In this document: positions 1 through 45,914 of the stretch, piece after piece | Position numbering within the stretch: position 1 is the stretch's first letter | How the letters are laid out: each line of letters starts with the position of its first letter | NCBI GenBank assembly: GCA_013152085.1 | Contig: JAADHC010000034.1 | Span: 25,614 to 71,527, forward strand | Source: Chlorobiota bacterium | Lineage (GTDB): Bacteria; Bacteroidota; Bacteroidia; Bacteroidales; VadinHA17 | DNA: 45,914 bases | Direction: 5' to 3' | Notes under the pieces: model-generated | Told to the model about the DNA's origin: nothing | The model's database searches: none | Seen by the model: the letters and a program-made list of their open reading frames with translations, nothing else | Program-made: the position numbers and the translations under genes

Positions 1-91
1 CGCTCCTGCGTCGCTCTCACAAGAAAATTTTAATCATTCTTGTTTGCGAAAATTTAATGCTTAAAATTTTCATGTTCGTTTCATAATCGGA

Positions 92-1390
92 TCAGTTTTT
101 ACTGATGGAATATATTCCGAGGTGTATGATTTTATCCACCTGGTTGTTCGTCAGATAATATTCGATCAGGTACATAATATATTCAAGACGTACTTCTTCA
201 ATATGGATGCCGGTATTGGTTACCTGCTGTTGCAGGGTGAGGTATTCGAGGTTGGTGATCAGTCCGGCCTGGTAGTTCGTGGCGGCAAGTTCCAGTGCCT
301 GTTGAGCAGTTTCCAGACGCTTTTCCTGAATCGTCATAAGCTCTTTTATCTTTTTCATGTGTTCAAGTACCTGTTGCTGATGTATGGATAGTTCACGGTA
401 AAGATCATACAGGCGATAGTCAAGGACTCTTGTCCGGGCATTACTTTCCTGTTGCTGATATTTGATCGAACCAAACCGGTAGATCGGTATGGATATGCCG
501 GCATTGATCAACCAGTAATTGCCGTCCCCGGTAGGATCGTGATCTCCGAAATAACCGCTGCCGATAAACAGATGCGGCCATTGTCGGGCACTGATCAGCC
601 TTGATGATAATTTCGAGACTTCAATCTCCGATTCAAGTATTTTTATCATCGGATTCCCGGAAAGAAGTACCGTATCTGCGGGAGGGACAGCTATGTCATA
701 AACAAGTTTTTCAGCAGATAATCTTTTCAGTAAAAGTGTATCCACAGGTTTTAATCCCAGCAACCGGGCCAGTTCAATACGTAACTTGTCTTCTTCGGTG
801 ACGGTATGGTTTATAGTCTCTTCTATCCCCGAGATTTCCGCTTCGGTCCGGAGAACATCAATCTGTGTGCGCAGGCCTGCTTTCCATAATGATTCGGTCA
901 AGGATCTGTGTTTTTGGAGCAGGGAAAGCTGATGGGAAAGTAGCGACCGTTCGGTCTGTTTCTGGATGATGCTCATATAAAGTGCCGATACCCGTCCGAT
1001 GGCATCCAGCCGTGTTTTTTCCTGCTGATACTGTGCAGTGATGACCTCCTGGCGTGCCGGAGCATCGGTTTTCAGGATAAAATCTCCCAGCGACCAGTCC
1101 CCGTGTATCGTAGCCCATTGTTGTCCGAAATTATAGGGACTCAGAAAACGGTTTTCCATTCCTGCTTCTGCCGATACCCAGGGCAGGGTGCGTGTGTGGC
1201 TTACCAGGGCATAACTTTTGGTTGCTTCGGAATTAAAAGCTTCTGCATGCAACAGGAAACTCCGCTGCTGAACGGTATCAATGCATTGCTCCAGTGTGAG
1301 GTTAACCGTTGATTGTGGATATGCGGTAAAAGTCAGGCTCAGGTATAAACCTGCGAAGATGATACCGGAATACAGCCTGGAAATATACAT
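92..1390 (-). CDS. TolC-family outer-membrane efflux protein
   Basis: A 432-residue protein of the outer membrane factor (TolC/CusC/CzcC) family, which forms the outer-membrane channel of tripartite RND or ABC exporters. After a signal peptide (MYISRL to AYPQS, about residues 1-25) comes the typical opening NLTLEQCIDTVQQRS, then long amphipathic helices with two repeats (each roughly 180-200 residues) and the usual LEYLTLQQQVTNTGI-type segment near the C-terminus. The frame is open far upstream, but the ATG at 1390 is preceded by AAGGAGGCT, an unusually good ribosome binding site, and starts the signal peptide, so I chose it. It is divergent from a His-rich protein and a TonB receptor, which suggests metal efflux. 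Partner pump genes, if present, would lie beyond the window start. The substrate is inference. Confidence 0.9.
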   Translation of the reverse strand: MYISRLYSGIIFAGLYLSLTFTAYPQSTVNLTLEQCIDTVQQRSFLLHAEAFNSEATKSYALVSHTRTLPWVSAEAGMENRFLSPYNFGQQWATIHGDWSLGDFILKTDAPARQEVITAQYQQEKTRLDAIGRVSALYMSIIQKQTERSLLSHQLSLLQKHRSLTESLWKAGLRTQIDVLRTEAEISGIEETINHTVTEEDKLRIELARLLGLKPVDTLLLKRLSAEKLVYDIAVPPADTVLLSGNPMIKILESEIEVSKLSSRLISARQWPHLFIGSGYFGDHDPTGDGNYWLINAGISIPIYRFGSIKYQQQESNARTRVLDYRLYDLYRELSIHQQQVLEHMKKIKELMTIQEKRLETAQQALELAATNYQAGLITNLEYLTLQQQVTNTGIHIEEVRLEYIMYLIEYYLTNNQVDKIIHLGIYSISKN

Positions 1391-1517
1391 AAGCCTCCTT
1401 TCCTGATATGTAAATACAAAGAAAGGAATAAAACGGTTTTGCCAGTAGTGTATTTTCCGGTTTTTTCTTAAAAAATTGTAAGACGGAGTGTGAGTAATAT
1501 CTACGTAGATACTGTTT

Positions 1518-1629
1518 ATACAAGACGCTGTCAGGTCCTGCACATAGCTCAACCTGTCAGGGTTTGAAGAACCTGACAGTGTTGAAAAGGTTTTCCGTTT
1601 TTCCATCCCGACAATGACAGGTCTTGTAT
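1518..1629. repeat. MITE/REP-like inverted-repeat element
   Basis: The ends ATACAAGAC (1518-1526) and GTCTTGTAT (1621-1629) are perfect 9-bp inverted repeats. Allowing a single inserted base they extend to about 15 bp (left ATACAAGACgCTGTCA, right TGACAGGTCTTGTAT). Inside is a second palindrome, CTGTCAGG (1554-1561) with CCTGACAG (1572-1579), around a 10-base loop. The CCTGTCAGG/CCTGACAGG core resembles palindromic interspersed repeats seen in many Bacteroidetes intergenic regions (from memory, not searched). There is no coding capacity, and it sits in the upstream region of the efflux gene. Confidence 0.55.
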
Positions 1630-1682
1630 GCCGCTCAATCTGACGGAGTTGAAACACGCTGCAAAAATCCCCATTTTCAGGT

Positions 1683-1714
1683 ATTGCAACGCAAAGAATC
1701 AGCTGTTACATTTG
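1683..1714 (+). promoter_or_regulatory. Bacteroidetes-type promoter of His-rich/TonB receptor genes
   Basis: ATTG at 1683-1686, a 20-nt spacer, then TACATTTG at 1707-1714, an exact TAnnTTTG -7 box. A start of transcription near 1721 would leave about 29 nt before the ATG at 1750. Confidence 0.6.
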
Positions 1715-1749
1715 TACCGTGAAAGTATGGAACAACGATTAATCAGGCA

Positions 1750-2115
1750 ATGAGAAAGGCCGGCAACCTATATCGAATCATCTTTTTATTTGTAGCCGGT
1801 TTATTTCTTCTCACCTATGTTAATCAGGCTTTATTTACCCATACACATGTTTTACCGGATGGTACGGTCGTGGTTCATTCTCATCCTTATCACAAGGAAA
1901 AATCACACGATAAGAAAATCCCGGTTCATTCTCATAGTCATACACCCGCAGAATATCATGCTTTAAGTATTCACATTGCCCTTATTTCTGCTTTTATTTT
2001 CCTGATCCTGTTGGTACAACGGCCTGTTTCGGGGACAATTCTTTCGTTAAACACTCTTTCTTTTGCCAAGGATACTCCTTTCCGCATTACCGCAAGGGCA
2101 CCTCCTGCTGTCTGA
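1750..2115 (+). CDS. His-rich membrane protein, probably metal-related
   Basis: A 121-residue protein with an N-terminal hydrophobic segment (about 8-26), a His-rich hydrophilic loop (about 29-72, with HTH, HSHPYH, HSHSH), a second hydrophobic segment (about 73-91) and a short tail. The loop contains more than ten histidines alternating with Ser/Thr/Lys, a pattern known from zinc, cobalt or nickel binding loops; metal binding here is inference. The two membrane segments suggest the loop faces one side of the inner membrane, likely the periplasm. It is the first gene of a probable unit with the TonB receptor, separated from it by an intrinsic terminator-like hairpin. I do not recognise a named family. 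Confidence 0.75.
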   Translation: MRKAGNLYRIIFLFVAGLFLLTYVNQALFTHTHVLPDGTVVVHSHPYHKEKSHDKKIPVHSHSHTPAEYHALSIHIALISAFIFLILLVQRPVSGTILSLNTLSFAKDTPFRITARAPPAV

Positions 2116-2118
2116 AAG

Positions 2119-2142
2119 AAATTCCGTTCTCCGGAATTTTTT
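2119..2142 (+). terminator. intrinsic terminator/attenuator between His-rich gene and TonB receptor
   Basis: AAATTCCG (2119-2126) pairs perfectly with CGGAATTT (2132-2139) around a 5-base loop and is followed by a T-run (2137-2142). It lies four bases after the stop codon. Because the receptor gene starts 100 bases downstream with no equally good promoter, partial read-through could set the ratio of the two products (inference). Confidence 0.6.
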
Positions 2143-2244
2143 CCTTCGTTCTGTTAAGAATTCCTTTACCCTGCTCATTGTAGCTGGCTAAAGAAAATGT
2201 CCTTTCAAGGTATTATATATATACATATGAATAAATTTTAGTCA

Positions 2245-4629
2245 ATGAAAAAACATATTCTATATTTTGGAACAATCCTGTTTGTTTTACTCATAGTGCA
2301 ATCCTTATCAGCCCAGAACCGGCAGAAAACAGATGCCAATATTGTCGGTCATGTTAAGTCTGGTGGTGAACATATCCCATATGCTTCTGTGATGATCAGA
2401 GGAACGGCTATCGGTACCATGACCGATGCAACCGGCCACTATATGCTGACAAATTTACCGGTTGGAAAACATATTGTCCGGGTACAGGTACTTGGCTATA
2501 AACCTAAGGAAAAAGAGGTTAATCTGGTTGCAGCTCAAACCCTGGAGGTTAATTTCCAGCTGGAAGAAGATGCATTTGGGATGGAAGAGGTGGTGGTTAC
2601 CGGGAACCGGAGTGCAGATAAAAAATCCGAATCCCCGGTAATCATTAATACGGTTTCACCGAAACTGTTTTCTGCCATACAGTCAACGCAGGTTCGTGAA
2701 GGACTGAATTTCTGCCCGGGATTGCGTACGGAGACGGATTGTCAGAACTGTGGTTTTAACCAGTTGCGCATCAATGGTATGGGAGGCGCATATTCCCAGA
2801 TTCTGATTAACAGCAGGCCGGTATTTAGCGCTCTTGCAGGTGTTTACGGCCTTGAACTCATCCCGGCCAATATGATTGACCGGATAGAAGTTATCCGTGG
2901 CGGAGGATCGGTACTATACGGAAGTAATGCCATTGCCGGTAGTGTGAATATTATCCTGAAAGACCCCGTGGAAAATACTTTTTCAATAGTTATGAACCAG
3001 GGCTGGACTGGCCGGGGGATAAATAAATACGGACAACCCTCTTCGGATTTTTCACTGCAGGCAAATAGTTCTGTCACAAGCAATGACCATAAAGCGGGAC
3101 TGGCTCTCTATGGTTATTATCATACAAAAGATCCGTATGACGCCAACGGTGACGGATTTTCGGAATTGCCGGAACTAAGCAATGTAACCTTTGGTTTCCG
3201 GGGTTTTCACCGGCTGGGTTATCGCAGTAAAATCAATATGGATTTCTTTAATATCAGGGAGGAAAGACGCGGTGGAAATGCGTTTGAATTGCCGGTACAC
3301 GAAGCGGATATTGCCGAGGCGGTAAAACATAATATTACCTCGGGATCGTTAACGTATAATCTTTTCCTGCGAAAACAGGATCAGTTTTCTGCTTTTATCT
3401 CTTTTCAGCGTATTGACAGGGATTCTTATTACGGAGCCTGGAAATCCCTGAAAGATTACGGACATACGGACAACCTGACGTATGTCTCAGGTGTACAGTA
3501 TAAGGCAGATTTTAACAAGATAAAGTTGATTGGCGGTGCAGAGTTGCGCGGGGAAACCCTGAATGATAAAAAGCTGGGTTATCCGGATTATGAGCATGCC
3601 ATGATCCTGAATGATTCAATAATATCTGTTCCACATGTTCCCGACACACCTGTTGCCAGACAAAACAGTGTTACGGCAGGATCATTTGTCCAGATTAATT
3701 ATTCTCTGCCTCGCTGGATATTTTCTGCCGGATTACGTTATGATAACTACTTCGTAACGGATGAAATGCAGGCAGGAGAGGATCAGACAGGTCAGGTACT
3801 CAGTCCGAAACTGAATGTGAAATTTGATATGACCCACGTTTTGCAAATCCGGGCTAACATGGGGACAGGTTACCGGGTACCACAAGTTTTCAATGAAGAC
3901 CTGCATATCCTGACATCCGGTTCACGGCAGGTACATATCGTGAATGACCCTGCATTGAAGCAGGAAAACAGCCGCAGTTATAGCCTTTCGCTGTACCTGC
4001 ATGGTGATAAAACAACCCGTCCGTACGAATTCCTTGCAGAAGGTTTTTATACTCACCTGTTGAATCCTTTTGTGAATACGATCGGGCTCCCTGATGAAAA
4101 CGGTGTGGTTTATTATACCCGTAAAAATGCTGAAAACGGAGCGGTTGTGTACGGAATGAATCTTGAGTTTAATATTAAACCGTATGCACACATGAGCCTG
4201 CGTTCGGGCCTGACATTGCAAAGAAGTGATTACCAGAAACCTCAGGACTTTAACGAGAGGCGGTTCCTGCGTACTCCGGACAGCTATGGTTATGCTATCC
4301 TGGATTATAATCCTGTTAAATCGCCGGATATTTCATTAACGTATAACTATACCGGGAAAATGCTGGTTCCTTATTTCGGAACAGGACTTCCTGATGCGGA
4401 TGCAGGGGAACTGCGACAAAGTCATTCCTTTCATAATGCGGGGGTGAAGGTTCGTTACACTTTTACACTGAACGGAACAAAGATGCAGGTTTACGTAGCG
4501 GTAAAAAACATCCTGAACTCCTACCAGAAAGATTTTGACACCGGGATCAACCGTGATCCGGGATACATTTACGGACCGGCTTATCCGCAAAGTGTATACT
4601 TCGGGATAAAATTCGGAAATAACCTTTAA
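2245..4629 (+). CDS. TonB-dependent receptor, CarboxypepD_reg-like N-terminus
   Basis: A 794-residue outer-membrane receptor. The signal peptide (about 1-23) is followed by a carboxypeptidase-D regulatory-like beta domain (about 31-118), a TonB-box-like stretch ending MEEVVVTGNR, a plug domain (about 130-245, with INGMGGAYSQILIN and VIRGGGSVLYGSNAIAG), and a 22-strand type barrel ending with an aromatic-rich final strand (VYFGIKFGN). The plug carries unusual cysteines (FCPGLRTETDCQNCGFNQLR), a form I associate with receptors next to metal-efflux clusters in Bacteroidetes. It would import a metal complex or other small ligand using the TonB-ExbBD system. Neighbours (His-rich protein, TolC-family exporter) support a metal link. 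The ligand is not determinable here. Confidence 0.92.
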   Translation: MKKHILYFGTILFVLLIVQSLSAQNRQKTDANIVGHVKSGGEHIPYASVMIRGTAIGTMTDATGHYMLTNLPVGKHIVRVQVLGYKPKEKEVNLVAAQTLEVNFQLEEDAFGMEEVVVTGNRSADKKSESPVIINTVSPKLFSAIQSTQVREGLNFCPGLRTETDCQNCGFNQLRINGMGGAYSQILINSRPVFSALAGVYGLELIPANMIDRIEVIRGGGSVLYGSNAIAGSVNIILKDPVENTFSIVMNQGWTGRGINKYGQPSSDFSLQANSSVTSNDHKAGLALYGYYHTKDPYDANGDGFSELPELSNVTFGFRGFHRLGYRSKINMDFFNIREERRGGNAFELPVHEADIAEAVKHNITSGSLTYNLFLRKQDQFSAFISFQRIDRDSYYGAWKSLKDYGHTDNLTYVSGVQYKADFNKIKLIGGAELRGETLNDKKLGYPDYEHAMILNDSIISVPHVPDTPVARQNSVTAGSFVQINYSLPRWIFSAGLRYDNYFVTDEMQAGEDQTGQVLSPKLNVKFDMTHVLQIRANMGTGYRVPQVFNEDLHILTSGSRQVHIVNDPALKQENSRSYSLSLYLHGDKTTRPYEFLAEGFYTHLLNPFVNTIGLPDENGVVYYTRKNAENGAVVYGMNLEFNIKPYAHMSLRSGLTLQRSDYQKPQDFNERRFLRTPDSYGYAILDYNPVKSPDISLTYNYTGKMLVPYFGTGLPDADAGELRQSHSFHNAGVKVRYTFTLNGTKMQVYVAVKNILNSYQKDFDTGINRDPGYIYGPAYPQSVYFGIKFGNNL

Positions 4630-4709
4630 TGAACAGATCTGAATTTAAGGGAAAAAGATTAAAGTGGGAGTCCTTTAAGCTTTACCGTTCGAACATCATC
4701 CATCGAGTT

Positions 4710-5747
4710 TCACATAAACATCACCATCGTAGCGCCATAACCATACTCCTTAAATGAGGCATCCTGGTACCGGATTTTTTTCTGATCGAGGATTTTACGG
4801 ATCTCAAATTTCAGTTTACCATGTCCCAGACCGTGGATGAAAACAATCTTTTTCTGTCCGCTGTGGCGGGCTCCCTCAAGGGCTGTTTCAAAGCGTGCCA
4901 GTTGTATTTCCAGGATTTCCCCCGGTGCGAGACGGGCAAAATCATCGGTGATGGTTTCGATATGCAAATCAACCTCTTCAACCGGTTCATGACCGGATAT
5001 TTCAGTACGCAGCATTAACTTTTTCTTCGGCGTGTCTTTTTTCTCCATGAGGATTTTTTTGGATTCTGGAACTCCCGGAATTATCCGATCAGGCAGAAGA
5101 GATATCAGCCAGGCATCTTCTTCAAAATAGAGATTTTCCATAAAATGGTCTTTCGATGGCACCTGTACGGGACCGAAGTCTATCTGCTTATCAAAGGGAG
5201 GGCGGGGGAAAAACCGTCTTTCAGCCGTCAGAATCGCCTGAAGAAACAGGGCCCTGTTTTCACGTGGTTCAATGATTCCGAGTTCGATTTTTGTATCCTC
5301 TTCAAGAAATCCTTCGTTAACAGTAAAAGCAACATTTTTATCCGTATAACCGAAAGCATAAAATAGCTGGTAACGGCTGTCATTGACCAGGAAGCAGGAA
5401 TACCGCTTACCGGAGGGGATCAACGCAAGAAAGATTTCCGGGGCATCCTCCAGAACCGGGAGTTTATCAGTCTCTTTTTTAGTATCCGGGGCGTCTTCTG
5501 CAGGTTTTTCTTCGATGGGGGACTCCGGATTCTTTTCAGGAACCTGTTCCTTCTTTTTTTCCGTACTTACCGTATCTTCTGATTCCGGAGGTGACATTTC
5601 GGTACGCAGTAATTTGTCGGGTGTTACGGGAATCTCAAATCCGTCTTCCGTTTCCACATATACCCACCCTTTGGAATCAATACGGGTAACCCTGCCGCCC
5701 CCCGGTTCATCCATAAATTTCACACGGTCACCTGTACTGAACTTCAT
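4710..5747 (-). CDS. DUF2027 and Smr domain protein
   Basis: A 345-residue protein with the DUF2027-type N-terminal segment (about 1-50, KFSTGDRVKFMDEPGGG), an acidic low-complexity linker (about 50-95), a middle beta domain (about 100-235), and a C-terminal Smr domain (about 255-345). The Smr part shows the LDLHIE-like motif (EVDLHIETI) and the HGLGHGKLK motif typical of this MutS2-related nuclease domain. Smr domains act as endonucleases in mismatch, recombination or ribosome-rescue contexts; the role of this Bacteroidetes arrangement is not known to me. It ends facing the TonB receptor gene and diverges from queA, with a TATTTTTG promoter box 17-24 bases upstream of its ATG. Confidence 0.85.
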   Translation of the reverse strand: MKFSTGDRVKFMDEPGGGRVTRIDSKGWVYVETEDGFEIPVTPDKLLRTEMSPPESEDTVSTEKKKEQVPEKNPESPIEEKPAEDAPDTKKETDKLPVLEDAPEIFLALIPSGKRYSCFLVNDSRYQLFYAFGYTDKNVAFTVNEGFLEEDTKIELGIIEPRENRALFLQAILTAERRFFPRPPFDKQIDFGPVQVPSKDHFMENLYFEEDAWLISLLPDRIIPGVPESKKILMEKKDTPKKKLMLRTEISGHEPVEEVDLHIETITDDFARLAPGEILEIQLARFETALEGARHSGQKKIVFIHGLGHGKLKFEIRKILDQKKIRYQDASFKEYGYGATMVMFM

Positions 5748-5763
5748 CTTCTGTGATTTTCTG

Positions 5764-5771
5764 CAAAAATA
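5764..5771 (-). promoter_or_regulatory. -7 box for the DUF2027-Smr gene
   Basis: On the minus strand TATTTTTG matches TAnnTTTG exactly and lies just upstream of the ATG at 5747. No convincing -33 box is seen, so this is a partial match. Confidence 0.35.
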
Positions 5772-5800
5772 GATAATTTTACCGCCGGTTGACTAAGATT

Positions 5801-7012
5801 ATGAAAATACCTGATACCGTTCCGGAACAATTTGACTATAACCTTCCGGCAGAGAGAATTGCCCGTTATCCGCTTCCGGAGCGGGACAGTTCGAAATTGC
5901 TGGTTTACAGGCAGGGGAATATCTCCGAATCCCGTTTCTCTGCTATAGGGGAATTTCTCCGTGAGGATGATATTCTGGTTGTAAATAATACCCGGGTGAT
6001 CAGGGCACGGCTCTTTTTTTTCAAACCTTCCGGCGCCCGCATCGAGATTTTCTGCCTTGAGCCCCATGATCCACCCGACTACGACAGGGTATTCAAACAA
6101 ACCGGATCCGTAGTCTGGAAATGTATGATCGGCAATGCACGGAAGTGGAAGGAGGAGGATCTTACCGGCAGCATTACGGCAGGTGGCGGGACAGTGGAGC
6201 TTCGGGCCCGTCGTCTGGCAGAAGAGCGGGGAGAGGCCCTGGTGCGTTTTTCATGGGATAATGCCGGGATCACCTTTGGAGAGATCCTGGATACGGCCGG
6301 AAAAGTGCCTTTGCCTCCCTATCTGAACCGTGAGGCGGAAGAAGAAGATGTCCGCACCTATCAGACGCTCTTTGCCCGTTACGAAGGTTCCGTTGCCGCC
6401 CCTACTGCAGGCCTTCATTTTTCTGACCGGTTGATAGCCTCGCTGAAAAAGAAAGTGAATCTTGATGAAATTACGTTGCATGTGGGTGCCGGAACTTTTA
6501 AACCCATTCAGAGCGATACCATCCGCGAACATACCATGCATACCGAGCATTATGAGGTGAATCCCGGTACCTTAAAACAACTGCTGGAAAACGATATAAG
6601 GATTATTGCCATAGGCACTACTTCCGTGAGAACCCTCGAAAGCCTTTACTGGCTGGCTGTAAAACTGCATTCTGCAAAAGATACTACCCCTCAGGATATG
6701 CATACCGGACAATGGGAACCCTATTCGTCTGCTCCCGGACTGACACGTAAAGAAGCGATTGAAACAGTACTTGACTATATCCAAAAGTATCCGCTTACTT
6801 CATTGCATGCTACAACGCAATTGATGATCGTGCCGGGATATATCTTTCGCATGGTAGATGGGATGGTTACCAACTTCCACCTGCCCCGGAGCAGCCTGCT
6901 GATGCTGGTGGCTGCATTTATCGGGGATGACTGGAAAAAGGTATACGATTACGCCCTTCAGAATGATTTCCGCTTTCTTAGCTACGGGGACGGGAGTATT
7001 TTATTTCCGTAG
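5801..7012 (+). CDS. queA: S-adenosylmethionine:tRNA ribosyltransferase-isomerase QueA
   Basis: A 403-residue enzyme that transfers and isomerises the ribosyl group of S-adenosylmethionine onto 7-aminomethyl-7-deazaguanine at the tRNA wobble position, giving epoxyqueuosine. Diagnostic family segments are FDYNLPAERIARYPLPERD near the N-terminus, VVNNTRVIRARL, the TAGLHFSDRL block, the LHVGAGTFKPI block, IAIGTTSVRTLES and the C-terminal NFHLPRSSLLMLVAAF. I placed the start at ATG 5801; a TTG four codons upstream is possible but would only add MTKI. Length is somewhat above the usual 340-360 because of insertions in the middle. It is divergent from the Smr gene. No other queuosine gene is in the window. 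Confidence 0.95.
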   Translation: MKIPDTVPEQFDYNLPAERIARYPLPERDSSKLLVYRQGNISESRFSAIGEFLREDDILVVNNTRVIRARLFFFKPSGARIEIFCLEPHDPPDYDRVFKQTGSVVWKCMIGNARKWKEEDLTGSITAGGGTVELRARRLAEERGEALVRFSWDNAGITFGEILDTAGKVPLPPYLNREAEEEDVRTYQTLFARYEGSVAAPTAGLHFSDRLIASLKKKVNLDEITLHVGAGTFKPIQSDTIREHTMHTEHYEVNPGTLKQLLENDIRIIAIGTTSVRTLESLYWLAVKLHSAKDTTPQDMHTGQWEPYSSAPGLTRKEAIETVLDYIQKYPLTSLHATTQLMIVPGYIFRMVDGMVTNFHLPRSSLLMLVAAFIGDDWKKVYDYALQNDFRFLSYGDGSILFP

Positions 7013-7096
7013 CGTTTGATACAATAAGCCCGTAAAGGCTTAAAAACCGCAAGGTTGTGAAAAAGTGCTCAGATGTGTGAAGGAAAGATCATCGGA

Positions 7097-8146
7097 TCAC
7101 AAATCTGATAACAGGTTCTGAATTGCGGATACAAACCGGTCCACATCTTCTTCAGTGGTATCCCACGATGCCATCCATCGTACAACAGAAGCGTTCTCAT
7201 CCCAGACATAAAAAAAGAATTCTTTTTGGAGTGCATGTATGATTTCTTTCGGGATCTTTGCAAAAACACCGTTTGCTTCCACTTTCCGGGTGATCTTAAT
7301 CCCGTCAATCCGGGCAGCTTTTTCAGCCAGTAAATGAGCCATCCGGTTTGCATGACGGGCATTGTGCAGCCAGAGGTCATCCGTGAGATAAGCATCAAAC
7401 TGTACGGCAATATACCGCATCTTTGAAGCAAGCTGCATACCCTGTTTCCGGATGTATTTAAAGTTTTCCGAGAGTGATGTATTGAGGAAAACCACGGCTT
7501 CGCCATACATCATCCCGTTTTTCGTACCGCCGAAGGAAAGCAGGTCAATACCGGTATCGGAGATCATTTCTTTAAATGAAATATCCAGAAATGCTGCCGC
7601 ATTGGCTATCCTGGCTCCGTCAACATGGACAACCAGTTCTTTATTATGTGCCAGGTCTGTTATAGCTTTGATCTCCTGTGGAGTATAGACTGTTCCGAGT
7701 TCGGTGGACTGGGTGATGGATATGATCCTGGGCTGTGAGTGGTGCTCAAAGTTAAAACCGTATAATTGCGTGGCAATGCTTTCCGGTGTGAGCTTGCCGT
7801 CGTCAGTCTGAACAGGAAGGAGCTTACATCCCGTGAATTTTTCCGGGGCCCCGCATTCATCTTCATGGATATGGGAAGTCTCCGCACAAACAACAGATTG
7901 CCAGGGGTGTGTGGCGGCGGCCAGATTCAGGACATTGGCTGCCGTACCGGTGAAAACAAGATATACACAGACATCTTTGCCGAATAACAGCCTGATTTTT
8001 TCAGTTGCAACTTCAGTATATGGGTCATCACCATAGGCTATGGTATGCCCTTCATTAACCGCCAGCATTGCTTTCATGATTTCAGGGTGTACAGGTGCGT
8101 TGTTATCGCTGGCGAAGCCACGTTTGAGGGTTGTTTCCGTCTTCAT
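7097..8146 (-). CDS. threonine aldolase / beta-eliminating lyase family, PLP-dependent
   Basis: A 349-residue fold-type I PLP enzyme of the low-specificity L-threonine aldolase family, cleaving threonine or allo-threonine to glycine and acetaldehyde. Seen: FASDNNAPVHPEI at the start, the cofactor-binding VFTGTAANVLN region (about 64-74), HVDGARIANAA with the PLP-pyridine Asp176, and SFGGTKNG with the Schiff-base Lys209. The frame extends to a TTG at 8155, but ATG 8146 is the natural start. A possible -7 box (TATCTTTG on the minus strand, 8225-8232) lies upstream. The exact substrate stereochemistry cannot be read from sequence. Confidence 0.9.
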   Translation of the reverse strand: MKTETTLKRGFASDNNAPVHPEIMKAMLAVNEGHTIAYGDDPYTEVATEKIRLLFGKDVCVYLVFTGTAANVLNLAAATHPWQSVVCAETSHIHEDECGAPEKFTGCKLLPVQTDDGKLTPESIATQLYGFNFEHHSQPRIISITQSTELGTVYTPQEIKAITDLAHNKELVVHVDGARIANAAAFLDISFKEMISDTGIDLLSFGGTKNGMMYGEAVVFLNTSLSENFKYIRKQGMQLASKMRYIAVQFDAYLTDDLWLHNARHANRMAHLLAEKAARIDGIKITRKVEANGVFAKIPKEIIHALQKEFFFYVWDENASVVRWMASWDTTEEDVDRFVSAIQNLLSDL

Positions 8147-8295
8147 TATGTTCAAAACAGTAAAATTGTTAAAAAAACATTAACTTTAGGTGGACAAACA
8201 TCAAAATTTATTACATTTAAACACCAAAGATAAATAATTCGTCCATGCAGGGGATGATAGATCCTGTCAATATTCTATAAAATCAAACCGGAAAA

Positions 8296-8748
8296 ATGGA
8301 CAAGATCAAAATAAAACAGGGGATTCTTACTGCCTGCCTGAGAAAGCAGGAAGGTGTGATTCAGACGGCCCGGACGGCGATGGAAGAAGCTTTGGAGAGT
8401 GCCAATGAAGAAGACCAGACCCGGGACCTTTACGATCCTTACAGGACACAAATGCTCAGTAAACGGGATATGTTTGCCCAGCAACTTGAAAAAGCGGTTG
8501 AAGAGAAACAACTGCTGGAAAAACTTCAGCCATGTGAAGAATGTGATACGGTTCATTTCGGATCTGCCGTGATCACTGATCAGCAGAAACTGTTTGTATC
8601 TATTGGCCTGGGAAAATTTGAATATAACGGGGAGACATGGTATGCTATTTCACCGCGTGTTCCGCTTTATGAAGTCATCAAAGGCAAGAAGAAAGGCGAT
8701 ACATTTATTTTTAACGGCCGGAAATTTACCATCAGGGATGTTTTTTGA
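8296..8748 (+). CDS. GreA/GreB-like C-terminal domain protein with N-terminal coiled coil
   Basis: A 150-residue protein not identical to standard GreA but with the same plan. Residues about 1-77 form a predicted helical hairpin with an acidic turn (E38, E39, D40, D44, D47). Residues about 80-150 resemble the FKBP-like Gre C-terminal domain, with VHFGSAVITDQQKLFVSIGLG, YAISPRVPLYEVIKGKKKGD and a closing beta strand. Gre factors insert the hairpin into the RNA polymerase secondary channel and use acidic tip residues to stimulate transcript cleavage. A similar action here is inference. The gene stands alone between threonine aldolase and the P1 peptidase. An alternative is a storage or stress protein using only the fold. 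Confidence 0.7.
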   Translation: MDKIKIKQGILTACLRKQEGVIQTARTAMEEALESANEEDQTRDLYDPYRTQMLSKRDMFAQQLEKAVEEKQLLEKLQPCEECDTVHFGSAVITDQQKLFVSIGLGKFEYNGETWYAISPRVPLYEVIKGKKKGDTFIFNGRKFTIRDVF

Positions 8749-8912
8749 TTCTTCTTGTTAAACATCCTGTGTTAAAAACAACTCTGGAAAAACTACGCAA
8801 AGTGACCTGGTGACCTGTTGGTCCCGGTGTCATTGACAATGCCGTGATCCATCCGATGATATCTTTTAACATTGCCGGAGCTATCGGGTAACAGGATGAA
8901 TCCAAATAAATA

Positions 8913-8943
8913 TTTACATTCCCCGAAACTTTCCGTAATTTCG
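8913..8943 (+). promoter_or_regulatory. promoter of the P1 peptidase gene
   Basis: TTTA (8913-8916), 19 nt, then TAATTTCG (8936-8943), close to TAnnTTTG. The predicted transcript starts near 8950, downstream of earlier in-frame start codons, which supports the signal-peptide start at 8974. Confidence 0.45.
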
Positions 8944-8973
8944 CTGATGATGTTTATTCCAAAAGTATTGACC

Positions 8974-10122
8974 ATGAAATTTTTTGGTAAGTATCTGATC
9001 TCCGTAATGATTATTTTAACCTGTCTGCCTGTTTTTTCTCAGCAACAGCGCTTGCGTGATGCCGGTATCATCATTGGTGTACTGCCTCCCGGGAAAAATA
9101 ATGCGATTACGGATGTTTCCGGTGTAAAAGTAGGGCATGTCACGCTTTTTACAGACAGCCTGGTTTGTACCGGTGTTACCGCCATTATCCCGCATAACGG
9201 AAATATTTTTCAGGAGAAAGTGCCGGCAGCCGTGTATGTTGGAAACGGTTTTGGCAAAATGACAGGGATCAGCCAGATACGGGAACTGGGAAATATAGAA
9301 ACCCCCGTGATCCTGACCAATACGTTAAGTGTGCCGGTAGCGGCAAATGCCCTGATCAAATATACGCTCGGTTTACCCGGAAATGAAAATGTGCGAAGTG
9401 TGAATCCGGTGGTAGGAGAGACCAATGACGGGTATCTGAATGATATCCGTGGCAGTCATGTGACCGAAGCGGATGTTCTGGAAGCCATCCGGAAGGCGCA
9501 CGAAGGTCCGGTGAAAGAAGGGTGTGTGGGTGCCGGACGCGGGACCGTTTGTTTCGGATTTAAAGGTGGAATCGGAACAGCCTCACGTGTCATTCCGGAA
9601 TCACTCGGGGGGTATACCGTAGGCGTTCTGGTGCAGTCGAATTTCGGCGGTAACCTGATGGTTGACGGGATCCCGGTTGGAGAAAAGCTGGGAAACTATT
9701 ATCTCCACAGGCAACTTTCCGCAAATCCTGACGGATCGTGCATGATGATTGTGGCAACCGATGCTCCGCTGGATGCAAGGAATCTTTATCGCCTTGCAAA
9801 ACGGGCTATGCTGGGGCTGGCAAAAACCGGCGGAATCTCGTCAAACGGCAGCGGGGATTATGTAATTGCTTTTTCAACGTCAACACAGAACCGGATGGCC
9901 TATCACTCCGGCGAAATAACACAGGATATAACGGTTGTCCGCAATGATGCCATGTCACCCCTGTTTATGGCTGTGATCGAAAGTACCGAAGAGGCGATTC
10001 TCAACAGCCTTTTTATGGCGACCACCACAACCGGGTACAAGGGACATACGGTAAAAGCACTTCCGGTGAATGAAGTATTAAGGATGTGCATCAACAGGAA
10101 AGATCATGACGGAACAAAATGA
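8974..10122 (+). CDS. secreted P1-family (DmpA-like) aminopeptidase
   Basis: A 382-residue peptidase of family S58 (DmpA/L-aminopeptidase D-esterase), made as a proenzyme that cleaves itself to expose an N-terminal Ser nucleophile. The signal peptide MKFFGKYLIS to CLPVFSQ (1-23) places it in the periplasm. Family marks are DVSGVKVGHVTL, GRGTVCFGFKGGIGTASRV, VLVQSNFGGNL and GGISSNGSGDYVIAFST, which includes the expected self-cleavage region. The frame is open upstream (TTG 8872), but the signal peptide and promoter position favour ATG 8974. It overlaps the following racemase gene by 17 bases, so the two are translationally coupled. Together they may handle peptides carrying D-residues (inference). 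Confidence 0.9.
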   Translation: MKFFGKYLISVMIILTCLPVFSQQQRLRDAGIIIGVLPPGKNNAITDVSGVKVGHVTLFTDSLVCTGVTAIIPHNGNIFQEKVPAAVYVGNGFGKMTGISQIRELGNIETPVILTNTLSVPVAANALIKYTLGLPGNENVRSVNPVVGETNDGYLNDIRGSHVTEADVLEAIRKAHEGPVKEGCVGAGRGTVCFGFKGGIGTASRVIPESLGGYTVGVLVQSNFGGNLMVDGIPVGEKLGNYYLHRQLSANPDGSCMMIVATDAPLDARNLYRLAKRAMLGLAKTGGISSNGSGDYVIAFSTSTQNRMAYHSGEITQDITVVRNDAMSPLFMAVIESTEEAILNSLFMATTTTGYKGHTVKALPVNEVLRMCINRKDHDGTK

Positions 10123-10849
10123 CAAAATAATCGGTATCCTCGGTGGAATGGGTTCTGAAGCCACAGCTGCCCTCTTCAGCCTGATCATTGAAAATACCGA
10201 TGCCCATAACGACCATGAGCATGCCCCGGTACTGATCTACAATAACCCGAAAATTCCCGACCGGTCTGCCTATCTGCTGGGCTACGGGTCCAATCCGGTT
10301 CCGTTACTTATTGAGGGTTCCCGGAAACTTGAAATCATGGGCGCTTCCTGTATCCTGTGGCCTTGCAATACAGCCCACTACTTTGCCGAAGAAGTGCAAA
10401 AACATCTTTCCGTGCCGGTAATACATATGATACGTGAAACCGCGGTTTATGTCCGGTCTGCATTTCCTTCAGGTACTCGCTTTGGCCTTCTGGCGACAGA
10501 GGGTACCTATAAAACTGAACTCTACCGTGATATTTTTGCCGAAGAGGGTGTTGACCTTTTGGTTCCTTCGGAAAAAAACAAAGAAATTACCATGATATCG
10601 ATCTACGGGGAGAAGGGTATAAAAGCCGGTTATCACAAAGAACCGGTGGAAATGTTACAGGCTCCTTTGCGGGAGCTCCGGGATCACGGTGCCGATGTGG
10701 TTATTGCCGGTTGTACAGAACTGTCACTTGTACTGAATCCCCGGACCACCGGAATGGATGTCCTCGATCCGATGCGTATACTGGCACGTGCTGCCATACG
10801 GTTTGTACAATATCCGCTGAAGGATGAACAGCCATTTGATTTGATTTGA
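10106..10849 (+). CDS. aspartate/glutamate racemase family protein
   Basis: A 247-residue PLP-independent amino-acid racemase. The two catalytic cysteines sit in the expected motifs, WPCNTAHYF (Cys87) and AGCTELSLV (Cys203), and the protein opens with the GILGGMGSEAT block of the RacX/YgeA-like branch. These enzymes use one Cys to take and the other to give the alpha proton. Specificity (Asp, Glu or another amino acid) cannot be told. It starts inside the end of the P1 peptidase gene (ATGACGG at 10106), so it is co-translated. The product has no signal peptide and is cytoplasmic while its partner is exported. Confidence 0.9.
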   Translation: MTEQNDKIIGILGGMGSEATAALFSLIIENTDAHNDHEHAPVLIYNNPKIPDRSAYLLGYGSNPVPLLIEGSRKLEIMGASCILWPCNTAHYFAEEVQKHLSVPVIHMIRETAVYVRSAFPSGTRFGLLATEGTYKTELYRDIFAEEGVDLLVPSEKNKEITMISIYGEKGIKAGYHKEPVEMLQAPLRELRDHGADVVIAGCTELSLVLNPRTTGMDVLDPMRILARAAIRFVQYPLKDEQPFDLI

Positions 10850-11101
10850 TCATCATTATACGGATAATAAAACCAGGATCAGGGGAATAAGTCTGAACCG
10901 TTGTTTTCACCCGTGATGAAGAAGGCGCATGAGGGTGGTGATGAAAACCGTGGCCAGACTGGCAGAATGATCATTTCAAGGATGTCAGGTATCTCTGTCT
11001 TGACTGAACCGATGGAACATTGTACACGGGATGATGGTTCGAAGGAAAATAGTAGACAGTGAGATGTACAAACCCGCGGAATAATAATTTTCCAAATACG
11101 G

Positions 11102-11482
11102 TTATACAGGTTCTTCTTTTCTCAGGTACCAGCTTACAATAAAGAAAGAGCCGAGCATGATGATCAATAAGGTAAGGATAAATGTGCTGACAAAGAAGTG
11201 ATTTCCTTTAAAGATGAAAAAGTAAAGGGCAGCCAGTCCGAAAAGGGTGATGATGATCCCACCAACCAGCTCCCATTTCCGGGCAACAATGATAAGTGCC
11301 AGCAGGACAAGCCAGGGCAGCGCGTTGGGACTGTTCCGGATAATACCACGAATACCGCCTCCGTATTCATTGGCTCCCGATAATAAGGCAAAAACTAATA
11401 CCAGAATTCCTAATACAAACAGGGTATATCTTGCAATGTTCCTCAGCAGATTTGCGGTTTTGATTTTTTGTGTTTTTTCCAT
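11102..11482 (-). CDS. small membrane protein with four transmembrane segments
   Basis: A 126-residue hydrophobic protein with about four membrane helices (near 18-36, 52-65, 70-90, 95-117) and a charged C-terminus (LRKEEPV). It lies 5 bases after the stop codon of the TlpA-like gene on the same strand, so the two are likely co-transcribed. The opening MEKTQKIKTANLLRNIARYT recalls small uncharacterised Bacteroidetes membrane proteins. I assign no function. Confidence 0.7.
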   Translation of the reverse strand: MEKTQKIKTANLLRNIARYTLFVLGILVLVFALLSGANEYGGGIRGIIRNSPNALPWLVLLALIIVARKWELVGGIIITLFGLAALYFFIFKGNHFFVSTFILTLLIIMLGSFFIVSWYLRKEEPV

Positions 11483-11487
11483 AATAT

Positions 11488-12945
11488 TTATTTTTTTAAC
11501 TTACTATCTATAATTTTGTATAAGTTCTCCAGCTGGCTTGGTGTAGGTGCATTCATTGATACTATTTTTCCTTTCTTGTCAATAAGTATGAATCTGGGTA
11601 TGTAATATACCGCATAATGATTATTAACAAAATCATTTTCATCTATTAACTGCAGCCAGCCGGGCTTATCTTCTTCAACAGCCTGTTTCCATCGGTTATA
11701 CCCGTTACTGACAGCAATGCTGATAAGGGCAAACCGATCCTCATTCTTATAGTGTTGATAAATCTTTTTTAAATTGGGAATCTCCGCCCGGCATGGTTTA
11801 CACCAACTGGCCCATAAATCAAGGTAAACAACCTTGCCAAGAAAATCTGTCAGCGAATGTTCACTGCCATTAATATCTTTAATCTTGAAAACCGGAGCCG
11901 GCTTTCCGGAAAATTCCGAAAGTAGATAATTTTCCCGTTTGGCATAAGTCCTGTTCAAATCTTTAATATAGTAATCAATCGTCATCTGTTCAATATATGG
12001 TGAGATAATCATTTTATATGTATGCAGCTTTTTGAGATTTTCAGATATGAGAATACCATTTCTCATAAATTGCCATAACGTGTATTCCTTAATTTTTCCC
12101 TGATATTCTTTGCTAACCAGCTCATAAGTATAGTATTTTTTATTCTTGAGAAGTGAATTATTCTTTAAACTTAAATATTTCAGATATTTCGGATAGGCAT
12201 AAGACATCGTTCGCTTATACCATGTTGAAATGAAATACTTTTCATTGTATATGTCGTTAATTATTTCAGTATCAAAGTTTGAGTTTATAAACTCTTTGGC
12301 AGTCTCATAAGTGTAGTCCTTATTATGAATTAGAATATAAGTAAGCAGGTTGTATAATTGCCGAAAATCACTTTCATATTTTAATAGTACACTGAAAATT
12401 TCCCTGTATTCGTTTTCATTTCTTATTTGTTTTAAAACGACATTTGCAACAGAATCCTCAAGTTCTTTTTCCTTTTTCAAAGATTTCAGAAATTCTTTTT
12501 CAGCAAGCCATAACCGTTCAATTTTATTCTTTCTATTCAGATGGATGGAGTCAAGCATCACACGATAATTGTTAATTGGTATTGTTTTTTCTGTTATTTT
12601 CTTTGATTTGTATAAGGTTTGAAGGTTTTTTGCATTACCGGTAATAGTCAGATTGAATCCTGGAGCTATAAATAAGTCATTAATTTGGATCTCATTTTTC
12701 TGGATACTGGCTAAACACGGAGATTGTACTTTTTCAGTAATTAAGATGAACCTTCCTTCATCATCCAAATGAATAGTGTCCGTCTCATAATCACCATACT
12801 TATTTTCATAGAAAAGAATTAGGTTTTTTTCAGGACAATTCTGTAATTGACCCTTTATTCTTAATGGTTTGTTCCCAGGAAGCTGTACAAAAGAGAGTAA
12901 AAAAATCAGGGTAAATGTTCCTATAAAAAACTTAGAGGAGTTCAT
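11488..12945 (-). CDS. TlpA/ResA-like thiol-disulfide oxidoreductase with DUF4369-like N-terminus
   Basis: A 485-residue exported protein. An N-terminal hydrophobic segment (about 5-22) is followed by a beta domain resembling DUF4369 (about 27-115), a long Lys/Tyr/Asn-rich helical middle (about 120-340), and a C-terminal thioredoxin fold (about 345-485) with the active site WASWCKPCRAEIP and a cis-Pro region (YYIPRFILID). Such proteins reduce or exchange disulfides in the periplasm of Bacteroidetes. The start at ATG 12945 fits the signal peptide; a TTG at 12984 is less likely because the promoter candidate would put transcription start there. The gene is clearly more AT-rich than its neighbours, suggesting transfer. 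Confidence 0.85.
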   Translation of the reverse strand: MNSSKFFIGTFTLIFLLSFVQLPGNKPLRIKGQLQNCPEKNLILFYENKYGDYETDTIHLDDEGRFILITEKVQSPCLASIQKNEIQINDLFIAPGFNLTITGNAKNLQTLYKSKKITEKTIPINNYRVMLDSIHLNRKNKIERLWLAEKEFLKSLKKEKELEDSVANVVLKQIRNENEYREIFSVLLKYESDFRQLYNLLTYILIHNKDYTYETAKEFINSNFDTEIINDIYNEKYFISTWYKRTMSYAYPKYLKYLSLKNNSLLKNKKYYTYELVSKEYQGKIKEYTLWQFMRNGILISENLKKLHTYKMIISPYIEQMTIDYYIKDLNRTYAKRENYLLSEFSGKPAPVFKIKDINGSEHSLTDFLGKVVYLDLWASWCKPCRAEIPNLKKIYQHYKNEDRFALISIAVSNGYNRWKQAVEEDKPGWLQLIDENDFVNNHYAVYYIPRFILIDKKGKIVSMNAPTPSQLENLYKIIDSKLKK

Positions 12946-12989
12946 GATCAAAGGACATTGGTATTCAAGGTTTTTAAATTCCAATTTAG

Positions 12990-13022
12990 CTAAATTAATG
13001 ATAAATGCGAATATACAGCAAA
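12990..13022 (-). promoter_or_regulatory. promoter of the TlpA-like gene
   Basis: On the minus strand TTTG (13022-13019), 21 nt, then TAATTTAG (12997-12990). The same -7 variant occurs upstream of pncB. Confidence 0.4.
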
Positions 13023-13050
13023 TGAATGTTAATATTGTAGTTGGGTCATA

Positions 13051-13257
13051 TTATGATTCTTGAGTTGAGTATGCATAACAAAGAAATTCATTATTTCCCT
13101 GTTGGTCTGCCAGAATGAGGTTAAACTTGATCTCTTCACGCAAATCATCATCATGAATACGGGTCATAAACAGGGTGGCTTTTTCGATCAGGATTATGTT
13201 GATCTCATATCCGTCATCATCAAAGACAACATAATTATTTATTGCCCCCCTATGCAC
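13051..13257 (-). pseudogene. short orphan reading frame, probably a gene remnant
   Basis: 68 codons opening with GTG directly after a stop, with no ATG in a sensible place. The translation (VVFDDDGYEINIILIEK, TRIHDDDLREEIKFNLI) looks like real protein with good hydrophobic periodicity, so I read it as the C-terminal part of a decayed gene or a small hypothetical protein. It lies between the TlpA gene and a truncated NUDIX fragment, next to repeat debris, in an AT-rich patch. No family recognised. Confidence 0.35.
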
Positions 13258-13269
13258 AAATTATAAACG

Positions 13270-13300
13270 AATACCATTCGTGAATTCGTGGCTTATAATA
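13270..13300. repeat. fragment of an ATTCGTG-type interspersed repeat
   Basis: ATTCGTGAATTCGTGGC contains two direct copies of ATTCGTG around an EcoRI-like palindrome (CACGAATTCACGAAT on the other strand). This wording resembles palindromic repeats common in intergenic DNA of several bacterial phyla (from memory). Only a partial copy is visible. Confidence 0.35.
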
Positions 13301-13315
13301 CAATCTGTTTGTAAG

Positions 13316-13561
13316 TTAATAAAAGTTTTTCAAATTATCTTTGTCCATATCCTCATCTTTATATATGAATCCTCCGGGTAACCCCCATATCTCACTATTC
13401 TTCCGTTGCAGCAAAAGGACCTTTAATTCTTCGTTTTCATAACCGGTGATTACGCAATCCACCGGCTGGCCGGGAATGAATTTTGAAATAACGAATTCAA
13501 AACCGGATATTTGCAGGTCTTTTTGGTTTGTAATACAAATTCGGTTGTCAATGGTGTCTGA
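13316..13561 (-). pseudogene. truncated NUDIX hydrolase (NrtR-like) fragment
   Basis: Reading the minus strand from 13561 to the TAA at 13316-13318 gives about 81 residues without an ATG. They include KFIPGQPVDCVITGY, ELKVLLLQRKNSEIWGLPGG and FIYKDEDMDKDNLKNFY. This is the N-terminal third of a NUDIX domain of the type found in NrtR-like ADP-ribose-binding regulators: it reaches the PGGF that precedes the Nudix box and then stops. The catalytic box GX5EX7REUXEEXGU and any DNA-binding domain are absent. A deletion or insertion near 13.32 kb, beside the repeat fragment, probably destroyed the gene. Confidence 0.6.
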
Positions 13562-13587
13562 TCAATGTCTCCCGGGATAATCCCGGT

Positions 13588-13622
13588 AAAAAAAGACAGG
13601 CTGCCTGAAATGGCAGCCTGTC
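13588..13622 (-). terminator. strong intrinsic terminator of the torF-glnB-amt operon
   Basis: GACAGGCTGCC (13595-13605) and GGCAGCCTGTC (13612-13622) form a perfect 11-bp stem with a 6-base loop. Read on the minus strand it is followed by seven T (13594-13588). It lies 35 bases past the amt stop codon. A second small palindrome, CCGGGATAATCCCGG, follows at 13572-13586. Confidence 0.92.
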
Positions 13623-13656
13623 ACAAACGAACATTGAATAATAATACCGGATAATC

Positions 13657-14901
13657 CTAATTATAGGCAGTCTCGCCGTGTTCATAAACGTCAAGGCCTT
13701 CTTCCTCGATACGTTTGCTAACCCTCAGACCGATAGTCTTTTTCACAATATAAAACAGAATAAATCCTGCACCCAAAGCCCATGCTGCAATGGCGATAAC
13801 GCCTGTAAACTGAGAGACAAGCTGGGCAGTACCCCCGCCATAAAAAAGTCCATTGGTTGTGTCAAAAAATCCGACAAGTATGGTTCCTGTAACACCGGAT
13901 AATCCGTGTACGGAAATGGCACCGACAGGATCATCGATCTTAAGTATGTTATCAAAAAAACTAACACCATACACCAGTACAACACCGGCAATAATACCAA
14001 TGATTACTGCACCACCCGGGCTAACAACATCACAACCTGCTGTGATGGCTACCAATCCGGCGAGAGCACCATTGAGCGTCAGTGAAAGTCCCGGACGTTT
14101 AAACTGATACCATGTGACAAGCATTGCGGTTATTGCCCCTGCGGCAGCAGCAAGATTTGTCGTAATAAAAATATGCGCAATGGCAGATGCATTTTCTATC
14201 CCGGAAGCAGCGAGCTGGGACCCCGGGTTAAATCCAAACCAACCAAACCAAAGTATAAATACACCTAAAACACTAAGAGCCATATTATGTCCGGGAATTG
14301 CATTCGGTTTTCCGGCAGCAGTAAATTTGCCTATCCGTGGTCCGACAAGTACACCGCCTACAAGTCCGGCCCACGCACCTACGGAATGAACCACTGTTGA
14401 ACCGGCAAAGTCGTGAAAAGGAGTAGTCATTGTGGCTAACCAGCCTCCTCCCCAGACCCAGTGTCCGGAAACCGGATAAATTATTGCCGTAATGATTAAA
14501 GTGATTACCAGATAGCTGGTAAAATGTGTACGCTCTGCAATTACTCCGGAGACAATTGTTGCTGCCGTTGCAGCAAAAACGGTCTGAAACATCAGACTGG
14601 CCATATCCGGAATCCCGTTGACCTCATTGGAGTGATAGAAAAAGTTAATCTTTCCGAACAGGCCGCCAATATCCGTTCCATACATTAAGGTGTATCCCAT
14701 AATCCAGAATATAAGAGAACCGACAGAAAAATCCATAAAGTTTTTCATAAGAATGTTTACTGTATTCTTTTTTCTCGTAAATCCGGCTTCGACCAGAGCA
14801 AATCCAGGTTGCATAAACATTACAAAAGCAGCAGCAATCAAAACCCAAATAGTGTCAATTGAGACGGTAAGGCCCGTAATTGTATCATTTATTTCTTTCA
14901 T
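13657..14901 (-). CDS. amt: ammonium transporter (Amt family)
   Basis: A 414-residue channel of the Amt/MEP/Rh family with eleven membrane helices, moving ammonium or ammonia across the inner membrane. Family signatures visible are MFMQPGFALVEAGFTRKKNTVN, the HWVWGGGWLA loop, FAGSTVVHSVGAWAGLVGG with the first pore His, GWFGFNPGS, and SVHGLSGVTGTILVG with the second pore His. The cytosolic tail ends RIEEEGLDVYEHGETAYN, matching the PII-contacting tail of other Amts. It is the last gene of torF-glnB-amt; the PII protein encoded 31 bases upstream should block it when nitrogen is plentiful (known for the family). Confidence 0.96.
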   Translation of the reverse strand: MKEINDTITGLTVSIDTIWVLIAAAFVMFMQPGFALVEAGFTRKKNTVNILMKNFMDFSVGSLIFWIMGYTLMYGTDIGGLFGKINFFYHSNEVNGIPDMASLMFQTVFAATAATIVSGVIAERTHFTSYLVITLIITAIIYPVSGHWVWGGGWLATMTTPFHDFAGSTVVHSVGAWAGLVGGVLVGPRIGKFTAAGKPNAIPGHNMALSVLGVFILWFGWFGFNPGSQLAASGIENASAIAHIFITTNLAAAAGAITAMLVTWYQFKRPGLSLTLNGALAGLVAITAGCDVVSPGGAVIIGIIAGVVLVYGVSFFDNILKIDDPVGAISVHGLSGVTGTILVGFFDTTNGLFYGGGTAQLVSQFTGVIAIAAWALGAGFILFYIVKKTIGLRVSKRIEEEGLDVYEHGETAYN

Positions 14902-14932
14902 CTTTTCAATTTTTCAAAAGGTTAGAACTTGG

Positions 14933-15280
14933 TTAATCTTTAATAAACAGGGAATCATCCCCTTTCTCGCCGGTACGGATGCGGATTCCCTCCTCGATAT
15001 TGGAGATGAATATCTTACCATCTCCAACTTCACCTGTAACGGCAGATTCCATAATTGCATCAATGGTAGGTTGAAGATTAATATCCCGTACCACAATTGA
15101 CAGAAAGATGCGTTCAATGGTGCTTGTATCATAGATAATACCCCTGTAAACACGACTTTCCCTGGCCATTCCGACACCTCTGGCTTCCCAATAAGAGAAA
15201 AATTCAATTCCCTTTTCACGAAGAGTGCTTTTTACCTCTTCAAATTTCGTTTTGCGAATAATTGCTTCGATTTTTTTCAT
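14933..15280 (-). CDS. glnB: PII nitrogen regulatory protein (GlnB/GlnK)
   Basis: A 115-residue PII signalling protein that binds ATP/ADP and 2-oxoglutarate and controls Amt and other nitrogen targets. Seen: KKIEAIIRKTKFEEV at the N-terminus, the T-loop with VYRG (the Tyr corresponding to the uridylylated Tyr51), the B-loop TGEVGDGKIF and the C-loop IRIRTGEKGDDS. The T-loop (WEARGVGMARESRVYRG) differs from the enterobacterial form, lacking the GFGRQKGH wording. The ATG at 15280 is used; an upstream in-frame GTG/TTG at 15298 would add six residues. It lies between torF and amt with about 30-base gaps. Confidence 0.95.
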   Translation of the reverse strand: MKKIEAIIRKTKFEEVKSTLREKGIEFFSYWEARGVGMARESRVYRGIIYDTSTIERIFLSIVVRDINLQPTIDAIMESAVTGEVGDGKIFISNIEEGIRIRTGEKGDDSLFIKD

Positions 15281-15312
15281 TTCAGTATCATTTAACAACT
15301 CTATTAAATAAA

Positions 15313-15999
15313 TTAAAGAGAAACCCCCAGGACTACATAGAACTGTTGTTTTTCAGGATTCAATATTACCGATCCCTTAAGGGGAAAAGAGAAAGTATCA
15401 TTTAGCTTTACGCTTTTTTCAGTTGAAACACCAATATTACATATTGCAAAGTTTCCTGTGCTGGTATGCCATCCGTCACCTGCACCTACAAACAACGAAA
15501 CGGAGGTGAAGGAATATGTGGTTTCAAAATACATATCACCACCTTTTGTCCCTGCAGCGCCTGCCTGATTTAACATATAATTTGCTGCCAGGCTCAGGGA
15601 ACCAAGGGTGTACCCCAGATTTATTTCATACCCGTGTGTGCCGGAACTTTGTGAAAAATCAAAATAGGGTGTACCGGGATAATAATAATCGGTAACCCCG
15701 AGAGATAATCCGAAATCAAAGGTGTAGTTGGCATACAGATCTGCTTCTGCAGCCTCATTTGTAGAAAAACAATAGGAACCCCAGGCACCTATTGAGAAAT
15801 TCCCCAGTGATAATTCGACAAAAGGTTGAATGGCAGGTCCGCTGCCAAACTTTGTCCCCCTCCAGATGTAATTACTAACCAAATCACCACCGGTATTAAC
15901 CTGGTTTGCCGGCTGTTCCTGCGAAAACAGATTAATCCCGAATCCAAAAAGAAATACACTCATCATGCCTGCCTGTTGTAATAAAAAACTCTGTTTCAT
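15313..15999 (-). CDS. TorF-family putative porin
   Basis: A 228-residue outer-membrane beta-barrel protein. A signal peptide (1-27, to FSQEQ) is followed by SNYIWRGTKFGSGPAIQPF, the characteristic opening of the TorF (Gcw_chp) family, then alternating amphipathic strands and a C-terminal strand ending VVLGVSL. Its place as first gene before glnB and amt suggests it lets a nitrogen source through the outer membrane (inference from context; similar linkage is familiar in Bacteroidetes). Confidence 0.85.
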   Translation of the reverse strand: MKQSFLLQQAGMMSVFLFGFGINLFSQEQPANQVNTGGDLVSNYIWRGTKFGSGPAIQPFVELSLGNFSIGAWGSYCFSTNEAAEADLYANYTFDFGLSLGVTDYYYPGTPYFDFSQSSGTHGYEINLGYTLGSLSLAANYMLNQAGAAGTKGGDMYFETTYSFTSVSLFVGAGDGWHTSTGNFAICNIGVSTEKSVKLNDTFSFPLKGSVILNPEKQQFYVVLGVSL

Positions 16000-16043
16000 A
16001 CAATAAAATTTTAAGGATAAATAAATGGGTTAAAAATAATGCA

Positions 16044-16075
16044 CAAAGTATATAATAATTTAATTAGCCCCCAAA
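16044..16075 (-). promoter_or_regulatory. promoter of the torF-glnB-amt operon
   Basis: On the minus strand TTTG (16075-16072), 19 nt, then TATACTTTG (16052-16044), a one-base variant of TAnnTTTG. The -33 box lies inside one of two C/G-block palindromes. Predicted start of transcription is near 16037, giving a leader of about 40 nt. Confidence 0.55.
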
Positions 16076-16140
16076 TAAAATGGGGTATAAATTAAATAAA
16101 TAATATAATTATAATATCACCCCCCTTAAAAATAGGGGGT
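16068..16140. promoter_or_regulatory. paired CCCC-N9-GGGG palindromes, candidate operators
   Basis: Two like-shaped palindromes stand in very AT-rich DNA upstream of torF: CCCCC-N9-GGGG at 16068-16085 and CCCCCC-N9-GGGGG at 16120-16139, each with an all-A/T centre. A lone CCCC follows at 16184-16187. The first overlaps the -33 box. Binding by a regulator is inference. Confidence 0.4.
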
Positions 16141-16705
16141 AATGTAAGAAATAAGTATAAAAATACAATAACACCCCTATGATATGATATTATAGATAAT
16201 ATATATTTTCTTGTATGGAACAGCTGTTGGTAATATATTCAGAAACAGTGATGTAATTGAATGAAATTACTATTGTGCAGACAGGAGTCCTTTTATTAAG
16301 GTGGTTGCGGACGGAGGGAGGAAGGAAGCAGGATATTACAATCCCCGTCCCAAACCTTATCGTCCGGTATTATAAAAACCAGGATACGGTCCTGAATAAA
16401 CGCTCTTTACGGCCGGAGCGGCCTATGATATTTCCAACGTATACGGAGTGGGGATAGCGGAATACCGGTACAACCGGATAGGGATGAGCCCTCCGGAACT
16501 GTCAAAGGGTTTACTTACGATGAAGCAATTTCATCGGTCTTAACAATCATGAAGCTCGAAAGAGGAAGTTTGAATTACCATTCCTGAGTTTTCGACCCTT
16601 TTCCTTCCGGGTCTTTGATCTGTACCTTGCTTTTTCAGCATGCACAGTACTTTCCTGAGAGGTTTTCAGTAGTAATTAAAAGTGATTGCAAAAGAAACCA
16701 CTTAG

Positions 16706-17845
16706 CTATGCAGAAACGACGGGTGCAAGATCACGGGGTTTCCGCTGTCTCATTATTTCCTTTGCGGTTCCGGCATTTGCATATTCCCTGATCATCTCAT
16801 CAAGCACTGCTTTTACGGTTTGGATTTTTGTTGTTCTGTAGGCGTTACTTCCCGCAAAAACAAATCCGTTTTTCAAATTCCCTTTACTGGCATTGATCAG
16901 TGCCAGGGAGATACAGTAAGGAGCCTTTGTATAATCACAGGTCCTGATACATTGCCATGGACATTTAACCGGGGTTTTCTTTCCGGATTCCACATCTTCC
17001 AGAAACTTATTCCTGAGAGCTCTTCCCGGAAGGCCAACAGGACTTTTAATGATCAACAGGTCTTCTTTTTTACTGTTGACATAAGCTTCCTTAAACTTTT
17101 CGGATGCATCACATTCGTATGTCGGTACCAGACGTGTAGCTATCTGGACACCGGCCGCTCCGAGCGACATGATCTTATGCATATCGGCACCGGTGTAAAC
17201 ACCTCCTCCGGCAATCACCGGAATGCTCCTTCCGAACTGCTCTTCAAAGGGTTTCATGGCCGAGACAACCTCAGGAATAAGTTTTTCCAGGGAGAAGCTT
17301 TTATCTGATATCTGCGAATTCTTAAACCCCAGATGTCCGCCGGCTTTTGGTCCTTCCACGACAACAGCATCCGGAATGACTCCGTAATGGTCGGCCCAAT
17401 AACTGAAGATCAATTTTGCTGCCCTGGCTGATGAAGCAATAGGGACGAATTTGGTTTTATTTTCAGCTTTTTTATCTGCGATGATAATATCCGGCATTTT
17501 CAACGGGAGGCCTGCTCCTGAAATGATCAGGTCGGCGCCCTCTTCAACGGCCACGATGAGATGATCTGTAAAGTCCGTAAGAGCCACCATGATATTAACA
17601 CCTATAATCCCGTCTGTCATCCTTCTTGCTTTACGTATTTCGTCACGCAGGGCACGTTCGTTGGCTTCCCGGAAGTTTTTTGAAAAATCAGGGACCAGCA
17701 TGCCTATGGCTGCAGAAGAGATGATCCCGATACCCCCCTCGTTGGCAACAGCTGATGCAAGTCCGGATAATGAAACGGCAACGCCCATGCCACCCTGAAT
17801 AATGGGCAGGCTTGCTTCCAGGTTCCCTATGTATAACGATTCCAT
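16706..17845 (-). CDS. nitronate monooxygenase (2-nitropropane dioxygenase family)
   Basis: A 379-residue FMN-dependent TIM-barrel enzyme. Recognisable blocks are PIIQGGMGVAVSLSGLASAVAN at the N-terminus, IGVNIMVAL, GADLIISGAGLPLKMP, VVEGPKAGGHLG (the phosphate/FMN-binding and catalytic-His region), VIAGGGVYTGADM and GAAGVQIATR. The family oxidises alkyl nitronates such as propionate-3-nitronate; some members are trans-2-enoyl-ACP reductases (FabK), so that is an alternative. It carries a Cys-rich stretch (CPWQCIRTCDYTKAPYC) common in the anaerobe branch. A TACTTTTG promoter box lies upstream. Confidence 0.85.
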   Translation of the reverse strand: MESLYIGNLEASLPIIQGGMGVAVSLSGLASAVANEGGIGIISSAAIGMLVPDFSKNFREANERALRDEIRKARRMTDGIIGVNIMVALTDFTDHLIVAVEEGADLIISGAGLPLKMPDIIIADKKAENKTKFVPIASSARAAKLIFSYWADHYGVIPDAVVVEGPKAGGHLGFKNSQISDKSFSLEKLIPEVVSAMKPFEEQFGRSIPVIAGGGVYTGADMHKIMSLGAAGVQIATRLVPTYECDASEKFKEAYVNSKKEDLLIIKSPVGLPGRALRNKFLEDVESGKKTPVKCPWQCIRTCDYTKAPYCISLALINASKGNLKNGFVFAGSNAYRTTKIQTVKAVLDEMIREYANAGTAKEIMRQRKPRDLAPVVSA

Positions 17846-17874
17846 AATTCTGTTAAATTAAAAATTGATTGAAA

Positions 17875-17905
17875 CAAAAGTACGGGGTGTCTTTGCGGAA
17901 AAAAA
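17875..17905 (-). promoter_or_regulatory. promoter of the nitronate monooxygenase gene
   Basis: On the minus strand a T-run at the -33 position, about 19 nt, then TACTTTTG (17882-17875), an exact TAnnTTTG match. The leader is about 25 nt. Confidence 0.5.
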
Positions 17906-18018
17906 GAAATAGGGACTGGTCGTTAATAATAGGGTTAAATAACTCGTTTAGGGGTGAATGACACGGTTTCAGGGGTGAAATACACGGATAAGTAAGCTCC
18001 GGTAAATAAAAAATCAAC

Positions 18019-18873
18019 TCAGATTTTGTAAAACCGGTCTTTGAACTGGGTAATATAGTTGCGTGATACGGTTGCCGTATACTCATCTCCGTCAAAGAAG
18101 AGCGTATATCCCTGCGATTTGCCTAACACTTTTTTAACCTGATTAAGATTCACAATATAGGCCCTGTGGCATTTGAAAATAAAAGAATAATCATTAAGCA
18201 AATCTTCCGCATATTTTAATGTACATCTTACCATTTGTGAACGGAATGAATCTTTTTCCTTCCAAAAGATTTCAATATAATTATTTGCAGAACGGATATA
18301 TAACAGGTCATTTACATCCAGGGATATGTTATCTTTTACATAATCGGATTTAAAATGAACAATCTTCCTGGAAAGTTGTGTTTTTTCTTCAAGATGCCTG
18401 TTTAACTCCCGGGCTGACTGTAGGTGATTCTTTAACAGACGGTTACGGTTGTATGGAATAATAATGCTGATTGAGATGGCACTTATAAATAAGATTTTGA
18501 GAAGGATGTAAAAGCTGAATCCGAAAGTGCCGATAATCTGAAAGTAAATAAAATAACCGGTGGCCAGGGTAAATAATATCCAGATGTTCCAGAGGATTTC
18601 CTTTAAAACAGTCCAGTTCTTAAATGCATTGGTTTTGGATAGGTATGCCGGCAGAAGCAATAAATTAAGACTTAATCCGACAAAGGTAACACTGATTATC
18701 CCGCCGATAAGGATATACTTTTCCTGTTTGTTCAGTGTCTTCAGGTCAAAAGGTTGAAAAAGGAATAATAAGACAAGCAAAACCACACTTATGATAAAGA
18801 TAAGTTTGACGTTCTGTTTCAGGTCATCATTATAAGGATAGGGTTTTTTTAAAAAATCAAAAAGCTGTGCCAT
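18019..18873 (-). CDS. membrane-anchored LytTR DNA-binding regulator
   Basis: A 284-residue protein with four predicted membrane helices (about 25-43, 54-78, 92-113, 120-142), a short coiled coil (about 146-170), and a C-terminal LytTR domain (about 180-284) with DLLYIRSANNYIEIFW, RCTLKYAEDLL, FKCHRAYIVNL and ATVSRNYI. LytTR domains bind DNA as beta-type recognition elements, usually in response regulators. Here the domain is joined to membrane segments with no receiver, a known Bacteroidetes form that may sense an envelope signal directly (inference). ATG 18873 is preferred over a TTG five codons upstream. A TAATTTTG box is at 18918-18911 on the minus strand. Confidence 0.88.
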   Translation of the reverse strand: MAQLFDFLKKPYPYNDDLKQNVKLIFIISVVLLVLLFLFQPFDLKTLNKQEKYILIGGIISVTFVGLSLNLLLLPAYLSKTNAFKNWTVLKEILWNIWILFTLATGYFIYFQIIGTFGFSFYILLKILFISAISISIIIPYNRNRLLKNHLQSARELNRHLEEKTQLSRKIVHFKSDYVKDNISLDVNDLLYIRSANNYIEIFWKEKDSFRSQMVRCTLKYAEDLLNDYSFIFKCHRAYIVNLNQVKKVLGKSQGYTLFFDGDEYTATVSRNYITQFKDRFYKI

Positions 18874-18910
18874 ACTTTTTCCGGACAAACTGATTTTATT
18901 CTTTCTGTTA

Positions 18911-18918
18911 CAAAATTA
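18911..18918 (-). promoter_or_regulatory. -7 box for the LytTR gene
   Basis: TAATTTTG on the minus strand matches TAnnTTTG, 38 bases upstream of the start codon. No convincing TTTG lies at the right distance. Confidence 0.35.
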
Positions 18919-19098
18919 AGAAAAGAATGATGCCGTGACATGTTAAGAGGTTTTTTGTGGAATTATTTTACCAGAAATGATCAGGCATTCTCAGGGTGTC
19001 GGGTAGTGTCCCTTTGTCTCATTCACTTACCGAAGCTTTCTTGGGGCTGTGGAACCAGAGCAACAAGAAAGCAAAGTTGTGCTGTTCTTTTATCCTCT

Positions 19099-20760
19099 TT
19101 ACCTTCTTCTCTCTTTGTTCTTCCTGCCGTTTTTCTCTTTCGAGATTTTAATCCGGAAATTTTTCCCTTCGTAAGTACCCGTTTCTATGGCAGGGAGGAT
19201 GTGGGGAGCTGCCGGCTGGTCGACTTCAAAAAGCGAGTACTCCGGATGAATGTCGATTTTTCCCACCTGTTTACCGGAAATACCTGATCCGGAACATACC
19301 AGCCGTACCATGGCCCCTTTATTCATATGTTGTTTGTCACCGAGGTTGATAAAGAAAGTTATTGTCGGGCCGTTTATTTTTCCGGAAGATTTACCGTTCC
19401 GCCTTTTTCCTTCTTCCCGGTTAACGGGTTTTTCCTGCTTTGCATTCAGGTTTCCCGCGTTTTTATAATATTCCAGGAGGGCATTCAATTCTGTTGAGAT
19501 AAATTTCAGTACAATCTCCTCTGCCGGCAGGTGTTTAAGTTTGTTATAGATCACCGGCCAGTAGCGTTCAATGGCTTCTTCATCCACAGGAGTTTTTACC
19601 ACCCTGTCCATCATGGCATACATCCGCTTTTCACCGATCTCTTCAGCTTCCGGGATCGGGGTATATTCAATTTTTGTCTGGATGAGTTTTTCAATCTGGC
19701 GGATCTTGTTGATCTCACGGGTATTGATGAGGGCTACGGAAATCCCTGATTTGCCTGCCCTGGCCGTTCGTCCGCTCCGGTGGGTGTAATATTCCGGTTC
19801 ATCGGGAAGATTATAATGGATCACATGTGTGATTCCATCCACATCGATGCCCCGTGCAGCCACATCCGTGGCAACCAGAATAGTGACTGTTCTTTCCCTG
19901 AACTTTTTCATAGCGGCATCACGCTGAGACTGGGATAAGTCGCCGTGTAATGCAACCACATTGTAACCTTCCTTTTCCAGTTTTTCCGAAATCATTCCTG
20001 TTTCCCTGCGCGTACGGCAAAAAATCAGCCCGAAAATATCCGGATAGAAATCCAGGATTCGCTTTAATGCATAATAGCGATCCTTTTCCCGCATCATATA
20101 GTAACGATGTTCGATGTTGTCTGCTGCGCTGTTTTGTTTTCCTACGATGATCTCCGCAGGATCATTCATGTAGTTTTTTGCAATCCTGCGAACCTCTTTG
20201 GGCATGGTAGCCGAGAACAACCAGACCCTTTTCTCTTCCGGTGTTTGCTCAAGGATGGTATCGATATCTTCCTTAAAGCCCATATTGAGCATTTCGTCTG
20301 CCTCATCCAGCACAACCCTGTTTACCGTATTTAGCCTGATCACCCTTCTGCGGATCAGGTCCAGCAAACGGCCCGGAGTGGCAACGACGATATGAGCACC
20401 TTTTTTCAGCCTGCGAATCTGGTCGTCAATTGATGCTCCGCCATATACCGGTACGATATTGGGGTGGGATTGATATCTGGCAAATGCCATAAGGTCTTTT
20501 GTGATCTGCATGCAGAGTTCTCTCGTCGGACAGATAACCAGTCCTTGCGTATCCTGAAGGGTAAAATCGGTTTGTTGTACTAATGGCAAACCAAATGCTG
20601 CGGTTTTTCCGGTGCCTGTCTGTGCCAGTCCTACAAAATCCTGTGTTCCTGATGAAATGATGGGGATGGCCTTTTCCTGTATCTCTGACGGGGTACTGAA
20701 CCCCAGTGAATCAACTGCCCTGAGAATATTTTGGTGCAGCCCTAGATCTGTAAATGTCAT
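19099..20760 (-). CDS. DEAD-box ATP-dependent RNA helicase
   Basis: A 553-residue helicase. Motifs: Q-motif FSTPSEIQEKAIP (about 21-33), motif I AQTGTGKT (46-53), PTRELCMQI, GGAS, TPGR, motif II DEAD (152-155), motif III SAT, the C-terminal RecA lobe with DVAARGIDVDGITHVIHYNLP and HRSGRTARAG, and a tail with a DbpA-like RNA-binding domain (about 465-540) followed by a basic KNGRKNKERRR end. This CsdA/DbpA-like plan fits ribosome assembly, RNA decay or cold adaptation. A near-perfect promoter lies 18 bases upstream. Confidence 0.95.
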   Translation of the reverse strand: MTFTDLGLHQNILRAVDSLGFSTPSEIQEKAIPIISSGTQDFVGLAQTGTGKTAAFGLPLVQQTDFTLQDTQGLVICPTRELCMQITKDLMAFARYQSHPNIVPVYGGASIDDQIRRLKKGAHIVVATPGRLLDLIRRRVIRLNTVNRVVLDEADEMLNMGFKEDIDTILEQTPEEKRVWLFSATMPKEVRRIAKNYMNDPAEIIVGKQNSAADNIEHRYYMMREKDRYYALKRILDFYPDIFGLIFCRTRRETGMISEKLEKEGYNVVALHGDLSQSQRDAAMKKFRERTVTILVATDVAARGIDVDGITHVIHYNLPDEPEYYTHRSGRTARAGKSGISVALINTREINKIRQIEKLIQTKIEYTPIPEAEEIGEKRMYAMMDRVVKTPVDEEAIERYWPVIYNKLKHLPAEEIVLKFISTELNALLEYYKNAGNLNAKQEKPVNREEGKRRNGKSSGKINGPTITFFINLGDKQHMNKGAMVRLVCSGSGISGKQVGKIDIHPEYSLFEVDQPAAPHILPAIETGTYEGKNFRIKISKEKNGRKNKERRR

Positions 20761-20777
20761 AAATGCGTATTAGCGCG

Positions 20778-20810
20778 CAAAGGTACGATAATCTGTAACA
20801 AAAAAGCAAA
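20778..20810 (-). promoter_or_regulatory. promoter of the DEAD-box helicase gene
   Basis: On the minus strand TTTG (20810-20807), 21 nt, then TACCTTTG (20785-20778). Both boxes are exact. The predicted leader is only about 10 nt, which would make the mRNA nearly leaderless. Confidence 0.65.
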
Positions 20811-20969
20811 AATGATTAATTTATAATGAGTTATGCTGATAACATCGTATGGCAGGCATACATAGTACGTGTTCTGACCGTAGTTGGCCGTATTTTTAAC
20901 AATTGCCCCTATTAACCACTGCAACAAAATTCTGTTTTGAGCGTCATATGATTGTTAAACACTATAGCT

Positions 20970-21182
20970 ATGGACAGTTTATTGTTGCTGATCAATACCG
21001 AAAAGGAGATCCTCAGACGCCTGGAACGGGAGCGGGACAGACTCAACTGCAAACATCATACTGTCGGGTATCCGGCATGCCCGGAGATGATGGAAAAGAT
21101 AAAGCAACTGGAGAAGAAAATCTCCCTGCATGCCGAACATCTGACTTCATTACGGCTGAGACGGATATTACTGGCAGAATGA
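20970..21182 (+). CDS. small coiled-coil hypothetical protein
   Basis: A 70-residue frame from ATG 20970: two charged amphipathic helices (EKEILRRLERERDRL and MEKIKQLEKKISLHAEHLTSL) separated by a short GYPACPEMM turn. It could be a small helical-hairpin protein. An overlapping frame is also open here, so coding is uncertain; the regular heptad pattern makes this frame the better of the two. No family recognised. Confidence 0.4.
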   Translation: MDSLLLLINTEKEILRRLERERDRLNCKHHTVGYPACPEMMEKIKQLEKKISLHAEHLTSLRLRRILLAE

Positions 21183-21257
21183 TATAAAACCGTTATGCTT
21201 TATTATTTTTATGCCTGCACCTGCCGCCAGACGTTATGCTCATGAGTAATAAAGATT

Positions 21258-21287
21258 TTATCTCTCCCTCAAAAAGTCTTACCTTTG
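21258..21287 (+). promoter_or_regulatory. promoter of the thioredoxin-fold gene
   Basis: A T-rich -33 region (TTTTA near 21256-21260), about 19 nt, then TACCTTTG (21280-21287), an exact -7 match. The predicted start of transcription (about 21294) lies inside the upstream extension of the reading frame, so translation should begin at 21350. Confidence 0.5.
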
Positions 21288-21349
21288 AAAAAACTCAGGA
21301 AAAACCAGTGAAAAACATTTATTTAATTCGCCCTGAAGAACGCAATCTC

Positions 21350-22204
21350 ATGCAAAATCGGTTCTCCTGTCTGAATTTTCTGTTTTTGTTGTTCTTTTTA
21401 TTGATGATACAATCCGTTCCATTGGCCTTTGCTCAAAAGTTTACCGGTTTTTATCCCGATTACGATGCTGCCTTAAAGGCATCGTGGGAGAAACGGCAAA
21501 ATATGATGATCGATTTTTATACGGCAACCTGTTTCCCCAGTAAGCAACTGGATCAGGAGGTGTACCGGAACAAAGCTTTTTTGCCTTATACAGACAGCAT
21601 CATCTGTGTGAAGGTGGATGGAGAGTCTCCCGAAGGCAGGCCGCTTGTTGCACGCTTTGGCATTACAGGTTACCCGACCGTTTTGTTTGTTGATCCGGAC
21701 GGGCAGGAACTGGAACGCCTCACAGCCTTTATTCCGCTTGATCCGTTCCTGGAGAATCTCAAGCGTATCCTTTCCGGGAACACCATTCCTAAAATGGAAT
21801 CCAGGTTCCTGTACCGCCGGAACTACCATGATCTTTATATTCTTACCTTGTATTATGTACGTAACGTCTTTAACAAAGATAAGCTTGACCGGTACTTCAA
21901 AGCTTTCAGAAAACTTGATCCTTCGTACTCCAAAGACTCTACGCGGGTTCTGACGCGCTACGTCCTTCAGAAAGAGTTACGGATGGGAATTTCCAGTGTG
22001 ACCGGTGAAATGGCATCTTATGTTTTCCAGGTACCTGAAGGTAATTCCTATAAACTGGCGATCCAGTTAACCGATTATTATCTCCAGACCGGCGATCCTG
22101 AAGAAGCATGGTCATTCTTTTCGGATTACTACCTTATCCGGGAAGATAAATCAGCCATTTACGGTTACTTTGAAGATCTGAAGAGAAAAACCGGACATAA
22201 GTAA
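21350..22204 (+). CDS. exported thioredoxin-fold protein with a single active-site Cys
   Basis: A 284-residue protein with a strong signal peptide (MQNRFSCLNF to LAFAQ, about 1-29), a thioredoxin-like domain (about 32-145) and a helical C-terminal part (about 150-284, TPR-like in feel). The active-site position reads DFYTATCFPSKQL: the first Cys is kept but the second of CxxC is replaced by Ser, and Trp by Thr. The cis-Pro segment GYPTVLFVDPDG is intact. Single-Cys forms act as isomerases, chaperones or glutaredoxin-like reductases rather than standard oxidoreductases. The protein should be periplasmic. It converges with lon. Confidence 0.8.
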   Translation: MQNRFSCLNFLFLLFFLLMIQSVPLAFAQKFTGFYPDYDAALKASWEKRQNMMIDFYTATCFPSKQLDQEVYRNKAFLPYTDSIICVKVDGESPEGRPLVARFGITGYPTVLFVDPDGQELERLTAFIPLDPFLENLKRILSGNTIPKMESRFLYRRNYHDLYILTLYYVRNVFNKDKLDRYFKAFRKLDPSYSKDSTRVLTRYVLQKELRMGISSVTGEMASYVFQVPEGNSYKLAIQLTDYYLQTGDPEEAWSFFSDYYLIREDKSAIYGYFEDLKRKTGHK

Positions 22205-22215
22205 AAATAAAAACC

Positions 22216-24597
22216 TCAATCCGGTTCTGCAACTTTCAATACCTCTCTGAACGAATTCACGTAATGAGGCGTAAGTCCTTTCCTGACATAATCGGGTAAC
22301 TCTTCAAAATCTTTTCTGTTGGCATGTGGAAAGACCAGTTCGCGGATGCCGGCACGTTTTGCAGCAATGGTTTTTTCACGTACACCCCCAATGGGTAATA
22401 CTTTACCGGTTAATGTCAGCTCACCGGTCATGGCCAGGGCCGGCTTGATTGTCGTACCGGTGGCCAGCGAATAAAGTGCTAACGCCATTGTAATCCCTGC
22501 CGACGGTCCGTCTTTGGGGGTAGCCCCCTCAGGTACGTGAAGGTGTATGAACCGGTTTTCAAAGAATTCGAGCATCTCTTTTTTGTCCGATAGCAGGGAA
22601 CGCACATAGGTGTAAGCGATTTCTGATGATTCCTGCATTACATTTCCAAGTTGCCCGGTTTGTTTAAACCCACCGGATTTTGCAGGAATTGCCGTTGCTT
22701 CAATATAAAGTATGGTTCCGCCTAAAGTCGTCCATGCCAGGCCCGGTACTACTCCGGGGACCAGATTCTCATACAGTTCTTCGTCAGAAAAAACAGGCTT
22801 ACCCAGAAAAGTTTCCAGATTACCGGTATTCACCGTAATTTTTTTATCCGATCCTTCTACCAGATAGTAAGTAACCTGCCGCATGATCTTTTTGATCTGG
22901 TTTTCCAGGTTACGCACACCGGCTTCGCGGGCGTATTTTTCAGTCATCAGCCGGATCGCCCCTTCGGTAATCGTTATATCTTTTTTGGAGAGACCGTGGG
23001 CTTCACGTTGTTTGGGGATCAGGTACCTTTTGGCGATCTCCACTTTTTCCTGCGGGATGTACCCTGGTAACTTGATGATTTCCATCCGGTCAAGCAACGG
23101 ACGGGGAATCGTGTCCAGCTGGTTTGCCGTAGTGATGAAAAGGACGTTGGAAAGGTCATATCTCACATCAAGATAGTGATCCAGAAAGTCGCTGTTTTGC
23201 TCCGGATCAAGGACCTCCAGCAGTGATGATGCAGGGTCTCCCTGGTAGCTGATACCGATCTTGTCGATTTCATCCAGCATGATGACGGGGTTGGAAGTAC
23301 CGGTACGTTTCAGGCTCTGGATGATCTTTCCCGGCATGGCACCGATATAAGTTCGCCGGTGTCCCTTTATCTCAGCTTCGTCACGCATGCCCCCGACCGA
23401 GAAACGATAAAACTTACGCCCCAGCGCTTCTGCAATAGACCTGCCTACAGAGGTTTTCCCGACACCGGGAGGGCCTACAAGACAGATGATGGAACCGGAA
23501 ACTTTCCCCCGTTTGATAATGGTCGAAATAAATTCCAGAATCCGTTTTTTAACATCTTCAAGCCCGTAATGCTGCTTGTCAAGAATCAACCGTGCCTTTT
23601 GGATGTCTTTTACCTTGCCGGAAAAAATCCCCCAGGGTAATTCGGTAAGTACATTAAGATATGTGCGTGTAACATGAAACTCGGAGGATCCGGGATCGAG
23701 AATTTTAAGCTTTTCAAGCTCTTCGCGAATGACCGTTGCCGCTTCTTCTGAAAGTTTCAGGGATTGAACCCGTTTTTCGATTTTTTCAATTTCCGTGGCT
23801 TTGTCATCCTTTTCGAGTCCCAGTTCTTTTTTGATTACTTTCAGTTGTTCGCGAAGGAAATATTCTTTTTGTTGCTTATTGACTTTTTCTTCGATCTGTT
23901 TCTGTATTTTCTCCTGCAGGGCTGAAAGTTCCTGTTCCTCCTTAATGAGAATTAACAGTTTTTCACTTCTGTGGTAAAGGTCGGTGGCTTCCAGGAGTTC
24001 CTGAAGTTTCTCTTTTTCGCTGGTTAATAACGAAGCGATGATATCCATCAGCATGCCGGGATTCTCGTGTCCCATCTGTGAAAGGGCGATTTTCATCTGT
24101 TCCTGGAAAAACGGATTGATCTGGATCAGTTCCTTGACCATGGCCATGATCGCCATAATCGCGGCTTTCAGTTCATCATTTTTTTCAGGTTTCTGATCAT
24201 ATAAATATTTAATCTCCCAGCTGGTTGTATCCGTTTTCCGGCTCTCCCTGACCAATTCAAAACGTTGCAGTGATTGTGCAAACATCTGTATGGAATTTTC
24301 GGTTTGCTGGATTACCTTAATGATTTTTACCAGCGTTCCGACATGATACAGGTCGGAAGCAAAAAAGTCGCGGCTATTGGCTTTCTTTACCAGAACCAAT
24401 CCCAGAAATCCTTCGTGGTTTTCAATGGATTTGGTGATGGTATCAATAAAACGTTTTCCTGTAAAAGTCAACGGGATGGTAATTCCCGGAAAGACCGGAC
24501 GGTTTTCCAAAGGGATTACCGGAATATAATCCGGATAAACATCGCTGAGTAATACCGGTTTGGTATTTTCCTGTGGCATATCTTTTTTTCCGAACAT
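22216..24597 (-). CDS. lon: ATP-dependent protease Lon
   Basis: A 793-residue cytoplasmic AAA+ protease degrading misfolded and regulatory proteins. Seen in order: N-terminal LonN substrate domain (about 25-215, PVIPLENRPVFPGITIPL), coiled coil (about 220-290), AAA+ module with Walker A GPPGVGKT (375-382), Walker B VIMLDEID (438-445) and the YIGAMPGKI loop, and the protease domain with Ser699 in PKDGPSAG and Lys742 in GGVREKTIAAKRAG as the catalytic dyad. Length is normal for the family. It is the downstream neighbour of kdsA by 90 bases on the same strand. Confidence 0.97.
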   Translation of the reverse strand: MFGKKDMPQENTKPVLLSDVYPDYIPVIPLENRPVFPGITIPLTFTGKRFIDTITKSIENHEGFLGLVLVKKANSRDFFASDLYHVGTLVKIIKVIQQTENSIQMFAQSLQRFELVRESRKTDTTSWEIKYLYDQKPEKNDELKAAIMAIMAMVKELIQINPFFQEQMKIALSQMGHENPGMLMDIIASLLTSEKEKLQELLEATDLYHRSEKLLILIKEEQELSALQEKIQKQIEEKVNKQQKEYFLREQLKVIKKELGLEKDDKATEIEKIEKRVQSLKLSEEAATVIREELEKLKILDPGSSEFHVTRTYLNVLTELPWGIFSGKVKDIQKARLILDKQHYGLEDVKKRILEFISTIIKRGKVSGSIICLVGPPGVGKTSVGRSIAEALGRKFYRFSVGGMRDEAEIKGHRRTYIGAMPGKIIQSLKRTGTSNPVIMLDEIDKIGISYQGDPASSLLEVLDPEQNSDFLDHYLDVRYDLSNVLFITTANQLDTIPRPLLDRMEIIKLPGYIPQEKVEIAKRYLIPKQREAHGLSKKDITITEGAIRLMTEKYAREAGVRNLENQIKKIMRQVTYYLVEGSDKKITVNTGNLETFLGKPVFSDEELYENLVPGVVPGLAWTTLGGTILYIEATAIPAKSGGFKQTGQLGNVMQESSEIAYTYVRSLLSDKKEMLEFFENRFIHLHVPEGATPKDGPSAGITMALALYSLATGTTIKPALAMTGELTLTGKVLPIGGVREKTIAAKRAGIRELVFPHANRKDFEELPDYVRKGLTPHYVNSFREVLKVAEPD

Positions 24598-24687
24598 TTT
24601 TTTCTTTTAAGAGTCAGTCCGGAAATGTCAAATATCCTGCCACATCTGTTACAGGCCGGGTTAAATGTAAAAATTGCAGGTTTTCTG

Positions 24688-25512
24688 TCAGAATGTATTG
24701 ACAATATCGCGGATACTGACAAGCCGTTCAAGCAGGGGTTCCAGTTTATCCAGGGGTAACATGTTTGCCCCGTCTGATTTTGCTATAGCAGGATCGGGGT
24801 GCGTTTCGAGGAAAATACCGTCAACGCCGGCGGCAATACCGGCACGTCCCAGTGTTTCGATAAGTTCAGGACGTCCTCCTGAAATGCCTTCGGGCCGGTT
24901 AGGCTGTTGCAGTGAGTGCGTAATATCGAGAACAACGGGGTAACCGAGTTGTTTCATTTCGATAATTCCCCTGAAATCCACGATCAGATCCTGGTAGCCA
25001 AACATCGTACCCCGGTCGGTAAGGATGATCTTATTATTTCCTGACTGACTGACTTTGTCCGCAGCAAATTTTATGGATAAGGGAGCGAGGAATTGTCCCT
25101 TTTTTATATTAATAACTTTTCCCGTATTTGCAGCGGCTATAAGAATATCGGTCTGCCTGCATAAAAATGCCGGTATCTGGAGCATGTCAACATAATCTGC
25201 TGCCATAGAGGCTTCTGCTTCCGAATGAATATCAGTGACCACAGGGACGCCCAGATCTTCCCTTATTTTCCTGAGGATACCTAAAGCCTTCTCATCACCT
25301 ATGCCCGTAAAGGAGTCAAGTCTTGAACGGTTGGCCTTCCGGTATGAGGACTTGAAAACAAAGGGAATCCTGAATTTGTCTGTCAAAGTTGCAATGTATT
25401 CTGCGGTATCCCGGACGGTCTTTTCATTTTCTACGACACAGGGACCGGCAATCAGGAAAAACTGACCACTGTCTGTATGTTTAATTTCCGGAAGGGAATG
25501 AATCGGATTCAT
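24688..25512 (-). CDS. kdsA: 3-deoxy-8-phosphooctulonate synthase KdsA
   Basis: A 274-residue enzyme condensing phosphoenolpyruvate with arabinose 5-phosphate to Kdo-8-phosphate, the first committed step to the Kdo sugar of lipopolysaccharide. Diagnostic blocks: FLIAGPCVVEN, FKSSYRKANRSRLDSFTGIG, TDIHSE, QIPAFLCRQTDIL, NIKKGQFLAP and FLETHPDPAIAKSDGANMLPL. It starts 15 bases after rarA on the same strand, so the two are probably co-transcribed. Its presence shows a Gram-negative lipopolysaccharide-making host. Confidence 0.96.
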   Translation of the reverse strand: MNPIHSLPEIKHTDSGQFFLIAGPCVVENEKTVRDTAEYIATLTDKFRIPFVFKSSYRKANRSRLDSFTGIGDEKALGILRKIREDLGVPVVTDIHSEAEASMAADYVDMLQIPAFLCRQTDILIAAANTGKVINIKKGQFLAPLSIKFAADKVSQSGNNKIILTDRGTMFGYQDLIVDFRGIIEMKQLGYPVVLDITHSLQQPNRPEGISGGRPELIETLGRAGIAAGVDGIFLETHPDPAIAKSDGANMLPLDKLEPLLERLVSIRDIVNTF

Positions 25513-25527
25513 TGGGATTCGTTTTAT

Positions 25528-26823
25528 TTAATATTTATACTTTCTTTTCCACCATACTTTCAGCCGTTCCCTGATTTCTTCTTCCCGGCTATTGGCCTGG
25601 GGTTCATAAAGTTTCTTATCCCTGATTTCCCCGGGAAGAAATTCTTCGGGTGTAAAATTTCCCGGATAATCATGAGCATAGTGATAGTCTTTTCCGTACC
25701 CGAGCTCCTTCATCAGGCGGGCAGGCGCATTCCGGACAGGCAGGGGAACAGGCAGATCACCGGTTTCCTGAACCAGTGACTGTGCATCCTTTATTGCGCG
25801 ATAGGCAGAATTACTTTTGGGTGAAGTGGCCAGGTAGATGGTAGCTTCACTGAGGATGATGCGTGATTCGGGCCAGCCGATCTGGTGTACGGCATCAAAG
25901 CAGCTTTGTGCCAGCAACAAGGCGTTGGGATTGGCCAGTCCGATATCTTCGGAAGCCAGGATTACCAGACGACGTGCGATAAACAGGGGGTCTTCACCAC
26001 CCTCAACCATACGGGCGAGCCAGTACACGGCGCCATTGGGGTCACTACCACGGACCGATTTGATAAAAGCAGATATAATATCATAATGCATCTCCCCCTG
26101 CTTGTCATACATTGCCAGGTTATCCTGCAGATGTTTTTTAACTTTTTCGTTGGTAAGAATGATCTTTTTCCCTTCGGGCACAAGACTTTTTTCCGCTTCA
26201 ACAGACAGTTCCAGTGCATTGTAAAGCTTCCGTGCATCCCCGCCCGAAAAGCGGAGCAAAGCTTCGTGTGCTTTGACTTCGATGGATAATTTGCCCAGGT
26301 AGGTATCCTTTTTTAAAGCTGTTTCGAGGAGTTTTATGAGATCCTCTTTGCCCAGGGGTTTCAGGATATAGGTCTGGCAACGGGAGAGGAGCGGGGAGAT
26401 GATTTCGAACGACGGATTTTCGGTGGTGGCACCAATCAGGGTAAGGGTCCCTTCTTCGACAGCTCCTAGCAGAGAATCCTGCTGTGATTTGCTGAAACGG
26501 TGGATTTCATCAATAAACAGCACAGGGTTGGGCCTGTCGAAAAAACGATTATGCTTTGCTTTTTCAATAGTCTCCCTGACCTCTTTGACGCCACTGTGAA
26601 CCGCACTCAAACTATAAAACGGACGGTTTTGCCTGTTGGAGATAACCCTGGCCAGTGTGGTCTTTCCCACACCGGGAGGCCCCCACAGGATCATCGAAGG
26701 CAGAGCCTCCGATTCGATCATATTCCGGAGTATTGCTCCCGGTCCAACCAGATGATCCTGTCCCAGAAATTCATCCAGTGTGGTGGGACGCATCCGTTCG
26801 GCCAGTGGAATGTTCGGTGCCAT
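25528..26823 (-). CDS. rarA: replication-associated recombination protein A (RarA/MgsA)
   Basis: A 431-residue AAA+ ATPase of the clamp-loader group that acts at stalled replication forks. Motifs: PLAERMRPTTLDEFLGQDHL (opening block), Walker A GPPGVGKT (48-55), Walker B LFIDEIHRFSKSQQD, sensor ATTENPSF, and the C-terminal tetramerisation domain with SEDIGLANPNALLLAQ and IYLATSPKSNSAYRAI. I start at ATG 26823; the frame is open 20 codons further but that part is not conserved-looking and would include the promoter. A TATCTTTG box lies at 26849-26842 on the minus strand. Confidence 0.95.
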   Translation of the reverse strand: MAPNIPLAERMRPTTLDEFLGQDHLVGPGAILRNMIESEALPSMILWGPPGVGKTTLARVISNRQNRPFYSLSAVHSGVKEVRETIEKAKHNRFFDRPNPVLFIDEIHRFSKSQQDSLLGAVEEGTLTLIGATTENPSFEIISPLLSRCQTYILKPLGKEDLIKLLETALKKDTYLGKLSIEVKAHEALLRFSGGDARKLYNALELSVEAEKSLVPEGKKIILTNEKVKKHLQDNLAMYDKQGEMHYDIISAFIKSVRGSDPNGAVYWLARMVEGGEDPLFIARRLVILASEDIGLANPNALLLAQSCFDAVHQIGWPESRIILSEATIYLATSPKSNSAYRAIKDAQSLVQETGDLPVPLPVRNAPARLMKELGYGKDYHYAHDYPGNFTPEEFLPGEIRDKKLYEPQANSREEEIRERLKVWWKRKYKY

Positions 26824-26841
26824 GCAAAATATTTTTCGTAA

Positions 26842-26849
26842 CAAAGATA
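26842..26849 (-). promoter_or_regulatory. -7 box upstream of rarA-kdsA
   Basis: TATCTTTG on the minus strand fits TAnnTTTG and lies about 19 bases above the ATG. The -33 region is weak. Confidence 0.35.
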
Positions 26850-26969
26850 AGATTTCTAGCGTTAAAGATTCTTGGATAACCAATGATATGAATACACGGG
26901 AGCAACCATTCCCTCGCGAAATTTGTCTATATTTAGAGCGCTTTTATTTTATGAATTAAAAATTACGTT

Positions 26970-28052
26970 ATGAAAGGAAAAAATCTTAGAGTACTTCCGG
27001 TCATTATGCTTCTGGCGATACAAACCACAGCTTTCGGGCAGTTGGGAAACTTTAATTTATTTGATGGTGGCGTAAATGATGGTGTTGCATTGTTAAAAGC
27101 CTATATGACACCCTGGGCCAATGCTTTTGGTGCCGACCTGAACGGCGGGTGGTATAACTCTGCCAAACCCCATAAACTGGGTGGTTTTGATGTTACATTT
27201 ACTACCAATGTAACCGTTATTCCTGATGATGCAAAATCAATCGACCTTTCCACAATCGGATTTGAAAAGCTGAGTATTGCTTCCGGCGGCGGAACGATAG
27301 CCCCGACAGTTGCCGGAAGCAGTGACGCAGGCCCGACACTGCAATATGTTGAAAACTATTTGGGAACCGATGTTACCATTGCTTCTTTTTCTGCACCACC
27401 CGGAACGGGACTGGGTTTTGTTCCCGCACCTATGATCCAGGCCAGCATAGGGTTGCCAAAGGGTACGGAAATTACCGGACGCTACCTGCCCACTTTTAAG
27501 ATACCCAAAACCGATGCGCAGATCGGACTGTGGGGTGTAGGACTGAAACACAGTATTAAACAATGGATCCCGGGTATGAAATTATTACCGGTAGGTTTGT
27601 CTGTTTTCGGTGCATATACACAGTTGAATACCACATTGGGATTTAGCCTCGAACCGCTAAGCTACGCACATCTTACCCAATATACAACAGATGATTTTAA
27701 AGGCCAGGAAGTGGATTTTACAGTAAAAGCCTTCAATGTCAGCCTGCTGGCTTCCACGGCACTTCCGGTGATCAATGTTTTCGGTGGTATCGGTTACAGC
27801 CGTACCCAAACAGTGATTGATGTCATCGGAAATATTCCCATCCCGGCATTTGACCCTACATTGGATATTACCGCACCTGTCGTTCGTGATGAGGATGTTC
27901 ATACCATTCCGTCTATTGACATCAAACATAAAAGCGGTGTCCGTCTCAGTGCAGGTCTCCGTCTTAAACTTGCCGTGCTGACCATTCATGGTGAATATAC
28001 TTATGCTGCTTATTCAATTTATACCGCTGGAATCGGGATCAGTTTCAGATAA
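26970..28052 (+). CDS. DUF6588-like outer-membrane protein
   Basis: A 360-residue exported protein: signal peptide 1-23 (to AFGQ), then a glycine- and aromatic-rich sequence with alternating beta strands and a C-terminal strand ending YTAGIGISFR. The opening LKAYMTPWANAFGADLNGGWYNSAKPHKLGGFDVTF is characteristic of a Bacteroidetes family I know as DUF6588. No enzymatic motif is visible and function is unknown. It stands alone, transcribed away from rarA and towards the universal stress gene. Confidence 0.75.
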   Translation: MKGKNLRVLPVIMLLAIQTTAFGQLGNFNLFDGGVNDGVALLKAYMTPWANAFGADLNGGWYNSAKPHKLGGFDVTFTTNVTVIPDDAKSIDLSTIGFEKLSIASGGGTIAPTVAGSSDAGPTLQYVENYLGTDVTIASFSAPPGTGLGFVPAPMIQASIGLPKGTEITGRYLPTFKIPKTDAQIGLWGVGLKHSIKQWIPGMKLLPVGLSVFGAYTQLNTTLGFSLEPLSYAHLTQYTTDDFKGQEVDFTVKAFNVSLLASTALPVINVFGGIGYSRTQTVIDVIGNIPIPAFDPTLDITAPVVRDEDVHTIPSIDIKHKSGVRLSAGLRLKLAVLTIHGEYTYAAYSIYTAGIGISFR

Positions 28053-28106
28053 TAAACAATAATAAACCAAATTTGTCCTGAGTTTATATACTTAAGTGAT
28101 TTTTAG

Positions 28107-28137
28107 TTGAAAAAATGTATATTTTTTTGTATCTTTC
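28107..28137 (+). promoter_or_regulatory. promoter of the universal stress protein gene
   Basis: TTG (28107-28109), 20 nt, then TATCTTTC (28130-28137), one base from the consensus. Start of transcription would be near 28144, 12 bases before the first of four in-frame ATGs. Confidence 0.5.
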
Positions 28138-28155
28138 TTGTGAAATTTTCATGCC

Positions 28156-28203
28156 ATGAAAGATGATATGAAAGAGGATATGAAAGAGGATATGAAAGAG
28201 GAA
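28156..28203 (+). repeat. four 12-bp tandem repeats spanning the start codon
   Basis: ATGAAAGAGGAT is repeated four times (28156, 28168, 28180, 28192), the first and last copies with small changes. Each copy carries an in-frame ATG, so copy number alters the N-terminus by four residues without shifting the frame. Confidence 0.9.
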
Positions 28204-29310
28204 CTGACAACTCTTGCAATACATGCATACTCACGGGCTGTCCTGATACAATCACGGTTGAAAAGTGAAGGAATTGATTGTATCTTATCCAACGTGAACG
28301 TTATTCAACCGGATGCATCTGCCGGGGTGAAGATACAGGTGCGGTTGGAAGATATGGAAAAAGCACTGGAAGTGTATAATAATTTCAGGGAGGAGTTAGG
28401 TGAAAAAGCCGTGAAGGAACCCCAGGGTGAAAAGCAAGTGAGACGAATTATTGTACCGGTAGATTTCAGTGACCATGCGCGGCATGCTGCAAATTTTGCT
28501 CTTTATTATGCACATTACGTACATGCCGAGGTTTTATTGGTGAATGCCTATTATGCGCCTGATCTGCAATCTATGCCTTATGATGAAACCTTTGGGCTGG
28601 AGGGAACCCTGACCGAGCATCTGAATGACCTTCGTGAACAAGCGAAAAAGGAAATCCGGGTATTTATGAAAGAATTGCGGGATTATGCGCAGGAAAAAAA
28701 TCTGGAGGGGATGTTACTGGATTACCTGGTGGTTAAAGGTGCGCTGGACGACGCTTTATTTTATGCCAGCGAATCCTATGAACCGGATGTAATTATTTTG
28801 GGCGCCAGGGGGAAAAACCAACGTAAAAAAGATCCGATAGGCAGTACGACTACCCGGGTAATTGAAAAAGCCAGACAGCCCGTTTTGGTGATCCCGGAAG
28901 ATACTTCCGTGGATGTTTTCTTTCAGGCGAAAACGATCGTTTATGCTACTGATTTTGATGAATCTGACTTCGAGGCAATCTCCAAATTAATGAAACTGAT
29001 TAGCCCGTTTGGAATGAAAATCATTTGTACCCACATAGGTCCGGAAAAAGACAATGCCTGGGAAAAGGTAAAAATGGAAGGATTAAAGACCTATTTCAGT
29101 GATAATTACCCGGATACACCCGTAGAATGTCATCTGATTGATCACGCGGATGTTATTGATGGCCTGGACGCATTTATATCTTCACAATCTGTCAGTGCTA
29201 TCGCGATGGCTACCCGGAGACGCAATCTGATTTCGAAACTTTTCAGCCCCAGCATTACCAAAAAGATGTTTTTCCACACGACCACACCATTGCTGGTATT
29301 TCATTCATAG
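28156..29310 (+). CDS. tandem universal stress protein with DUF2007-like N-terminus
   Basis: A 384-residue cytoplasmic protein. It begins with a repetitive acidic leader (MKDDMKEDMKEDMKEE, encoded by a 12-bp tandem repeat), then a DUF2007-like ferredoxin-fold domain (about 17-82, TLAIHAYSRAVLIQSRLKSE), then two UspA domains (about 95-250 and 255-384). The first UspA domain keeps the ATP-binding pattern GxxGx9GS (GARGKNQRKKDPIGS). The second does not, so only one is likely to bind nucleotide. Usp proteins respond to starvation, redox or envelope stress. The true start could be any of the four ATGs at 28156, 28168, 28180 and 28192. Confidence 0.88.
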   Translation: MKDDMKEDMKEDMKEELTTLAIHAYSRAVLIQSRLKSEGIDCILSNVNVIQPDASAGVKIQVRLEDMEKALEVYNNFREELGEKAVKEPQGEKQVRRIIVPVDFSDHARHAANFALYYAHYVHAEVLLVNAYYAPDLQSMPYDETFGLEGTLTEHLNDLREQAKKEIRVFMKELRDYAQEKNLEGMLLDYLVVKGALDDALFYASESYEPDVIILGARGKNQRKKDPIGSTTTRVIEKARQPVLVIPEDTSVDVFFQAKTIVYATDFDESDFEAISKLMKLISPFGMKIICTHIGPEKDNAWEKVKMEGLKTYFSDNYPDTPVECHLIDHADVIDGLDAFISSQSVSAIAMATRRRNLISKLFSPSITKKMFFHTTTPLLVFHS

Positions 29311-29452
29311 CATAATAAAAGTGTGCTCGCTGTCCCTGCATTTCCCCGCCGGAAACGCACCGGATGTATAATCATCCTTGTAAGGCAGCTCTATGAATAT
29401 GCGCCCATAATAAAACACCGGGAATAATTAAAGGTTCATAAATGACTCCGGA

Positions 29453-29905
29453 TTAATAAGGCTTCCGGTACTGCACGTTCAGCACTCCGCCGCTGATGAT
29501 CCAGCAGGTGGTTTCGCATTGCCCGATCACTTTTTTTGTTTCGATAATATCCCCGTCTATGGCAAGGATGGTATCCTGCCCGCTCACGTATTCGGCTGTT
29601 ACGGTGTAATAATGTCCCAGGGGAACGGATACTTCAAGTTCATTAAGACTTACCGTGTCCTCGAAGCGAATATCATTGTTTTCAAGACGGTCGCGGTAAA
29701 TCGCTACGGGTACCTGCGGGTTTTCCGCATCTATCGTAAGTCGGATGATCAGATCGCCCGAATCGGGCCGGTAGGTAATACAGGTCGAACAATCCACACT
29801 TTCGTAAGTTACTTCGTCGTTGCACCCTGCCAGCCCGGAGGCAACCATCAGGACAACAGCCAGAAAATAAAAGATGCGATGGATATGATGAGCATTTAAT
29901 ACCAT
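29453..29905 (-). CDS. small secreted lipoprotein
   Basis: A 150-residue protein with an N-terminal hydrophobic segment ending in a lipobox (LAGC, Cys28), so likely lipid-anchored. The mature part is beta-rich with an Ig/fibronectin-like feel (LIIRLTIDAENPQVPVAIYR) and several Cys (CSTC, CETTC). Its start codon overlaps the end of the ankyrin gene by 10 bases, so translation is coupled and the products may work together. No family recognised. Confidence 0.75.
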   Translation of the reverse strand: MVLNAHHIHRIFYFLAVVLMVASGLAGCNDEVTYESVDCSTCITYRPDSGDLIIRLTIDAENPQVPVAIYRDRLENNDIRFEDTVSLNELEVSVPLGHYYTVTAEYVSGQDTILAIDGDIIETKKVIGQCETTCWIISGGVLNVQYRKPY

Positions 29906-31317
29906 GATATCGTTTTTCGTGGTGGCGAGATGGTTTTCATCTTGAAATCGACAGAAATGTCCAGGGACAAATAATGCGGGTATAACCTTACGGTTTCCAG
30001 ATCGAAGTAATGATAAGAGAGCTTTACCTGCCAGAAGTTCCGGTGATAAAATATTCCGGTACCGGGGCTGAAAACCAACCTGTCTTCCGGGCGGGTAGTT
30101 GACCCGGGATAGCCGGTACCAAAAGTATATCCGCCCTGCAGGGAGAGCGATATACCTCCCCGGGCCGGGTTAAATCTTCCCAGCACAACAAAATCACGGC
30201 TGAGCTCACCGTAGGCAACAAATCTCTTTTCCCAAAACTGGTAGTAGTAATGATCCGTCACCTGTGTCATGATTCTTATCGGGGCAGGTCTGAAAAGAAA
30301 TCCTGCCGATGCCGTGATTCCCGTAAATCCTTCCATGATACCTGCATATCCACCGGTAAAAAGATCACGGGTGTTGAATAAGGCACTTGTACCGGTAGTA
30401 AAACTCGAAAAATAAAATTTAACAGAACGGCTGTATCCATAAGTATACAGGAGTTTGATCATTGGTTTGTCATTACTGCGATGTGCCAGTTCCACCGGGC
30501 TGACAGGCTGATCCTTTTTGAACCGGCCAAGTGTATCGAGTCGTAAATAATAATGGGTGAGCAGTGTATCGCCTACAGCAACGGCCATAAGTAAAACAGA
30601 ATTTCCGGATTTATCCCTGGCAAAAAGGTTTGCCTGATTTTCAAGGAGAAAATGCACAAAAGCCGTATCCTGCACCTGAGTGGCCACCATCAGGGGGGTA
30701 AATCCCCGTTTGTCAGCTATGTTTACTGAGGCACCCTGATCAATGAGCATTTGTGCCAGACCAATGTTTCCGGCATAAGTGGCTGCCATCAGCGGTGTCG
30801 TTCCCTGTTTATCGGGAAGGTTGATATCTCCCCCATAATGAAGCAGCATATCTGTAAGCTCGACATAGTTGTATGCCGCAGAAACAAGCAGCGCCGTTCT
30901 CCCGCGAATATCCTGCCTGTTAACATCTGCCCCCTTGTTGATCAGAAATTCTGCCACTTCGATATGGTTGCTCAGCGTTGCCTGAAGCAGCGGAAATATC
31001 CCTTCACTATTATCCTGTTCAATATCTGCTCCATTCAGAACCAGTATCCGCACAGTGGATATGTGCCCTTGTCCCGAAGCCATAAGCAGGGGACTGTTAC
31101 CGCTCATGGTGGTCGTATTGATATAAGCACCCTGGTTCAGAAAACGCAGTACTTCATCGTCCAGTCCAAGATAGGCAGCAATGAGCAGATTATAATTGAT
31201 ATCCCCGGGCACATACCATGTAGTGTCTACCGGGTCATTCGCAGGTTCCTGCCCGAAGGAAGCGTTTCCTGATAAATGTACCAGAATGATCCCGGTTATA
31301 ATAAAATACTTCCACAT
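29896..31317 (-). CDS. exported ankyrin-repeat protein with C-terminal beta-barrel-like domain
   Basis: A 473-residue protein: signal peptide (about 1-23, to SFGQ), seven ankyrin repeats (about 42-275, e.g. DKRGFTPLMVATQ and NKGADVNRQDIRGRTALLVSAA), and then a Gly/Tyr/Phe-rich domain of alternating strands (about 300-473) resembling an outer-membrane or surface barrel. The exported ankyrin domain would offer a protein-binding face in the periplasm while the C-terminal part anchors it in the outer membrane (inference). ATG 31317 starts the signal peptide; an upstream in-frame start at 31335 is less fitting. The following lipoprotein gene overlaps by 10 bases. Confidence 0.82.
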   Translation of the reverse strand: MWKYFIITGIILVHLSGNASFGQEPANDPVDTTWYVPGDINYNLLIAAYLGLDDEVLRFLNQGAYINTTTMSGNSPLLMASGQGHISTVRILVLNGADIEQDNSEGIFPLLQATLSNHIEVAEFLINKGADVNRQDIRGRTALLVSAAYNYVELTDMLLHYGGDINLPDKQGTTPLMAATYAGNIGLAQMLIDQGASVNIADKRGFTPLMVATQVQDTAFVHFLLENQANLFARDKSGNSVLLMAVAVGDTLLTHYYLRLDTLGRFKKDQPVSPVELAHRSNDKPMIKLLYTYGYSRSVKFYFSSFTTGTSALFNTRDLFTGGYAGIMEGFTGITASAGFLFRPAPIRIMTQVTDHYYYQFWEKRFVAYGELSRDFVVLGRFNPARGGISLSLQGGYTFGTGYPGSTTRPEDRLVFSPGTGIFYHRNFWQVKLSYHYFDLETVRLYPHYLSLDISVDFKMKTISPPRKTISWY

Positions 31318-31572
31318 AGGGGTATAAAAATACAATAATCCTGATCAAACACTAACAAAAAAATGCTTTTTTAACCTCTTTTCAGTAGCAAAACAGACAG
31401 AAAACCGGCATTTATATTTTATTTAGAAAGAGTATGCTATTTAACAAATATACAGGATAATACAGGTATCATATTAAATTTATATTCTCTGTACATCTAG
31501 AAATCAGATGATTAAATGGCCGGCATTTCTCATTTTGAACAGGTTGAACGGTACCTTAAATAACTTGTCAAC

Positions 31573-33114
31573 CTATAACGGAATATTCCCATGTTTTTTC
31601 GGTAGTTTGGTAACCGTTTTATTCTGGGCCATTTCCAGGGCAAGAATAAGTTTTTTACGTGTATTTTCAGGGAATATAATCTCATCAATATATCCAAGTT
31701 CTGCTGCCTTGAACGGGTTTGCAAAATTGATTTTATATTCTTCAACAAGCTTTGTTCTCTCCTTTTCGTTATTTACTTTATTACGGTAAAGGATATTTAC
31801 GGCACCTTCAGGACCCATTACGGCAATCTCTGCCGTTGGGAAAGCATAATTAATATCCGCCCCTATATGTTTGGAGGACATCACACAATAGGCCCCGCCG
31901 TATGCTTTCCTTGTAATTACCGTAATCTTGGGTACCGTAGCTTCCGAAAAGGCATAGAGCAATTTTGCGCCGTGCTTAATAATCCCGCCATATTCCTGGA
32001 TGGTTCCGGGTAAAAATCCCGGAACATCCTCAAATGTGACCAGCGGGATGTTAAAGGCGTCGCAAAAGCGCACAAAACGTGCACCTTTTACCGAAGCGTC
32101 AATATCGAGTACTCCGGCAAGATGTGCAGGCTGGTTGGCTACAACCCCTACCGTATGACCGTCAAGACGGATAAAGCCGGTAACAATATTCATGGCATAA
32201 TGGGGCATAACCTCAAAAAAGTTATTGTAATCGGCTACCGATTGAATCAGTAACTTGATGTCATAAGGTTTGTTAGGATCCGCCGGGATCAGGTTACGGA
32301 GATTTTTATCTGTACGCATCGGATCGTCCTGTGTCGGTTTAACAGGCGGATCTTCCATGTTGTTTGAGGGGATAAAACTCAGTAATTCGCGGATCATCAT
32401 AAGCACCTGCTCATCGCTGTTCCCCAGGAAATGGGCGACACCACTTTTAGAGTTATGGGTCATGGCTCCGCCAAGTTCTTCCTTGGTAACCTCTTCGTGC
32501 GTAACTGTTTTAATCACATCCGGTCCCGTAACAAACATGTAGCTCGATTCCTGGACCATAAAGATAAAATCAGTAAGGGCAGGGGAATAAACAGCTCCGC
32601 CGGCGCAGGGGCCGAGAATCGCTGAAATTTGTGGAATGACCCCGGAACTCATGACGTTCCGGTGAAAAAGGTCGGCATATCCACCCAGGCTTTGTACTCC
32701 TTCCTGAATTCGTGCACCGCCCGAGTCATTCAATCCGACAACCGGAGCTCCCATTTTCAGGGCAAGATCCATTAACTTAATGACTTTGTTGGCATTTGTC
32801 CGTGACAACGTACCACCGAAAACCGTAAAATCCTGTGCAAAAACATAGACCAGTCGCCCGTCAATTTTTCCGTATCCGGTGATGATACCATCTCCGGGAA
32901 TTTTCTTTTTGTCCATGTCGAAGTCGGTACAGTGATGTACGACCAGCTTGTCTGTTTCGACAAAGGTGCCGGGGTCAAGAAGAATATCAATACGTTCGCG
33001 GGCTGTTTTTTTTCCGGCTTTATGTTGTTTTTCAATGCGCTCCTGTCCGCCACCGAGTTCGGAGAGACGGTTCTTTTCTTCCAGAAGTTTGAATTTTTCT
33101 TCTAATGCAGACAT
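31573..33114 (-). CDS. acyl-CoA carboxylase carboxyltransferase subunit (propionyl/methylmalonyl-CoA type)
   Basis: A 513-residue crotonase-fold carboxyltransferase, which moves the carboxyl group between carboxybiotin and an acyl-CoA. Family blocks: [80 protein letters not shown]-like middle, and [31 protein letters not shown] with [13 protein letters not shown]. It fits the PccB/MmdA family. Third gene of a biotin-enzyme operon after a biotin carboxylase and a biotin carrier. In propionate-forming Bacteroidetes the complex may run as methylmalonyl-CoA decarboxylase or as propionyl-CoA carboxylase. Having a true biotin carboxylase favours the ATP-using carboxylase. Confidence 0.93.
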
Positions 33115-33156
33115 AATTTGGATTTTCTGTTTTAGGTTATATGGATGAGCAAAGGA

Positions 33157-33669
33157 TTAATCCAGCAGTATGAGTGGTTGATGTCCTTCGATTGTGGCGC
33201 CCTCTTCCGTCAGGATTTCTTTTATTGTCGCCTTATGTGGTGCTTTGTACTCACTTTCCATTTTCATGGCTGAGATGATGATCAGTGTTTCACCTTCTTC
33301 CACTTCCTGTCCGACGTTAACCGGAATCTTGACTACCTTTCCCGGCATGGGTGATGAAATGCTGTTCTCTCCGTTTTCCAGTGCTCCTTTATTTCTGTTG
33401 CGCGCATAACGCATTTCGGCATCAATCAATTGAACTTCCCATGATTTGCAGGTGCTGGAAACCTGGAAAACTTTATTCCCGGTACCGTTAGTCACTTCAA
33501 ATTCATACGATTTTCCATGATGAATAATGGAATAAATACCTTCTTCAACACGAACAACATCAAGTTCGTAAACTTTGTCACCCAACTGAACGGTAACCCT
33601 GTTTTCCTGCTTTTCAAGTAGTTGCGCGTGGATTTCCCGTTCGTTTATTTCGATTTCCAATTCTATCAT
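33157..33669 (-). CDS. biotin carboxyl carrier protein
   Basis: A 170-residue biotin carrier subunit. The C-terminal biotinyl domain (about 100-170) has SSPMPGKVVKIPVNVGQEVEEG and the biotin site SAMKMES with Lys136, the attachment residue. The N-terminal half (about 1-85) is the beta domain seen in propionyl/methylmalonyl-type carriers. The ATG at 33669 is used; a GTG two codons upstream is also open. It lies 24 bases after the biotin carboxylase gene and 42 bases before the carboxyltransferase gene. Confidence 0.93.
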   Translation of the reverse strand: MIELEIEINEREIHAQLLEKQENRVTVQLGDKVYELDVVRVEEGIYSIIHHGKSYEFEVTNGTGNKVFQVSSTCKSWEVQLIDAEMRYARNRNKGALENGENSISSPMPGKVVKIPVNVGQEVEEGETLIIISAMKMESEYKAPHKATIKEILTEEGATIEGHQPLILLD

Positions 33670-33693
33670 GGTCACATCATTTTTCCGGTGAAA

Positions 33694-35235
<1,542 letters not shown>

Positions 35236-35261
35236 GATGTTACCCTAAAGGTTTGACGCAG

Positions 35262-35289
35262 CAAAGATACTATTTTTTTACATCTCCAA
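35262..35289 (-). promoter_or_regulatory. promoter of the carboxylase operon
   Basis: On the minus strand TTG (35289-35287), 17 nt, then TATCTTTG (35269-35262). The -7 box is exact and the spacing is 2 nt short. Confidence 0.45.
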
Positions 35290-35454
35290 GTCCCGGCAGT
35301 ATGATCGTATGGTTTTTCCTAATAGATTATAAATATTACGCGCTCTTTTATCTTGTTTTTTAATGATATAGACGGGATATTTTTTAGAGCCAATTTTATT
35401 AACAATTGTTCATAACTTATGTGCATACTTTGTGGAAAAGGAGGCCTGAAAATA

Positions 35455-35486
35455 TTTGCACATTTTTACAGCACCATCTATATTTG
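35455..35486 (+). promoter_or_regulatory. promoter of the structured RNA
   Basis: TTTG (35455-35458), 20 nt, then TATATTTG (35479-35486). Both boxes match the Bacteroidetes consensus exactly. No protein start follows at a useful distance; the transcript would begin near 35493 and enter the structured segment. Confidence 0.75.
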
Positions 35487-35492
35487 ACCTAC

Positions 35493-36014
35493 CAAGTGAG
35501 AGATAAAAGGCTGGTTCGAGAAGTTTCGGGTTTGGAAAGGGAAGTTTCGCAAGAGGCCCACCGGAACAAACTCCGCTCGACAAAGTCACTCACGGGAAAC
35601 CGGCAGACCGGGGTCAGCCTTTTTAAAGGGCACGGGAAGCCGGCAGGAAACCCGAAAGGGCGAAATGCCGGGGGACCGATCCAGGAAAACCGGGGAAAAG
35701 TGAGGATCTTTGAAAAGTGTGCTTCGAAAGGGGGAACAGAAAGAATGACCGGAAACGGCCATTCGGACGGGTTCCACTCCCGGATCATCGGGCTTCGGCC
35801 TGGTGTTCAGGAGCCCTTTAAAGAACCACGGTGGCAGATATAAGGCTTGAAAAGAGTCGAAAGTCCAAAACCGGGAAGCCGAGTGATCCCAACGAAAGGA
35901 GGGATGGCAAAGCAGAAGCCATAATAACTGTAACTTGGCACATGCGGAATCCTACGGGAAACCGGATGTGAAAATGGGAAGAAGTTTCGTCCGGAATTTT
36001 TTCCCATTTTTGTT
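35493..36014 (+). ncRNA. candidate ~520-nt structured non-coding RNA, unassigned class
   Basis: A GC- and purine-rich segment between an exact promoter and an intrinsic terminator, not protein-like in any frame. At the 5' end nested helices pair GTGAG (35496-35500) with CTCAC (35589-35593), TCGAG (35516-35520) with CTCGA (35576-35580), and GGGTTTG (35528-35534) with CAAACTC (35567-35573). Next come CCGGCA (35640-35645)/TGCCGG (35666-35671) enclosing CCC-GAAA-GGG (35651-35660); ATGACCG/CGGCCAT (35745-35762) closed by GAAA; ATCCC/GGGAT (35886-35905); CACAT/ATGTG (35939-35970). GAAGTTTCG occurs three times. Three-tiered nesting and GNRA loops argue for a folded RNA. I see no tmRNA tRNA-like ends, no RNase P conserved region and no group II domain V. 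The class and function are unknown to me. Confidence 0.65.
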
Positions 36015-36015
36015 T
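35971..36015 (+). terminator. intrinsic terminator of the structured RNA
   Basis: AAAATGGGAA (35971-35980) pairs with TTCCCATTTT (36001-36010), extendable inwards by three pairs (one of them G-U), and runs into TTTTTGTTT. The loop contains the third GAAGTTTCG copy. Confidence 0.75.
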
Positions 36016-36134
36016 CTATATCCTATTGATCTTATCTACACCCTTTTTCTTCTTTCATCCTCCGGATGTTTATAAATCATCCTTATTGTTTAAATTTTGC
36101 TCCAAACCCTGTTTTAATAATAAAATATACTGCT

Positions 36135-36142
36135 TATTTTCG
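36135..36142 (+). promoter_or_regulatory. -7 box upstream of the beta-lactamase remnant/SRAP gene
   Basis: TATTTTCG fits TAnnTTTG with one change. It lies 20 bases before ATG 36163, and a T-rich -33 region precedes it. It would now drive the downstream SRAP gene. Confidence 0.35.
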
Positions 36143-36162
36143 TCACGTTTAACTCCTTAACC

Positions 36163-36465
36163 ATGCAAACTGTCAGACGGCTGGTCAAAACATTCATCCT
36201 GATTATACTAATCTGGTTTATGGCAGATTCCATGCAATCTTTGCCCTCTCATTCCGGTAGCGGTAGACTGCTTCAAATACCTGGTTCCCTGTCCGGTAAT
36301 CTGAAACTTAATAACGGACCTGAAGGACGGGACCTTTCCGGATGGGTGGATCCGGCTGTTGAAAGGCTGATGAGGCAATGTGAACTGCCCGGGGTACCTT
36401 TTGCCCTTTCCCTCCACGGACATATTATTTATACTAAAGGATTATGTGTTTTACCGTTGCAGTAA
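36163..36465 (+). pseudogene. truncated serine beta-lactamase-like protein (N-terminal remnant)
   Basis: 100 codons: a signal peptide or membrane anchor (about 5-27), a short linker, and then GWVDPAVERLMRQCELPGVP followed by FALSLHGHIIYTKG. That is the opening of class C beta-lactamase-related serine hydrolases, just before the catalytic SxxK, which is missing. The frame ends a few codons into the SRAP start (GLCVLPLQ). So the 5' end of an exported hydrolase gene appears to have been cut and joined to the SRAP gene. Whether the short product is made is unknown. Confidence 0.6.
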
Positions 36466-37175
36466 ATGTTATCCGGGAAGAAATGGAGCGACGGTTTGGC
36501 GCTCGTTTCACAGACCCTTCATGGTTTAAAGCCGGATATCTTTTTTCTGCATTCCGGCTTCCGGTATTACCGGTGATTACCTCTGACGATCCAGAAGCCA
36601 TCCGTCCCGCCAAATGGGGACTGATACCCGGATGGATAAAGAACCGGTCGGAAGCTGATAAAATAAGATACAAAACTTTCAATGCACGTGCGGAAACCAT
36701 TTTTGAAAAGTCCTCTTTCCGCAAGCCAGCTGCCTCTTATCACTGTCTGATTCCGGTGAGTGGCTTTTATGAATGGCATGAAGCACCTTTCGGAAAGATA
36801 CCTTACTATATGTATAAGAAAAAGGAAAAGGTATTTGCACTGGCCGGATTATATAACGAATGGGCAGATCCGCGAACCGGACTTATCGAACCAACTTTCA
36901 CCATTATAACTACCGAAGCAAATCTCCTGCTGGCGAAGATCCATAATACCAAAAAAAGAATGCCGGTCATACTCTCTGTTGGAGATGAAAGACTTTGGCT
37001 GGATACAACCATGCCACAAACCGACATGAAAAAAATCCTCCGACCGGCGGAATATGATGAAATTGGTTACTATCCGGTATCGCGAAAAATTACCCGTAAG
37101 GATGCAGATCCTTATGAAGCCTCTGCCATAGCGAAATATGACTATGGTTATGATCCCTTTAAAAGCGGGCAGTAA
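36444..37175 (+). CDS. SRAP-domain protein (HMCES/YedK family)
   Basis: A 243-residue protein that covalently traps abasic sites in single-stranded DNA through its N-terminal Cys. The key residues are all present: Cys2 directly after the start Met, Asn80 in TFNARAET, Glu110 in GFYEW and His167 in IHNTKKRMP. The start must be ATG 36444, because Cys2 has to become the N-terminus after Met removal. This start lies 22 bases inside the end of the truncated hydrolase frame. SRAP proteins protect stalled replication forks and often accompany the SOS response. No LexA-like box was recognised. Confidence 0.94.
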   Translation: MCFTVAVNVIREEMERRFGARFTDPSWFKAGYLFSAFRLPVLPVITSDDPEAIRPAKWGLIPGWIKNRSEADKIRYKTFNARAETIFEKSSFRKPAASYHCLIPVSGFYEWHEAPFGKIPYYMYKKKEKVFALAGLYNEWADPRTGLIEPTFTIITTEANLLLAKIHNTKKRMPVILSVGDERLWLDTTMPQTDMKKILRPAEYDEIGYYPVSRKITRKDADPYEASAIAKYDYGYDPFKSGQ

Positions 37176-37341
37176 AATTTTCGACCGGAAACCGCTTATG
37201 AATCCCCGGTTGTGCGGAATAATATTTGTATCTGACTAATACAGGTCATTGCGTATTTTTTCCTTCCTGATCTTTTTTGCATCTTTGCTTTGAACCGAAA
37301 CAATCAGATCGTTTTTTAAACAGTTAATCAAATCTGTATAT

Positions 37342-38019
37342 ATGAGGACATTTTCAGCCGTTGTTTTAACCGTCATTTCCATTTCGATCAGTATCCAAGC
37401 ACAGACAACCTATTTTACCAATGGAGGTGAGCTTCTTTTTCAGTTTGCAAATGTTACAGATCAGGGAAATAGCCTGAACGATGAAATGCGGTTTACCCTC
37501 TTTTTTCATACAGGGAGTTATTTCCATGTTGATTTCAACCCGATTATGGGTATTTATACCGGTACTGCGGTCAGGAATGTCGGGTATATTGTCAGTGAAG
37601 GACAAACAACCACGAAACGCAGGGCTTATTCCCTGGGTGTTCCACTGGCCCTGAAACTCGGAATAATGAAACGGGGCACCTATCTTTTTGCCGGGGGGGA
37701 GTATGAATGGTTTTTTCATTATAAGGAAAAAATCCTGGAAGGCGGCAGGAAAACGAAATACCGGGAATGGTTTTCTCCGCGGGTAAATACTTTTGTTCCG
37801 TCATTTTTCGCAGGTATCCAGCTAAAAGGCGGAATGAATATTAAAGCAAAATTTTACCTGGACAATTTTATGAATCAGGATTTCCGTGATGTCAACGGGG
37901 ATTATCCTTACCGCAATCTGACGACCGGAATGTTTTATTTTTCACTTTCATGGATTGTGAAGACCAGGTCCGTGAAGAAAATCATACAAAAACAGAATGC
38001 ATCCTATGCACAGCGCTGA
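37342..38019 (+). CDS. small outer-membrane beta-barrel-like protein
   Basis: A 225-residue exported protein: signal peptide 1-20 (to IQAQ), then GELLFQFANVTDQGN and a series of amphipathic strands with aromatic girdles, YFHVDFNPIMGIYTG and YLFAGGEYEWFFHY. The strand FYFSLSWIV is followed by a basic KKIIQKQNASYAQR tail. It resembles small Bacteroidetes outer-membrane proteins without an assigned family. It converges with the tonB-like gene with 12 bases between the stops. Confidence 0.7.
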   Translation: MRTFSAVVLTVISISISIQAQTTYFTNGGELLFQFANVTDQGNSLNDEMRFTLFFHTGSYFHVDFNPIMGIYTGTAVRNVGYIVSEGQTTTKRRAYSLGVPLALKLGIMKRGTYLFAGGEYEWFFHYKEKILEGGRKTKYREWFSPRVNTFVPSFFAGIQLKGGMNIKAKFYLDNFMNQDFRDVNGDYPYRNLTTGMFYFSLSWIVKTRSVKKIIQKQNASYAQR

Positions 38020-38031
38020 GGTAAGACCACT

Positions 38032-38766
38032 TTACTGTGCTACAAAGTAATAGGTTATGGTACCGGAAACTACCAGCGGAGCACCGGGATCTTTGTTAAA
38101 GGTACTTAGAAATGCTGCGCTTTTTGCTGCTTCGAGCATACAAGAATTTTTCGATGATTTCCCTTTGTCCGGTTCGGCCGATGTAACTGATCCCTGACGG
38201 TTAACTTCTATTTTAACAACAACGGTTCCTGATCCTTCACATTTGTATACCGGAATCTCCATATGGGTTGCCATCCGGTTTTTCAGGTAATATTCCACTC
38301 TTGTCGGCCCGGAATATTTACTGGCCATAATTTCTGAGGTAATGATCGTTGAATCCGACGGGGGTTGTCTCTCCGGAAGGATTGTTTGCAAACCTTTGTT
38401 TTCTGCTTCCTGTTGCTTACGCCACTGGTCGATGAAATTGTCCTTACCCAGTTCCCCTTTGGCAATCATTTCGTTTTTAACCTGATCAATATACTTGTTG
38501 ATATCGAAATCCTCTTCTTTGTGTGATTGTGCCCTGTTGACAGCAATATTGTGGATATACGCTTCCAGATCAGCATCGGAAAGTACTGCCGGTTTTTCTT
38601 TTTCAGGATTTACCGGAGATTTTTCAGGCTCAAAAGTGATAATAACCGGCTCTTCGAAATAAGGTTTAAAGGTGGATATTTTAAAAATCATAAACATGAT
38701 CGCAAGTACAAGATGTACAATCAATGTTCCCAGAATACCGTAAATATGTTCCCTGATCCATTTCAT
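38032..38766 (-). CDS. TonB-family energy transducer-like protein
   Basis: A 244-residue protein with one N-terminal membrane helix (about 10-28, GILGTLIVHLVLAIMFMIF), an extended charged periplasmic region (about 40-150, less Pro-rich than enterobacterial TonB), and a C-terminal TonB-like domain (about 160-244) with GSGTVVVKIEVNRQGSVTSAE and a final YYFVAQ strand. TonB proteins pass proton-motive energy to outer-membrane receptors. Lack of exbB/exbD beside it means it may work with a distant motor, or may be a TonB-like scaffold. The short C-terminus has the usual GxV..EF-type pattern. Confidence 0.8.
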   Translation of the reverse strand: MKWIREHIYGILGTLIVHLVLAIMFMIFKISTFKPYFEEPVIITFEPEKSPVNPEKEKPAVLSDADLEAYIHNIAVNRAQSHKEEDFDINKYIDQVKNEMIAKGELGKDNFIDQWRKQQEAENKGLQTILPERQPPSDSTIITSEIMASKYSGPTRVEYYLKNRMATHMEIPVYKCEGSGTVVVKIEVNRQGSVTSAEPDKGKSSKNSCMLEAAKSAAFLSTFNKDPGAPLVVSGTITYYFVAQ

Positions 38767-38928
38767 GACTGCCTGCGAAATTAATAATTATTCCCTACCT
38801 ATTCTATTCAACCGAAGGAACGTTTAGATGGTATTTCTTCATGAACGAAAATGAAAGCGAATCTTTATTAAAGTAAAAATAAAGACATCCATTTCTTCGA
38901 ATGACTTAATTACCGGCTGACATTCGTT

Positions 38929-38959
38929 TTTGAGAATTCTCAATATTCCGTTAATTTAG
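38929..38959 (+). promoter_or_regulatory. promoter of pncB-pncA
   Basis: TTTG (38929-38932), 19 nt, then TAATTTAG (38952-38959). The -7 box has one change. A palindrome GAGAATTCTC lies inside the spacer (38932-38941), a possible operator for NAD-related control (inference). Confidence 0.5.
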
Positions 38960-39053
38960 CCATATTAAATACGTTTGTTTTGAGACGAAGAGTGTAAACG
39001 GTTTGCTTTTCATTACTCAGAACACGTTTAATGAAAATTTCAAGAATTCAGGG

Positions 39054-40460
39054 ATGATTTCAGGAGGTTTATATACGGATATGTACGAACTGACCATGGC
39101 TCAGGGTTATCTTATTATGGGTAAGCAGGATGAAACGGCCTCTTTTGATTATTTTTTCCGGATGAATCCATATCACGGCGGATTTACCGTTTTTGCAGGT
39201 TTGTGGAATCTCCTGGAAGCCCTTGAAAATTTTTCTTATTCACCCGAAGATCTTGAGTATTTGCGTTCCCGGGGATTCAGGAATGAATTTCTGTCATTTC
39301 TTACGGATTTCAGATTTTCAGGAACGATTTATTCTGTAAAAGAGGGAGAAATTGTTTTTCCGAACGAACCGGTACTTCGGGCTGAAGGAACCCTGATCGA
39401 GACACAGCTTATAGAATCAATCGTGTTGAATTACCTGAATTTCCAGTCGCTGATTGCAACAAAAGCTGCCCGTATTCGTCGTGTGGCCGGTGACCGGATT
39501 TTTGCTGATTTCGGTTTAAGGCGTGCCCAGGGATGGGGCAGTCTTCATGCCAGCAGGGCATCAGTTATCGGTGGTGCAGATGCCACTTCTCATGTTCTGG
39601 CAGGAAAGGAATATGGCCTGGAGATCACCGGAACACAGGCTCATTCCTGGATACAGAGTTTTGATGATGAACTGACCGCCTTCAGAAAATTTACCGAACT
39701 GTACCCGGATGGAGCCGTGCTTCTGGTCGATACATACGATACGCTTCAAAACGGCCTCCCCAACGTTATTACGGTAGCTAAGGAACTTGAAGCCCGTGGT
39801 CACCGGATTGGCGGTATCCGCCTGGATAGCGGAGACCTGGCTTACCTGAGCAAGAAAGCCAGGAGAATGCTGGATGATGCCGGACTCGGGTATGTGAAGA
39901 TTATCGCTTCCAATCAACTGGATGAATATGTGATCCGGAGCCTGAACATCCAGGAAGCACCTATTGACGGCTTCGGGATCGGAACGCGCATGATCACAGG
40001 GATGCCGGATGCAGCTCTCGATGGTGTTTATAAACTCAGCGTTGCAGCGGGAAGTCCGCGGTTAAAAATCTCTGACAACATTGAAAAAGTTACCCTTCCC
40101 GGTGCTAAAACGATCATGCGACTGGTGGGAAATGACGATAAATTTGCCGGTGACGGAATTATCCTCACAAACGAAAACAAACCTGATCGCATTTATCATC
40201 CGTTGGACCCGAGGAAATATACCGATACGGGGAAATACGAAACGGAAGATCTCCTGGAAAAGGTTATGGAAAAGGGAAAAATTGTTATTCCTTTTCGGTC
40301 TCCGGCAGAGATCGGGAAATATGTAAAAGAACGTATGTCACGTCTTCCCGCTGAACATCAGCGGTTTGAGTATCCTCATATATATAAGGTGGGACTTTCG
40401 GGAAAATTAAAGAATCTGAGAAATGACCTGGTGAATGGTCACAGAAATAATAATCCATAA
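39054..40460 (+). CDS. pncB: nicotinate phosphoribosyltransferase
   Basis: A 468-residue enzyme of NAD salvage (Preiss-Handler pathway), forming nicotinate mononucleotide from nicotinate and PRPP with ATP. Diagnostic blocks: GLYTDMYELTMAQGY, FDYFFRMNPYHGGFTVFAGL, IATKAARIRRVAGDR, DFGLRRAQG, TGTQAHSWIQSF, LLVDTYDTLQNG and GIRLDSGDLAYLSK. The ATG at 39054 is used; the frame is open 17 codons further to TTG 39003. It is followed after 18 bases by pncA, forming the salvage pair. Confidence 0.95.
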   Translation: MISGGLYTDMYELTMAQGYLIMGKQDETASFDYFFRMNPYHGGFTVFAGLWNLLEALENFSYSPEDLEYLRSRGFRNEFLSFLTDFRFSGTIYSVKEGEIVFPNEPVLRAEGTLIETQLIESIVLNYLNFQSLIATKAARIRRVAGDRIFADFGLRRAQGWGSLHASRASVIGGADATSHVLAGKEYGLEITGTQAHSWIQSFDDELTAFRKFTELYPDGAVLLVDTYDTLQNGLPNVITVAKELEARGHRIGGIRLDSGDLAYLSKKARRMLDDAGLGYVKIIASNQLDEYVIRSLNIQEAPIDGFGIGTRMITGMPDAALDGVYKLSVAAGSPRLKISDNIEKVTLPGAKTIMRLVGNDDKFAGDGIILTNENKPDRIYHPLDPRKYTDTGKYETEDLLEKVMEKGKIVIPFRSPAEIGKYVKERMSRLPAEHQRFEYPHIYKVGLSGKLKNLRNDLVNGHRNNNP

Positions 40461-40478
40461 CTTTAATCATTTAAAGTC

Positions 40479-41018
40479 ATGAAAGCATTGATCATTGTTG
40501 ATGTACAGAATGATTTTTGCCCCGGTGGTGCACTGGCGGTTAAAGATGGAGATGACATAGTGCCGGTAATTAACCGCATTGCAGGCAGGTTTGATCTGGT
40601 ACTTGCCTCAAGGGACTGGCATCCGGAAAATTCCATTCACTTTGACAAATGGCCCGTGCATTGTGTACGTAATACGCCGGGAGCGGACTATCATCCTGAC
40701 CTGGAAACTGCGCTGATCAGGCAGGAACTGCTGAAAGGAACGGGAAACCATGATGATGGATATTCGGCTTTTGAAGCCACCAATATTAATCTTGCGGATT
40801 TCCTGAAGGAGAAAGGAGTAACGGATTTATACATTGCCGGACTGGCTACCGATTACTGTGTAAAAGCTACCGCGTTGGATGCCTGCAAAAAGGGGTTCCA
40901 CACGTATGTGTTCACCGATGCCGTCAAGGCCGTAAATGCCATACCGGGAGATGAAGAAAAAGCCTTAACTGAAATGAAAGCGGCTGGATGTAAAATGATC
41001 ACCTCAATGCAGCTCTGA
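40479..41018 (+). CDS. pncA: nicotinamidase PncA
   Basis: A 179-residue isochorismatase-fold amidase that converts nicotinamide to nicotinate, the substrate of PncB just upstream. The catalytic triad is Asp8 (IIVDVQNDF), Lys86 (ELLKGTGN) and Cys127 (ATDYCVKATA). Metal ligands are Asp46, His48 and His54 in SRDWHPENSIHF. The length is close to bacterial PncA (about 180-215). Cotranscription with pncB is very likely. Confidence 0.96.
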   Translation: MKALIIVDVQNDFCPGGALAVKDGDDIVPVINRIAGRFDLVLASRDWHPENSIHFDKWPVHCVRNTPGADYHPDLETALIRQELLKGTGNHDDGYSAFEATNINLADFLKEKGVTDLYIAGLATDYCVKATALDACKKGFHTYVFTDAVKAVNAIPGDEEKALTEMKAAGCKMITSMQL

Positions 41019-41085
41019 TCATAACAATCAATAGTCCCTGAGTATCTTGTATAATAACTCTTCTTTATGGCCGGATATCAATGGT

Positions 41086-41766
41086 TTACTTTACTTCAAA
41101 ATTGTCGAAGGATGTAATTCCGTCAGCTTTAACCCACAAGCCCACACCACCGGCGGTCTTAAAAGTTTTATCTTCGACTTCAAGGAGTTTTTTACCGTTG
41201 AGTGATCCCGTGATTTTATTTCCATATTGGGTAATCGTTAATTTGTGCCACTGACCTGCAGGTAAGGCTATCCGCGCACTGGCAAGCATCCGCCGGGCAC
41301 CATCCTTAACGTAATAGATACGGAAGTTATTCTCCAGGGGATTATACCGTGAAATGTAGTAATTGTTTTTGTCTTTGGCGCGCCAGATAACGCCGCCACC
41401 CTGGTCTTCAACACCCCGGTTGGCTTTGAACATAACACTGATTTCACCATCCGGGAAAGTGAAGTTTCGTATCCAGCAAAGATTGAATGTACCCCCGAAA
41501 GAATGATTGGTCTTTGTCAGGGCAAGTACTTTGTTGCCCGAAGGTGCTGAGTTGTCTTCGATTACTTTCCATGTGGCCAGATTCCCCTTTTGATTGGTGG
41601 CTTCAATTTTCCATCCGTCGGGAATTTTACCTGATTGCACGGATTCAAAGTCGAGGAAGAGCTTTGTTTCTTGTCCCGGTTTTTGTGCATTGACAGGCGA
41701 AAGCAAAAGCAGCGTAAGCAATGTCAAGAATGCCGTTTTTCCTGAAAAAAGACGTTGTGTTTTCAT
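41086..41766 (-). CDS. exported lectin-fold protein (concanavalin-like/DUF1080-like)
   Basis: A 226-residue secreted protein: signal peptide 1-27 (to VNAQ), then a jelly-roll domain (about 35-226) with LFLDFESVQSGKIPDGWK, GGVIWRAKDKNNYYISRYNPLENNFRI split by short turns, and a C-terminal ITSFDNFEVK. The pattern matches the LamG/3-keto-disaccharide hydrolase-like fold used to bind or process glycans. The catalytic status is unclear. It sits 12 bases after the histidine kinase gene and may be part of the same transcript. Confidence 0.75.
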   Translation of the reverse strand: MKTQRLFSGKTAFLTLLTLLLLSPVNAQKPGQETKLFLDFESVQSGKIPDGWKIEATNQKGNLATWKVIEDNSAPSGNKVLALTKTNHSFGGTFNLCWIRNFTFPDGEISVMFKANRGVEDQGGGVIWRAKDKNNYYISRYNPLENNFRIYYVKDGARRMLASARIALPAGQWHKLTITQYGNKITGSLNGKKLLEVEDKTFKTAGGVGLWVKADGITSFDNFEVK

Positions 41767-41778
41767 TTTGTTTTATTT

Positions 41779-43164
41779 TTAAGTTATATGACTAAGGTTA
41801 ATAACAAAAGTATTTCCTGTTTCTGAAGATTCATCCAGATATAAACTTCCTCCCTGTACTTCGACAGCCCATCGGGCAATTGCCAAACCAAGTCCGCTGC
41901 CATCAGTTTTTTTCGAACGGCTTTCATCTATGCGGAAAAAACGTTCAAAGATCTTCTCTTTAAGCGATACCGGTATCTTTTCTCCCTGATCATGTATCCG
42001 GATGATTATTTTATCCTTTGTTGTCCGGATCGTCACCGTAATTGCGGTATCTGCCGGAGCATATTTAATGGCATTATCAAGGAGGTTCAGCAATGCCTGC
42101 CTTAGTAGCGTAGGATCTGCTTTTATGGTAATCTCAGCGTTATCGTCAAAACAGATCGTCTGGTTCTTTTCTTCTGCCAGCGGCTGGATCATTTCGATGG
42201 TTTGCCTGACCAATCCGGATACAGTGACTTGTTCCGGTTTAACCTGATAAGTTTGGGCATCAGTCCTTGAAAGAAATAAAAGACTGTTCACCAGTTGTGT
42301 GAGGCGGTTGTTTTCTTCCAGGATGCTGCCTATTACTTCTCTGTAATTTGTTTTATTGTCTGTCTCCTGCAAAGCAACTTCGCCGATGCTTCTGATAGAA
42401 GTCAAGGGTGTACGGAGCTCATGTGCGGCATCGTAAGTAAATTGCCTGAGTCGTTCGAAGGCGTTTTGCAGGCGATCCAGCAGGTCATTCATTGTGATCG
42501 CAAGTTGGCCCAATTCATCTTCGGGATTAATTACCGGAAGCCTTTCCTCTAACTTATCACTGGAAATCCTGCGTGCTTTTTCCGTCATTTTTCCAACAGG
42601 AGCCAGCAGTTTTCCTGCCAGCAGGTAGCCTCCGGCGCCGGCGATTAAAATGGCTACCGGCAGGGCAATAAGCAGTAAGAAAAAGAATTTGTGTAATTCG
42701 TTATGTACAGGTTCCAAAGGCCTGATCATCCTGAGAATATACTGTTGGCCCCCAATGTTTGCTTTTGTGATCATTACACGAACATGTGCTCCGTTATTCA
42801 GGCTTATGGTTTTATAACGCATGGTGGCCGATTGAATCTGCCGGGGTAACAGAGGTGGCAGACTTTGTCCTGAGAACGGCCGGCTGTTGAAAAAGGGTTT
42901 TCCGTCGGCTGTAAGGATTTCAACCCATCTTTCATTCAAAAATGTCTCATCATCAGCATCAAAATGCAATGAATCTCCGGGGCCGTATTCAAACATCCCT
43001 TCAACCACTTCGTAATCATGCTCCAGTTGGGTATCTATATTGTTCCGGAGATTAAAAAAAACGAGCATTATGGATATACCGGCATAAAGCAGCAGTATAA
43101 CCACAAGGGTGAATGTGTACCATAAAGTCAGGCGGAACCGGACGTGCGAAAAAATACCTGCCAT
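41779..43164 (-). CDS. sensor histidine kinase
   Basis: A 461-residue inner-membrane kinase: membrane helices about 13-37 and 159-183 enclosing a periplasmic sensor (about 38-158), HAMP (about 184-237), HisKA with His248 in YDAAHELRTPLTSIRS, and a HATPase_c domain with the N-box NLLDNAIKYAP, the G1 box HDQGEKIP and the G2 box GSGLGLAIARW. It belongs to the CusS/BaeS-like EnvZ class often concerned with envelope or metal stress. Its start codon shares one base with the stop of the response regulator gene (TGATG), so the two are translationally coupled. The G1 box reads DQGEKIP instead of DxGxGIP. Confidence 0.95.
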   Translation of the reverse strand: MAGIFSHVRFRLTLWYTFTLVVILLLYAGISIMLVFFNLRNNIDTQLEHDYEVVEGMFEYGPGDSLHFDADDETFLNERWVEILTADGKPFFNSRPFSGQSLPPLLPRQIQSATMRYKTISLNNGAHVRVMITKANIGGQQYILRMIRPLEPVHNELHKFFFLLLIALPVAILIAGAGGYLLAGKLLAPVGKMTEKARRISSDKLEERLPVINPEDELGQLAITMNDLLDRLQNAFERLRQFTYDAAHELRTPLTSIRSIGEVALQETDNKTNYREVIGSILEENNRLTQLVNSLLFLSRTDAQTYQVKPEQVTVSGLVRQTIEMIQPLAEEKNQTICFDDNAEITIKADPTLLRQALLNLLDNAIKYAPADTAITVTIRTTKDKIIIRIHDQGEKIPVSLKEKIFERFFRIDESRSKKTDGSGLGLAIARWAVEVQGGSLYLDESSETGNTFVINLSHIT

Positions 43165-43850
43165 CAGGATACCTCCTTTTCCGAAAGGACAAATCCTACT
43201 CCCCTGACGGTATGCAGCAGCTTCAGGTCGAAAGGTTCGTCAATCTTGTGTCTCAAACGGGTGATGTGTACATCAATAAGGTTATCCATGGAAGAAAAGC
43301 GGTTGGTCACCTGCCAGACATCCTTTGTCAACATCTCCCTGGAAACTATCTGGTGTTGATTTTCCATCAGGTATTTTAAAAGGTCGAATTCCCGGTTTGT
43401 AAGAAATATTCGCGTGCCTGAACGCTTTACAAAACGATCCACCAGATCAAGTTCAAGATCAGCAAGCTGCAAATGAGTATCCGGGAAATGGTTTCCTCTT
43501 CGCAGCAATACCCGTATACGGGCCAGAAGTTCGGGAAAAGCAAAAGGTTTGGCAAGGTAATCATCCGCTCCCAGATCCAGACCGGTAACCTTGTCATCGG
43601 TATTGTCACGGGCCGAAAGGATCAGAACGGGCAGCCTCATGTCCTCGTGCCGGATGTTTTTCAGAATGTCAAATCCGCTGTGCCCGGGAAGCATAAGATC
43701 CAGGATAAGAAGATCAAAAGGTTTTTTTTGCAACCGGTTGAATCCGTCTTCACCACTCAGGGCAACTTCCGCTGCATAACCCTGTTGTTCCAGCCCCTCT
43801 TTCAAGGCACGGGCAACCTTTTCCTCATCTTCAATAATCAGTATCTGCAT
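43164..43850 (-). CDS. OmpR-family response regulator
   Basis: A 228-residue transcription factor. The receiver domain has the acidic pair Glu7/Asp8, phospho-acceptor Asp51 in LLILDLMLPG and Lys101 in YLAKPFAF. The C-terminal winged helix (about 130-228) shows RIFLTNREFDLLKYL and VDVHITRLRHKID (read as INVYI-type in the family). Partner of the overlapping histidine kinase. CusR-like by feel. Its own promoter is not clear in the 357 bases upstream. Confidence 0.95.
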   Translation of the reverse strand: MQILIIEDEEKVARALKEGLEQQGYAAEVALSGEDGFNRLQKKPFDLLILDLMLPGHSGFDILKNIRHEDMRLPVLILSARDNTDDKVTGLDLGADDYLAKPFAFPELLARIRVLLRRGNHFPDTHLQLADLELDLVDRFVKRSGTRIFLTNREFDLLKYLMENQHQIVSREMLTKDVWQVTNRFSSMDNLIDVHITRLRHKIDEPFDLKLLHTVRGVGFVLSEKEVS

Positions 43851-44207
43851 CCGGCGGATTTTAGGATTATAAAATAAATAAAAACCAACGGGTTATTCAA
43901 CTGAAATCTTCTTAAGAATTGTCCGGGAAACGACCTTGTTTCTAAATATAGTCTAAATCTGTTTTAATGGCATGGAAGGATTCGTCTTGTCCGGATTCCG
44001 GGGTGGCTGTTGTTTCTTTGAAAAAAAAAGCAGGATCTGCATGTGAAAAAGACCATGATATTTTATATTATAATCCATTTGTTCCTGAAAGATATTGTAT
44101 TTTAAATAACTGATTTTTCATGAACGGCATTATACTATATACTCAACACTGTAACTCCTGGTTGTTGCCATAAAATCCGGAATTCGATAAATCTTTTAAA
44201 GACGATA
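43851..44207. other. AT-rich divergent intergenic region
   Basis: 357 bases between the response regulator (-) and a small exported protein (+). It must hold both promoters. I see no clear TTTG/TAnnTTTG pair, no repeat and no hairpin with T-run; composition is AT-rich. Confidence 0.4.
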
Positions 44208-44693
44208 ATGAAAAGACAAATATTATTAATCATTCTTACTATCCTTGTTATGAACCTGTATAGTCAGGAATCCGATATTGCCAATAAGTCTTTTACCGGA
44301 AAAAACAGTCTGCAGATCGAGTTGCTGGGGAACGGCTTTTTGTATTCCCTGAATTATGAACGGGTTTTGTTAAACGGAGGAAAGTTTAAAACAACCGGAC
44401 AGGTTGGATACTCGATGATGGGTATGGGGGGGCAGATGTTCCCGCTGGCTTTGACCGAATTGATTTCATTCAACAGGAATCATGTTGAAATTGGAATCGG
44501 CTACTCCTTTGCCGACTATTTGACAAGCCGTTTAACCGGCAGAATCGGTTACCGTTATCAAAAACCCGACGGACATCTGGTTTTCAGGATTGCCTTTATG
44601 CCATGGTATGAACGAGTAAGAGATTACAATGGCTCAAATATTCAGGCAGGCTTAAATCCCTGGACCGGAGTAACCGTCGGATACAGTTTTTAG
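44208..44693 (+). CDS. small exported outer-membrane-like protein
   Basis: A 161-residue protein with signal peptide 1-20 (to LYSQ), then SLQIELLGNGFLYSLNYERVL, a pattern common in small Bacteroidetes barrels. It ends with a typical final strand (GVTVGYSF). Divergent from the two-component pair, so possibly regulated by it (inference). No named family. Confidence 0.7.
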   Translation: MKRQILLIILTILVMNLYSQESDIANKSFTGKNSLQIELLGNGFLYSLNYERVLLNGGKFKTTGQVGYSMMGMGGQMFPLALTELISFNRNHVEIGIGYSFADYLTSRLTGRIGYRYQKPDGHLVFRIAFMPWYERVRDYNGSNIQAGLNPWTGVTVGYSF

Positions 44694-44800
44694 TAAAAAA
44701 TAAATTCAGTAGCATTGAGTCGGACTTCTTTTATTCGGTGGTATTTTAAGCAAACTACATGATCTTGTATATGAAGGATGTGTTCCTTCGATTTGTCTTT

Positions 44801-45244
44801 TCAGACAAGTATGCCGAACCGGAAACTCAGGCCGGTAAGGACAAAGAGGATTGCAATGAGCGTCAGGGCAAGGGTATTTAAGCCCAGAAGATTCATGCGG
44901 CCTTTCCCGGATTGTTTGTTGATAGCCAGTTTCTCCAAAAGGATGAGAAAAACGGTTAATCCAAACAGGATGAATTTCAATGTTACCAGCCAGGATGCCA
45001 CATTAAAGGCAGAGAACCATTCGGATGGAGATACCTGTTTCATGGCCAACCGGAATCCGGTAAGAATCTGGAACAACAAGGCCGGATAACCGATCCGTTC
45101 GAACGGTTTGAGGAATGTTTCCAGCCGGTCCGGATCATTCTTTTTCCAGGCCCCGGGCAATACACCCAGGGTGATGATCAGCAAACCGCCCATCCAGACC
45201 ATGGCTGAGAAAATATGTACGACAAGAAGTAACTTAAGTTCCAT
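44801..45244 (-). CDS. CopD-like four-helix membrane protein
   Basis: A 147-residue inner-membrane protein with four membrane helices. The opening LLVVHIFSAMVWMGGLLIIT has the HxxxMxWxG pattern of the CopD/YozB-type copper-resistance and haem-related family, and further His/Met residues are few. In the family conserved His bind haem or copper. Function here is a weak inference. A hairpin (TTGTCT-GAAA-AGACAA) covers its stop codon. Confidence 0.65.
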   Translation of the reverse strand: MELKLLLVVHIFSAMVWMGGLLIITLGVLPGAWKKNDPDRLETFLKPFERIGYPALLFQILTGFRLAMKQVSPSEWFSAFNVASWLVTLKFILFGLTVFLILLEKLAINKQSGKGRMNLLGLNTLALTLIAILFVLTGLSFRFGILV

Positions 45245-45362
45245 GCTACCGGGTTTTTCAAAGATAGATATAAGTAATTTTCTACCAGGCTAATTCAGAT
45301 AATATGCTCAGATCACCAAAGCAGTGGGTTTCCCCACGTTGCTTTAAATGGATCGAAAATGA

Positions 45363-45827
45363 TTAACGGATGGTTTTACCCCTGTACATATCCGTAAACA
45401 CTTCATCCACCGGTTCCCAGAGTTCAATTTTATTTCCTTCGGGATCAATGATCCATGCGAACCTGCCGTATTCAAAGGTTTCCATCTTACCCATGATCTC
45501 CACACCCTCTTTTCCCAGTTTTTCGAGTAATTTCTTAAGATCCCTGACCCTGTAATTGATCATGTACTCTTTCTCCGACGGGGCGAAATAGTGGGAGTTT
45601 TCAGAAAAAGGGTTCCATGAAGTATAAGCCTTATGGTCGGGATCGAGACTTTCGCGCCACTCGAACAGACTGCCGAATTTATCGGTTTTGAATCCCAGGT
45701 GTTCCTTGTACCAGGCCTTCATTTTCTCCGGATCCTTGCATTTGAAAAAGATGCCTCCGATTCCGGAAACTCCGTATTCTGGTGATTTGCTGTTTGGTTT
45801 TCTCTTTTTATTGTCTTTTCCCGCCAT
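45363..45827 (-). CDS. VOC-family (glyoxalase/bleomycin-resistance fold) protein
   Basis: A 154-residue protein with one vicinal-oxygen-chelate module (about 20-145): GIGGIFFKCKDPEKMKAWY at the start and FAWIIDPEGNKIELWEP at the end, with the Glu of the ELWEP motif as the usual metal ligand. A basic N-terminal tail (KDNKKRKPNSK) precedes it. Substrate unknown. It stands 118 bases from the CopD-like gene on the same strand. Confidence 0.85.
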   Translation of the reverse strand: MAGKDNKKRKPNSKSPEYGVSGIGGIFFKCKDPEKMKAWYKEHLGFKTDKFGSLFEWRESLDPDHKAYTSWNPFSENSHYFAPSEKEYMINYRVRDLKKLLEKLGKEGVEIMGKMETFEYGRFAWIIDPEGNKIELWEPVDEVFTDMYRGKTIR

Positions 45828-45914
45828 CGGAAGAAATATGTATTTTTCCGGTTGTCTGCTGGTTTAAAGATATTAAAATTAGCTTTTCCTCCAATTATTT
45901 TTTTATTTGGTTTC

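Follow-up and report, generated by a model that had tools for sequence, protein, structure and literature searches.

Analysis of a 45,914-nucleotide stretch of DNA from a Chlorobiota bacterium (referred to here as the window) raised the question of whether positions 35490 to 36013 encode a large structured RNA and, if so, what kind of RNA this is and what it might do. The original prediction, made from the letters alone, had proposed a structured RNA gene of unknown class and had named an Rfam scan, a BLAST search for homologs, and compensatory base changes in these homologs as checks. The proposal was supported: no Rfam or Pfam family was matched, and the homologs carry compensatory changes. 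Very probably, the segment is a genuine gene on the plus strand whose product is a large, folded noncoding RNA, and the existence of the RNA family is practically certain. The prediction had not included a DnaA-box-like array upstream of the gene, the pairing of the RNA end to end, or its wide distribution.

A free-standing RNA gene

The RNA gene is free-standing and has its own promoter and terminator motifs (Table 1). The exact Bacteroidetes promoter that had been claimed for it is present, with TTTG at 35455 to 35458 and, after a spacer of 20 nt, TATATTTG at 35479 to 35486. Among 58 homologous copies extracted by letter pattern (described below), TAnnTTT[GA] was found in 57 and TTG at the -33 position in 52; these copies had been selected with a TTT[GA] condition, which bears on the promoter counts. 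The terminator hairpin with its U-run was recovered as well, but the 10 bp given for its stem proved too short, as the predicted fold has about 18 bp.

The segment from 35490 to 36012 showed a GC content of 0.520 and a purine content of 0.616, whereas the two flanks had GC contents of 0.327 and 0.300, in line with the purine- and GC-rich segment between AT-rich flanks that had been described. Folding of positions 35485 to 36015 revealed a minimum free energy of -200.6 kcal/mol (z score, -4.69), and none of 100 dinucleotide shuffles folded as well. Both GAAA-capped hairpins that had been anticipated were seen, CCCGAAAGGG at 35651 to 35660 and CCGGAAACGG at 35749 to 35758. Four overlapping frames across the RNA matched no Pfam family, which agrees with the claimed lack of a protein-like frame. 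The numbers of stops per frame vary among eight copies.

Table 1 Features of the RNA gene and its upstream region (positions in the window)
Feature	Position	Strand	Remark
Four DnaA-box-like 9-mers	35396..35439		From sequence and counts in 58 copies
Box 1, TTATTAACA	35396-35404	+	
Box 2, TGTTCATAA	35407-35415		Read as box on - strand
Box 3, TGTGCATAC	35420-35428		Read as box on - strand
Box 4, TGTGGAAAA	35431-35439		Read as box on - strand, TTTTCCACA
Bacteroidota promoter, TTTG-N20-TATATTTG	35455..35486	+	
Structured RNA	35490..36013	+	About 520 nt; ends predicted, not measured
P1, 5' strand CCAAGU	35492..35497	+	Pairs with 35933-35938
Internal loop, 5' strand GAGAGAUAAAA	35498..35508	+	Mostly invariant in alignment A4, partly by selection
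P2, 5' strand GGCU	35509..35512	+	Pairs with 35917-35920
Variable central domain, branched hairpins	35513..35916	+	Conserved among close homologs
P2, 3' strand AGCC	35917..35920	+	
Internal loop, 3' strand AUAAUAACUGUA	35921..35932	+	Alignment A4
P1, 3' strand ACUUGG	35933..35938	+	
P3 hairpin	35939..35970	+	Apical C(UACG)G, UNCG-type loop at 35952-35957
Intrinsic terminator, long stem and U-run	35971..36013	+	

Comparison with known RNA families

Searching the whole window against Rfam 15 (4227 families) at the gathering cutoffs revealed no match, and nothing credible was found over the RNA up to an E value of 10. Scans of 8 and then of 20 homologous loci also gave no credible match over the RNA; the unmatched families include OLE, GOLLD, ROOL, raiA, 6S-Flavo, introns, and SRP. 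The RNA had been said to lack the marks of RNase P RNA and tmRNA, and both genes were indeed located elsewhere in the same genome. RNase P RNA was rejected as a candidate, the only match of the genome to RF00010 being at G000:C69:6250-6626 (257.6 bits). The same holds for tmRNA, for which ARAGORN found nothing in the window and which is encoded at G000:C39:28732-29127 with a score over the cutoff. Carriage by phages or plasmids was not found either: BLAST of the window copy against phage records and plasmids gave no match, although a distant relative would be missed, and seven pattern matches in IMG/VR reached model scores of only 17 to 24 bits.

No title or abstract describing such an RNA was found in the literature, of which coverage was partial, and a report in print is not excluded. 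The microbiome candidates of Fremin and Bhatt range from 27 to 219 bp in the available part of that paper (PMC8040213); because of its length, the whole RNA lies outside that set, although a part of it could be included. Among the Bacteroidetes RNAs that Weinberg described in 2010 are 6S-Flavo (RF01685), Bacteroidales-1, and Flavo-1 (PMC2864571, accessible sections), and the scans included all of these that have an Rfam family.

The RNA family is new in the sense that no relative could be detected in Rfam; by type, the molecule belongs with other large structured noncoding RNAs. According to published abstracts, OLE RNA is also a free RNA of about 600 nt with an elaborate fold, highly conserved nucleotides, and an unsettled biochemical function, but it occurs mostly in Bacillota, whereas the RNA described here belongs to Bacteroidota, measures about 250 to 635 nt, and is accompanied by a DnaA-box-like array. 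The raiA motif (ModT RNA, RF03072) is likewise widespread and structured and affects growth transitions; in the portion of the source that was available (PMC11706538), it is reported from Bacillota and Actinomycetota, and, unlike it, the window RNA has no Rfam match. GOLLD and ROOL are comparable as large ornate bacterial RNAs but are carried by phages or prophages, often close to tRNAs, as far as the accessible text states (PMC12286853), whereas the window RNA is near-universal in its home family and conserved at both ends with a variable middle. CcnA from Caulobacter resembles it as a noncoding RNA tied to DNA replication with weak DnaA boxes in the gene and differs in being 182 nt long, located at the origin, alphaproteobacterial, and presumably activated by CtrA (PMC8959179, in the part available). 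The comparison with CcnA does not include structure. 6S RNA has a closing stem and a large internal bubble, and in these features both 6S-Flavo (RF01685) and 6S (RF00013) resemble the window RNA, which is larger and has no Rfam match.

Conserved frame and covariation

Letter-pattern extraction among 172 scanned sources yielded 88 places, of which 58 were unique, and missed further real copies. The pattern letters comprised parts of the 5' block GA-AG-GA-A and of the 3' block AAC-GTA, and invariance there is partly a result of selection; P1 columns 4 to 8, P2, P3, and the upstream array lie outside the patterns, except for the loose TG that ends the 3' pattern. Alignment A4 contains 57 of the 58 copies, and L005, which ends at a contig end, was left out.

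Analysis of the alignment revealed that P1 closes the molecule, with standard pairs in 342 of 342 cells of the 57 sequences and the exchanges C-G/U-A/G-C, A-U/G-C, and G-C/A-U/U-A. A three-tier nested stem had been predicted at the 5' end; its outer stem is real, but it is the closing helix of the whole molecule, with its 3' strand at 35933 to 35938. P1 and P2 are separated by an A-rich internal loop with strands of 11 and 12 nt (GAGNGAUAAAA and ANAAUAACNGUA) and almost no variation, part of this invariance being due to how the copies were picked. P2 showed the exchanges G-C/A-U and C-G/U-A/G-C, and only 29 of 57 sequences form its fourth pair. In P3, two-sided changes were detected in seven of eight pairs; the inner pair 461-472 forms in 27 of 56 sequences. 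Over the 18 core pairs, 88.9% of the cells were paired, 12 pairs had two-sided changes, and 149 cells were changed on both sides. The core covariation score was 0.457, a value that none of 500 shuffles reached, and sliding the partners by one to three columns left a score of only 0.033 to 0.113. The slide control outweighs the shuffles because the latter ignore kinship.

In each loop strand, a single position varies freely (window-relative positions 13 and 441 of A4, that is, 35501 and 35929). Judged by eye from the rows, the two seem to covary without Watson-Crick logic (A with U/C; G/C/U with A/C), which may be the mark of a noncanonical contact.

The gap between the two conserved blocks ranges from 152 to 524 nt over the 58 copies, and whole extracted copies measure about 253 to 634 nt. 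Compensatory changes were found in this larger context as well: among six relatives, 45 of 136 pairs had changed on both sides, and for the group of six to which the window belongs, the count over the whole RNA was 29 of 156. The central domain is thus variable overall and structured within clades. A short Cyclobacterium copy folded with a z score of -2.77, and 1 of 100 shuffles was as good. The compensatory changes indicate selection on the RNA fold.

Distribution of the RNA in Bacteroidota

BLAST with positions 35440 to 36020, a query that starts downstream of the DnaA-box-like array, revealed one real copy and two stray matches (E values of 0.26 and 0.49) in the genome of the window. Among 60 relatives, 25 showed matches, which in some cases were merely short or weak. 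The copies of 21 relatives share the start, the end, and the kind of promoter and measure 386 to 533 nt, one being cut by a contig end. Two covariance models were used, R1 for the 3' domain (21 sequences) and the broader R2 (42 sequences); the home family and order are those of the window's genome. R2 detected the RNA in 91 of 98 genomes of the home family, with one match each and in 15 of 15 genera, and in 58 of the 61 more complete genomes. In the home order, R1 had matches in 89 of 393 genomes and 50 of 207 genera; the 89 genomes were not inspected singly.

A pattern scan of named genomes gave at least 116 stretches. Scoring of 80 pattern loci with R1, among which L183 to L218 were not included, resulted in 77 strong scores, L116, L118, and L172 being the exceptions. 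Named carriers include Draconibacterium orientale, D. sediminis, D. mangrovi, D. aestuarii, Maribellus, Cyclobacterium plantarum, and Pleomorphovibrio marinus; Mariniphaga anaerophila has two RNA matches, and Aquiflexum lacus was recognized as a carrier by sequence. In a sample of the phylum, 9 of 395 genomes were listed with matches, of which four held up (the window's own genome, G623, G540, and G505, which show both blocks), two remained unsure (G478 and G615), and three were judged false by eye (G567, G552, and G688). The order and phylum searches scored 10 candidates per genome, and the phylum search was of low sensitivity; because only part of the candidates was scored, absence in these large searches is weak evidence. 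The RNA is near-universal in the home family and patchy or poorly detected elsewhere, and it spans Bacteroidales-type and Cytophagales-type lineages.

A DnaA-box-like array upstream of the promoter

In the window, TTATTAACAATTGTTCATAA and, after it, two more TGT[TG] words lie immediately upstream of the -33 element. Words of this kind, located around -83, -70, and -59 relative to the 5' block, were present in 51, 45, and 51 of the 58 copies, respectively; all three occur in 41 copies, two in 9, one in 6, and none in 2 (L120 and L143). In the 41 copies, the array words and the promoter keep set distances. The loose box T[TC][AT]TN[AC]ACA gave 111 matches in 57 of 58 copies (shuffle mean, 9.8; maximum, 17), and the strict box TT[AT]TNCACA gave 15 matches in 12 of 58 copies (shuffle mean, 2.4; maximum, 6); these counts are not independent, the copies being related. 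DnaA-box-like sequences upstream of the promoter thus occur more often than expected by chance. In eight Cytophagales-type loci, the strict box was found within 170 nt upstream of eight of nine copies, a count without shuffle control; it lies at other distances (about -61 to -128), is exactly TTATCCACA in four loci, and is missing from one copy. The Roseivirga copy L120 has no array.

The classic DnaA box consensus is TTATCCACA. The Bacteroidales-type boxes are mostly TTATTAACA-like and thus two letters off this consensus, so that a different regulator could bind. Binding of DnaA at the array is an inference from these letters, and the array no more than hints at a link between the RNA and chromosome copying.

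A palindrome search with up to one mismatch gave sites in 11 of 16 genomes, 11 at the RNA gene and 3 elsewhere, and the reversed control pattern gave none; the palindrome was absent from G027, G426, and G429, which carry the RNA. Two of the three extra sites lie in the same uvrA/LOG-family intergenic region and one elsewhere. In that region, identified by eye, the DnaA-box-like palindrome stands beside the uvrA/LOG-family pair in two relatives (L255, G003:C1:2146799; L256, G004:C24:4941), with TGTTAATA-type repeats after it in G003. This site is possibly a chromosomal origin or another DnaA target.

The array suggested that the RNA gene itself might be located at oriC, and this candidate was not borne out by the GC skew of the one complete genome examined. 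By the usual GC-skew convention, the origin lies at the minus-to-plus switch. In the complete genome of D. orientale, from which 20 samples of 19 to 20 kb were taken, dnaA is at base 514 and the RNA at 421.9 kb; the skew stayed negative between 0 and 1.92 Mb (12 of 12 samples), was positive in four samples from 2.3 to 3.5 Mb, and was near zero in the last four. The minus-to-plus switch, and by that convention the origin, is thus between 1.92 and 2.30 Mb, and under either sign convention no switch is present at the RNA gene. In G003, the 10-kb flanks of the RNA gene differ in the sign of the skew (-0.060 and +0.050), as do many other samples, which makes the signal too noisy. In G003, 1.1 Mb separates dnaA from the RNA, and in G000, the two are on different contigs; in G008, they are 51 kb apart on the same contig, which is suggestive but stands alone.

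Gene neighborhood and duplicated copies

No constant neighbor gene was found throughout the 58 loci; Pfam runs were made on samples of each neighbor type. A divergent biotin-carboxylase gene is located upstream in 21 loci, all of the home-family type. An SRAP gene lies near the RNA in 12 loci of two lineages, downstream in nine home-family-type loci including the window (36444-37175) and upstream in L144, L179, and L195. DnaG primase is encoded downstream on the opposite strand in five loci (L082, L083, L086, L092, and L141), and a frame without Pfam match adjoins the RNA in nine. Both SRAP and DnaG are proteins of DNA repair and replication; without a background comparison, such neighbors in some lineages are only a weak lead.

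Between the RNA and the SRAP gene, the window contains a 100-amino-acid frame (36163-36465) with a signal-like start and no Pfam family. Its end resembles, by eye, the start of a Beta-lactamase-family protein (PF00144) at L144:2987-4321 on the minus strand, a likeness by which the frame may be a gene remnant. Farther downstream (39003-41018), two consecutive frames resemble nicotinate phosphoribosyltransferase and nicotinamidase, by eye only.

In Aquiflexum lacus (L198), two diverged copies of the RNA lie 1.35 kb apart, near 1209 and 2560 of the reverse strand, and flank a frame named by eye as peroxiredoxin-like. Both keep the blocks, P3, and the terminator; the first has one letter changed in the 3' block and is the only one of the two with a strict box. 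Other genomes also have two R1 matches, some in tandem; in L095 (G073:C55), G107:C28, G301:C1, and G190:C1, the two lie 0.5 to 1.5 kb apart. The absence of a single neighbor throughout and the changing places of the copies suggest that the RNA acts in trans.

Possible function of the RNA

For the gene, its family, the conserved structure, the distribution, the promoter, and the box-like array documented above, we tentatively propose a trans-acting RNA that serves through its constant frame as a protein scaffold or regulator and whose transcription is controlled by DnaA (rough probability, 0.45). The scaffold function is inferred from anatomy alone, and the DnaA control is inferred as well. In this model, the ends of the RNA pair in P1 and present the constant 11 x 12 nt internal loop together with P2, P3, and the terminator. 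A protein or protein complex would dock on the constant frame, the RNA would thereby act as a ribonucleoprotein scaffold or regulator, and the central domain, with about 150 to 525 nt between the blocks, would form a lineage-specific arm. DnaA would bind the array, which lies immediately before the -33 element, and set transcription, and the RNA level would then follow DnaA activity, that is, the replication state. The covariation, the occurrence in 91 of 98 genomes of the family, the two diverged Aquiflexum lacus copies that both keep the frame elements, the boxes at set places, the strict boxes of the Cytophagales-type loci, and the palindrome that is mostly confined to the RNA gene speak for this model. 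Against it, no transcript, protein partner, or phenotype is known, 17 of 58 copies lack one or more of the three array words, three carrier genomes have no palindrome, the Cytophagales-type boxes differ in their distances, and the RNA is patchy or undetected outside the home family.

The conserved anatomy also bears on other functions. A very long base-pairing regulator, whose unpaired A-rich strands or middle loops would anneal to mRNAs, possibly those transcribed from replication or division genes, would fit a free-standing gene with its own promoter and terminator and many unpaired A-rich segments, and the 182-nt cell-cycle noncoding RNA CcnA at the Caulobacter origin provides a precedent (PMC8959179, available part). 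The strongest conservation, however, is in a paired frame with an internal loop and not in a single-stranded seed, and the length of the middle changes freely between 152 and 524 nt; we consider such a regulator unlikely. The same internal loop, roughly symmetrical with its 11 and 12 nt between helices, could mimic an open promoter and bind RNA polymerase as in a 6S-like RNA, and the 6S model RF00013 found no match in seven carrier genomes. This silence says little, since the model is silent in the Bacteroidota control too and matches only 5 of 14 controls; moreover, neither 6S nor 6S-Flavo (RF01685) matches the window RNA, P2 has only 4 bp, and the total length is about 250 to 635 nt, which leaves this idea a slim chance. 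A ribozyme would suit the size and the ornate fold, as would an assembly made of RNA only, such as the OLE, ROOL, and GOLLD complexes. The Rfam families of these three are unmatched, and GOLLD and ROOL are phage or prophage borne in the accessible text of the source (PMC12286853), a setting in which the window RNA was not found, given the low IMG/VR scores and the lack of phage and plasmid BLAST matches to the window copy, a search that would miss distant relatives; this possibility appears quite unlikely.

Two further explanations were considered. The DNA could be the functional part, as an origin or as a site that titrates or reactivates DnaA, as datA and DARS do, with the RNA as a by-product or primer. 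The conservation of the array and the similar array in the uvrA/LOG-family intergenic region of two relatives are compatible with such a site. The compensatory changes, in contrast, show that the fold of the RNA is under selection, the copy of D. orientale (0.42 Mb) falls within the run of 12 negative GC-skew samples, and the array words and the promoter keep their spacing in 41 of 58 copies; this explanation has as slim a chance as the 6S-like one. Finally, long open stretches are present on both strands, as might be expected if the segment were not an RNA gene and reflected chance folding, a pseudogene, or a coding remnant. This is contradicted by the conserved compensatory changes, by the lack of a protein family, and by the promoter and terminator kept in homologs, and it is hardly credible.

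Few large structured RNAs are known in bacteria beyond ribosomal RNA, RNase P RNA, and tmRNA, and replication control has been little studied in Bacteroidota. The family described here has no entry in Rfam 15, gives a single match in nearly every genome of its home family, and is present in named strains, and the DnaA-box-like array provides a direct, testable link to replication control in this phylum. A more far-reaching interpretation, which we regard as doubtful at present, is that the proposed scaffold is a near-universal, DnaA-switched RNA of these lineages that would report or enforce the replication state across part of Bacteroidota, with a constant protein-docking frame and a lineage-specific effector domain.
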